Below, in pieces: positions 1 through 39,457 of a DNA stretch of 39,457 nucleotides (its first letter is position 1; each line of letters opens with the position of its first letter). The stretch is taken from positions 1-39,457 of IMG/VR virus record IMGVR_UViG_3300035698_004646, one strand, 5' to 3'. The position numbers and the translations under genes are program-made. The notes under the pieces were generated by a model that saw only the letters and a program-made list of their open reading frames with translations, was not told where the DNA came from and searched no databases. Source of the DNA: a virus.

Positions 1-29
1 ATTGATGGAACGAAAGGAGGTAACGACTA

Positions 30-236
30 ATGATAGACTTAATCATCATCTTATGTACAATCTTCAACATCGTAACATTCAACCCAGGTGACATGGCTTT
101 GGTGAAGGACGTCGTTGACGGTGAGAAGACAATTAAGATTTGGGAGGAGGTAGTTGATGGGGAGACCCTTCGTATGTTCTACATGGAGACCGCAGATGGT
201 AAACAGAAACTATTTGGTGAATGTGTCATAGATTAA
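30..236 (+). CDS. Small hypothetical protein with hydrophobic N-terminus
   Basis: A 68-residue protein that I do not recognise. The first 15 or so residues are strongly hydrophobic (an Ile/Leu-rich run after MID) and could be a membrane anchor; the rest is soluble and acidic. The start is fixed by a textbook AAAGGAGGT ribosome site 9 nt upstream. It opens a run of five small genes read rightwards, at least one of which looks like a holin, so a role around lysis is possible, but this is positional inference only. Confidence 0.6.
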   Translation: MIDLIIILCTIFNIVTFNPGDMALVKDVVDGEKTIKIWEEVVDGETLRMFYMETADGKQKLFGECVID

Positions 237-247
237 GGAGCTAGGGA

Positions 248-490
248 ATGGGTGAGCAATGTACGGCACATGAAGAATTGTGTAAGTTTATTGAGGTGCT
301 TCAAAGGAATGATATTAAGATTTTTGAAATCCTTAATGGAAATGGGGAGGCAGGAACTGTGGAGAAAGCACGAGTGTCTTACGATTATATGGTACGTCAA
401 CTTGAAGCAAAGAACGGTTGGCAAACATGGATATTTCGTACTGTGCTTGCTGCAATGTTAGGTTATGTTGTTTACAAGGTAGGTGGGTAA
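248..490 (+). CDS. Small protein with C-terminal membrane segment, possible lysis accessory
   Basis: An 80-residue protein. The first 55 residues are polar and helix-prone; residues about 58-78 (WIFRTVLAAMLGYVVYKVGG) look like one transmembrane helix, giving a tail-anchored protein. The ribosome site is TAAGGAG. Its stop overlaps the next start (TAATG), so the two are probably translationally coupled. A soluble domain plus C-terminal anchor just before a holin-like gene would suit a lysis accessory or antiholin, but there is no family match I can name. Confidence 0.6.
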   Translation: MGEQCTAHEELCKFIEVLQRNDIKIFEILNGNGEAGTVEKARVSYDYMVRQLEAKNGWQTWIFRTVLAAMLGYVVYKVGG

Positions 491-594
491 TGACGCCCTC
501 ACGACGCCAAAGAGTACTTTGTCATATGGGTGGTATAGTGTATGCAGTATGGTTTCATGGTAAAGGTATTTTAAGGGCAATTTTTAACAAGTAA
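490..594 (+). CDS. Very small basic protein, coupled to the upstream gene
   Basis: A 34-codon reading frame starting in the TAATG overlap with the preceding gene and ending 14 nt before the next start. The product is basic with a hydrophobic middle (GGIVYAVWF). It has no ribosome site of its own beyond the GGTGGG at the end of the upstream gene, so expression would depend on re-initiation. It fills the gap between two good genes in the right phase, which is the main support. Function unknown. Confidence 0.4.
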   Translation: MTPSRRQRVLCHMGGIVYAVWFHGKGILRAIFNK

Positions 595-608
595 CTAAGG
601 AGGATAAT

Positions 609-770
609 ATGGTAGAATTTATTATGGCAAACAAGCAGGAAATTGTAGAATGCTTTTTGATGATTGTTGGTGCAGCTTCGATAATTGTTAAGTTGACGCC
701 TACACCTAAAGATGACCAGGTACTGGGCAAGATTAAAAAGTTCATCGGCAAGTTCATCGCACTTAACTAG
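609..770 (+). CDS. Holin-like single-pass membrane protein
   Basis: A 53-residue protein with GGAGG 6 nt before the start. It has a short N-terminus, one hydrophobic helix (residues about 13-27, CFLMIVGAASIIVKL), then a proline-lysine turn (LTPTPKDD) and an amphipathic lysine-rich tail. This helix, TPTPKDD turn and GKI tail pattern is familiar from small phage proteins annotated as putative holins in lysis modules. It would permeabilise the membrane for the endolysin, yet the only lysozyme-type gene seen here is far away at 38045, unless the genome closes into a circle. Confidence 0.55.
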   Translation: MVEFIMANKQEIVECFLMIVGAASIIVKLTPTPKDDQVLGKIKKFIGKFIALN

Positions 771-779
771 GAGGTATAT

Positions 780-1028
780 ATGTCTGAACCTGTAACCGCT
801 ATATGCGGAGCAATTACACAGCTAGGGAAAATAGCTACTCAACTGTTTAGTGGGGAGAACAGGAAGCTTATGGCAGACGCTAAGCGCCTCAAACGGTATG
901 AGAAATACGAAAATTATGTTGAGGATTTATTTGTCATTACGGATAGGTGGGCAAACAACCAAAGCCCAGAGGCTCAAGACGTAAGACAATATTTTAAGCT
1001 CAAAAAGAAGTGCGACAAGTATGATTGA
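780..1028 (+). CDS. Small hypothetical phage protein
   Basis: An 82-residue protein with a strong GGAGG site 7 nt before the start. The N-terminal third is mildly hydrophobic (TAICGAITQLGKIATQLF) and may be an amphipathic helix; the rest is charged and helix-rich (KRLKRYEKYENYVEDLF, then a Lys-rich end). It follows the holin-like gene and precedes the receptor-binding-type genes. An Rz-like spanin or other lysis accessory is conceivable, but it has neither a clear signal peptide nor a lipobox, so I leave it unnamed. Confidence 0.55.
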   Translation: MSEPVTAICGAITQLGKIATQLFSGENRKLMADAKRLKRYEKYENYVEDLFVITDRWANNQSPEAQDVRQYFKLKKKCDKYD

Positions 1029-1042
1029 TAGGGGGTGATTAC

Positions 1043-1702
1043 ATGGCTTTAGGGGATGGAGATAGTTGGGATGAAGCTAATCCCGTAGATGGTACTGCGG
1101 CGGTGTATATTGATGACCACATGAGGGATTTGAGGAAGGGCTTTCGTTCACGGTTTGCGCGTGAGCATGAGATGCCTGCTAGTCAATCTGCAACAAGTGA
1201 AGGAGGCTCACATAAGTTTATGAGCTTTCAAATGCAATCCACTAAACCTGGGATTGTAACTGGTACGCAGACTGGAGCAATCTTCCAGAAGACGATTGGT
1301 ACTACAAGGGATGCCTTGATATTTGTAAACCAGAATGGACTGGAAGCTGACATTAGTAAAAAGAGTTATTACTTTTACCTGGACGGTCAGCTGAATACAG
1401 GTGTGGATATCAGCGCTAAGCTAGCTCTTGTTAGTGCAGGTCTTATAACTGGGGTTAAAGGCTTTGCGTCAACTTCACCTAGCGGAACTAATAATCTGCA
1501 GTTTGATGTTAACTATGATGGGACTAGTATTTGGACAGCAACGGCAAACTCAATACGTTTCACAAGTGGTGAGTCTGCTATTGACATAACAAGTATTGCT
1601 AACTCAGCTGTAACTGCAGGTGGGCTTCTTACCCTTGACTGTGATGTAGTAGGGGATAGCACTCCAGGTGGTGGAGTTACCGTATTGGTGGAGGTAGGTT
1701 AA
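1043..1702 (+). CDS. Virion protein, tail fibre-like
   Basis: A 219-residue protein. The start at 1043 is chosen because GGGGGTGAT lies just upstream; an in-frame TTG at 1025 has no such site. The N-terminus (GDGDSWDEANPVDGTAAVYIDDHMRDLRKG) resembles the head-binding start common in phage tail-fibre or head-fibre proteins. The C-terminal two-thirds is a Thr/Ser/Gly-rich beta-strand sequence with no charged clusters, as in trimeric beta-structured fibres. It ends in a TAATG overlap with the next gene. It is probably a receptor-contact or fibre component; no catalytic motif is seen. Confidence 0.55.
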   Translation: MALGDGDSWDEANPVDGTAAVYIDDHMRDLRKGFRSRFAREHEMPASQSATSEGGSHKFMSFQMQSTKPGIVTGTQTGAIFQKTIGTTRDALIFVNQNGLEADISKKSYYFYLDGQLNTGVDISAKLALVSAGLITGVKGFASTSPSGTNNLQFDVNYDGTSIWTATANSIRFTSGESAIDITSIANSAVTAGGLLTLDCDVVGDSTPGGGVTVLVEVG

Positions 1703-2217
1703 TGCCTAACATCATACGAGATGTAGATACAGTTATAGCCTTTGGCTATAGTGGTTCACCTACTACCTACTTAGGAACTGAGGCAGAAGCATCTGATGGC
1801 GACTGGGATACTTTCCGAGGCACACACTATCAACGTAATGGGGATGGTGAAGCAGCAGGTACACTAACTGTACAAGCTACTTGGGAAGAGGAACTTCATA
1901 TACACACTGCTAGGTTTAAAGCAGTTGCGAATATTACACACAACTCTGGTAACTATGCTAGGTACAGTAAGGCTATTCAGTTTGAATTGCTTGTGGATGG
2001 AGTATGGACGCGAGTCTACACCTACTCGGATAGTACAGCAGCTTCCGTAGAAAAGGATTTATCTTTTAAAATTGGTTGGGATAAGGTTACAGGAGCTCGG
2101 GCAACCGCGGTCTCCTCTGATTATGGCTATGAGGACAGTCCTATACTAAACGCTTACCAGTATGTTTATGAAATGAGTGCGGAGTATGCGAACAGAAGCT
2201 TTGTAGGGATTGTGTAA
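1702..2217 (+). CDS. Virion protein, discoidin-like beta-sandwich
   Basis: A 171-residue protein coupled to the preceding gene by TAATG. The strand-rich pattern (ATWEEELHIHTARFKAVA in the middle, then FELLVDGVWTRVYTYSD, then the segment ending in KVTGARATAVS) follows the order seen in F5/8-type galactose-binding domains: a paired-aromatic strand, a 'description of the object' strand, then a GARA-type strand. The gene at 4680-5135 has the same plan, so the two look like distant paralogues, probably sugar-binding tail-tip or fibre proteins. The call rests on fold pattern, not on a named family. Confidence 0.5.
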   Translation: MPNIIRDVDTVIAFGYSGSPTTYLGTEAEASDGDWDTFRGTHYQRNGDGEAAGTLTVQATWEEELHIHTARFKAVANITHNSGNYARYSKAIQFELLVDGVWTRVYTYSDSTAASVEKDLSFKIGWDKVTGARATAVSSDYGYEDSPILNAYQYVYEMSAEYANRSFVGIV

Positions 2218-2232
2218 TTTCAAAAATTGAAA
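2218..2232. promoter_or_regulatory. Palindrome TTTCAA-N3-TTGAAA, copy 1
   Basis: An exact copy of the recurrent 15-bp palindrome, with spacer AAA. It begins on the base after the stop codon of the upstream gene and ends 16 nt before the start at 2249, just ahead of the AGGGAGG ribosome site. It fits the intergenic pattern seen elsewhere in the window. Confidence 0.7.
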
Positions 2233-2248
2233 ATAGAGGGAGGCTTGT

Positions 2249-4294
2249 ATGCCACAACATTTGGATTTAAAGAAGTTCAAGACCGCTGAGTGGAAGCACG
2301 TGTACGCTCCCACCATGGGTATGGTTACAAATGTACCCCCATCTCTTTTAAAACCTGAAGCATCTCCATACGTTAAGGGGGTGTACTTAAGGGATGGCGA
2401 GGTATCCAGTGACTTTGGGTATACTAAGTTTCCTACAGCAGGACCATTAAAGACTAATAGGTTGAATGGTTCGGTGATGAGAATTGACCAGTTCTATGAA
2501 CTGAGTGGGCTGTCGTATATGCTAGCTATGACTACTACTGGTGTGTATGAGTACAACACAAGTACTGAGACATGGGACTGTGTAACGCAGGGCAACCTGC
2601 TTAACACTTGTGAAGCTGCTTGGACAGACTCAGCTAATGTAACGAGTACAGCTGATACCTCTGTTAAGTTGCGAGGGAGTAAGAGTGCGAAACATGTTAT
2701 CGCCAGTGGTTTTGGAACAGGGATTGTAGCCTACAGTGATACTATTGTAACTGCTGACGTAAGCAACGCGCATAATACTAACGTGAGCTTTTGGGTGTAT
2801 GCTAGCGCAGCAGTAGCTAGTGGAGTATTTAAGCTCAGGGTTAGTGAACAGACAGCTGGAGGAACAGGGGCTACCTACGTTGATTTGACTATACCAGCAC
2901 TTGTTGCGGAACAGTGGCAGCACGTAACTGTTGCGTTCTCCCCTGCTTCTTACAACGCAGTTGCTAGTGTAGCATTGGTAGCTGCTAGTGACCCAGGTAC
3001 TGTTACTATCTACTTGGATGATATACGTACAACCTACAACTTCACTGGTACGATTGACAACAGGTTTAGTGTAGCTACTATGCTGGATACTTTCGTAATC
3101 ACCAATGGGGTTAACAGGTTGCAGAAAGCTACGGCTACAGGTGGGGTGTTAACTCTTGCAGACCTAGGCGTTAGCTTAGCTACTGGAGAACTTACAACGG
3201 CTGAGGTTGTATTCGCATTCAAAGACCACTTAGTAGCTATAAATAATACGGAGAATGCTGCGGATGCGCCTCAACGTGTGAGTTGGACTAACATTGGTTC
3301 CGTGGAGGATTGGACTAATGGTACTGCAGGATATCAAGACTTGGTGGATGATGAAAGTTGGAACATAGGCGCGGAGATGTTAAGTGAAAATAACTACGTC
3401 ATCTACAAAGAACGTTCGATTGTACAGATGGTATGGGTAGGTGGGCAGACGCCTTTCCGTTTCAAGACTATGGTTATAGGAACTGGAGCGGTAAGTAAAG
3501 AAGCTATTACTGACACAGGGGGAGGGCATGCAGTCCTTGGTCCTGATGTTCTTTTTCAATACAAAGGTGGTAAAGAGATTTCGGTTATTGATGACGCAAT
3601 CAAGAAAACAATCTACAAGAATTTAAATGGTGAGTTTGTAGGTCGTTCCTTTATCCTGTACGTAGAAGAAGATGACGAGATGCAGGTATGGATACCAACT
3701 CAGGAAGAATATCCTGATGAAGTATGGTGTATGGATGTTGTTACTGAAGCTTGGTTCAGGAAGTCACGGCAGATGACTGGGTATGGCTATTATCAGGAGC
3801 AGTCTGCTTTTACTATCGGGGACTTGGTGGGTACGATTGGTGAGCAGAACTGGACGTTCGGGAGTGCCTTGACTAAAGCCTACTACCCAATTACGTTAAC
3901 AGGTTGTGTTGATGGTTGTGTGTTTAAGCTGGATAAACTTACGCTTAATGATGACGGTGTATTGATTGAGAATGAATTTCAAACGCCTGACTTTTCCCTT
4001 CCTAATACGAAGGAGTATATGAATGCTGATATGCGTGTTTCTCAGTTACTGTATGAAGCTAACGGTCAGTCACTAACCACCTTCTTCTCCGTTGATGGGG
4101 GAGTAACCTGGTTACCCACACAAGGGGGAGGTAGTAATACCGTTTCCTTGGATAGTATATACCGTATATATCAGCAAGACTTCGATACAGTTAATCGAAG
4201 AATCAGGTTTAAGTTCTACAACAACTCATTGAGTAGTGGTTTTAACCTAAGGTATTATGGGTTCTACTGGATGCTCAGAAGCGGGAGGAAATAA
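2249..4294 (+). CDS. Large tail-tip or stabilisation protein with inserted beta-sandwich
   Basis: A 681-residue protein with an AGGGAGG site. The beginning (MPQHLDLKKFKTAEWKHVY, then a stretch with GVYLRDGEVSSDFGYTKF) and the later strands (YVIYKERSIVQMVWVGG, then a block with VLFQYKGGKEISVID) resemble the beta-propeller-like tail nozzle and packaged-DNA stabilisation proteins of short-tailed phages (P22 gp10/T7 gp12 type; inference). Residues about 120-260 read as an inserted carbohydrate-binding-type domain ending in TVTIYLDDIRTTYNF. It probably plugs or extends the tail below the portal. The long late mRNA continues into 4294 by a TAATG overlap. Confidence 0.5.
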   Translation: MPQHLDLKKFKTAEWKHVYAPTMGMVTNVPPSLLKPEASPYVKGVYLRDGEVSSDFGYTKFPTAGPLKTNRLNGSVMRIDQFYELSGLSYMLAMTTTGVYEYNTSTETWDCVTQGNLLNTCEAAWTDSANVTSTADTSVKLRGSKSAKHVIASGFGTGIVAYSDTIVTADVSNAHNTNVSFWVYASAAVASGVFKLRVSEQTAGGTGATYVDLTIPALVAEQWQHVTVAFSPASYNAVASVALVAASDPGTVTIYLDDIRTTYNFTGTIDNRFSVATMLDTFVITNGVNRLQKATATGGVLTLADLGVSLATGELTTAEVVFAFKDHLVAINNTENAADAPQRVSWTNIGSVEDWTNGTAGYQDLVDDESWNIGAEMLSENNYVIYKERSIVQMVWVGGQTPFRFKTMVIGTGAVSKEAITDTGGGHAVLGPDVLFQYKGGKEISVIDDAIKKTIYKNLNGEFVGRSFILYVEEDDEMQVWIPTQEEYPDEVWCMDVVTEAWFRKSRQMTGYGYYQEQSAFTIGDLVGTIGEQNWTFGSALTKAYYPITLTGCVDGCVFKLDKLTLNDDGVLIENEFQTPDFSLPNTKEYMNADMRVSQLLYEANGQSLTTFFSVDGGVTWLPTQGGGSNTVSLDSIYRIYQQDFDTVNRRIRFKFYNNSLSSGFNLRYYGFYWMLRSGRK

Positions 4295-4680
4295 TGCCAG
4301 CTAGAACAGATGAATATGCGGACGCTATTCTAACTAGGAAGTTGACTTGGTACTTACCCTCTGTTGAGACTGGTACTAATATGAGTGCTAGGTTGATTGT
4401 ACCCTTTGACGGTACTATAACTAGAGCTGATATTTATGCTAAGGAGTCACCCACTGGTACTACTATGCTGGTGGATATTAACAAGGGAGGTACTACAATC
4501 TTTACGGTACAGAGTAATCGGTTGACGATTGCAGACGGCGGTAATAGTGGAACCTCTACAGGTATGGCGGTTGTTGCAGTTGCTAGTGGGAATGTACTCA
4601 CCATTTACGTTGACCAATTTGGGAGTACGGATGCAGGCGAGTTTGTTACTGTTGGGCTAGAGATTCAGGAGACTGTGTAA
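4294..4680 (+). CDS. Small beta-rich virion protein
   Basis: A 128-residue protein coupled at both ends by TAATG overlaps. The sequence LTWYLPSVETGTNMSARLIV followed by PFDGTITRADIYAKESPTG is a pattern I associate with small beta-sandwich proteins in tail modules, with a repeated strand-turn layout and few charged clusters. It has no cysteine, no membrane segment and no catalytic motif. It is likely a minor tail-tip or fibre-associated protein, with sugar binding possible but not shown. Confidence 0.5.
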   Translation: MPARTDEYADAILTRKLTWYLPSVETGTNMSARLIVPFDGTITRADIYAKESPTGTTMLVDINKGGTTIFTVQSNRLTIADGGNSGTSTGMAVVAVASGNVLTIYVDQFGSTDAGEFVTVGLEIQETV

Positions 4681-5135
4681 TGAAAAACATTTCTACTGTT
4701 GCCTTTGGGGGGGCTGATGCGTGGACAGGCTTGGATGTAGAAGCCCTACCAGGTAATGCTTCTTATAGCACAGGAACCCACATGGTGGATGAAGTTATAT
4801 CCACTGCGGTTTATGCTTATCGTATTCCTCTGGAGTTCTTTGACTATACAATTACTACCACTTGGACTAAGGAGGCTAACCTTAGAAGGATTCGTTTTGA
4901 AATGTGGGCGGTCACTCAACACACTGTCACCCTGTACGCATATTATGACGCAGGGTGGACTCAAGTAGGAACAGTTGTTTGTGATGACTCTGAGGTGATG
5001 AAGGAGTATAACCTTGAGGAGATATCGCATAATGGTGTAACGGGTATTAAGCTAGAAGGACGTGCTGATTTTGTAGACTATGCAAGCTTTGAGGGTTGGG
5101 GGGCATATCCTGGTGGTTATGCTTTAATTCTATAA
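4680..5135 (+). CDS. Virion protein, discoidin-like beta-sandwich (paralogue of 1702-2217)
   Basis: A 151-residue protein. It shares with 1702-2217 the order: strand with TTTWTKEANLRRIRFEMWA, a solvent strand with YYDAGWTQVGTVV, a short acidic linker, then GVTGIKLEGRADF. This is the rough layout of F5/8-type galactose-binding domains. Two such proteins flanking a large tail-tip protein suggest a receptor-binding assembly for a cell-surface glycan. Pairwise identity by eye is low, so the paralogy is a structural hypothesis. Confidence 0.5.
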   Translation: MKNISTVAFGGADAWTGLDVEALPGNASYSTGTHMVDEVISTAVYAYRIPLEFFDYTITTTWTKEANLRRIRFEMWAVTQHTVTLYAYYDAGWTQVGTVVCDDSEVMKEYNLEEISHNGVTGIKLEGRADFVDYASFEGWGAYPGGYALIL

Positions 5136-5145
5136 GGAGGGTAAG

Positions 5146-5478
5146 ATGCCACAAGGACAGGGAAGTAATATTGAATTTTTTGATGTTAACTATGGGCTAG
5201 CTACTGTTAAGCTTACTACAGGAGTTACCGTTGTATCCACTACGCAAGCTGCTTATCATGGGGTATCTATTATAGCGGGTTTAACTGAAGCCTCTACGCT
5301 TACCATTTATGATAATGCAACTACTGCATTGGGTAGCGTGGTAGAACTGTTTAAGACAAAGGCAAGAGGTAACACTTGGATTGATAAGTATATTCCAGTT
5401 CAGGCGAGAAAGGGGTTAACAGTTAGCTTGGTAGGAACTGGAGTTGAGGGTGTAATTTTTTATGGACCTAAAGGATAA
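5146..5478 (+). CDS. Small beta-rich virion protein
   Basis: A 110-residue protein with a strong TAAGGAGGGTAAG site before ATG. It is Thr/Val-rich and shows the layout VxLTTGVTVVSTTQAAYHGV, then TLTIYDNATTALGSVVELFKT, then a final barrel-like strand. The truncated gene at the right edge (39327) starts with a similar TLNI(L/Y)D strand, so the two may belong to one family of small head or tail accessory proteins. No other family is recognised. Confidence 0.5.
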   Translation: MPQGQGSNIEFFDVNYGLATVKLTTGVTVVSTTQAAYHGVSIIAGLTEASTLTIYDNATTALGSVVELFKTKARGNTWIDKYIPVQARKGLTVSLVGTGVEGVIFYGPKG

Positions 5479-5489
5479 GGGGGGAAAAC

Positions 5490-6215
5490 ATGGGAAGCAA
5501 AGCTGAGATTAAAACAAAAGTAGTATGGGACCCTATCAAGAAGGGTCTTAGTGAACCTATGGGAAAGTGGTTTGAAGGTCAGGTGGGCAAGGGGTTACCT
5601 AGGTTTGATGAGATGGATTTTCCAGGACAAGACAAGCAAACAAAAAGTATCTACTCGGACTTTATGCGTCAGGATGCTAATGCACTCTTTGATGAGAACG
5701 TAGCTGAACCAGCTATTCGTGACTTCAAAGAAGATGCTCTTCCAATCATACGGGAAAGCTATGCAGGTAACTTACGAGATAGTGGACGTTTTAAAAGTGA
5801 GGAAGGTGCGTTGACAGAGTTTCATGGTGACTTAGCTGAGCAACGGTACAGTAATTACTTAAATACTACTACTGCACAGTTGGATGCAGGGAATAACCAG
5901 TGGACGCAGGAAGTATCTAAGTACCAAGCAGAGTATGCGGATTGGGCAAAGTCGTTGCCTGAGAATAACCCAGCACTGGAGAAGGCTATTGATTTCCTTA
6001 ACGCAGACACAGGGTTTAACCTAATAACTTTCTTAGACCCAGGTAAGAAATCAGGGTGGGGTTCGATAGGGAAGATGGCAGGTCTGGCAATCGGTGCTCT
6101 TCTTGCACCAGTTACAGGTGGTATGTCCTTAGCAGCAGTTGTAACTTCAATGGCGACTAGTGCTGCACTTGGAGGTATGGGCGGTGCAGCAGTTGATTCA
6201 ATTATTGATGACTAA
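5490..6215 (+). CDS. Internal virion or ejection protein with glycine-rich C-terminus
   Basis: A 241-residue protein with an AAGGGGGG site. The first 170 residues are charged and helix-rich. The last 50 (MAGLAIGALLAPVTGG then an Ala/Gly/Met-rich run to AVDSIIDD) are hydrophobic and glycine-rich, like the membrane-active tails of phage ejection proteins (P22 gp7 or T7 gp14 types). Its place first in a three-gene block of rising size supports an internal core protein released with the DNA. Family identity is not certain. Confidence 0.5.
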   Translation: MGSKAEIKTKVVWDPIKKGLSEPMGKWFEGQVGKGLPRFDEMDFPGQDKQTKSIYSDFMRQDANALFDENVAEPAIRDFKEDALPIIRESYAGNLRDSGRFKSEEGALTEFHGDLAEQRYSNYLNTTTAQLDAGNNQWTQEVSKYQAEYADWAKSLPENNPALEKAIDFLNADTGFNLITFLDPGKKSGWGSIGKMAGLAIGALLAPVTGGMSLAAVVTSMATSAALGGMGGAAVDSIIDD

Positions 6216-6230
6216 CGAAAGGAGAATATA

Positions 6231-6944
6231 ATGGCAGTAGTAAACTTAGGGCAATTAGATAGAGGACCAGATCCTGCTGAACGTGCGATGAACACGTTTT
6301 CTAAAGGTATGGGAGTAGTTACAAGCGTAGCTAATTTAGCTATGCAATCTGAAAAGCTTACAGCACAGCAGGCAGAACTAAAGTTTAAACAGACTACGGA
6401 GAACGGTAAGATGGGCAAGACAATGTGGGAAACCATGTCAATTAAAGCTAATGGCATGACCCCTCAAGAGTTACAGGTCTATGAATCTTCTGATGAGTAT
6501 AAACACATGTCAAGCATAGTTAAAAGTAACTTTAAAGATGCTATGTTGCCTAATGGTAAGGTTGCTTACGGTGCTACTAAAGATATTTTAACAGGCGCGC
6601 TTAAACAGAATGAAGTAAATTTTATGCAAAGGGTAAGACAGCCTGGGTATAAGTTTACCAAGCGAGATGCGCTGGAAATGTCCATGTACAATAACTACAC
6701 CCCAGAGGAAACTGGTACTATCTTAGCTAAAGTTGTAGATGACCCTAAAAACAAGGGAGCGTCTATGCTAGATCTTTTTAAGATTACAGGCACGCTGTTA
6801 GCGGAGAATGCTAAAGCTAAGTATAGGCAAGGAACGATGAAGCAGGAAGATCGTCCTCAGTTAAAGACAATGGGGGGTGGAGGAAGAAGTGCTTACTCAA
6901 ACGCTCTGGCATCAACTGCTGACTGGGTTAATGACAAAAGATAA
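6231..6944 (+). CDS. Internal virion protein
   Basis: A 237-residue, mostly helical protein with AAAGGAG 8 nt before the start. Residues 15-70 form a likely coiled coil (MNTFSKGMGVVTSVANLAMQ and the heptads after it). The rest is rich in Lys, Met and Gln with no catalytic motif. It lies between the glycine-rich ejection protein and the 1050-residue core protein, so it is most likely the middle member of the internal core. This is positional inference. Confidence 0.5.
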   Translation: MAVVNLGQLDRGPDPAERAMNTFSKGMGVVTSVANLAMQSEKLTAQQAELKFKQTTENGKMGKTMWETMSIKANGMTPQELQVYESSDEYKHMSSIVKSNFKDAMLPNGKVAYGATKDILTGALKQNEVNFMQRVRQPGYKFTKRDALEMSMYNNYTPEETGTILAKVVDDPKNKGASMLDLFKITGTLLAENAKAKYRQGTMKQEDRPQLKTMGGGGRSAYSNALASTADWVNDKR

Positions 6945-6954
6945 GGAGTAGCCA

Positions 6955-9900
6955 ATGAAATGGACTGAGGTAGCTAAAGATGAAAGGTTTTTAAGTGCTA
7001 ATGCTGAAGGGAAAAAGGTTCTCTTTGACCATTGGTATGAGAATAATATTAAGAAGGATGCACGCTATGATGTTTCTCAAGACCAAGTCTATCGAGAGCA
7101 GTTAGCGGAGTCCTCTAGTATAGATATCAAGACCCCTACTGTGGAGCTTCAGGATAAGAAGAAGTTAGTACAACCTGAGTTTAAACCAGCTCCGATTGAG
7201 AATACTAATGGTGTTGGTCCAAAGAAATTTGGTGATGCAGGGTGGAAGGACTGGAGGACTAGGGCATCTATTGCTTATACTCTTTCAGAGACGCTTGACG
7301 TACCTGCAGCAGAAATTGAAAAGGATATTAATACCTATATAAGAAAGGCAGGGCACCCTGGGCATGACACTGCTATGGAGAACTTAGGGGGACTACTCCT
7401 TGGACCCCTCATTGTAGGTATAGCAACAGCTCCTGTCTCTGTAGCAATAGGGCTGACTGCTTTCGAAGCAATTTCTGAACTGGAGAACTTTGTTGTTGCC
7501 TCTGCTAAAGGACAAGACTATAAGTTCAGGGAAGGCTTAGGCTTGAAAGATTTTGTCCCTGCGGATAAGGCAGACTGGTTTAAAGACAGTGTAGACTTAG
7601 CTGATTTTATTATGAAGGGTGCTGCACTTGGTGCGTTTGCTAAGAAAACAGGGGTGCATAAAAAGACTATGTCAGCTGATAAAGCTTACAGAGGTTTCTT
7701 TGCTAAGCTGAAGTCTCAGTTTATTAAACCTGCTCCTAACCCAGCTGAGCCCTTACCCCTTATGGCGGAGAGGGGGAGGGAAGTCTTTCAACCAGACTAC
7801 TCTGGACGCCTCTATGAAGTTGAGATTAAAACAAGTGCTGGGATGAAGAAGGGGAAGGTTAGTCCTGCACAATTTGAGAAGGTACAGAATGTATATGGTC
7901 GGGAGAATGTTACAGTACTAAGTGCTAATACTGGGGTAGGGAGTAAGTCCGTAATTTCAAATATTGAAAATACGAACAAGGTTGTGGGTCCCGTGTGGAA
8001 CGATAAAGACTTTGCTACCAAGAAGATTATGAATGGGATTGACCTTAGGCAAGAGGGAACACGTGTTAAGCATGCTGGGAAAGAAGTTAACGTTAGTATA
8101 AAGAACTTCTTTACAGACGTCACCAACGCTATGCAAGAGCTTGAAGCAAAGACAGGTGTGCCCTTCTACACTCACTTCTATGATCGGTTTAGGGTTGCAG
8201 GCAATACAGTTAAGCAGGGAACAAATGCTATTATGAATAAGATAGTAAACTCCTTGGACCTTAATAAGATGAGTAAGCAGGAACTTACTAATTTTGATAA
8301 GAGGATTGCGGAGAAGATAGCTTTTAAGAAGGGTAAGTTGACTCCTAAGGAGCAGTCCTTTGCTGATGCTATTGTCCACGCTCTTGCCTTGGAAGAACCT
8401 AAGATTAAGTATCTTAAGATGAGAAAGATGGTTGATGGTATCTTGGAGGTGCCTAAGGGGCTACGTAGGTTAGTGGCTGAGGGCAAGACAGTTTTGAAAA
8501 GCAAGGGTCCTAAGGCTCTTGAAGCTTGGGTAGTGGATAAAGACTTTGGTGTCATCAAAGATAATAGTTATCTCCCTGCTTCTATGTTACACTCTGCAGG
8601 ACTAGAAGTACAAACTAGTAATCCCATGTCCTTGTTTGATCCTCACGTAATGGCAAGGAAGGGTCCTATGAAGATAGCCCAGTTTACAGAGAAGCCTTTG
8701 TTACTTAAACTCCGTGCTTATTTTAATAGAGTGCATTCTGATTATGAAATGTATGATGCGTTGAAGGACTTAAAGGGTGCTACAAAAGATATACAGTTCG
8801 CTCCAGATACGTATCGAGCCTTGATGAGTTGGTTGAAGAGTATTAAAGGTGTACCTTCTGAAATAGGTATCCTTGGTAAAGGTATGCGTATAGCACGTGG
8901 GCAATTCTTTAAGACAGTGTTTATTGATCCTTATAAGAATGTGAGGAATTTAATGCAGGGGGTAGCAACCTATGTACATAAGAGGTCAACGATTGCTCAC
9001 GTTAAAAAAGCTCTTAAGATAAAACCAGCAACAGCTCAGGAGAAAGCCTACTTTCAAAGTGATGTATCTCAAATGGGGGAGATTAGACAGGAGCATATGT
9101 TTCTTGATGAAGCTTCTATTAATAGAGGACCTCTTGCTGCTGTAGATAAAGCTGCAACTGAGATAGCTAAATTGTATACTGTTACGGATACTATTGATAG
9201 ATGGGCTGTATTTAAACATACGCTAGGAGGCTTGCGAGAATCTCTGCAGGACTATAAAGGCGGAAAGATAAACCTTGCGGATTTAATTAGGAAGGAAGCT
9301 CTGCACGTTATGACCGACTTGGAGCTAAAGAAAATACTATCCCTTCCCCTTGAGGACGCTCGGTTAAACATAGCTCGCCTCTTTGCTGAGAAGTCCTTCT
9401 GGAGGTATAAGAGAACTGAGAGAGGCTTTGCTGCTTCTACACCTACGGGGGAGTTTATGATGTCCCTTGTTACCTATCCTAAGGGGTTGATGATGGAGTT
9501 CGGCAATGGGGTAAGGCAGGTAGTACAGGGGAGAACCTTCTCCGAAAGAGTGGGGGGAGCTCGTACAGTTATAGGGATGTATTACATGGGGAAGTTCGCC
9601 AACTATCTTCTACAAAAAGTAACAGGACAGAAGGTGTATTATGACACAGACTTACGGAAAGAAAAAGAGTCATCTCCTTATGATTTGTACGCAACGATAA
9701 CTGGGATTAAACCTGGCGGTGCACAGCTAGCGCACATGAAAAACGTAGGGCTTGTTCTTAAGGGTTCAGCTGAGCTTGCTTGGGGTGTTGCTAATGGCGC
9801 TTCGGATAAGGAAAAGTTAGCTGCACTGAGACTGGTTGCTAGGGGAACAGATAAGCTACAGGAAAGCTACGTTCCCTTTCTTGGGAACTTCTTGAACGCA

Positions 9901-10107
9901 GTTGAGTCTTATACAGGTACAAAGTATACTAGACCTTGGACTGCGATGGTGGATAAATATAACGGGAAGACTTCAACAAAGAATTTTAATAAGATTGAGA
10001 GGGACTGGGTAGCAAAGGTATATCATGCATTCTATGCAACTGAAACACCTAGGGAGTTGGACAATGTAGCAGTTAAATATGCGGGCTTTAATTCATTAGC
10101 AGATTAA
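6955..10107 (+). CDS. Large internal virion/ejection protein (LPD38-like region)
   Basis: A 1050-residue protein with AAGGAG before the start. Residues about 140-175 form a hydrophobic block (GGLLLGPLIVGIATAPVSVA). A long helical body follows, and near residue 655 the stretch FKTVFIDPYKNVRNLMQGV resembles the large polyvalent protein domain LPD38 found in very long phage virion proteins. Length and position match the biggest ejection protein of short-tailed phages (T7 gp16, P22 gp16). I see no clear lytic transglycosylase or peptidase motif. It contains one in-frame copy of the TTTCAA palindrome at 7955. Confidence 0.6.
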   Translation: MKWTEVAKDERFLSANAEGKKVLFDHWYENNIKKDARYDVSQDQVYREQLAESSSIDIKTPTVELQDKKKLVQPEFKPAPIENTNGVGPKKFGDAGWKDWRTRASIAYTLSETLDVPAAEIEKDINTYIRKAGHPGHDTAMENLGGLLLGPLIVGIATAPVSVAIGLTAFEAISELENFVVASAKGQDYKFREGLGLKDFVPADKADWFKDSVDLADFIMKGAALGAFAKKTGVHKKTMSADKAYRGFFAKLKSQFIKPAPNPAEPLPLMAERGREVFQPDYSGRLYEVEIKTSAGMKKGKVSPAQFEKVQNVYGRENVTVLSANTGVGSKSVISNIENTNKVVGPVWNDKDFATKKIMNGIDLRQEGTRVKHAGKEVNVSIKNFFTDVTNAMQELEAKTGVPFYTHFYDRFRVAGNTVKQGTNAIMNKIVNSLDLNKMSKQELTNFDKRIAEKIAFKKGKLTPKEQSFADAIVHALALEEPKIKYLKMRKMVDGILEVPKGLRRLVAEGKTVLKSKGPKALEAWVVDKDFGVIKDNSYLPASMLHSAGLEVQTSNPMSLFDPHVMARKGPMKIAQFTEKPLLLKLRAYFNRVHSDYEMYDALKDLKGATKDIQFAPDTYRALMSWLKSIKGVPSEIGILGKGMRIARGQFFKTVFIDPYKNVRNLMQGVATYVHKRSTIAHVKKALKIKPATAQEKAYFQSDVSQMGEIRQEHMFLDEASINRGPLAAVDKAATEIAKLYTVTDTIDRWAVFKHTLGGLRESLQDYKGGKINLADLIRKEALHVMTDLELKKILSLPLEDARLNIARLFAEKSFWRYKRTERGFAASTPTGEFMMSLVTYPKGLMMEFGNGVRQVVQGRTFSERVGGARTVIGMYYMGKFANYLLQKVTGQKVYYDTDLRKEKESSPYDLYATITGIKPGGAQLAHMKNVGLVLKGSAELAWGVANGASDKEKLAALRLVARGTDKLQESYVPFLGNFLNAVESYTGTKYTRPWTAMVDKYNGKTSTKNFNKIERDWVAKVYHAFYATETPRELDNVAVKYAGFNSLAD
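7955..7969. promoter_or_regulatory. Palindrome TTTCAA-N3-TTGAAA inside a coding region, copy 2
   Basis: An exact copy with spacer ATA, within codons of the large virion protein (residues ISNIEN). No ribosome site or start codon follows. Its right flank, ATACGAA, is the same as that of the copy at 17075. It may be a chance or relic site, or a DNA-level site such as an internal promoter or protein anchor. Confidence 0.5.
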
Positions 10108-10126
10108 CAAAGGCGAGGAGAGTAAC

Positions 10127-11443
10127 ATGAAGGTATTTTTGTTTATCAGTAAGACTGGGGATACATGGAGCATTGCAAAGAGGATTAAGGAAGAGGGTAA
10201 CAGAGCACTTGTTTATATTAACAGACCAGACTGCAGGGAAGTAGGTAATGGTTTGGTAGAGAAACATCCTGAGCAATCTATACTTGTTGATGAGCAAGGC
10301 GTAACGGATAAGGAAGCACTTGAGAGAGTGCTTGCGTGTAAACCAGACTGTATTATCTTCGACATGGTTGGGGAAGGGTTTGGTACTCTTGCAGATAAGC
10401 TTGGCGATAAGGGTTACAATGTAGTGGGTGCATCTGCCTGGGCTGACCAGATAGAACTTGACCGTCCTTACGGGACAAAGATTATGAAGCTGTATGGTGT
10501 CAACACGCCTAAAGAAAAGAAGTTCACCTCGTACGAGGACGCTATCCAGTATGTTCGGGATACTCGAAAAGCCTATGTCTATAAGCCGAATGGGAATCAA
10601 AGTACCTCAACGACCTACGTTTCCCAAGGTCCTGGTGATATGATTGGGATGCTCAACTACTACTCAGGTATCAAGGAAGAGTTTCTCCTGCAAGAGAAAG
10701 TTGAGGGAGTACTAGTTTCCTCTGAGCTATGGTTTAACGGAACGGATGTCGTTAGTGTTAATCATACCATGGAGGAAAAGAGTTTGTGTGAGGGTGGGCA
10801 CGGTCCTAAGGCTGGCTGTATGGGCTCTGTCGTATGGATTGGTTCAACCGCCTCTCGTCTCTACAAAGAAGGAGTAGGTCGCTTGGTACCTGCCCTCCGC
10901 AAACTTTCTTACAAAGGACCGATAGACTTGAACGCTATCGTCACGAAAGATAAGCTGTATGGACTGGAGTTCACCGCTAGGCTTGGCTCTGATGCACTCT
11001 TTGTGTTGCTTGAGATGTATAAAGATAGGGTGTGCGACCTCTTTTATGGTCTAGCTAATGGTTCCTTGAAAGAGATGAAGTTTCGTTCTGAGCTGGGGGT
11101 TGGCATTGATATAGCAGTTCCTCCATACCCACTTGATGTAGAACCAGACCTGTACAAGGGAGTGTTAATCCAAGGTCTTAACAAGAAGAACCTTAAACAT
11201 CTGTGGCTATATGATGTCTGCTATTCCAGTGGAGCTTACAAGGTCGCTGGGTGTGGAGGAGACATAGGAACAATCACTGCAAGGGGGGACAGTTTTAAAG
11301 GCTTCGCACCTGTCAGAGATGCTAAGAGGCGAGTACTCCGCACAATATCCAACCTCATAATTCCTGATATAATCTACAGGAGAGATATCGGGGATAGATT
11401 CTTTAAGGACAGCGGGAAACTGAAAGAATGGGGATGGATTTAG
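10127..11443 (+). CDS. ATP-grasp ligase, PurD-like
   Basis: A 438-residue protein with GAGGAG before the start. It shows ATP-grasp landmarks in PurD order: an N-terminal nucleotide-like fold (MKVFLFISKTGDTWSIAKRI), ATP lysine in VYKPNG (K153), LLQEKVEG (E190), a GHGPKAGCMGSV loop in place of PurD's TGGMG loop, and metal ligands in IDLNA (N269) and GLEFTARLG (E281). The C-terminal third is like PurD's last domain. PurD joins phosphoribosylamine to glycine; the true substrate here cannot be read from sequence. No other purine gene is nearby. It is the last gene of the virion operon, an unusual site for an enzyme. Confidence 0.65.
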   Translation: MKVFLFISKTGDTWSIAKRIKEEGNRALVYINRPDCREVGNGLVEKHPEQSILVDEQGVTDKEALERVLACKPDCIIFDMVGEGFGTLADKLGDKGYNVVGASAWADQIELDRPYGTKIMKLYGVNTPKEKKFTSYEDAIQYVRDTRKAYVYKPNGNQSTSTTYVSQGPGDMIGMLNYYSGIKEEFLLQEKVEGVLVSSELWFNGTDVVSVNHTMEEKSLCEGGHGPKAGCMGSVVWIGSTASRLYKEGVGRLVPALRKLSYKGPIDLNAIVTKDKLYGLEFTARLGSDALFVLLEMYKDRVCDLFYGLANGSLKEMKFRSELGVGIDIAVPPYPLDVEPDLYKGVLIQGLNKKNLKHLWLYDVCYSSGAYKVAGCGGDIGTITARGDSFKGFAPVRDAKRRVLRTISNLIIPDIIYRRDIGDRFFKDSGKLKEWGWI

Positions 11444-11453
11444 TCCCGTATTC
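11426..11453. terminator. Weak hairpin between convergent genes
   Basis: GAAT-G-GGGA pairs with TCCC-GT-ATTC across the junction where the rightward virion operon and the leftward early operon meet. The stem is short and broken and there is no T-run, so this is at best a weak bidirectional terminator. Confidence 0.3.
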
Positions 11454-12651
11454 ATTTCAGCCTGCTTAACATTTTAGGGTTCATACTGTACCATCGTTGG
11501 TTACCATCAAGTTCTTCAAGTACTTCTGTACTCTCTATTAGTATGCGTATCATCTTAGAGAACTCATAGCTCTTAGCAAACCGCCAACACTTGCTAAGGA
11601 GCGTGCTGTGTTTGATACGTTTATACTTCTTAATCATCTGCAGTATCTTATTAAGTCCTTCTCCTTCTTCACTCTGTGTGATGCCCTCTATTACTTCGTA
11701 GAGGTTTAACTCCATAGAGGCAAGAAGGTCAAGAGCTTTTTTAATGTGTGTGTGGTCAACTACCAGGCTGTCCTTCTCAGCTACGCTAAGGATAGTTGCT
11801 AACTTGAACATCGTGTCGTGCTTCCTGCCGTAATAACCATCCAATCTACTATCTCTTATCATGTCCTGTTCATCTAAGTACCAGTCCTGTGCTAACGACC
11901 GAGCTCGTTTCGTGAGGGTAACCTCTCCAAATACCCTCTGCCTTATCCATTGAAGGTCTTGTTGGAGCTGCATCTTAAGCTCAACCTCCCTCTGTGTCTC
12001 CATTATTTCTTTTCCATCCTCCCCCTTTTGGTTGAAGAGCAGGGCTTTGGAAGGTTTCTTCTGGTAGACGAAAACTATCCTACTTGTAAATCCACCCCCA
12101 ATGCTACCTTTCGGTAGACACTGTTGGATGGAATCACTTGTCGTAGCAGCGAGCATACTTAACGTAACGTTGGTGAGCTTTTCTTCCCCCCTACCTCGCG
12201 TATGGTATACCCACTTGCTAGGACTATCGTAAAGGTCAGTAAGTGCTGGGATAACCCCCGACTTCACACCGTCCTGTCCTATGAAAACAGAGAGCTCACT
12301 TGACCAGACCATGGCGCTTGAACAGTCGTTCTTCGTGCTCTGCTCGAGAGCTTGAATCATAGCTTCAGTTGTCAGCTTCTGTGCAATAAGCACTGGTGGC
12401 TCATCAATACTTTCAAGTAACTTCCTGCCCATGGCAAGTGCGGATGACTTCCTACACTTAGCACTAGCTGCTACCAAGATGACGTACATGTTAGGATAAA
12501 GGGTGTACTTGATACGAGGGATATGTACCCTCCTGCCTAATACCGCACTCAGCACTGAGACGCCTACCCATTCGTGAAATGCTGTAGGGCTTTCCTGGTT
12601 GTATGTATATTCTAAGTAAGCATCAAGCCAACTTCCCTTACACTTCCGCAT
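11452..12651 (-). CDS. DUF3987-like replicative helicase/ATPase
   Basis: A 399-residue protein. The N-terminus (WLDAYLEYT, SPTAFHEWVGVSVLSAVLGRRV) and the P-loop-like segment (LVAASAKCRKSSAL, Lys68) match the pattern of DUF3987-type phage helicase/primase proteins, followed by SSELSVFIG as a likely Walker B-type strand. The canonical GxxGxGKS is changed to SAKCRKSS, which is odd. The start is fixed by GGAGG 7 nt upstream and lies inside the end of the polymerase gene (40-nt overlap). It is the last gene of the early operon and probably unwinds DNA for the polymerase. No primase zinc finger is visible. Confidence 0.6.
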   Translation of the reverse strand: MRKCKGSWLDAYLEYTYNQESPTAFHEWVGVSVLSAVLGRRVHIPRIKYTLYPNMYVILVAASAKCRKSSALAMGRKLLESIDEPPVLIAQKLTTEAMIQALEQSTKNDCSSAMVWSSELSVFIGQDGVKSGVIPALTDLYDSPSKWVYHTRGRGEEKLTNVTLSMLAATTSDSIQQCLPKGSIGGGFTSRIVFVYQKKPSKALLFNQKGEDGKEIMETQREVELKMQLQQDLQWIRQRVFGEVTLTKRARSLAQDWYLDEQDMIRDSRLDGYYGRKHDTMFKLATILSVAEKDSLVVDHTHIKKALDLLASMELNLYEVIEGITQSEEGEGLNKILQMIKKYKRIKHSTLLSKCWRFAKSYEFSKMIRILIESTEVLEELDGNQRWYSMNPKMLSRLK

Positions 12652-14957
12652 AAGTCGTCCTCCGTTATCTCTTTCATCGTGCCGTAGTTGCGTCCAAGTT
12701 GTATGTCTATAGGTACTGTTAACTGCTCCCTGCTAACCTCAACGGGGAACTCAAAGTAATGCTTCATGAACTTCCACAAGTGTACAACGTCCGTCTCCTC
12801 GGGTACTTGCAAAAGTATAGAGTCATGACATTGCATGAGTGGTTCCCACCCTACTGGGTAATTACCATACGCTCGGACTATACCCAGGTTAATCAAATCA
12901 TTTGTACAGGACTGAGGTACGTGAGCCACGCCTTCCCTTATCAAGTCTTGTCCCCATCTACCCATGAACAACCTCTTCCTACCGAAAGGAGAGGTCAGTA
13001 TTCTCATACGTCCTAGCTGGCTCTCTACTTCCTTGTGCCAAACCCTTATGCTTATAAAGGTAGAGTAGTACCTGTTCAGTACGTTCCGTGCTTCCTGGAT
13101 AGTAATGCCTGTGTTAGCAGCCAACGTCTTTTCTTTAATCATGTAGTTGGCAGCGTGACCTCCAGCTTTAGCTACTTGCCTTTGTTCCTTCTTAACCTCG
13201 CTCACGTGGCAACCGTACAGCATAGACGCAAAGTACTTGTGGATGTCCTGCCCAGAGTTGAAGAGCTTCTTGAGTGTACGGTCTCCTGATATCCAAGCAA
13301 CGAACCGAGCGTCCGACTGACTAAGGTCAGCGTTGACTAGTACCATACCTGGGTCAGCAATAAAGATACCCCTGACTAAAGGTCCTCGTGGTAGGTTCTG
13401 TAGGTTAGTACCACCCCCACTGCTGTAAGCCGTACTACTTAGACGACCAGTGACTGTACCAGTTATCTTGTATGTACAGCGCATGCGTTCGTCAGGGTGT
13501 ACCTCAGCTCGTATATACGTGCTCAACAGCTTCCTAGCTTTACGGATGTCAAGTATTAAACTGAACAGAGGACTGGGGAAGCTAGCAGCGATTTCATCTA
13601 TAGCTTTAGCGTCAGCAGTTAACGACCTCGTTCTAGGTTTGTACTTAGGTGGGTACTTCATTTCTTTGTAGAGGAACTCACACATCTGCTTAGGGCTAGC
13701 TACGTTTAGAGGGTGACCAACTGCTTTCTCTAACCGCATCTGCAAGTCCTCAATGTCCTTGTCTAGGTTAGCGTCTATCTCTGCCCTCTGCTTCATGTCA
13801 ATCAGTATACCCCTTCTCTGCATTTCCAGCAAGGGCTTAATTAACTTATGACTGTGTTCGTAGTAGAAGTCCTTGACGTTAAACTCAGTCATCTCTTTCT
13901 CAATTTCCTCAGCACACTCGAACGTGGTTACACAGTCTAAGCAGTTGTACGTCCACAGGTCGTCAGGCGTTGCACCTTTTGAAACCCCGTTAGCACCTAT
14001 CACACCCTTGTGGTAAGGGCGATTGGTGAAGATGGACGAGAGAAAGCCTAAGCTCTTCTTCAGCTCAGGGTAGACGGAGTGGAAGGCAATCATTGTGTCC
14101 ATGCCTAGGTTCTCTACATAGCAATTCCACAAGTCCATGATGACTGTCATATCAAACTGTGCGTTCTGTGCTATGAAGCTTATGTTCTTGTTAGCAAAGA
14201 GTTTACGCATGTTAAGGATAAGTGCGTGCTCTTCCTGTGCCGTATACCAGCTGTTCGTACCAAACATGATGGGGATGCAAATGGCATCTTGTTTACTCCA
14301 AGCGAAGCCCATGCAAAGTATATGCTTAGCAGGCACTGTTGTTTCAATGTCGAATGCTATCTTAGGTTGCTTGTGCAAGTGTAAGATAGTCCTCATTGCT
14401 TCCTCAAAGGACGGATTGATTATGAAGTTATCCTTGTAGTACCGCTTCATCTCAGGAAACTCACTCTCTTTCTTCGCCCTAGTTAAGTCCATGACGGCAG
14501 TAGGTCTCAACGTGTACTGTCGCATGATAGTGCCAGGGTGTACGAGAGGCATGACCTTAACCCCTCGGCAACCTAGTATCGAACCCCTCCAGTTAAGGAT
14601 ACCAGTCTCACCTGTTAAGGCGACAAGGGCTTCCTGACCGCAGGCAATTACAATATTAGGTTTATGCTCTGCAATTCTATCACGCATGCTTTTCTGTTGG
14701 TTAGCGAGATACGCGCCTGGCACCCGTTTTTGCTTGTCGTTATAGAGACATGCAAAGGTCTTCCCTTGAGGACATACTGGTACAATGTTGTCAAGATAGC
14801 ACTGGTCTCTATGTATTCCCGCTTGGATGAGTATTCCATTAAGTACTTGTCCAGCTCCTCCAACAAAAGGAGACTGTTGTCTAACCTCATTAGCTCCAGG
14901 AGCCTCTCCAATAATCCAGATTTTACTGCTTGGTTTTCCTTCACTCGGTACCCCCAT
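12612..14957 (-). CDS. Family-A DNA polymerase fused to a uracil-DNA glycosylase domain
   Basis: A 781-residue protein. Residues 15-145 are a family-4-type uracil-DNA glycosylase domain (GEAPGANE, SPFVGGAGQVL, LVHPGT). A DnaQ-like 3'-5' exonuclease follows (FDIETT near 203-207, AQNAQFD), then the Pol I palm and fingers: VNADLSQSDAR (motif A), R-x3-K-x7-Y (motif B) and CHDSIL (motif C). The ATG at 14957 has AGAAGG 8 nt upstream; ATG 14963 and GTG 14966 are closer to that site. The domain begins at its first motif, so the N-terminal iron-sulfur cysteines of family-4 glycosylases are missing. Motif C has HDS instead of HDE. Glycosylase-polymerase fusions are known in SPO1-type phages. Confidence 0.9.
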   Translation of the reverse strand: MGVPSEGKPSSKIWIIGEAPGANEVRQQSPFVGGAGQVLNGILIQAGIHRDQCYLDNIVPVCPQGKTFACLYNDKQKRVPGAYLANQQKSMRDRIAEHKPNIVIACGQEALVALTGETGILNWRGSILGCRGVKVMPLVHPGTIMRQYTLRPTAVMDLTRAKKESEFPEMKRYYKDNFIINPSFEEAMRTILHLHKQPKIAFDIETTVPAKHILCMGFAWSKQDAICIPIMFGTNSWYTAQEEHALILNMRKLFANKNISFIAQNAQFDMTVIMDLWNCYVENLGMDTMIAFHSVYPELKKSLGFLSSIFTNRPYHKGVIGANGVSKGATPDDLWTYNCLDCVTTFECAEEIEKEMTEFNVKDFYYEHSHKLIKPLLEMQRRGILIDMKQRAEIDANLDKDIEDLQMRLEKAVGHPLNVASPKQMCEFLYKEMKYPPKYKPRTRSLTADAKAIDEIAASFPSPLFSLILDIRKARKLLSTYIRAEVHPDERMRCTYKITGTVTGRLSSTAYSSGGGTNLQNLPRGPLVRGIFIADPGMVLVNADLSQSDARFVAWISGDRTLKKLFNSGQDIHKYFASMLYGCHVSEVKKEQRQVAKAGGHAANYMIKEKTLAANTGITIQEARNVLNRYYSTFISIRVWHKEVESQLGRMRILTSPFGRKRLFMGRWGQDLIREGVAHVPQSCTNDLINLGIVRAYGNYPVGWEPLMQCHDSILLQVPEETDVVHLWKFMKHYFEFPVEVSREQLTVPIDIQLGRNYGTMKEITEDDLCGSVREVGLMLT

Positions 14958-16209
14958 CAACATCACCTTCTTCCACGCTTAGTCGATTGCATATGTTTAC
15001 GTAGTACTTCTCATCAAGCTCTACTCCTTGTGCCTGTCTACTTGTTTCTTTTGCTGCCTGTAACGTAACCCCACTTCCTGCAAAAGGATCGAACACTGTT
15101 TCACCTGGTAGGCTAAGCAGTTTAATAAGCTCGCGCATGAGCTCTGCTGGCTTCTCGCTTGGATGGATTTTAGCACCGCCTGGGACACGCTTGATTGTAA
15201 ATATATCTCTGGGAGTACCTTCAAGCTTACGCTTTCCTTTGATGGCGTGGATGGCAACTTCGTAACTGTGGACGAAGCTGGTGGACTGAGAAGGGTAGCT
15301 GCCAGATCCTTTGTCCCAGATAATTGGGAGCTTCCAACAATCGAATCCATGTTTGCTAAGTATGCTTTGCAGATGCGGGACCTTATCAATGCCACAGAAG
15401 ATAAACAAGTGTCGGTCATTTTTGAGGATACGGTAGAACTGTTCAAATGCTTTATCAAGCATATCAAACGTCTCAAACTCTGAGTCGGTGTAGGTTGTTT
15501 GTTCATGCATCCTCCCAAATATATGTGAGTCTCCAATGTCTATTCCGTATGGAGGGTCGGTTAATATCAAGTCCACGCTCTCACTGTCCATCTTAGCCAT
15601 GACGTCAAGGCAGTTTCCGTGGGTAACGGAAGGGTGGTTAACAATACCATGTTGCTTTAACCTCTTAGCCAGCTCCCTTTCAAGTAAGTTCTGCTGTTTC
15701 TTCTTAAGCTTCTTGAAGGCAGTACTCTTGCTCTTCTCTTTCATCAGCTCGGGGAAAGCTTTCATCCCCCTTGCAAGTGCTATGTCCATGCTAACTGTAC
15801 CCACACTCTCGGACAATGCCTCTGCAGTCTGCTTCATACCCCAACCGCTTGTTTCTTTTCCCTTAACGGCTGTACCGTGCAAATCCTGCTTCAACTTATG
15901 GAGTTGGTGCTTGGCACTTACTTCCTCCTGCCAGGTGAATTGCTTCCTTTGGATGTTCTCTTCCAGCTCAATCTCTTTCTTCTCCATAGGGCTGAGGTCT
16001 TTCATGTACTTAACCTCTACGTCCTTCAACCCAAGGGCGGTGCAAGCTCGGAGTCTACGCTCACCTGCAATCAATTCATTGTTCTCGTCGAGGACGATTG
16101 GTTCAATCAACCCATAGCGAGCAATGGAGGCTTGCATTTCCTCTATCCCCTCGAACTTGGTACGTATCCTGTCCCCTACAATAACATCTTTTAGTTTAAT
16201 CTTAGGCAT
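14941..16209 (-). CDS. ParB-like domain fused to DNA methyltransferase
   Basis: A 422-residue protein with AAAGGT upstream. Residues 1-100 are a ParB/sulfiredoxin-type domain (GLIEPIVL, then NELIAGERRLRA). A Lys-rich linker follows, then a beta-class N6-adenine/N4-cytosine methylase: TDPPYGIDIG (DPPY at 218-221) before DPFAGSGVT (374-382), with HPSEKP between them. It probably methylates phage DNA to evade host restriction or to mark an origin. DPPY suggests adenine or N4-cytosine; the target site is unknown. Its end overlaps the polymerase start by 17 nt. Such fusions are common in Gram-positive phages. Confidence 0.85.
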   Translation of the reverse strand: MPKIKLKDVIVGDRIRTKFEGIEEMQASIARYGLIEPIVLDENNELIAGERRLRACTALGLKDVEVKYMKDLSPMEKKEIELEENIQRKQFTWQEEVSAKHQLHKLKQDLHGTAVKGKETSGWGMKQTAEALSESVGTVSMDIALARGMKAFPELMKEKSKSTAFKKLKKKQQNLLERELAKRLKQHGIVNHPSVTHGNCLDVMAKMDSESVDLILTDPPYGIDIGDSHIFGRMHEQTTYTDSEFETFDMLDKAFEQFYRILKNDRHLFIFCGIDKVPHLQSILSKHGFDCWKLPIIWDKGSGSYPSQSTSFVHSYEVAIHAIKGKRKLEGTPRDIFTIKRVPGGAKIHPSEKPAELMRELIKLLSLPGETVFDPFAGSGVTLQAAKETSRQAQGVELDEKYYVNICNRLSVEEGDVDGGTE

Positions 16210-16213
16210 ATCT

Positions 16214-16699
16214 CTACCTTTCTAGTATGTCAAGGAGTTCCCTCAACTGTTGTGGGGTCTTTACTCTCTCAAAGCATTCAATGCCTTGGTTGTAAGGACG
16301 GTCAATCAATATCACTCTGCTGTAGTCCGTGAACTTAGGGTAGTCTTCCACTATGAAGTCTGCTTCCCCTCTATCAAGGGCGAGTATCTTTTCTTCAGGC
16401 TTCTTAAATATAATGTCAAAGCTATTCACACGTTCTACTACCCAGAGGAGACAAAAGTATCTCCACTTAGGTGGTTGTGCTGTCCAGAATATGGTGTCCC
16501 TTCTTCCTCGTACTATCTCAGGGAGGTACTCCGTTGCGGGAGCATCCGTCATTGACTTTGAATCTGCATCCATACAGTTAGCTATGGACTTACCATCATA
16601 CTTATGATTCCAAACTACAGGGTATTCCCCTCCGAACTTATCAAGGAAGTATCTATTCAAATCTCGTGCTACTCCGTCTAGGTCGAATACTACGTTCAT
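16214..16699 (-). CDS. HAD-family phosphatase, deoxyribonucleotidase-like
   Basis: A 161-residue protein with the HAD motifs in order: DLDGVARD (nucleophile D6, acid D8), FWTAQ (T73), a lysine near 99-100 and FIVEDYP (E118, D119). The small cap and length fit 5'(3')-deoxyribonucleotidase or NagD-minimal types. In a replication cluster it could trim deoxynucleotide pools or process a modified nucleotide. Its start overlaps the upstream stop by ATGA, so translation is coupled. Confidence 0.65.
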   Translation of the reverse strand: MNVVFDLDGVARDLNRYFLDKFGGEYPVVWNHKYDGKSIANCMDADSKSMTDAPATEYLPEIVRGRRDTIFWTAQPPKWRYFCLLWVVERVNSFDIIFKKPEEKILALDRGEADFIVEDYPKFTDYSRVILIDRPYNQGIECFERVKTPQQLRELLDILER

Positions 16700-17061
16700 A
16701 CTTCCCCCTGTTTCCCATTAGCGAGTTGCTTGAGCGTGAAGCCCATGCAGTCATTAGGTTCATACTCATTCCCGTTAAAGTAAACGTGCTCAGGTGGGTC
16801 ACCTTCAACACCCTTGATGACACCCTCTACGATGTCAAACCCCCACTCCCTTTCAACTTCCTCAGTCACGATAGCTTTCTCTAGCCGAGTGTTCTCACCT
16901 GCTGGGAGGGGTTGGGCGTGGAAGATATCAGTTGAGAGGTTTTTTATAATCTCGTCAATGATGATCTTAGCACACTTTACACGCTCTTCCATAACAGAGG
17001 GTACTTCTTTATCCTGTATTGTGAGCATCTTACTCACAGCTTCTAACATATTCTTAATCAT
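16696..17061 (-). CDS. Hypothetical protein of the replication cluster
   Basis: A 121-residue acidic protein that I do not recognise. The first 50 residues are helical and the second half is a mixed acidic region with a proline-rich patch (EGDPPEHVYFNGNEYEPND). The ribosome site is GGAGAGAGG. It is the first gene after a terminator hairpin and a TTTCAA palindrome, which suggests a new transcription unit running into the HAD, methylase and polymerase genes. Confidence 0.55.
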   Translation of the reverse strand: MIKNMLEAVSKMLTIQDKEVPSVMEERVKCAKIIIDEIIKNLSTDIFHAQPLPAGENTRLEKAIVTEEVEREWGFDIVEGVIKGVEGDPPEHVYFNGNEYEPNDCMGFTLKQLANGKQGEV

Positions 17062-17074
17062 AGCCTCTCTCCAA

Positions 17075-17089
17075 TTTCAATTATTGAAA
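17075..17089. promoter_or_regulatory. Palindrome TTTCAA-N3-TTGAAA, copy 3
   Basis: An exact copy with spacer TTA on the + strand. It lies 13 nt upstream of the start at 17061, next to GGAGAGAGG, and just downstream of a terminator-like hairpin in the leftward direction. The order terminator, palindrome, ribosome site, gene favours a promoter or operator function. Confidence 0.7.
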
Positions 17090-17134
17090 ATACGAAAGCG
17101 AGTGAGGGATGCTCATACACCCCCCACCCACTCG
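17086..17134 (-). terminator. Rho-independent terminator-like hairpin (leftward)
   Basis: CACTCG/CGAGTG arms (17129-17134 and 17099-17104) with a further G/C-rich inner stem. On the minus strand they are followed by the U-rich run CTTTCGTATTTTC. It sits between the DUF669-like gene and the 16696-17061 gene, so early transcription is expected to drop here. Confidence 0.5.
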
Positions 17135-17141
17135 TTCTCGT

Positions 17142-17531
17142 TTAGCTTGCTGTTGCCATGTACTTAGCAACTTCGTTTCTTGGTAGGTTGTTCTGGTCTT
17201 TACCAATCTTGACCTGAGCTTCAAACTCCATACCCGTCATATCCTCGGTATCAAACTCACCCCAAGCAACACCAAGTGCGTCAAGGACACCCTTCAATGC
17301 GAACTGAGAGTTGTTACCTTCCTTGAGAGTTGTATTCTCAAAGATGTTACCTGGTTTTTCGCCTTCCTTAACACACTGGACGTTAGGGTCTACGAAAGAA
17401 AAACGCCATGCAATGTAAGGGAAGTTAGCACCTTCTCTTTGTTCACATGCTTCAACACGAAGTGCATAAATTCCTGCTTCTACATAGCCAAAACTGGTTG
17501 CTTCGGTATTAGGATCTACATTAATTTTCAT
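17142..17531 (-). CDS. DUF669-like single-stranded-DNA-binding-type protein
   Basis: A 129-residue protein. The start at 17531 has GAGGAG 8 nt upstream; an in-frame start 15 nt earlier lacks one. The sequence (GYVEAGIYALRVEACEQREG then IAWRFSFVDPNV then a block with NTTLKEGNNSQFALKGVL) matches the DUF669 style of phage recombination-module proteins: one compact beta-barrel-like domain that dictates 'skinny' accessory or ssDNA binding next to Sak4-type ATPases. It probably coats single strands for the Sak4 ATPase three genes upstream. Confidence 0.6.
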   Translation of the reverse strand: MKINVDPNTEATSFGYVEAGIYALRVEACEQREGANFPYIAWRFSFVDPNVQCVKEGEKPGNIFENTTLKEGNNSQFALKGVLDALGVAWGEFDTEDMTGMEFEAQVKIGKDQNNLPRNEVAKYMATAS

Positions 17532-17688
17532 CTTTATTCTCCTCATTTAGTTTGTTATGTTGCTTTCGTTTATTGCTTTGTTTTTTAATAAAGGCGTGCC
17601 TCCTTTCCTTGCCTTCTCTTTGTTTGAACAGGTCTAACACCCTCTCCAAATCTTCTAATCCCCTAGTATATTTTTTTCCTTTACCCAT
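17521..17688 (-). CDS. Small highly charged protein
   Basis: A 55-codon frame rich in Lys, Arg, Glu and Asn. It begins inside the last codons of the upstream gene and ends 11 nt inside the next, and it contains the GAGGAG site that serves 17531. A GGAAAGAG site lies upstream of the start. The fit between two overlapping neighbours is the main support. There is no family match; it may be a DNA- or RNA-binding peptide. Confidence 0.4.
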   Translation of the reverse strand: MGKGKKYTRGLEDLERVLDLFKQREGKERRHAFIKKQSNKRKQHNKLNEENKDEN

Positions 17689-17908
17689 CTTGTGTCTCTT
17701 TCCATTCTACTAGAAGGTCGCTCATCTGACGTGTGCAAAAGCTAATGGCGTTAACCTGTGCGAGTATAAGTAACATACAAGCTGCCTCTTCAGGTACTTC
17801 AAATCTCTTAGCCACGTCTTTGATTTCATGTATCCTCTTCTCAATCGTTCCCACGTACCATGGGTCTCTACCGTGATTAGCGTTGCTATTACTGTTCTTC
17901 TTGAACAT
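17681..17908 (-). CDS. Small hypothetical protein
   Basis: A 75-residue protein with GGAGG before the start. The N-terminus is disordered (Asn-rich). Residues 20-70 form two helices with DVAKRFEVPEEAACMLLILA, which could be a small helical interaction domain. It lies directly after the Sak4-like ATPase in the recombination block. Function unknown. Confidence 0.55.
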   Translation of the reverse strand: MFKKNSNSNANHGRDPWYVGTIEKRIHEIKDVAKRFEVPEEAACMLLILAQVNAISFCTRQMSDLLVEWKETQDG

Positions 17909-17923
17909 TTTTTCCTCCTTCGT

Positions 17924-18661
17924 TTACCCTCTACGTATCTTTGCGAGGTTCGGTTCAATAACGGCTTCTAGGTCTAATGAAGTACGACATGCCCGCATAC
18001 TATCCCCAACGGTCAGCATTTCATACTTAGCTGTACCGCTAGAAATTTTTTTCTGAAGGTAGTACACTTCCTCAAACTCCTTGCCTATCTTGTTCTTCAT
18101 CTGCCCACTGATTAAAGGGACACATGTAATCTTACCAGTAAGGTCATCCTTCACGGGATTCTCGTGGCAGATTATAATAAGATTAGCGTTGAGGTTAAGG
18201 AGAGCGTTGTTCAAGTTCTCGTAGTTAGTGAGGACAGTTCCCCAGAGTGGCTGACTAATCGTCACCACGCCATTGGCTGTCATCAACAATCGTTTAAGGT
18301 GCTCCTCCATAGTTGTGTAACTATCAAGGATAATGTTATCATAGTGAACGCCTTCGTAGGTACAGTCTTTAGCATTCAGTGTATCAATCATATCGGCTAG
18401 TTCTTGATACCCTTTCGCGCGTTCCTGCGTCAACTTAGCCATTGGACTAGTTGCTCCCTTAACAAAGGTACCAAGCTTCCCTTCGAATAACTTGGAGGAG
18501 GGTGCCCACTGTTTAACTTCTCCGCTGGCTACCTTGTCCTTGATGTTCTGCATCTTATGCACCTTGTTATCCATGTCAAGGATTAACTTTTTACCTGCTG
18601 CTGTGCAAGCGCACGTTGTTTTCCCCACTCCTGGAGGTCCGACTAATAATGTACTATGCAT
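17924..18661 (-). CDS. Sak4-like RecA-fold ATPase (single-strand annealing/recombination)
   Basis: A 245-residue RecA-core ATPase with Walker A GPPGVGKTTC (residues 8-17), a long helical region and the Walker B strand NIILDSYTTME (near 110). It lacks RecA's N- and C-terminal extra domains, as in Sak4-family phage recombinases. It is expected to pair ssDNA with the DUF669-type protein and to follow resection by the Cas4-like nuclease upstream. GGGGAG lies 7 nt before the start, which overlaps the end of the previous gene. Confidence 0.75.
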   Translation of the reverse strand: MHSTLLVGPPGVGKTTCACTAAGKKLILDMDNKVHKMQNIKDKVASGEVKQWAPSSKLFEGKLGTFVKGATSPMAKLTQERAKGYQELADMIDTLNAKDCTYEGVHYDNIILDSYTTMEEHLKRLLMTANGVVTISQPLWGTVLTNYENLNNALLNLNANLIIICHENPVKDDLTGKITCVPLISGQMKNKIGKEFEEVYYLQKKISSGTAKYEMLTVGDSMRACRTSLDLEAVIEPNLAKIRRG

Positions 18662-18905
18662 CTTCTTCTCCCCTTTCTACTCGTTCGCCTAATTCTGCAA
18701 GAAAGCCCTTGTTCATCTGTGCAAGAATTTGTACGATAGGATTATTAGCAAGTGATACCATACCATGGTCAGTTTTACCCCAGTGAACGAGGATAAAGTC
18801 ATCGCATTTTTCTAGGGCAGTCCTTGCCTCTTCAAAGGCTTTCTGTACTGTAGGTTCAGCAAGTACGGAATCCCTAGGTAGTAATATTCTCTGGTCTTTG
18901 CTCAT
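18654..18905 (-). CDS. Small protein between nuclease and Sak4 ATPase
   Basis: An 83-residue protein. The start at 18905 follows GGGGGAGGAAA; an in-frame ATG 39 nt earlier has no site. It is a helical protein (AEPTVQKAFEEARTALEKCD) with a short strand (FILVHWGKTDHG). It overlaps both neighbours (nuclease stop and ATPase start), so the three are translated as a set. It may be a recombination accessory; no family is recognised. Confidence 0.5.
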   Translation of the reverse strand: MSKDQRILLPRDSVLAEPTVQKAFEEARTALEKCDDFILVHWGKTDHGMVSLANNPIVQILAQMNKGFLAELGERVERGEEDA

Positions 18906-19785
18906 TTTCCTCCCCCGTAATCTTGTAAGGTTCCCAGAACTCAACGATGTAGTCCCTTTCTATTATCCTTTGTTGCTCACCATAGAGGCAAAGGTCTTTG
19001 TATGGGCAGTCGTAGTTGTAGTAGAAGCATGCCTCCTTCTTCTCTGACTCCATCCACTCGTCGTTCGTCTCACACCACCGAAGGTCACGGATGATACGCT
19101 GAACATTTAGAGCAAAACGAGCCTTTAGTTCTTTACTCTTGCTTATGGGTGCTCGGCAGAAGTGGTCTTCTGGCTTCTTACTTTTTGCGGTTGGGCGTAT
19201 GAGCTCCTTCCATGGCTCAAGTACGTTGACCATTACTCCTCTGCACGGTCTTCCAAACACTGCTTCAGCCGCGACAGCATAGAGAGTGGTCTGTTTATCA
19301 AGGTCGAACTGTTTGAAGAAGTTTCCCCTAAGGACTGAAGTTGTTTTGTGCTCAACGACCCAAAGCTCATCATCCCAAAGTACTGGCAAATCCACTCTTC
19401 CCCCAAGAAGAATTCCATCAGTGAGGGGGAATACAAATCCTCGCTCAGGTTTACCAAGCAGTTTGAAGGGTTCATGTTTATATACCTCCGCATACTTTTT
19501 CAGTAACTTGATGCCATTAGCCATTGTTCGAAGGTTATCCCCTTCTTTTTCCGCTCCTGCAAATACTTCTTGGAACTTCTTGATGCCCACTTCCATGTTC
19601 CCTGTTATGTAGTACTCGTCTAGGGCATCGTGTATCGCACCTCCGAATAAGAGGGCAGGCGACTTCGTCTTTGTCTGCAGCCCGAGTACTCCCCAGTAGT
19701 AGAACTTTTTCCTGCATGTCTGGAAGCAATCCATGGCTGTGAAATCAAACACAAAGTCTGGGTTATTGAATTTTCCTTCGCCCAT
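18874..19785 (-). CDS. Cas4/RecB-like PD-(D/E)XK nuclease with iron-sulfur cysteines
   Basis: A 303-residue protein with the active-site set H52 (GGAIHDALDEY), D132 (GGRVDLPV) and E145-x-K147 (VVEHKTTS), then the QTTLYA-type motif. Cysteines C20 or C24 plus C253, C260 and C266 have the one-plus-three arrangement that holds a [4Fe-4S] cluster in Cas4 and AddB-type nucleases. It probably resects DNA ends for annealing recombination with the two genes after it. GGAGG lies upstream. The start overlaps a 4-Cys mini-gene. Confidence 0.8.
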   Translation of the reverse strand: MGEGKFNNPDFVFDFTAMDCFQTCRKKFYYWGVLGLQTKTKSPALLFGGAIHDALDEYYITGNMEVGIKKFQEVFAGAEKEGDNLRTMANGIKLLKKYAEVYKHEPFKLLGKPERGFVFPLTDGILLGGRVDLPVLWDDELWVVEHKTTSVLRGNFFKQFDLDKQTTLYAVAAEAVFGRPCRGVMVNVLEPWKELIRPTAKSKKPEDHFCRAPISKSKELKARFALNVQRIIRDLRWCETNDEWMESEKKEACFYYNYDCPYKDLCLYGEQQRIIERDYIVEFWEPYKITGEENEQRPENITT

Positions 19786-19879
19786 TCGTTTCCTCCTTTT
19801 CTTTTTCTTTAGGGATGTAGAAACTACACCCTTCTTTACATATCCAATGACAGTATACTGCTAATGCACAGTCCTTCAT
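19763..19879 (-). CDS. Four-cysteine mini-protein
   Basis: A 38-codon frame with GGAG 5 nt upstream, starting in the ATGA overlap with the previous stop and running 23 nt into the nuclease gene. Cysteines at 4, 10, 14 and 18 form a compact possible zinc site, followed by FYIPKEKEKEE. Similar 4-Cys mini-proteins before Cas4-type nucleases are plausible but cannot be verified here. Confidence 0.45.
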   Translation of the reverse strand: MKDCALAVYCHWICKEGCSFYIPKEKEKEETNGRRKIQ

Positions 19880-20226
19880 CGCTGCTCCTGGTAAAGAACT
19901 TCAATAAAACGGGTAACAAACTCATGTAACAGTAGTCTGGTTTTTTCTTTCTTATTTTTCTCTAGCACTGGTGCTTTCGCAATAGGTTCTAACCGCCCAC
20001 CCGAGTACGCCCTGTAAAGGGGAGCGTAGAAGTCTACGAAGGACTGGAAGCCGAAAGCTAGCATAACAAGCCTCTCATTAACACTATTAGCTCGCTCCCC
20101 TTTACTCCACCTAATCAAGTTGTTAATCTCCAGGTCATGCATCTTAGCAAAATCGTGGATGTCCAAACGCCTTAGCGTAAGGTAGTATTCAATAGCTTTA
20201 CTCAACATTGATTTTTTTTCTGTCAT
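19876..20226 (-). CDS. Possible helix-turn-helix protein
   Basis: A 116-residue basic protein. Residues 10-45 (LSKAIEYYLTLRRLDIHDFA then MHDLEINNLIRWSKGERA) read like a Cro/XRE-type helix-turn-helix with an unusual spacing; the rest is helical and ends in a charged tail. Its start lies 29 nt inside the end of the radical SAM gene, so translation is coupled. It is the only visible DNA-binding-protein candidate in the early operon other than the ParB domain and might bind the repeated operators. Confidence 0.45.
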   Translation of the reverse strand: MTEKKSMLSKAIEYYLTLRRLDIHDFAKMHDLEINNLIRWSKGERANSVNERLVMLAFGFQSFVDFYAPLYRAYSGGRLEPIAKAPVLEKNKKEKTRLLLHEFVTRFIEVLYQEQR

Positions 20227-21064
20227 TTGTTTTCCCTTTCTTTTTAATAGTTACTGAGCAATATCCTTCTTCCTGTAACCTATTCGTCTTGAGCTTAATG
20301 TCGCATGGGTTACACGTTCCACAGTTCTTACAGCTTGTAAACTTTGGTATCTTCACCTCCTCATCCAATATATTCCCGTAGGCGTGTTCCCCTGCATAGA
20401 GGTCACGGTGACACCTGTACAAGTACCCATCGGGTGCAATTAACAATTCGTTTCCCTGACAAAGTACCTCGTGTTTCCTCCCAAAGGTGGCAGCAGGGTA
20501 TTTGAATGTCCCGTGGTCTTTATCTAGGAACTCTTTTTCCCTGTAGTCAATGCCTTCTAGCTCACACGCTTCTTTAAAGAATAGATTCCTACCCCTGTTA
20601 TCTGCCTTTGCTAATCCCCATACACCTATACTATATCCTAGGCGCTTTAGTGTCTTGACTGTTTCAAATAAGTCTTTAGGATTAGTGTTGCTGTGTAGGC
20701 TGAAACGGATAGAAGCGTAGGGAGCACCCCTCTCAAAGTAAAGGGGGTCTAGGTACTTGACAAACTTATCAACATCAAACATACCATTGGTTAGGATGTC
20801 TATGCTTTGGTTAGTCATCGCTAACTCCTCAGCTATGTGATAGAAGCCTTTGAGACTAGTAGGTTCACCCCCTTGTAACGTGATAGGGAGGTCAAACCGT
20901 GTAGGTATCCTTTGCAGTGCCTTTTCCATAGACCTGTAAGGCATGGGAGTAACCCTCTTGAGCTTCCCCATTGTGTTAAGGCAGTAGGAACACCCCATAC
21001 TGCAGTCGAAAGTCAAGAACACTCCTATATAGTTTATTCGCTTAGGTAACTTAATCGATTTCAT
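20198..21064 (-). CDS. Radical SAM enzyme with C-terminal cysteine cluster domain
   Basis: A 288-residue protein. C21-x3-C25-x2-C28 (FDCSMGCSYC) binds the SAM [4Fe-4S] cluster; LQGGEPTS (63-70) is the SAM-binding GGE motif. The C-terminal cysteines C202, C218, C245, C248, C251, C254 and C269 suggest one or two auxiliary clusters, as in SPASM or twitch domains, which act on peptides or sugars. Its start overlaps the E1 beta-like gene by 14 nt and its own ribosome site is weak (AAAGGA, 11 nt), so the two are translated together. The substrate is unknown. Confidence 0.8.
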   Translation of the reverse strand: MKSIKLPKRINYIGVFLTFDCSMGCSYCLNTMGKLKRVTPMPYRSMEKALQRIPTRFDLPITLQGGEPTSLKGFYHIAEELAMTNQSIDILTNGMFDVDKFVKYLDPLYFERGAPYASIRFSLHSNTNPKDLFETVKTLKRLGYSIGVWGLAKADNRGRNLFFKEACELEGIDYREKEFLDKDHGTFKYPAATFGRKHEVLCQGNELLIAPDGYLYRCHRDLYAGEHAYGNILDEEVKIPKFTSCKNCGTCNPCDIKLKTNRLQEEGYCSVTIKKKGKTNDRKKINVE

Positions 21065-21563
21065 TTAGGTAATCGTCCTTTCTCTCGACAACTAGAACTG
21101 GCTCTTCTAGGTCATATGCCAGTCGATAACTGTCCTTGTTGTACCCCAGTACCTCCATATACTTATGGAATAGGTAGCTGTAGTCCTGTTTATGTTGCAG
21201 ACCAACGTCGAACTCTTTATCCTGCGTCCCCACAATGGAGCGGATGATAATGGGAAGGTTGAATTGATGACCGCTCATCTTTGGCAAAAGACACATGTGG
21301 TTTACGATGGCATCCATCGCTAGTAACATGAAATCCATCCGTTGAAAAACGATCACGGGACGGAACCCCTCCAATGCAAGTCCTATAGCCGAGCTCGCTA
21401 TCAGGTTCTCCACAATGGGCATCTCCAAACACATGTTCAAGGAGACTTTCGACAACGTCCCGTAGATTCGTTCCGCATTGATTATGTTTTCTCCCAGGAA
21501 TACTACTTTTTCTTGTTCCGCTAGCCATGACATCTCCTCCGTTATTGATTGTTGGTAGTTCAT
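21051..21563 (-). CDS. Split ThDP enzyme, Pyr (E1 beta N-terminal-like) subunit
   Basis: A 170-residue protein equal to the pyrimidine-binding half of an E1 beta/transketolase-type enzyme: VVFLGENI, then MPIVENLIASSAIGLALEGF with the catalytic Glu52, then RPVIVF and the DF...A.D.IVNH pattern. Normal E1 beta (about 325 aa) has a second, transketolase-C domain, which is missing here. It would need the PP-domain partner encoded at 22493-23110 to make an active site. It starts in an ATGA overlap with the previous gene and ends inside the radical SAM gene. Confidence 0.7.
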   Translation of the reverse strand: MNYQQSITEEMSWLAEQEKVVFLGENIINAERIYGTLSKVSLNMCLEMPIVENLIASSAIGLALEGFRPVIVFQRMDFMLLAMDAIVNHMCLLPKMSGHQFNLPIIIRSIVGTQDKEFDVGLQHKQDYSYLFHKYMEVLGYNKDSYRLAYDLEEPVLVVERKDDYLNEID

Positions 21564-21763
21564 TTTTTGCTCCAGTTCGCTCTGATTTTCTTGATTAGAC
21601 GTATTGCGTCCATTGCGTATATCTTATTTATAGGCTGAAGTCGCACGTCTTCCAAGCCTTGCCTTAGGTGATGTTCAATCATACTAAAGCGTCCTTTGTT
21701 GTAGTTATGCATACTTGCTTCTTTTTGTTTCTCTGTCTGTGTCGTATGTGTCCTTCGTCGCAT
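21560..21763 (-). CDS. Small basic protein upstream of the ThDP Pyr subunit
   Basis: A 67-residue protein that starts after a strong AAAGGAGGTAGT site. It has a disordered basic N-terminus, then two helices (MIEHHLRQGLEDVRLQP, MDAIRLIKKIRANW). It ends in an ATGA overlap with the Pyr subunit gene. No family is recognised; it could be a scaffold or assembly partner of the split enzyme, by position only. Confidence 0.5.
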   Translation of the reverse strand: MRRRTHTTQTEKQKEASMHNYNKGRFSMIEHHLRQGLEDVRLQPINKIYAMDAIRLIKKIRANWSKK

Positions 21764-21776
21764 ACTACCTCCTTTG

Positions 21777-22010
21777 TTATAAAGGTTTACTTAAATCACA
21801 ATCTTCCAGGTATTCATAAATCTGCGCGTCGATGGCAAGTTGCTCCTGCGTCCCTTCATAGTCGTACTCGATGCCATCTATCAAGTCAAGACTTATGCCT
21901 CTGTTACCATCTGCATCTGCACCATAGTTCGGGTCATTTTCCATAGTGACCTTCACCTCCAGCTCATCTCCATTATCCAGCGTTACTCGTACGTCCTTTA
22001 TCCATTTCAT
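21777..22010 (-). CDS. Small acidic hypothetical protein
   Basis: A 77-residue, strongly acidic protein (about 24 Asp and Glu) starting with two strands (KWIKDVRVTLDNGDELEVKV), which resembles a small beta-rich domain. The ribosome site is GGAG, 5 nt before the start, which overlaps the upstream stop (ATGA). Between two ThDP subunit genes, but with no recognisable enzyme motif. It could be a DNA mimic or a host-takeover protein. Confidence 0.5.
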   Translation of the reverse strand: MKWIKDVRVTLDNGDELEVKVTMENDPNYGADADGNRGISLDLIDGIEYDYEGTQEQLAIDAQIYEYLEDCDLSKPL

Positions 22011-22198
22011 AGTAGCTCCATTAAGTAATCAGGCTCCAGTCCAAAATGCTGAGCGCATATATCGTCAGCTTCTGATAGCCTTCCAGTTGCTAGTAAGTTA
22101 TTCAAATCTTTCTTTGCTGCTTCAATCTTGTCGTCAGCTTCTGCTTCTGTAATACCATCTCTCTCCATGATTATTTCCTTGATTGTATCCAGTTCCAT
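22007..22198 (-). CDS. Small acidic helical protein
   Basis: A 63-residue helical protein (MERDGITEAEADDKIEAAKK, then DLNNLLATGRLSEADDIC). The run with GITEAEADDKI and the closing FGLEPDYLMELL have a familiar small phage-protein look; many phages carry such 60-70 aa acidic genes with unknown roles. AGGAG lies 7 nt before the start and it overlaps the next gene. Confidence 0.55.
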   Translation of the reverse strand: MELDTIKEIIMERDGITEAEADDKIEAAKKDLNNLLATGRLSEADDICAQHFGLEPDYLMELL

Positions 22199-22211
22199 CG
22201 TCTCACTCCTT

Positions 22212-22469
22212 TCATTTATTTATCCATAGGTAAACCATGTCACTTTTAAATGCTGCACGTATTCTTAGTCCATGTTTCTTTGCTTTATTGCGTAGATAAC
22301 TAACTTGATGTGTTTTTAGCTCTGACCTATGAAAGGATATTGTTTGTGTTGCGTGGATGGACTTTAAAGCCTTAATAAGGTCGGTGTAAAATCCAGCATT
22401 ATCTTCTAAGTCCTCGGGTTTTGTTACTACAGTGAATTGATTATTGTTGTTTGCTGTTTCCATGTTCAT
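22212..22469 (-). CDS. Small hypothetical protein, possible nucleic-acid binder
   Basis: An 85-residue protein. The start may be 22469 or the ATG at 22463; both lie below AAAGGA and GAGG. The C-terminal half is basic with a helix-strand plan (SYLRNKAKKHGLRIRAAFK then MVYLWINK) that resembles small phage proteins with DNA-binding-like folds. It lies between the acidic mini-genes and the ThDP PP subunit. Confidence 0.45.
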   Translation of the reverse strand: MNMETANNNNQFTVVTKPEDLEDNAGFYTDLIKALKSIHATQTISFHRSELKTHQVSYLRNKAKKHGLRIRAAFKSDMVYLWINK

Positions 22470-22492
22470 CTTCCTCGTTTCCTTTCGTTTAG

Positions 22493-23110
22493 TTACATTG
22501 ACACATGTTCCCCTATCCCCACGTGAGGATAAGTAGCTTTATAATTATAACGGAGGATGTTGCTTGCCACGACAGGTGCATGAACCACCCACCGTTCCTT
22601 CTTCGAAGTCTCCACCGCTCGGTCGTTGTCCTCTATCACCCAAGTTACTGGCAATCTTCGTCCGTTTGAGAAGCGGACAGCTTCTAAAAAGTGTCCAGTA
22701 TCTTCTCCCCCATCTCCAACGAAACACCACACCATTCCCCCCTGCTTTTTTTTCTTCAAGGCAAGTGCTAAACCTACTGCAATACCTGCCGTTCCCCCAA
22801 TTATAGCACTCGTTAGGAATCTCTTCTGGACGTTCATAATGTGCATGCTTCTTCCCAAACCCCCACATACGCCTGTCTCCTTTCCCAATATCTCGTCCAT
22901 CAGCCCAACTGTGTCACCTGTATGGAGGAGGTAATGATAATGATTACGGTGAGTGCTTAGCACCCAGTCTTTCTTACTATCCACGCTCTCGAAGAGGGCA
23001 ATTAGCTCATCTTCGTTCCCACCGCTTAGGTGTACAGGACAGTTAATCTTACCTTCCTTAAAGAGCTTAGCTACATTAGCTTCAAACTCAATCAGTGCTT
23101 GCTTTTTCAT
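22493..23110 (-). CDS. Split ThDP enzyme, PP (E1 alpha-like) subunit
   Basis: A 205-residue protein with the E1 alpha sequence of 2-oxoacid dehydrogenases: STHRNHYHYLLHTGD (52-66), ILGKETGVCGGLGRSMHI (74-91), GIAVGLALAL, then the ThDP/Mg motif GDG (132-134) ending in EDND (160-163, ligand N162). It stops about 40 residues after this motif; full E1 alpha continues to 320-360 aa, so the C-terminal third is absent. Sizes of 205 and 170 aa recall the two subunits of sulfopyruvate decarboxylase, although the motifs are E1-like. No E2 or E3 gene is seen. Start by TAATG coupling. Confidence 0.75.
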   Translation of the reverse strand: MKKQALIEFEANVAKLFKEGKINCPVHLSGGNEDELIALFESVDSKKDWVLSTHRNHYHYLLHTGDTVGLMDEILGKETGVCGGLGRSMHIMNVQKRFLTSAIIGGTAGIAVGLALALKKKKQGGMVWCFVGDGGEDTGHFLEAVRFSNGRRLPVTWVIEDNDRAVETSKKERWVVHAPVVASNILRYNYKATYPHVGIGEHVSM

Positions 23111-23523
23111 TACTTTCCGCCCTCAAGGATAGTTTCCTGCTCAATCTTTTGCGCTTCTTCCCAAGCTTGATTCTCCCTGTACCTTTTAACGGCAAGCAGT
23201 ATTAACATTCTTTCCGTGGATGAGAGGTTACTTTTCTTTTCCTGGATTAACTCATACTCTTTCATGATAGCTTCTTCATCATTCAGCAACTTCTCGAAAG
23301 GTGTTAGTTCCTTAGGTGCTTGCTGGACTAGTGACTTCTCAGCAAACGTCTTTCCAGCTTCTTCTCGACGTTCCCTTTTTTCCCCTTTCAACACACGTGC
23401 ACTCTTTAACATAGCATTCTCCTTTTCTATTTCATTCACTCGTTTCTCAAGAGCTTGCAACTCCCTCAGTAGGTAGTCACAGCTTTGTATCCATCCCCAT
23501 GTTCCATCAAATTCATACTCCAT
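23110..23523 (-). CDS. Coiled-coil protein coupled to the ThDP PP subunit
   Basis: A 137-residue protein. Residues 15-50 form a clear coiled coil (LLRELQALEKRVNEIEKENA), followed by a charged linker and a helical C-terminus (NLSSTERMLILLAVKRYREN). Coupled by TAATG at both ends, to the DUF6165-like gene before it and the PP subunit after it; AGGAG lies 5 nt before the start. It could be the scaffold of the cassette. No named family. Confidence 0.55.
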   Translation of the reverse strand: MEYEFDGTWGWIQSCDYLLRELQALEKRVNEIEKENAMLKSARVLKGEKRERREEAGKTFAEKSLVQQAPKELTPFEKLLNDEEAIMKEYELIQEKKSNLSSTERMLILLAVKRYRENQAWEEAQKIEQETILEGGK

Positions 23524-23921
23524 TACTGACTCCTATGCTTAGTTTTAAACTCCCTGAAGCCCTTCTCAGAGAGGCGATTGATTTCATTCTTATAGCTGAT
23601 CCTCTTCTTATTTATATCCCGTACCTCAATCATCATATTACGAACGTCCTCGGCTGGGAACAACTCAGGGTGATCAGCCTTACGGAAATCATTCTCCCGC
23701 ACCCATACCATATGATTGGTTTGAGCTAGCCTGATGATTGCTGAGATAAAGGCACCGTCATAACCAGCTTCGGTTAATGCCTCAGTTAGGTATGTGAATT
23801 CTTGGATGGCATCTTCTGCTCCGTGATACATCTTGAGGGCAAGGATAGATATCCTGTCAAGTACATCCCCTAAGCTCATTCTCGGCATACCAGTTAAGTC
23901 TGTTCCTTTAAACGTATCCAT
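23523..23921 (-). CDS. DUF6165-like helical protein
   Basis: A 132-residue protein. The start at 23921 is preferred because GGGGAG lies just upstream; the earlier TTG and ATG lie in or against the palindrome and have no site. SLGDVLDRISILALKMYH and, later, VRDINKKRISYKNEINRL resemble the GE.lDKlSIL..K pattern of DUF6165, which is found beside glycosyltransferases and surface-polysaccharide genes. If right, it links the ThDP/radical-SAM cassette to sugar chemistry. The assignment is by memory of a pattern and is uncertain. Confidence 0.45.
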   Translation of the reverse strand: MDTFKGTDLTGMPRMSLGDVLDRISILALKMYHGAEDAIQEFTYLTEALTEAGYDGAFISAIIRLAQTNHMVWVRENDFRKADHPELFPAEDVRNMMIEVRDINKKRISYKNEINRLSEKGFREFKTKHRSQ

Positions 23922-23933
23922 GGCTCTCCCCAT

Positions 23934-23948
23934 TTTCAAAAGTTGAAA
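23934..23948. promoter_or_regulatory. Palindrome TTTCAA-N3-TTGAAA, copy 4
   Basis: An exact copy with spacer AAG. It directly abuts the stop codon of the upstream leftward gene (stop at 23949-23951) and lies 12 nt before the chosen start at 23921, beside GGGGAG. It is at the head of the DUF6165-like, coiled-coil and PP-subunit genes. Confidence 0.7.
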
Positions 23949-24104
23949 TTACTTACTAGGCTTTACCGTTAAGTCATACTCCTTCATATCATATTTATCA
24001 ATGATATGTGCTTCTACACCCTCAGCTGTATAGTTGACGCTGCTGAAGTCCAGGTCTGGACAGTTAGAATATAACTGAGCGATAAGCTCAATCATGTTGC
24101 TCAT
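23949..24104 (-). CDS. Small hypothetical protein
   Basis: A 51-residue protein. The start at 24104 follows AAGGAG by 7 nt; an in-frame ATG 27 nt earlier lacks a site. It is mildly acidic with a short helix (MIELIAQLYSNCPDLDF) and strands (VNYTAEGVEAHIID, YDLTVKPSK). It overlaps the end of the previous gene by 17 nt and is followed at once by the palindrome. Function unknown. Confidence 0.5.
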   Translation of the reverse strand: MSNMIELIAQLYSNCPDLDFSSVNYTAEGVEAHIIDKYDMKEYDLTVKPSK

Positions 24105-24381
24105 CCGCAATCTCCTTATCAAGTGTTTCATAGTTTTCTACAATATTCTGCAAGTCCTTCTTTGCCTTTTGCAGAAGCACCATAGCTTCGTCAGTCTCTT
24201 TCTGCTTTTCTGTGCGTGTGTGCACAATGTGAGAAAGCTCACGGCTACACCAAAAGATAGGATATTCTTCTTTTATCTCATCGCTGGTCATTTCACGGTT
24301 TTCTTCCTCATTCCACAGGTCTGGGTCTGTGTCCCCCATATGTGAATCAAGTACCTCAGCTATAGGCTTTAAGTTATCCAT
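24088..24381 (-). CDS. Small acidic helical protein
   Basis: A 97-residue acidic protein with GAGGTG upstream. Its second half is a long coiled coil (LLQKAKKDLQNIVENYETLD). The first half contains a CxR-type turn (YPIFWCSRELSHIV) with aromatic residues. No family match. It overlaps the next gene. Confidence 0.5.
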   Translation of the reverse strand: MDNLKPIAEVLDSHMGDTDPDLWNEEENREMTSDEIKEEYPIFWCSRELSHIVHTRTEKQKETDEAMVLLQKAKKDLQNIVENYETLDKEIADEQHD

Positions 24382-24384
24382 TGT

Positions 24385-24576
24385 TCACACCTCAGCCTTC
24401 TTTTTCTTATTTGCATAATACCACTTCATTCTAGCATCATGCTGACTAGCCTTCTTACACTTATCACATACAATGTTTTTGTTCTTACTCATACTTGTGA
24501 AGCGTGAGAACTTTTTTCCGCACTTTTTGCATGTAAGTACTCTATCATAGACTGTTCTTCTTTGTGGTGCTTCCAT
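24385..24576 (-). CDS. Zinc-ribbon mini-protein
   Basis: A 63-residue basic protein with CKKC (16-19) and CDKC (37-40), which make a four-cysteine zinc ribbon, then a Lys-rich tail (MKWYYANKKKKAEV). Such proteins often bind DNA, RNA polymerase or RNA. The GGAGG site is supplied by the end of the preceding small membrane gene. It could be an early regulator acting on host transcription. Confidence 0.6.
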   Translation of the reverse strand: MEAPQRRTVYDRVLTCKKCGKKFSRFTSMSKNKNIVCDKCKKASQHDARMKWYYANKKKKAEV

Positions 24577-24579
24577 AGG

Positions 24580-24675
24580 TTAACCTCCATTTATTATATA
24601 CACAGCTGTTGTGAATATTAGAATGAATAGGATAAGTAATCCCCAAAGAAAGTTCCTTTTTTGCATACGTAACAT
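24580..24675 (-). CDS. Mini membrane protein
   Basis: A 31-residue protein with one hydrophobic helix (NFLWGLLILFILIFTTAVYI) flanked by basic residues at the N-terminus. GGAGGGAGAATGAA precedes the start and its last codons hold the GGAGG for the zinc-ribbon gene. An alternative 20-codon frame from ATG 24680 overlaps it. A short early membrane peptide could alter host membrane state or block superinfection. Confidence 0.4.
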   Translation of the reverse strand: MLRMQKRNFLWGLLILFILIFTTAVYIINGG

Positions 24676-24696
24676 TTCATTCTCCCTCCTCCTCGT

Positions 24697-25770
24697 TTAG
24701 ATAAAGTTAATATGGTCAGGCATGTTTAAGTAATTCCAGATGAACTCGTTTGTACTGTCATGTCGCCAACACCCTTGACAGTCCTTGTGAACGTCAAACT
24801 CTCTACGCATGTACTTAATAACTTCCCAATACCATCCACTATCAAGTATTTGCTTCAAGCCCATGTGTTCAAGGTCTCCATAACAATACTTAGGGTCATT
24901 GAATAGATAGCCACATGGGTAACACTTACCATTCCCACTGATTTGGAAGAGGAGAGGACAGTCAACGCAATGGTCATACTTACGCTCGCCTTTGGCATCA
25001 ATCCTCTCCCACTTAGGAATTATCTTCGTAACGTCGTTGCTCATATCCGCAGCATCATTAAGTGGTGTTAAGACATCCCGATTAGAGTACCACTCAAGGT
25101 TAAAAGGTTTCATTTCTGCGCATCCTGGATCACTAAACTGTTTGATGACCATATAATCCAGCTTATTGTCAATAGCGAAGTGTGCCTCGGGGATAACGTA
25201 GGGAAGGGCATCAGGAATAAGTACCATTTGCAAGCCCAGCGTGGTGTTGGAGAGAAGGTCTTTCTTCATAGCTACCATCTTCTTAATATTGGCTTGCACA
25301 GAGTACCACTTCGGGACGCCATGTATGGTCTTATAACCCTCTTCCCCAACTGCTGAAAGGTTAAAGCGTACCCATGTGCAAGTGGACAACATAATACTCA
25401 TTAACTCGTCACTCATCTCAATGCCATTCGTTGCAATACCTATGTTTACACCACCTACAGCTAGCATATTAAGTGCTTTAGGAAGGTCAGGGTGAAGCGT
25501 ATTCTCCCCATCCCCTGTAAACGTGACGCTCTTGATACCACATTTAACTACGTCATAGCAGAACTGAAGAAGTGCATCAGATGACCACATAGTTGGTGCA
25601 GGCTTCTGAAATATCCCATAGCAGTAAGAACACTTAGCATTACATGCTTTAGTGATAGCACAATCTATGTGCAGAGGGTATACTCTCTTACCATCTCTGA
25701 AGTGCTCATGCACCTTATCCATATGCCAAAGCAGTTTATTCCCATCAAAGTTCCATTTATCGTTTTTCAT
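24697..25770 (-). CDS. Radical SAM enzyme with SPASM-like C-terminus
   Basis: A 357-residue protein; the start at 25770 has GAGGAG upstream. C43-x3-C47-x2-C50 (ACNAKCSYC) is the SAM cluster site, FTGDGENTLHPDL the GGE-like motif, and there is an auxiliary set of Cys in CVDCPLL, GKCYPCGYL, KYCYGD and DCQGCWRH that fits a SPASM domain. SPASM enzymes modify peptides, proteins or sugars. It lies 15-20 nt from a palindrome and is the first gene after it. A different enzyme from the one at 20198, though both may act on one pathway. The substrate cannot be read. Confidence 0.8.
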   Translation of the reverse strand: MKNDKWNFDGNKLLWHMDKVHEHFRDGKRVYPLHIDCAITKACNAKCSYCYGIFQKPAPTMWSSDALLQFCYDVVKCGIKSVTFTGDGENTLHPDLPKALNMLAVGGVNIGIATNGIEMSDELMSIMLSTCTWVRFNLSAVGEEGYKTIHGVPKWYSVQANIKKMVAMKKDLLSNTTLGLQMVLIPDALPYVIPEAHFAIDNKLDYMVIKQFSDPGCAEMKPFNLEWYSNRDVLTPLNDAADMSNDVTKIIPKWERIDAKGERKYDHCVDCPLLFQISGNGKCYPCGYLFNDPKYCYGDLEHMGLKQILDSGWYWEVIKYMRREFDVHKDCQGCWRHDSTNEFIWNYLNMPDHINFI

Positions 25771-25789
25771 TCTTACTCCTCTCATTCAT

Positions 25790-25804
25790 TTTCAATTCTT
25801 GAAA
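25790..25804. promoter_or_regulatory. Palindrome TTTCAA-N3-TTGAAA, copy 5
   Basis: An exact copy with spacer TTC. It overlaps the last codons and stop of the small gene at 25792-25953 and lies 19 nt before the start of the SPASM radical SAM gene, just ahead of GAGGAG. Confidence 0.7.
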
Positions 25805-25953
25805 TTGAGTTCAGTCTTTGCAGTGTTTATAACACAGACATAGCCAGTATCAGAATCTATAATATCTATCTCTGTAGCCACGTTATCAACTACTGCTTTA
25901 GCAAAGGTTGCACATGCAAGTTTTATTTCATATTCTGTTAATTGTATTTGCAT
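25792..25953 (-). CDS. Small hypothetical protein
   Basis: A 53-residue protein starting one base after the previous stop, with GGTGG in that gene's last codons. It is a helix followed by strands (QLTEYEIKLACATFAKAVVD, then EIDIIDSDTGYVCVINTAKT). Its 3' end forms the palindrome. It lies between two real genes in the right strand and frame; function unknown. Confidence 0.5.
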   Translation of the reverse strand: MQIQLTEYEIKLACATFAKAVVDNVATEIDIIDSDTGYVCVINTAKTELNFKN

Positions 25954-25954
25954 A

Positions 25955-26536
25955 TCAATCCACCATCCCCAACTTAGCCATAAGCGCAGCCTTCCTACCT
26001 GGTGTCATCTTCGCAAGCTCCTTTTCCATTGGGGACATAGGCTCTTGCTTAGCACGTACACCTTTCTTCCTTGAGGACTTAGTTGGTAGGGTAGCACGAG
26101 AATTACGGAGAGCGTCTATCGAAGCCCGAAGGTCATCATCACTTAACTTAGCGACTGTGGACTGGAAGGAAGGAGCAGCAACTTTAATTATTTTCCATAC
26201 AGCTCCCTCTGCAATGCTTTCCTTCAAATCAATTATCTTACTCCCCCCATCTTCATAGGTGAAGCTTATCTCATCCATAACACGCCAGTTGATGTATACT
26301 CGTACATCTTGAAAGTTAGTATTCTTTGCACAGACTGCCCACATACCTTCATTCAAGGGGTCAGGGGTTGGTTGTACCATTGACAAGCGTTCAGCCTTAA
26401 TATAAGCGTTTGCTTGCTCAGGGCTGTCAAAGTTGTGAGCGAGGATATCCCCCTGAGCAATAATCTTCTCAAAGGATAGCACGTCGCCTTTTTTCACGTC
26501 CTTGAAGGTCTCATAATCAACTTTGTTTTGATGCAT
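25955..26536 (-). CDS. Hypothetical protein with basic helical C-terminus
   Basis: A 193-residue protein with GGAGG before the start. The first 120 residues are mixed, with a possible sequence repeat-free fold (VDYETFKDVKKGDVLSFEKI and a strand near MWAVCAKNTNFQDVRVYINW). The last 60 are Lys/Arg-rich and helical (RKKGVRAKQEPMSPMEKELA then KMTPGRKAALMAKLG), like a histone-like DNA-binding tail. Function unknown; DNA or RNA binding is plausible. Confidence 0.5.
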   Translation of the reverse strand: MHQNKVDYETFKDVKKGDVLSFEKIIAQGDILAHNFDSPEQANAYIKAERLSMVQPTPDPLNEGMWAVCAKNTNFQDVRVYINWRVMDEISFTYEDGGSKIIDLKESIAEGAVWKIIKVAAPSFQSTVAKLSDDDLRASIDALRNSRATLPTKSSRKKGVRAKQEPMSPMEKELAKMTPGRKAALMAKLGMVD

Positions 26537-26801
26537 TTACTTCCTCCTTTAGTTTAATAATCACCTCATCTGCCTCAAATACTTCACACTTTAGCCTCTT
26601 AACTGTTTCATTGAGGCGTACAGCCTTTTTCTTATAATAAAATGACTGGTCTCTCCAAGCGATACTTGCCTGATTATGTTTCATCATCAGCCTACGCTTC
26701 AAAGACACAAGCTCTTCCTTCATCCGAGCGTTCTCGGTCTCTAGTCTTCTCATATTTGCTATGAAGGGTATATTTTCATCATTAAGCTTTGGCATTGTCA
26801 T
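26517..26801 (-). CDS. Coiled-coil protein
   Basis: A 94-residue protein. Almost all of it is a Lys/Glu-rich helix with heptads (FIANMRRLETENARMKEELV, RLNETVKRLKCEVFEADEVI). GAAAGAGAG lies before the start. It overlaps its neighbours at both ends. It could be a dimerising accessory; no family. Confidence 0.5.
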   Translation of the reverse strand: MTMPKLNDENIPFIANMRRLETENARMKEELVSLKRRLMMKHNQASIAWRDQSFYYKKKAVRLNETVKRLKCEVFEADEVIIKLKEEVNASKQS

Positions 26802-26958
26802 ACTCTCTTTCTATCTTTGCTCTTGTGCTGAAATATATAGCATAAAGTTGTTTCTTTTTCATTCTCGTTAACTTGCTCCTAGAGAAGTTCCTTTCCTTCC
26901 TCCCTAGGAGCCAGTCTATAAGTTGATGCTTTTGGCTAGGTATCCAGAAGCGACTCAT
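26782..26958 (-). CDS. Small basic protein
   Basis: A 58-residue protein that starts directly at the stop of the 4-Cys gene (TAA then ATG) and runs 20 nt into the coiled-coil gene. FWIPSQKHQLIDWLL and SKLTRMKKKQLYAIYF form a helix-turn-helix-like pair seen in many small phage proteins. Basic and probably nucleic-acid binding. Not an assigned family. Confidence 0.5.
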   Translation of the reverse strand: MSRFWIPSQKHQLIDWLLGRKERNFSRSKLTRMKKKQLYAIYFSTRAKIEREYDNAKA

Positions 26959-27075
26959 TTACCTGATCCCCTCAAATATGATCTTAGCAGGGCAAATACC
27001 TTGTAACTTAGCAAATGCGCACTCCTTGCCGCTCTTCTTGCACCCCTTGCATATCTTTTCCAGTGCCTCTAACAT
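26959..27075 (-). CDS. Four-cysteine mini-protein
   Basis: A 38-residue protein with a strong AAGGAGG site 7 nt before ATG. Cysteines at 9, 12, 19 and 28 (ICKGCKKSGKECAFAKL) form a likely zinc site. It is coupled to the next gene (TAA then ATG). It is one of several short zinc-type genes in the early operon; the role is unknown. Confidence 0.5.
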   Translation of the reverse strand: MLEALEKICKGCKKSGKECAFAKLQGICPAKIIFEGIR

Positions 27076-27102
27076 TGTGCTACCTCCTTACATTGTTATA
27101 AC

Positions 27103-27348
27103 CTACTTAGCTATCAACTCCATCTTATGCAGGGTCATGCTTAAAAGTAACTTCTTAGGAATTGTCGGGTGTTGTATTTCTGCAGTGATGCACTTCTTAC
27201 AGTATTCCCGAGTAACAACACCGTTACACCTTTCAAACTTAACAACTGCTACCTTTTCCACGTCCTTGCATAAACATATCCTACACTTACCCAGCACTTT
27301 ATCAAGTATTTTCTTAGGTGCATTAAAATCCACATATACCTTAGTCAT
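27103..27348 (-). CDS. Small zinc-binding protein
   Basis: An 81-residue protein with AAGGGAG before the start. CRICLC (22-27), a lone Cys near 41, and EYCKKC (49-54) make a treble-clef or ribbon-like cluster, followed by a helical basic tail. A palindrome lies 17 nt upstream. A second-gene position in the early operon suggests a host-takeover or transcription factor role, which is an inference. Confidence 0.55.
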   Translation of the reverse strand: MTKVYVDFNAPKKILDKVLGKCRICLCKDVEKVAVVKFERCNGVVTREYCKKCITAEIQHPTIPKKLLLSMTLHKMELIAK

Positions 27349-27365
27349 AACAGACTCCCTTCCAT

Positions 27366-27380
27366 TTTCAATTATTGAAC
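27366..27380. promoter_or_regulatory. Palindrome TTTCAA-N3-TTGAA(C), copy 6
   Basis: An 11/12 match (last base C instead of A) with spacer TTA. It lies between the stop of the 27385-27636 gene and the start at 27348, 17 nt upstream of that start, beside AAGGGAG. Confidence 0.6.
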
Positions 27381-27384
27381 TTAG

Positions 27385-27636
27385 TTACGCTACCTCAACC
27401 ATGCTCATTGTCAAGGCAAGCTTATCTACAATTGCAATACTGTTCTTTTTAAAACCAACAAACCTACAGACATAAGACTTGTGCGTAAGGAAGAGAATTT
27501 GTATCTCATCGTCCTTAAGCCCAATATAGTCAGGGTCATGCACACTTGTACCTTGATAATCATGCCAAGCTGTTTTCAACGCAACCTTTGGGCTAAGTAT
27601 TTTTCTATCCTCATTCATAATCGTGTTAGAATACAT
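27385..27636 (-). CDS. First gene of the early operon, hypothetical
   Basis: An 83-residue protein with GAGGAGG before the start. It is a mixed alpha-beta protein (PDYIGLKDDEIQILFLTHKS, VGFKKNSIAIVDKLALTMSM). It is the first gene after the consensus promoter at 27880-27908, so it is expected to be expressed immediately on infection. No family is recognised. Confidence 0.55.
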   Translation of the reverse strand: MYSNTIMNEDRKILSPKVALKTAWHDYQGTSVHDPDYIGLKDDEIQILFLTHKSYVCRFVGFKKNSIAIVDKLALTMSMVEVA

Positions 27637-27680
27637 TTGATACCTCCTCTTTCGTTTTGAGCATTGTTAAGTGTCAAAAT

Positions 27681-27744
27681 AATGACGGTCATTTTCAATG
27701 GCAACAAATGTGCCAACTTCAATACTATTTTCAACCGATTGAAA
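27681..27744. promoter_or_regulatory. Operator-like cluster in the early leader
   Basis: Three inverted repeats lie in the leader of the early operon: AATGAC-G-GTCATT at 27681-27693; TGGCA-N7-TGCCA at 27699-27715 (shares TGCCAA with the 26-bp array at 29094-29152); and TTTCAA-N4-TTGAAA at 27729-27744, a one-base-longer variant of the genome-wide palindrome. All lie downstream of the promoter, so they could act on the mRNA leader or block elongation. Confidence 0.5.
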
Positions 27745-27879
27745 AAGCGTTGACGTTATCCCATTAGATCGCTTGTAATGCCGTCAAATATGGTCGTGGT
27801 TGCGTTATCTCAATAAATGAATAACCTTGTCTAGCTATTTTGTAAACATGGTAAATAACAAGTATTTTCGACGTATTTG

Positions 27880-27908
27880 ATTATACCATAGTAACGGCAT
27901 AATGTCAA
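27880..27908 (-). promoter_or_regulatory. Consensus sigma-A promoter of the early operon
   Basis: On the minus strand, TTGACA (27903-27908) and TATAAT (27880-27885) with a 17-bp spacer, a perfect match to the sigma-70/sigma-A consensus. It faces the 27385-27636 gene. The predicted start of transcription (about 27873) leaves a leader of roughly 240 nt holding the operator cluster. Confidence 0.8.
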
Positions 27909-27989
27909 GTATTCTTTACCAATTTATTGTCTTTTTTTCTGCACAAGGGCAAGACGTGTGCCAATGCACAAACGTCATAAAAACTATGA

Positions 27990-28330
27990 CTTTTCTATTA
28001 CCCATGAATTACACACCTAATTTCGATCAAGGCTAGTTTACTCCAACCTATACATGCTTAGGCTATACTTATTACCAATGAATTACAACCGTTTACACAA
28101 GTTTTGTGTAATCGTTAAAGTATTGAAAATACAAGAGTTAGGGGTAAAGTTACACGTCTCACATTTACACTCGTGTATGCTTAAAACATGGGTTACACAT
28201 AATGCGTGTAATTCATGGGTAAAAAATGTGTAATTCGTTGGTAATATACTCTTTTTATCTTTTTTTATTTTTTTTTTATATAATGATAGTAACAACTTAC
28301 GTCAATGACACATAAATGCTTTGTGTAATC
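27990..28330. repeat. Iteron-like array; possible origin or control region
   Basis: This non-coding stretch has four copies of TTACC(C/A)A(T/C)GAATTACA. Copies at 27998 and 28072 are on the + strand; those at 28229 and 28206 are on the minus strand, in inverted layout. The outer copy TTACCCATGAATTACAC (27998-28014) is repeated exactly in inverse at 28206-28222. TTACACAA-GTT-TTGTGTAA forms a perfect palindrome at 28093-28111, and about nine TTACAC/GTGTAA units occur overall. A T-rich run (28251-28282) follows, as in a DNA-unwinding element. Repeats, symmetry and an AT-rich flank suggest a replication origin or a regulator array. Confidence 0.6.
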
Positions 28331-28396
28331 TGTGGTTTTCTAGCAATATGCGTATACCCTTGTTTCGTACTAGTCTCGTTATATGAGGAAAGGCAC

Positions 28397-28439
28397 AAAA
28401 AAAGACAGGCTAAGGGGTTTTAATCCTCAACCTGCCTGT
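28397..28439 (-). terminator. Strong rho-independent terminator of the 110-aa gene
   Basis: On the minus strand, ACAGGC (28439-28434) pairs with GCCTGT (28410-28405), with further inner pairing, then seven T residues (28403-28397). It ends the short transcript of the 28506-28838 gene. The + side has only a short TTTT, so it works mainly leftwards. Confidence 0.75.
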
Positions 28440-28443
28440 TTTA

Positions 28444-28461
28444 TTGAAAACTAGACTAGGC
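28444..28461. repeat. 18-bp inverted repeat, trailer arm
   Basis: TTGAAAACTAGACTAGGC. Its partner is at 28861-28878. The only difference is one base, and in the minus-strand transcript it becomes a G-U pair, so the leader and trailer of the 28506-28838 mRNA could form an unbroken 18-bp duplex. This arm lies between the stop codon and the terminator. Confidence 0.7.
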
Positions 28462-28505
28462 GATTATTTATCAGTTGCAACTATTATTTTTGTAAAGCCT
28501 TGATA

Positions 28506-28838
28506 CTAAAGATTTTCAAGGTCTTCAAGAGTCAAGCCTTTTGCCTTCAAGATTGCGAGCAATCCCTTATCAGCTTGTCGGCTTGCCTTGCGGTCTGCTT
28601 TATCTTCCTCAGACAGTACTGCTCTTGTGCTATGACCGTTTGCCGTCTTAGCCTTTTCCCTAGCGGTGTTATTACTGTCAACCTTGACCATGCGCTGAAT
28701 AGTAGCAAGTGCCTTGCCTTCGCCTAGTACCTCGACTGCATCTGCTACACTGTCAAACACATGATATGCAAAATCATACGCTACTGTTTCCCCTGTTTCT
28801 TTTACCTTGTAATTGCCGCTTCCTTGTAATGTATTCAT
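28506..28838 (-). CDS. Small protein of a stand-alone, rRNA-like expressed transcript
   Basis: A 110-residue protein. The first 60 residues contain strands (NYKVKETGETVAYDFAYHVF) and a helix; the last 45 are charged and helical (SEEDKADRKASRQADKG). It is flanked by two near-consensus promoters with boxA-like leaders upstream and a strong terminator downstream, so it is a separate and probably highly expressed leftward unit. No family match. The ribosome site is AAAGG about 10 nt before the start. Confidence 0.6.
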   Translation of the reverse strand: MNTLQGSGNYKVKETGETVAYDFAYHVFDSVADAVEVLGEGKALATIQRMVKVDSNNTAREKAKTANGHSTRAVLSEEDKADRKASRQADKGLLAILKAKGLTLEDLENL

Positions 28839-28860
28839 AGTAGTAAAACCTTTCGTTCTT

Positions 28861-28887
28861 GCCTAGCCTAGTTTTCAAAGAGCAATT
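28861..28887 (-). promoter_or_regulatory. boxA-like leader element with inverted repeat arm
   Basis: On the minus strand the leader reads AATTGCTCTTTGAAAACTAG, which matches the Gram-positive rRNA boxA pattern (TGYTCTTTGAAAACT). The 18-bp arm (28861-28878) overlaps it and pairs with 28444-28461. A second boxA-like copy, TTGCTCTTTGAA, is at 28958-28971 downstream of the outer promoter. Confidence 0.65.
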
Positions 28888-28900
28888 GTCTTATGATTAT

Positions 28901-28929
28901 ACTATATCATACTTGTATACCTTTGTCAA
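28901..28929 (-). promoter_or_regulatory. Inner promoter (P1) of the 110-aa gene
   Basis: On the minus strand, TTGACA (28924-28929), a 17-bp spacer and TATAGT (28901-28906). One of two tandem promoters, 82 bp apart, each followed by a boxA-like element, as in rRNA operons. Confidence 0.75.
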
Positions 28930-28982
28930 GGTTTATTTCAAAGTATTTCAAAGTATATTCAAAGAGCAATTTCAACAACTGC

Positions 28983-29011
28983 ATTGTATTATACTATCGG
29001 CACAATGTCAA
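28983..29011 (-). promoter_or_regulatory. Outer promoter (P2) of the 110-aa gene
   Basis: On the minus strand, TTGACA (29006-29011), a 17-bp spacer and TACAAT (28983-28988). It lies in the second copy of an imperfect tandem repeat (about 84 bp period) that carries both a promoter and a boxA-like element. Confidence 0.7.
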
Positions 29012-29061
29012 GGTTTATTTAGCATTAAGTGAAAATAGTTTTAATTGAAAATGGGTACAGG

Positions 29062-29152
29062 TTGGCATAACCTATGCAGTAGCGCAAAGACTATGCCATG
29101 TTAGCATTGACAAGTAGTGTGCCAACTTAGCATTGACACAAACTATGCCAAC
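29062..29152. repeat. 26-bp tandem operator-like array
   Basis: TGCCA boxes at 29094, 29120 and 29146 are spaced exactly 26 bp, 2.5 helical turns. The last two units (29101-29126, 29127-29152) share TTAGCATTGACA...TGCCAAC; the first unit keeps only its right half. An inverted TTGGCA is at 29062. The same motif is in the early leader (27699-27715), so one protein may bind both. The rest of the 28839-29636 gap is covered by the promoter, boxA and terminator entries; I saw no gene in it. Confidence 0.6.
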
Positions 29153-29344
29153 ATTGAAAACATGGGTATATACAGGCTACCCTACCCCCCCATGGGATTC
29201 GCAGAATATAGTGATACCCCTTTTTAATATGCGATATATTTTTTCACTTTCCTAGCCTAACATCAAACTAGCCTTGTTTTCCCCTGCCTCTTTTCCACAG
29301 GATAACGCTTATTCAATGAATGAAAAAATATTTTAAAAAAAGAC

Positions 29345-29373
29345 TTGACTTTTTACTTTATATATGGTATGAT
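29345..29373 (+). promoter_or_regulatory. Rightward sigma-A-type promoter of the packaging module
   Basis: TTGACT (29345-29350), a 17-bp spacer and TATGAT (29368-29373), with an AT-rich upstream region. It is the only clear rightward promoter before the terminase gene. Transcription should start near 29380, giving a leader that meets the terminator hairpin at 29515. Confidence 0.7.
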
Positions 29374-29514
29374 ATAAATAGTGGAAAAAATGCAATTTTT
29401 AGGCTAACTTGTTGAATTTTGCACTTTTTACGGTTTTGAAAATGTTGAAAATACGCAAAACCCGCCCACTAAAACTACGTCGAGGCTGATCACCTTGATG
29501 AATACCTACTAGCT

Positions 29515-29575
29515 AGCAGAGTACTCGAATGCCTCTTACCGTGACAGAGAGGTACTGGGGTGCTCTGCTTTTTTT
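29515..29575 (+). terminator. Strong terminator or attenuator in the late leader
   Basis: AGCAGAGTACTC (29515-29526) pairs with GGGGTGCTCTGCT (29557-29569) through 12 pairs including G-U. Inside is a second stem, CCTCT with AGAGG, and after it a run of seven T residues (29569-29575). It lies between the rightward promoter and the chosen terminase start, so it could be an attenuator overcome at a set stage of infection, or the end of a roughly 195-nt leader RNA. Confidence 0.65.
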
Positions 29576-29636
29576 AATATCTGCTGGTAGTAACAAAAGG
29601 GAGTATATTCCCCCAACCCCCGCGAGAAAGGCTGTT

Positions 29637-30188
29637 ATGGAAACGATTGTTGATAAAAGAAAATTACCGCAGGCTCTTAAAGCAGAGTCAACTATTTATA
29701 TGCAACCTAAGCAGATTAAAGAGAGCTATAAAGTTATTGCAATGTTGGATATTGCTGGGGAAAAGAATGTTGACATAGCAAAGCAGGTTAATCTTACTCC
29801 TGTGCGAATTTCTATGATAAGGAACTCGCCAATGTATATTGAGATGCGGGATATGATGAGTAAGGATATGATGGACAGGTTTCTGGAAAAGAAAGCTACT
29901 CTTCTTGCAGAGGGCGACCCTGTAGAGAAGTTAATTAAAGATGAATGTCTTGCCTCCGTACAAGCTATAGTTCAGGTTAGGGATACAGCTCAGCGAGATG
30001 GTGATGTTATATCTGCAAGTAAAGATATACTAGACCGTGGGGGTTTCAAAGCTCACACTGAGCAGGTTGTAACGTCCATTGAGGTAACGGAGAAAATGGC
30101 ATCTAGATTTGAAAGGGCATTAGGCTATGAGTCTGATACAAATGTCTCAAAGACAAAGGTCAAAGTTACGCAAAAAATGCCTGCGTAG
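29637..30188 (+). CDS. Terminase small subunit-like protein
   Basis: A 183-residue protein. The start at 29637 is preferred (AAAGG just upstream); an in-frame ATG at 29529 adds 36 residues but lies inside the terminator hairpin and has no site. An HTH-like segment (MLDIAGEKNVDIAKQVNLTP then VRISMIRNSPMYIEM) and a helical body match small terminase subunits, which recognise the packaging site and load the large subunit. Its end overlaps the large subunit gene by 62 nt. No Walker motif, as expected. Confidence 0.7.
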   Translation: METIVDKRKLPQALKAESTIYMQPKQIKESYKVIAMLDIAGEKNVDIAKQVNLTPVRISMIRNSPMYIEMRDMMSKDMMDRFLEKKATLLAEGDPVEKLIKDECLASVQAIVQVRDTAQRDGDVISASKDILDRGGFKAHTEQVVTSIEVTEKMASRFERALGYESDTNVSKTKVKVTQKMPA

Positions 30189-31815
30189 TTTATACGCTTT
30201 CTGTGTAGGTGTTATGGCATATGATGATATAAGTGATGGTATCCATGGGGACTTCTGCAGCTTCTTAGAAGGTCCTCAGAAACGTAAGCAGGTTACCATG
30301 CCTCGTTCTTTCGTAAAGACCTGGATTAGTAGTATTGCATATCCTATCTGGATAACATTGAACAGGGAGGAAGAAGATGAATTCCCTTACTACGGTGCCT
30401 GGGATGATAAGTTCTATCAACTAGGTCCTGATCTGCGTATCCTGATAGCTTCGTATGTTATCAGCAATGCAGAGAAGATGATATCCCTCATCCGACAGAC
30501 GTACCAAAGTAACTCAACTATGCAGATATTATTTCCTGACGTTATCCCTGTTAACTTTAACAAGGTGCGTTGGAGTAATTCATCTGCATGTATACAACGA
30601 CTTGGCAATTTCACTGAGAGTACGTATGAAGCTGCTGGTATTGGAGGTGCTTCAACCTCTCGTCACTATGACTTGATAATCGAGGATGACTTAATCTATG
30701 CAAGCAAAGACGATTTTAACGGACAGGAGCTTCAGCCTAACCAAGATGACATCAACAAAGCAATTGGTTGGCACAAGCTCGCCACATCTCTGCTAGTACC
30801 TGGTAGACATACCCGTATTCACAATACAGGAACTAGATGGGCAAAACATGACCTTGTCGACTACATCTGGAAAAACGAGCTGCACTACGAGAAGTTCGTT
30901 AGAGGCTGTGTAAACTTAAAGCAATATGAAGCATGTGGAGACTGGCGTCAATGTACACCTAACTGGGTAGAGATGTACGATATTGAACAGCTGGACATGA
31001 TTAGAGCAGCGCAGGGTAACTATATGTTTGCTACTCAGTATCTGCTGAAGCCCAGTGCTCCAGAGGAACACCTATTCAAGAAAAAACAGTTACAATTTTT
31101 TACGGATGATAAGGAAATCCCCAAGGATATACGCAAGTTCACCACCGTTGACCTTGCCTTGTGGACACCACAGACCCGTAAGAGTGATTGTAATGCAGTT
31201 GTTATGACGTGTGGCTTCTGCAGCGCTCACCACCTATGGGTACTAGGGTACACAGTACGGAGAATGAATCCTACTGAGGTCATCTATTGTATCGCAGACC
31301 ATTGGAAGCGTTTCGCACCTGAGCGCGTAGGAGTTGAAAGCGTTTACTATCAAGAGTCGTTGGCTCACTTCTGCAGGGAGTTCATGAACGAGGGTAAGAT
31401 ACCACGCATGAGCGTTATTGGAATCAAGCCTGTAGGAAACATAAGCAAGGAACTTAGAATCCGAGCACTTGACCCTTGGGCAACAACTGGTGCCGTACAC
31501 TGTAGGGAAAGCGACAAGGAGTTAATTGAAGAGTGGGTAGACTATGTCCCCAACAGTAAGCTCTGCAAGAAGGATATACTCGACACCCTTGCATACCAAT
31601 TACAGATAGGTAGACCAGGGGTTCCAAGTGATGCTCTAATTCGTATTCTCCCTGAAGGGGAGTTGAGTTTCGAAGTCAGCATGGACGATGTACTTGAAGA
31701 AATGTTTAAAAGAGGGAAAACACACGGTGGAGCCTTTGATCAACAAGTAGCCTCTACGGTGGAAGTTGAACATGATTTTCTCATAGACGTTACGAATCCT
31801 TTTGTTATAGAGTAA
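30127..31815 (+). CDS. terL: Terminase large subunit
   Basis: A 562-residue protein. The N-terminal segment (AYDDISDGIHGDFCSFLEG) leads to a Walker A-like MPRSFVKTW (58-66) and a Walker B LIIEDDL (184-190), then TGTRWAKHD as a coupling motif, then the RNase H-like nuclease beginning with FTTVDLALW (D343) and GVESVYYQESL. The Walker A lacks the usual GxGK, as in many phage terminases. It drives DNA packaging into the procapsid and cuts the concatemer. AAAGGG lies about 10 nt before the start. No other start fits the domain better. Confidence 0.85.
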   Translation: MSLIQMSQRQRSKLRKKCLRSLYAFCVGVMAYDDISDGIHGDFCSFLEGPQKRKQVTMPRSFVKTWISSIAYPIWITLNREEEDEFPYYGAWDDKFYQLGPDLRILIASYVISNAEKMISLIRQTYQSNSTMQILFPDVIPVNFNKVRWSNSSACIQRLGNFTESTYEAAGIGGASTSRHYDLIIEDDLIYASKDDFNGQELQPNQDDINKAIGWHKLATSLLVPGRHTRIHNTGTRWAKHDLVDYIWKNELHYEKFVRGCVNLKQYEACGDWRQCTPNWVEMYDIEQLDMIRAAQGNYMFATQYLLKPSAPEEHLFKKKQLQFFTDDKEIPKDIRKFTTVDLALWTPQTRKSDCNAVVMTCGFCSAHHLWVLGYTVRRMNPTEVIYCIADHWKRFAPERVGVESVYYQESLAHFCREFMNEGKIPRMSVIGIKPVGNISKELRIRALDPWATTGAVHCRESDKELIEEWVDYVPNSKLCKKDILDTLAYQLQIGRPGVPSDALIRILPEGELSFEVSMDDVLEEMFKRGKTHGGAFDQQVASTVEVEHDFLIDVTNPFVIE

Positions 31816-31819
31816 CCAT

Positions 31820-31834
31820 TTTCAATTTTTGAAA
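31820..31834. promoter_or_regulatory. Palindrome TTTCAA-N3-TTGAAA, copy 7
   Basis: An exact copy with spacer TTT. It lies 5 nt after the terminase stop codon and 15 nt before the start at 31850, with GGGAGG between. It is the third site in the rightward, late direction. Confidence 0.7.
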
Positions 31835-31849
31835 TTAGTGGGAGGTATT

Positions 31850-31996
31850 ATGAGTAAGGCTACGCGGGATGCTACTATGAAAAGAAGGAAGAGGATATTA
31901 GATACCAAGTGGAAGAACTTGGAAAAGCAAGGGTTAACGAGACCTAAGGATTCGGTTGAGAACAGGAAAAGGATGAAGGAAGCCCATGGATACTAG
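31850..31996 (+). CDS. Small basic protein before the portal
   Basis: A 48-residue, Lys/Arg-rich helical protein (MKRRKRILDTKWKNLEKQG) with GGGAGG 6 nt before the start. It overlaps the portal start by 11 nt. It could be a minor head or DNA-associated protein. No family match. Confidence 0.55.
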   Translation: MSKATRDATMKRRKRILDTKWKNLEKQGLTRPKDSVENRKRMKEAHGY

Positions 31997-33728
31997 TAAA
32001 AATGAAGGTAAGAGACCTGTTAATAAGGCGAAGCTTTTAGATTACTGGAAGAATAGTATTCGGGATGGTATACGGTATCGTACTAAGTTTGGGAGGTCTA
32101 AGAGCTGGCAGGGGTACAAGGATATGTACAGAGGGCTGTGGCGAAAAGGTGTTGTCCCTGTAAACATCATGTACGCAGTTGCTCGTTCTATCGTGCCTCA
32201 GATTTATTTCAGAGACCCACGTGTTATGGTTGAGGCAAAGAAGCCTGGTTATTCTATGCACGCTTTGGTACTTGAGCAAGTGGATAACTACTTGATACGG
32301 GAGACAGGGCTGAAGCAAGAGCTTAAGAGCTTGATTTTAAATTGCTTCTTGTGTGGAGTTGGTCCGATGATTCTTGGTTATGATACTGAGTATGGTTTCA
32401 ACCCAAGCTTTGACAGTGATATGTATGCTGATATAAGCATGACAAACTTCAACAAGAAGGGTGAGAGGATAGAATATAATGATAATGTTCATCCTGGTAC
32501 TCCTTGGGCTCAGGGCTGCTCCCCATCAGATTTTGTAGTTCCATGGGGGACGAGGCGTTGGGAAGAGGCTCCGTGGTTTGCGTTTAGGAAGATGCGGAAG
32601 CTTCAAGATATGATGGAAGACCCTAAGTATAAGAATAAGTCTAACCTGAATGGTGTTTATAAAACAGCCCTGGACAGAAGTAATATTGATTCTCCAATGT
32701 CTGGGATGGTATATGATAACAAGACGGGTGAAACTTGGGTTGAGATTTACCAGATACATGATAAGAGAACAGCTGGTGTATTTGTTATTAGTTTAGACCA
32801 TGATATGTTTCTTAGACAAGATGATGATTACCTTCAGGTTGAGGGGTTGCCCGCTGAGGTGCTTACCTTCAATGAAGACCCAGATTACTTTTGGAGTCCC
32901 CCAGATGCGCGTATGATTGAAGTACAACAGGAGGAGCTTAATGACGTGCGGACTATGGCAAAGCAGCACAGGCGCGTGGCTCTGTTGAAGGTACTTTATG
33001 ATAAGGGACAGCTTACGAAAGACGAACTTGTTAAGTTGCTTGATGGTGACCCTAAGGCTGCTGTAGGTATTGACGTTGGAGCAAGTGGAGATATAAGGAA
33101 AGCCGTTTCCTTAATGCAATCCCATGTCCCCCCTGATTTCGCAATTGCTGGTCGTGAGATTAGGGAGGACATTAGGGAGATTGTAGGTTTTTCTCGTAAT
33201 CAACAAGGTGCTTATGAAAGTCCAGGAGGTAGACGTACTGCCCACGAAGCTGAGATTGTTCGTCAGGCAGCCATGATTAGGATTGATGAGAGGCGGGATA
33301 AAATGACAGACCACCTCGAGAAAGTTATGAGGAAGTATAATCAGTTAATCTTCGCTCATTGGAATGGAGAGAGGATAGTTGACATAGTTGGAGATGATGG
33401 GGCACGTTATTGGGTTAGGTTTACTGGTAAAGAGATTAGAGGTGAGTTTAACTACAAGATTAACCCTGAAGAATCAATCCCCACAGACCAGAGGACTAGA
33501 AGGGAAGATGCTCAGAAGTTCATGGAGCTTGCTCAAAAGGTACCTGGTGTGGATATGAAGTATGTGTTGAAAGCATATGCTAATCAGTTTGAATGGCTGG
33601 ACAAAAAGTTGTTGTTGCCTGGTGCTGGGGAAGGCAGAAGCCCAGAGAAGGCAATGTTATTCCAAGACCTTATGAAAAATGGTGGCGGACAAAGTAGATT
33701 TCCAGGATTGGGGGGACAAAATGGGTAG
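31986..33728 (+). CDS. Portal protein
   Basis: A 580-residue protein. Its position after the terminase, its size, and its sequence pattern fit a podovirus-type portal: GIRYRTKFGRSKSWQGYKDM near the N-terminus, ARSIVPQIYFRDPRVMVEAK, CFLCGVGPMILGYDTEYGFN, and a helical crown region (VQQEELNDVRTMAKQHRRVA). Twelve copies should form the DNA entry channel at one vertex and bind the terminase and tail. The last 60 residues are Gly-rich. GGA-type sites lie upstream within the previous gene. Confidence 0.8.
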   Translation: MDTSKNEGKRPVNKAKLLDYWKNSIRDGIRYRTKFGRSKSWQGYKDMYRGLWRKGVVPVNIMYAVARSIVPQIYFRDPRVMVEAKKPGYSMHALVLEQVDNYLIRETGLKQELKSLILNCFLCGVGPMILGYDTEYGFNPSFDSDMYADISMTNFNKKGERIEYNDNVHPGTPWAQGCSPSDFVVPWGTRRWEEAPWFAFRKMRKLQDMMEDPKYKNKSNLNGVYKTALDRSNIDSPMSGMVYDNKTGETWVEIYQIHDKRTAGVFVISLDHDMFLRQDDDYLQVEGLPAEVLTFNEDPDYFWSPPDARMIEVQQEELNDVRTMAKQHRRVALLKVLYDKGQLTKDELVKLLDGDPKAAVGIDVGASGDIRKAVSLMQSHVPPDFAIAGREIREDIREIVGFSRNQQGAYESPGGRRTAHEAEIVRQAAMIRIDERRDKMTDHLEKVMRKYNQLIFAHWNGERIVDIVGDDGARYWVRFTGKEIRGEFNYKINPEESIPTDQRTRREDAQKFMELAQKVPGVDMKYVLKAYANQFEWLDKKLLLPGAGEGRSPEKAMLFQDLMKNGGGQSRFPGLGGQNG

Positions 33729-33966
33729 AGGAAGTACAGGACTAGATAGCGCTGAGTATGACGCACACTTAACGCAAAAGGCTAAGAGTGGTGGAATAGG
33801 AGGAAAGTCCGCTGAACGCGAGCTTAGGCAAAGGCATACGGAAAAAAGAAATGCTAATGACGGGTATAGAGGGCATCACTTTGGTATTGATGATAAGCCC
33901 GTGTATACAAAGGATAAAGCAGAGTTTAAACGTGAGCTTGATAAACGTGGCTTAGCCATGAGGTAA
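33721..33966 (+). CDS. Small basic protein
   Basis: An 81-residue protein. The start at 33721 has GGGGGGACAAA upstream and overlaps the portal stop; an in-frame start 42 nt earlier has none. It is Gly-rich, Lys/Arg-rich and lacks hydrophobic segments (GIGGKSAERELRQRHTEKRN). Possibly a head maturation or completion accessory; unrecognised. Confidence 0.5.
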   Translation: MGRGSTGLDSAEYDAHLTQKAKSGGIGGKSAERELRQRHTEKRNANDGYRGHHFGIDDKPVYTKDKAEFKRELDKRGLAMR

Positions 33967-33985
33967 ACACGAAGGGAGTTTAGTA

Positions 33986-34321
33986 ATGGGGGATGATGTG
34001 AAGTTACAAGAGGTAGTTAATCAAAATGCTGGCTTGAAAGAAAAGATTGAGCAGTTGAAAACTGTCAAAGCCCTTAAGGAACAAACAGTTAGTAAGAGTG
34101 AATCTCAAATAGCTGAAGAAGTACAGGTAGTTAAACAAGCAGAGTATAAGGATAGGTTGAAGGAAGACCGTTCCCTTGCTATAACGATGACCGCGTCAGG
34201 CAGACCTGAAGTAACGTTTGAAGGGTTCTGGAATGGTAAGTTCATCGCAAGTGCGCTCAATGCAATAAGTAGGGCGTACCGACTAAGGCGACATAAGACT
34301 AAACCCAGAGGGAATAATTAA
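33986..34321 (+). CDS. Coiled-coil head protein
   Basis: A 111-residue protein with AAGGGAG before the start. Residues 5-60 form a Lys/Glu/Gln-rich coiled coil, followed by a compact segment (GRPEVTFEGFWNGKFIASAL) and a basic C-terminus (RLRRHKTKPRGNN). Lying between portal and scaffold, it may be a head-assembly accessory. No family match. Confidence 0.5.
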   Translation: MGDDVKLQEVVNQNAGLKEKIEQLKTVKALKEQTVSKSESQIAEEVQVVKQAEYKDRLKEDRSLAITMTASGRPEVTFEGFWNGKFIASALNAISRAYRLRRHKTKPRGNN

Positions 34322-34349
34322 AAACTTGTAACCAAGAGGAGAGTGTATC

Positions 34350-35018
34350 ATGGGCGAAGGAAGTAAAGGAACAGGAGCAGGCGAAGGTACAGAAGGTATG
34401 GTTAGTAAAGCAGATTTAGATGCAGCGGTAGCGGAGAACTCTACGCTGAAAGGTAACCTTGAAGATTTACGAATGGAAGTACTCAGTGATGATTACATGA
34501 AGTTCCTGAATCAAAAAGAGGCAGTTCCAGGTATTGAGACTAAAGAAGAAAAGAAGGCACCTGTGATTACTGAAGAGGAGTTAGCTAAGTATACTCCTAA
34601 GCAGATATTAGACCTAGCAACTAAAAATGCTACGGAAGCTTTACAAGGGCAGTTGGATGATATGAAGTCTGGACATAAGACGCAAAGTGAGGCAACAGCT
34701 AAGCGGGAGATTCAAGCGTTTGCTAGGGCGCATACAGACTATGAAACATATCGGCAACTTATGCATGGTGAAAGTTTTGACCCGAAGAAGGCAGGTTGGT
34801 CATTACAGGAGTTGTATGACGATGCTAAGGCTATTGTAAAAAGAATCCATACTGGACCTACAGATGCAGAGAAGGCAAAAGAAAAGCAATTAGGTGGTGA
34901 AAAGCCAGGCGGGTCTAATGAGACTTATGAGGAACTAAAGAAGTTATCTCCAGATGAGTGTGCTGCATCAGCAGCCGCGGAGGTGCTTGAGTCATTAGGT
35001 CCTATCCCCTCGGCTTAA
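34350..35018 (+). CDS. Capsid scaffold protein
   Basis: A 222-residue, acidic, helical, Ala/Lys/Glu-rich protein with a Gly-rich start (GEGSKGTGAGEGTEG) and no cysteine other than C209. It lies just before the major capsid gene, where scaffolds occur, and its composition is typical of scaffolds (AVAENSTLKGNLEDLRMEVL, LDLATKNATEALQGQLDDMK). It would direct procapsid assembly and leave before packaging. GAGGAG lies before the start. Confidence 0.65.
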   Translation: MGEGSKGTGAGEGTEGMVSKADLDAAVAENSTLKGNLEDLRMEVLSDDYMKFLNQKEAVPGIETKEEKKAPVITEEELAKYTPKQILDLATKNATEALQGQLDDMKSGHKTQSEATAKREIQAFARAHTDYETYRQLMHGESFDPKKAGWSLQELYDDAKAIVKRIHTGPTDAEKAKEKQLGGEKPGGSNETYEELKKLSPDECAASAAAEVLESLGPIPSA

Positions 35019-35051
35019 AATAGATGTTAAAAGTAACGAACGGAGGATAGT

Positions 35052-36038
35052 ATGTCAGCAGCATTAACGGAGTATTTAAACACGTTGTATACGAGCACCT
35101 GGGTTAAGCGTCGACCAGGGATTATCGATCAGGTATTCGAAGACAACAAACTACTCATGGTACTTCAGAGTAAGGGCATGATTAAGTTTGAGGAAACTAG
35201 TGGACGTAGACTTGAAATTCCACTGCGTATCAGGAAGAACGACACTGCGAAGTTTTTCTCAAAAGGTGCAACTTTCACCATCTCGGATTTCGACCCGCTG
35301 ACTGTTGCCTACGATACCTACAAGAATTTGGGAGACCAGATTGTTCGGTATTGGGAGGACGATAAAATTAATGGTTCCAGTATGACTGCGCATTTGAAGA
35401 TGATGAAGGCGAAGATTGACACTGTACGGGATACCCTTCAGGAAAAGGTAGAGGATTCACTCTGGACGAATCAGGGCGGTTCTAGTTCTCTTGCCTATAA
35501 CGGTTTACCATACTTGATTGACGCTAGTCCTTCTGATAATACTGTCGTGCATGGTATTAACCAAAGTACTGCTGTAGACCAAGCAGGTAATTACTACTGG
35601 CGGAACCAGCAGAAGACAAGCTCAGGTGCGTTTTCTGTTTATGGTGAGTCAGATATGACTAACTTCCTTAACACGTGTCAGCGTTGGGGAAAGATTGACC
35701 TTCTTATTAGTGACCAGACAACTCATGAACTCGGTGAGGAAGAAGCTCTCGAGCGCGTGCAGGTTGTTAATAAAGAAGCAGTAAGCTTAGGGCTTGACCA
35801 TATTACGTTTAAAGGTCGTATGTGGATGTGGTCTCCTAAGTGTACAACTGGACGTACTTATTTTATTGACCGACGCCATCTTAGTTTTATCATCGATGGT
35901 AGCGTGAACATGACGATGGGTCCTTGGAAGAAAATTCCTAACCAGTTTGAAGATGTTGTAACGCAGATTGTTCAGCGTGGTAATGTTATTGTAGATAAAC
36001 GTCGATGCCACGGTGTATTGACTGCGCAGGCTGCGTAA
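35052..36038 (+). CDS. Major capsid protein
   Basis: A 328-residue protein with GGAGG before the start. It is a full-length HK97-fold-type coat protein with an N-terminal arm (MSAALTEYLNTLYTSTWVKR), E-loop-like strands (RRLEIPLRIRKNDTAKFFSK), the GATFTISDFDPLTVAYDTYKN stretch, and P-domain/A-domain strands (IVQRGNVIVDKRRCHGVLTA). I infer the class from position after the scaffold and from the 'GRRLEIPL' and 'NVIVDKRRCHGVL' patterns seen in such coat proteins. Confidence 0.8.
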   Translation: MSAALTEYLNTLYTSTWVKRRPGIIDQVFEDNKLLMVLQSKGMIKFEETSGRRLEIPLRIRKNDTAKFFSKGATFTISDFDPLTVAYDTYKNLGDQIVRYWEDDKINGSSMTAHLKMMKAKIDTVRDTLQEKVEDSLWTNQGGSSSLAYNGLPYLIDASPSDNTVVHGINQSTAVDQAGNYYWRNQQKTSSGAFSVYGESDMTNFLNTCQRWGKIDLLISDQTTHELGEEEALERVQVVNKEAVSLGLDHITFKGRMWMWSPKCTTGRTYFIDRRHLSFIIDGSVNMTMGPWKKIPNQFEDVVTQIVQRGNVIVDKRRCHGVLTAQAA

Positions 36039-36059
36039 GTAAAAAAGAATTTCCTCCGA

Positions 36060-36077
36060 CCCCCAAGCCAATGGGGG
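36060..36077. other. Short intergenic hairpin after the capsid gene
   Basis: CCCCCA-AGCCAA-TGGGGG in the gap after the capsid gene. There is only a weak pyrimidine tail, so it is more likely a partial terminator or an mRNA 3'-end stabiliser than a full terminator. Confidence 0.4.
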
Positions 36078-36112
36078 CTTTGAGGTAGCCCATAAACTAA
36101 AGGAGGGGCACA

Positions 36113-36874
36113 ATGAGTAGGATTTTAGGATTTAATCAAGGTGAAGTAGAAGATAGTAGCAAAGTTAACTGGAGGGGTGACCAGTCTGTTGTTCCTCAGG
36201 GAGGTCAGGGTATTTATGATTCAGCTGCCCTAGCATTAACCGACTTGGGAAGCAGAAAAGTTGTAGGGGATAGAGTATTTCGCTATGCCAAAGCTGGTGC
36301 TGCAGTTGCTGCAGGGGATTTACTGGAGTCTAAAGCAGCGAATCTTAATAGTGTTACGGCAGGGGATGCTGATCCTGCTGCAGGTAAGACGTTTACCTTT
36401 TACGCTGCTACAGCGGTTGATAAAGACGCTTATGCGGAAGGTTATCTTATTTCGCAGAGTGGAACCGCTGGTAACATGGGTCATATGTACCGTGTTAAAA
36501 GCAACGCTGCTATTACAGCAACGACTAACGGAGCTTTACTTTTGTATGACGCTCTGGAGAAGTTAGTTAACGTCACGGATGAGTGGGCTCTTACGCAGAA
36601 CCTTTATGCTAATGTGCAACAGCAGACCGCTAATGCTGGCGTTCCCATTGGTATTGCTCCTATAGCAGTATCAAGTGGAGACTGCTTTTGGCTGCAGACC
36701 TATGGTCCTGCCAGCGTAAAAGGTGGAGCATGTACAATAGGTAAGAAAGTTATTGCAGGAGCTACGGGCGCAGTTGGTCCAGCTGTTTCAACGACTGGTG
36801 CTAGTCTGGGATATGCTATTATGACCATCACAGCTAGTCAACGTGGATTGGCGTTTATTACAATTGCACCTTAA
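36113..36874 (+). CDS. Head decoration or accessory protein
   Basis: A 253-residue protein, Ala/Gly/Thr/Val-rich and low in charge (GDRVFRYAKAGAAVAAGDLL, VKGGACTIGKKVIAGATGAV), with AGGAGGGG before the start. It follows the coat gene and has the composition of capsid decoration or head-stabilising proteins. GYAIMTITASQRGLAFITIAP is the last strand pair. No exact family is recalled. Confidence 0.6.
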   Translation: MSRILGFNQGEVEDSSKVNWRGDQSVVPQGGQGIYDSAALALTDLGSRKVVGDRVFRYAKAGAAVAAGDLLESKAANLNSVTAGDADPAAGKTFTFYAATAVDKDAYAEGYLISQSGTAGNMGHMYRVKSNAAITATTNGALLLYDALEKLVNVTDEWALTQNLYANVQQQTANAGVPIGIAPIAVSSGDCFWLQTYGPASVKGGACTIGKKVIAGATGAVGPAVSTTGASLGYAIMTITASQRGLAFITIAP

Positions 36875-36936
36875 GTTTTAAAACTATACAGGTTAGGGCG
36901 TCCACCTATGTGGGTGGGCGTCCCGCCTGAAAACTT
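36873..36936. terminator. Long hairpin between decoration gene and glycosyltransferase
   Basis: AAGTTTT (36873-36879) pairs with AAAACTT (36930-36936), and CAGG (36889-36892) pairs with CCTG (36926-36929) with inner GGG, CCC and CCACC/GGTGG pairing. This is a strong stem ending in CTTTTAAAAAGG. It could reduce read-through into the glycosyltransferase or stabilise the mRNA end. Confidence 0.45.
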
Positions 36937-36953
36937 TTAAAAAGGAGAATACG

Positions 36954-37862
36954 ATGACAGAGGAAAACACTGTGACTGAGACCCAGGAAATACCCAAGAT
37001 ACTAATTGGCGTTCCAATCTTAAACTGGTCACACGAATTTGCAATGAGCTTCTTACAGTTCTGGACGGACTTGATTACATACAGTGAGACTAAGAGAAAG
37101 TTTCATGTGGGTTATCACTTCGTGTATAGGAAACCTGTTCATATCGCTGAGGAAGAACTGGTACAGTATGCTATTAACGCAGGGTGTACTCATGTTCTTA
37201 TGATGGATGACGATATCTACGACTTGAACATTAATCATTTCCTGAAGTTACTTGATGATGACAAAGACGTTGTTGGTGGTGTGATGCATACAGGTGGCTT
37301 TCCGTTTGCTATGTGTGCCTTTCGACGGTATGATGTTGATAAGGCAGTAGCTGAGCAACCCACGCTAAAAGGACCAGCACGATTATATGAAGTCCCGCCT
37401 GAACAGAGAATAGGTATACAGAAGGTAGACTTAATGGCTTTCTGCTTTACCCTATTCAAAACAAGCTTATTCAAAGATATTCCAAAACCATGGTTTAAGT
37501 GCGACTCTACAGCTCCAACTGATAGTTGTTTTGCAGACTCCCTACTAGAGCTAGGCAAAAGTTTTTATGTTGACTTTGATGTGTACGTTAATCATCGTGG
37601 TATCACGAAGGAGAACAGACACTTACACGCTCAGCTTGGTTTGTTCAACGCTCAACAAAAGCAAACAGGGAATGTAATCACCTTGACTCAGGAAGAGATG
37701 CAGAGACACGAAGCTTACATGTCGCTTAAACTTAAGGAAGCAGAGGACAAAATTAAAGAACAAGCTACCTTACAAACAACCTTCTATGATAAGAAGGGGG
37801 ATGGAAAGCTAGCACACAAAGTGGAGGTTCAAGATGAGCTTAAAGAGCAATCTGATAAATAA
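36954..37862 (+). CDS. GT-A-type glycosyltransferase in the head module
   Basis: A 302-residue protein. The first domain reads like a GT-A nucleotide-sugar transferase: KILIGVPILNWSHEFAMSFL, THVLMMDDDIYDLNI (D85-D87, the DxD metal site), GGVMHTGGFPFAMCAFRRYD and YVNHRGI. The last 70 residues are a coiled coil (LKEAEDKIKEQATLQTTF). Its place between decoration and lysozyme genes suggests it modifies a virion or cell-surface target; the sugar is unknown. AAAAAGGAG precedes the start. No signal peptide, so it acts inside the cell. Confidence 0.7.
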   Translation: MTEENTVTETQEIPKILIGVPILNWSHEFAMSFLQFWTDLITYSETKRKFHVGYHFVYRKPVHIAEEELVQYAINAGCTHVLMMDDDIYDLNINHFLKLLDDDKDVVGGVMHTGGFPFAMCAFRRYDVDKAVAEQPTLKGPARLYEVPPEQRIGIQKVDLMAFCFTLFKTSLFKDIPKPWFKCDSTAPTDSCFADSLLELGKSFYVDFDVYVNHRGITKENRHLHAQLGLFNAQQKQTGNVITLTQEEMQRHEAYMSLKLKEAEDKIKEQATLQTTFYDKKGDGKLAHKVEVQDELKEQSDK

Positions 37863-38034
37863 AGTATATGAGGGTCGTGACCCCTTTCGGATGTTAATTT
37901 CAACTGCAACAGGAACAGGATTAGGAGCAACAACCTATCGCCTCGGACAAATGTGTTTGGACAGAAGTTCTACGGACTGGTTCCTTTGTACTGCTATTAC
38001 TGGTTCTGGTACTTGGGTTAAGGTTAACGCATAA
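37834..38034 (+). CDS. Small virion protein
   Basis: A 66-residue protein with GGAGG before the start; it begins inside the last codons of the glycosyltransferase gene. It is strand-rich (FRMLISTATGTGLGATTYRL, DWFLCTAITGSGTWVKVNA), like the small beta proteins at 4294 and 5146. A minor structural protein is likely. Confidence 0.5.
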   Translation: MSLKSNLINKVYEGRDPFRMLISTATGTGLGATTYRLGQMCLDRSSTDWFLCTAITGSGTWVKVNA

Positions 38035-38044
38035 GGAGGAATCT

Positions 38045-38602
38045 ATGGGAAATCCTTTAACTAAGATGTTAGCACAGACACAAGCCCGAGAGGGTGGCAT
38101 TAATCGACAGGAGTCTGGAGGGGGTGGTATCTCTAACATGGGCGTTACCCAAGATACCTTTGATGCGTATAACATGCAACAAGGGAACCAACAGGCTAGT
38201 GTTGTGGACATGAAGGAAGAAACTAAAGATAGACTCCTAACGCAAGAGTTTTATAAGAAGCCTAAGTTATACTTGCTTCCTGAGACTGTTGCAAATGAAG
38301 TGTTTGACTTTGGTGTTAATGCTGGTACAGGTACAGCTGTTAAAGCTCTCCAGAAGATTGTAGGAACTAAGGCAGATGGTAAGATGGGACCTAAGACTGC
38401 TAAGGCAGTAGAGCGGTTCCAGCAAAAGTTTGGTGACCAAGCTCTTAATAATAAAATACTTGATGCAAGACAAATGCATTATGATAGGTTGGTAAAAGAA
38501 CAACCTGCTGAACATGCTAGACATGAGCGTGGCTGGAGAAACGCAGTTAACACACGAAGGGAGGCACTCAATGGCAATGACGCGAGACCAAATGGTAACT
38601 GA
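38045..38602 (+). CDS. GH108-type lysozyme with peptidoglycan-binding domain
   Basis: A 185-residue protein with AAGGAGG before the start. Residues 10-50 carry the GH108 catalytic segment (REGGINRQESGGGGISNMGV, with the EGG glutamate E16), and 95-150 the PG_binding_3 pattern (EVFDFGVNAGTGTAVKALQK then ADGKMGPKTAKAVERF). It cuts the glycan strands of peptidoglycan. It has no signal peptide and lies in a structural module, so it may be virion-associated for DNA entry, or the endolysin that pairs with the holin-like gene at 609. Confidence 0.8.
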   Translation: MGNPLTKMLAQTQAREGGINRQESGGGGISNMGVTQDTFDAYNMQQGNQQASVVDMKEETKDRLLTQEFYKKPKLYLLPETVANEVFDFGVNAGTGTAVKALQKIVGTKADGKMGPKTAKAVERFQQKFGDQALNNKILDARQMHYDRLVKEQPAEHARHERGWRNAVNTRREALNGNDARPNGN

Positions 38603-39314
38603 GATTTGTGATGTAGTTGGTAAGTCAGTTAACACAGCGTCCATTTCTGGAGCTTCCCTTGAAACAAGAGTGCAGAAGTACCTTAACTGGGGACAGCGCA
38701 GGATTGCACGTGCCTATGATTTTGAAGAGTTGAATGTAGTTAAAGATACCTCTGTACTTGTTACCGATGTTAAACGCTACCCCATGCTTGAGGGAACGAA
38801 TAACTTAGGGTTAACAAGGGTAAAGGATATTGCTTCAGTTATCTTGGATGATTCTGAAAACTCCAAGAAGTTAACAAGGCATAGCTACAGGTGGTTTGAT
38901 AAGAAGTTTCCGCGTCCTGAGAACTACTCAAGTGGTAGACCATCTATCTACGTAAGGTATGGTATGTTCCTTGAGTTCTTTCGTATTCCTAATGAGGACT
39001 ACAACCTGAAGATAAGGTATCCTCAGTGGGCACAGGATTTAGATACTGGAAGTCAAACATCTGATTTTAGGGAAAAGGATCAGCTCTTAGTAACGTCAGG
39101 GATTTTAGAAACTTACATTGCCTTGGAAGAATATGCGGATGCAGAAGTTTTCATGGAGCTCTTTAAGGGTCAGTTTAGAGAGTGTGCTATAGCTGAGGGG
39201 GACCTTGACTGGGAACCGCAGGCAGAGGCTGGAGGACCGTTTGATTACAATAGTGGTGAACCTTGGTTAGACCCATTTGCAACATCGGGTGACCCACTTT
39301 ACGATTATCAATAA
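38571..39314 (+). CDS. Head-tail adaptor-like protein
   Basis: A 247-residue protein. The start at 38571 has GAAGGGAGG upstream; an in-frame ATG 57 nt earlier lies inside the lysozyme gene. SISGASLETRVQKYLNWGQR followed by RIARAYDFEELN is the pattern of phage head-completion and adaptor proteins (T7 gp11/P22 gp4-like), with acidic C-terminus. It should link portal and tail. The gene overlaps the lysozyme by 32 nt. Confidence 0.6.
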   Translation: MAMTRDQMVTEICDVVGKSVNTASISGASLETRVQKYLNWGQRRIARAYDFEELNVVKDTSVLVTDVKRYPMLEGTNNLGLTRVKDIASVILDDSENSKKLTRHSYRWFDKKFPRPENYSSGRPSIYVRYGMFLEFFRIPNEDYNLKIRYPQWAQDLDTGSQTSDFREKDQLLVTSGILETYIALEEYADAEVFMELFKGQFRECAIAEGDLDWEPQAEAGGPFDYNSGEPWLDPFATSGDPLYDYQ

Positions 39315-39326
39315 GAGGAGGGTATT

Positions 39327-39457
39327 ATGAGCGTGAATGGTATATATTTTTATACTGCTGGAGGAGCGGACGTTACTGTTAAAAATGAACCTTGTACCTT
39401 CTTAGGTGCGATTGTAGGGGGGAGTGCAGGAGGCGCTACGCTAAACATTCTGGATGG
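39327..39457 (+). CDS. Virion protein, truncated by the window edge
   Basis: The first 43 residues of a gene whose 3' end lies beyond the window. GAGGAGGG precedes the start. MSVNGIYFYTAGGADVTVKN and GATLNILDG recall the small beta-rich protein at 5146. Joining the two ends of the window in this frame gives no stop at the junction, so neither a circular nor an open genome is proved. Confidence 0.5.
   Translation, partial: MSVNGIYFYTAGGADVTVKNEPCTFLGAIVGGSAGGATLNILD

Follow-up and report, generated by a model that had tools for sequence, protein, structure and literature searches.

In the pathways to aldgamycin, kosinostatin and kibdelomycin, E1-type alphaKADH2 enzymes branch keto-sugars using pyruvate, and they require a carbonyl acceptor (PMC12247030). 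YerE, of yersiniose A synthesis, uses ThDP to move an acetyl group taken from pyruvate onto a keto-sugar destined for a surface glycan (PMC12247030), but it belongs to the decarboxylase superfamily, whereas the phage enzyme described here is of the E1 type. By sequence, the nearest solved structures to the phage proteins are pyruvate dehydrogenase E1 alpha and beta, which have the same ThDP motif, Glu and His; the phage beta, however, is without the C-terminal domain, the phage alpha is cut after the cofactor motif, and no E2/E3 was seen. In a different superfamily, the sulfopyruvate and phosphonopyruvate decarboxylases are likewise minimal ThDP enzymes made of two domains, which may be split or fused.

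Alcohol oxidation can be a job shared by radical and hydride-transfer dehydrogenases, the first such case being the butirosin/neomycin pair (NeoA). BtrN, the twitch radical SAM dehydrogenase of butirosin, performs a two-electron oxidation of a cyclitol alcohol, and anSME converts a side-chain alcohol or thiol to an aldehyde.

Here we describe a phage locus that encodes a small E1-like pair, mini-E1 alpha and beta, together with two radical SAM proteins, rSAM1 and rSAM2. The mini-E1 family is mostly viral and its gene set has never been studied; in the open-licence literature we found no paper on phage radical SAM enzymes with thiamine/E1 or glycosyltransferase genes. We put at about one half the probability that these genes encode a phage pathway for making, and then transferring, an unusual sugar. 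A close parallel is the alphaKADH2 group (among them KbDH-alpha/beta of kibdelomycin), likewise an E1-type alpha and beta pair acting in a sugar pathway outside a 2-oxoacid dehydrogenase complex, although the phage proteins differ in their lost C-terminal parts, their fused or split forms and their mostly viral distribution, and an exchangeable alcohol dehydrogenase/radical SAM partner is a phage feature. KbDH and the aldgamycin enzyme are set beside the phage enzyme by description, and context and superfamily fit.

Sequences and relatives

The window, by which we mean the whole stretch of DNA analysed, comprises positions 1 to 39,457 (39,457 nt) of the viral IMG/VR record IMGVR_UViG_3300035698_004646 (Table 1). 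Searches of viral contigs relied on alignment queries, a scan with the single alpha sequence having given no matches there, and relatives of the ThDP/radical SAM gene set were found in hundreds of environmental virus sequences. Relatives of the ThDP enzyme were tallied in 92 non-redundant clusters, a first census having covered 84; in the 92-cluster tally a partner gene was counted as linked when it lay on the same strand and at most six genes away. Chance is ruled out as the source of the arrangement, because the same genes, in a stable module, recur in independent viral contigs.

Table 1. Features of the window that bear on the proposed system.
Feature	Coordinates	Strand	Length	Annotation
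rSAM1	20198..21064	-	288 aa	Radical_SAM 1.9e-8
mini-E1 beta	21051..21563	-	170 aa	PYR domain; NCBIfam E1-beta
four small ORFs in the beta-alpha gap	21560..22469	-		three tested, no Pfam match
mini-E1 alpha	22493..23110	-	205 aa	PP domain of ThDP enzyme; Pfam E1_dh
coiled-coil protein	23110..23523	-		between DUF gene and alpha; no family match
small conserved module protein (DUF gene)	23523..23939	-	138 aa	weakly DUF4254-like
rSAM2	24697..25785	-		radical SAM plus four-Cys auxiliary (twitch-type) domain; Radical_SAM 3.6e-12
major head protein	35052..36038	+		phrog_9953 major head protein, 5.4e-25
GT-like protein	36954..37862	+		MDDDIYD motif; between major head protein and adaptor

A predicted E1-type enzyme of two domains

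The alpha protein matches Pfam E1_dh at 4.5e-22 over profile positions 2-171 of 300 and is closed by a conserved PHxG tail, and human pyruvate dehydrogenase E1-alpha (365 residues) can be aligned with the alpha profile over 45-210 only, up to 'TSVER'. NCBIfam E1-beta models match beta at 7.5e-17 over residues 4-132 only, Transket_pyr matches it slightly below the cut-off (1.2e-5), and no transketolase-C part was found in beta, where the alignment covers the pyrimidine domain only. The earlier note had described both subunits as lacking their C-terminal parts while keeping the ThDP motif and catalytic Glu, and both descriptions hold. Conserved positions comprise GDG...N, the catalytic Glu (P-[IVL]-x-E-N), the active-site His and an R-x-H loop; the GDG...N cofactor motif and PYR catalytic Glu are invariant or nearly so in alignments A1, A2 and A5, as are, without exception, the catalytic Glu and active-site His of beta in A2, and across relatives GDG occurs in 89/92 and P-x-x-E-[NE] in 76/79. 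A single PHROG, phrog_34187, is matched by both subunits. Read together, these features indicate an E1-type ThDP enzyme cut down to its two cofactor-binding domains.

Among the approximately 30 window ORFs scanned there was no E2, E3 or lipoyl domain, as had been claimed earlier, and the family searches gave no match to the sulfopyruvate/phosphonopyruvate decarboxylase families. With both the C-terminal parts and, in the scanned ORFs, the partners of a 2-oxoacid dehydrogenase complex E1 absent, ordinary 2-oxoacid dehydrogenase activity is unlikely, in agreement with the earlier proposal.

The short form is the rule among relatives: in 90 of the 92 clusters alpha is ~207 aa, beta ~174 aa and the fused form ~400 aa, the two exceptions being distant full-length E1 outgroups, and we therefore rejected a decaying E1 or a phage truncation artefact as explanations. 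Where a locus is long enough to hold both, alpha and beta are nearly always present together or as a fusion, so that the refuting outcome named in the earlier note, subunits that never co-occur in relatives, did not arise. The gap between beta and alpha holds other small ORFs or none in relatives, with the two genes overlapping directly in L008 and L022. The model of a fused relative (L140; pLDDT 89, pTM 0.91) has a two-domain transketolase/E1-like arrangement, and its predicted fold superposes best on transketolase, across both domains (TMq 0.61-0.66).

Radical SAM partners and exchange with Zn-alcohol dehydrogenase

The start of rSAM1 overlaps beta by 14 nt (21051-21064), as reported earlier, and its alignment (A11) shows a conserved CX3CX2C and five further Cys. 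Its distribution is narrow, however: rSAM1 was found in 17 of 84 clusters, all of the split type, never with a fused enzyme or with Zn-alcohol dehydrogenase (Zn-ADH). The partnership with radical SAM chemistry proposed in the earlier note thus stands, but its choice of the overlapping gene as the partner does not, since rSAM2, which it had missed and which belongs to the ThDP system, is more widespread. The CX3CX2C motif and a C-terminal auxiliary Cys pattern are present in 45/45 rSAM2 relatives, and with both patterns rSAM2 falls among the radical SAM enzymes with a twitch/SPASM domain. Its profile matches anSME, SuiB, SkfB, BlsE, DesII and the BtrN twitch domain (1.3e-14 for the last), and its AF2 model has a pLDDT of 91.8. 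Of these matches, DesII and BlsE work on sugars, while BtrN and anSME are oxidisers of alcohols. The four-Cys auxiliary pattern is common to BtrN and rSAM2, but rSAM2 is longer (~360 aa), and a fold search ranks DesII and SuiB nearer to it than BtrN.

In the 92 clusters, 45 have only Zn-ADH, 36 only rSAM2, none both and 11 neither. The first census of 84 clusters gave 37, 36, 1 and 10, respectively (Fisher 2.6e-13), its lone cluster with both (L171) having the radical SAM gene on the opposite strand and several genes off. Whichever of the two is present mostly lies directly adjacent to the ThDP gene, often overlapping it or within 20 nt, and in the syntenic set head protease - MCP - GT2 - GT9-like - ThDP, ADH stands where rSAM2 was. 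The Fisher value does not amount to independent evidence, because the ThDP tree holds only four ADH/rSAM2 changes; co-inheritance explains most of the exclusion count, and an independent-pairs sign test on the exchanges is not significant (p ~0.125-0.25).

From the mutual exclusion with Zn-ADH and the relatives of rSAM2, we infer alcohol oxidation of the BtrN type, in which rSAM2 would be a radical sugar dehydrogenase making a carbonyl. The exchange also argues for a radical step that precedes the ThDP step, the reverse of the order suggested in the earlier note.

Sugar genes and a glycosyltransferase-like gene

In relatives the ThDP gene keeps company with sugar genes. The kinase of their cassettes is closest to heptose-7-phosphate kinase (5.5e-50), other neighbours are a nucleotidyltransferase, an epimerase, GT2, GT9, GT10 and GT11, and the fused members of the cyanophages S-SM2 and P-TIM68 (phrog_34187) lie within LPS-type cassettes. 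The heptose-kinase and nucleotidyltransferase neighbours belong to the ADH cassettes, and the heptose link comes from relatives, because kinase, nucleotidyltransferase and ADH are absent from phages of the window type. We discarded a GT9 label for neighbour families 4 and 9, whose basis was a GLGD-type motif alone: PF01075 misses most of their records and their combined profile has no PDB match, leaving the L036-type as the confirmed GT9 neighbour.

The window's head operon contains a glycosyltransferase-like (GT-like) gene, also missed earlier, that belongs to the same system. The order MCP-36113-GT-adaptor is conserved across dozens of contigs; the GT coming after rSAM2 in freshwater phages is a homologue of this window protein (hhalign 96.3%, 1.5e-9), and the family of the window protein occurs directly in the alpha-beta-rSAM1-rSAM2-(DUF) cluster in the related phages L341, L342, L345, L346 and L347. 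GT or ThDP genes adjoin head genes in three gene-order types, and one 40-kb record, which may be a fragment, has the GT-like family with alpha absent. Among 11 members the MDDD motif is invariant, 4 match Anp1 and 5 a PHROG glycosyltransferase, weakly in both cases; the family profile has no PDB match, and the GT fold is weakly supported.

On the other side of alpha, the earlier note had pointed to a DUF6165-like gene and a coiled-coil gene. The former is kept in 10 of 84 clusters, beside alpha or rSAM2, but the name was rejected: none of the 10 members matches DUF6165 at E up to 1, and 9 of them match DUF4254 weakly, the window member falling below the cut-off. The coiled-coil gene has no counterpart among the relatives' conserved neighbours and is probably a passenger.

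A candidate pathway and its alternatives

For the proposed sugar pathway we infer the order of steps, donor, acceptor sugar and target as follows. rSAM2, or Zn-ADH in many relatives, would oxidise a sugar alcohol, plausibly of the heptose type, to a carbonyl; mini-E1, with its active site between alpha (PP) and beta (PYR), would decarboxylate a 2-oxoacid such as pyruvate and join the two-carbon carbanion it holds to this carbonyl, so that the sugar becomes branched or longer in chain, as in the reaction of the alphaKADH2 enzymes of aldgamycin and kibdelomycin. In the window's phage group rSAM1 and the small DUF protein may supply a further step, and the GT-like enzyme encoded beside the major head protein would transfer the finished sugar to its target, most likely a virion protein. 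The earlier idea that a minimal ThDP enzyme acts together with radical SAM chemistry is supported, the probable substrate being a sugar; among the products it had offered (a modified sugar, base or peptide), gene context favours a sugar or glycan over a base or peptide, though DNA may still be the target. More tentatively, and somewhat short of an even chance, the phage proteins may represent a class of minimal E1-type carboligases for virion glycosylation sugars, in which radical SAM and Zn-ADH enzymes are interchangeable for alcohol oxidation.

Conservation of E1 motifs is not proof of carboligation over decarboxylation or ketol cleavage, and a transketolase-like enzyme could instead shift a two-carbon ketol unit from one sugar phosphate to another, or cleave it from an oxidised sugar, in making or shortening a heptose-type sugar. 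The match of the fused model to transketolase agrees with this, as do the genes for a heptose kinase and a nucleotidyltransferase that neighbour the enzyme in ADH cassettes. By sequence, however, E1 alpha and beta are the nearest relatives rather than transketolase, and transketolase activity alone would not explain why an oxidising partner is strictly needed, so that we regard this reading as unlikely. We also think it improbable that the same chemistry yields a sugar put on phage DNA, as a hypermodified glycosylated base made through replication-region genes. The ThDP/radical SAM genes of the window do lie among replication genes, which code for a DNA polymerase, an exonuclease and a Sak4-like annealing protein, and freshwater phages place theirs between RecT/RusA-type genes and a GT; however, the window ORFs that were scanned included no recognisable enzyme for hydroxymethylating nucleotides or activating bases, the GT-like gene is part of the head operon both here and in dozens of relatives, and other lineages have whole ThDP modules adjoining head genes.

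Profile matches of rSAM1 and rSAM2 to anSME and to the peptide maturases SuiB, SkfB, CteB and PqqE would suit a system that modifies a peptide or a virion protein, in which the radical SAM enzymes act on a protein of the phage and the side-chain aldehyde or ketone so formed is then altered by the ThDP enzyme. We find this very doubtful, since the module keeps company with sugar genes in different lineages, the Zn-ADH exchange suits a small-molecule substrate, and no RiPP-type precursor was recognised, though without a specific search. Hardly credible is the view that the genes are functionless pieces of host metabolism: Sullivan et al. 2010 did not decide whether the LPS genes of cyanophages have a function or are stuffer DNA (PMC3037559), a precedent of sorts, but here the catalytic residues are conserved, as are translational coupling and the order of the genes, in diverse phages ranging in size from ~40 kb to several hundred kb, and an intein sits precisely within the rSAM2 Fe-S motif.

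If the sugar pathway is correct, a large, mostly viral family that now goes under 'transketolase central region' or 'unknown' uses minimal ThDP enzymes to make new sugars, and the rSAM2/Zn-ADH pair is a natural second case of radical and hydride-transfer dehydrogenases sharing one job, its exchange offering a route to assigning unknown radical SAM enzymes. The purpose of cyanophage LPS cassettes would become directly testable, and a carboligase of 170 + 205 aa could serve biocatalysis. In S-SM2 and P-TIM68 the fused protein, with Zn-ADH in place of radical SAM, is deposited as 'Transketolase central region-containing protein', a name that misses the E1 relationship.

The mini-E1 is a family, not a fragment

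The 39,457-base window comes from a tailed phage: it encodes a terminase, a portal protein, a major head protein, a DNA polymerase, an exonuclease and a Sak4-like annealing protein. The earlier note had read two of its genes, alpha (205 aa) and beta (170 aa), as a minimal split ThDP enzyme next to an overlapping radical SAM gene. Both proteins end once the cofactor-binding part is complete; alpha covers only residues 45-210 of human PDH E1-alpha (365 residues), beta aligns solely with the pyrimidine domain, and the pair has kept the GDG...N motif, its catalytic Glu and its active-site His. The beta and rSAM1 genes share 14 nt. The observation was therefore right.

Features of the window
Feature	Position	Strand	Match or context
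ATP-grasp-like protein	10127-11443	+	GARS_A 1.2e-8; immediately 3' of 1050-aa structural-region gene
ParB N-terminal domain fused to N6/N4 DNA methyltransferase	14941-16209	-	retained in relatives
ThDP/rSAM1/138-aa gene block	20198-23939	-	
rSAM1, radical SAM	20198-21064	-	
beta, E1-beta-type PYR domain	21051-21563	-	NCBIfam 7.5e-17
alpha, E1-alpha-type PP domain	22493-23110	-	Pfam E1_dh 4.5e-22
138-aa protein	23523-23939	-	weakly DUF4254-like
rSAM2, radical SAM	24697-25785		
253-aa protein	36113-36874	+	no known family
GT-like gene	36954-37862	+	head operon, between major head protein and SU10-type adaptor

Both halves match a single PHROG, phrog_34187 (405 aa), because cyanophages S-SM2 and P-TIM68 carry them fused into one protein. 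Scans with alignments located over 300 loci per half in viruses but at least 14 in bacterial and archaeal genomes, the relatives being mostly metagenomic contigs, many incomplete, with mechanical gene calls. Across 92 non-redundant clusters the median lengths were 207 (alpha), 174 (beta) and 400 aa (fused), with full-length subunits in only two, both distant outgroups; the mini-E1 is thus a family, not a fragment. Fused and split states require two changes on the ThDP tree. A confident AlphaFold2 model of a fused relative, L140 (pLDDT 89, pTM 0.91), superposes with both of its domains on transketolase (TMq 0.61-0.66); the beta half also fits E1-beta at ~2 A.

A radical SAM enzyme and an alcohol dehydrogenase exchange places

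Alpha, beta, rSAM1, rSAM2 and the 138-aa protein are all retained in the closest relatives (L002-L009), and in L008 they lie consecutively as alpha-beta-rSAM1-rSAM2-138 aa-glycosyltransferase (GT). The earlier note had left out rSAM2, which is the wider-spread radical SAM partner (36/92 clusters in the larger census, versus 17/84 for rSAM1 in the first). The predicted rSAM2 fold (pLDDT 91.8) and its profile match DesII, SuiB, SkfB, anSME, BlsE and BtrN, the last over the twitch domain. In L092 (2753-4786), L002, L004 and L013, rSAM2 contains an intein with a LAGLIDADG domain (Intein_splicing 6.7e-8, LAGLIDADG_3 2.3e-11), immediately ahead of Cys 3 in the CX3CX2C Fe-S motif, a position typical of catalytic-site insertion. 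A B12-binding radical SAM enzyme lies between the 138-aa gene and alpha at L092:7302-8660, and similar ones occur near ThDP genes of other clusters, including L170 (Nanoarchaeota MAG). Alpha-beta-rSAM2 sets are also found on L165, L167, L168 and L170, contigs assigned to Nanoarchaeota/Deltaproteobacteria/Desulfobacterales MAGs (cellular or binned viral).

In every remaining cluster with a recognised partner, a Zn-alcohol dehydrogenase (ADH) occupies rSAM2's position, usually overlapping the ThDP gene or at most 20 nt away (36 ADH-fused junctions). Counting same-strand neighbours within six genes, the larger census (n=92) gave 45 clusters with ADH only, 36 with rSAM2 only, none with both and 11 with neither. 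The first census gave 37, 36, 1 and 10, the sole cluster with both encoding its radical SAM on the opposite strand (Fisher 2.6e-13, kinship ignored); this exclusion is inflated because the clusters are akin, the ThDP tree needing four ADH/rSAM2 changes, with which an independent-pairs sign test is unable to reach significance. Exchange ran in both directions: split phages L051, L067 and L138/L273 carry ADH inside an rSAM2 clade, and fused L038 carries rSAM2 inside an ADH clade. Within a syntenic set of head protease, major head protein, GT2, GT9-like and ThDP genes, the dehydrogenase alone is swapped. We infer that rSAM2 and ADH share one job, the oxidation of an alcohol to a carbonyl.

A proposed sugar pathway, most likely directed at the virion

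Next in ADH cassettes come a pfkB kinase nearest heptose-7-phosphate kinase (5.5e-50; second-best family 1.8e-16), a nucleotidyltransferase of the HldE-C type, epimerases and cupins, along with glycosyltransferases from families 2, 9, 10 and 11. L170 encodes alpha, beta, two rSAM2 genes and a fused nucleotidyltransferase-kinase, as read from sequence. From these genes, an activated, heptose-like sugar is the most likely product. Keto-sugars are branched with pyruvate by alphaKADH2 enzymes, of exactly the same E1-type superfamily as mini-E1, in aldgamycin, kosinostatin and kibdelomycin, and by YerE for yersiniose in LPS (PMC12247030). Sugar context and E1-type precedent lead us to a three-step model in which rSAM2 or ADH would form a carbonyl, mini-E1 would attach a two-carbon unit (donor, acceptor and a branched or extended product being conjectural), and a GT would pass the product to its target.

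The GT-like protein of the window, tentatively a glycosyltransferase on weak profile matches, is homologous to the GT 3' of rSAM2 in freshwater phages. Its family adjoins the ThDP/rSAM cluster in L341, L342, L345, L346 and L347, and lies within the head operon of dozens of contigs; in the L083/L051 and L036/L132 types, the major head protein is followed directly by GT and ThDP genes. DNA or the host surface are alternative targets, and this placement of GT-like and ThDP genes beside head genes makes virion glycosylation the leading one. The gene for the 253-aa protein invariably separates the GT-like gene from that of the major head protein, and its product is a candidate substrate or decoration protein.

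A sialyltransferase-like gene (L025:6404-7090; phrog_4603, 1.8e-32) lies upstream of ADH and a fused ThDP gene, and its family (c34) recurs next to head genes in the L036/L132 type. The structural-region location of the ATP-grasp-like enzyme is unusual.
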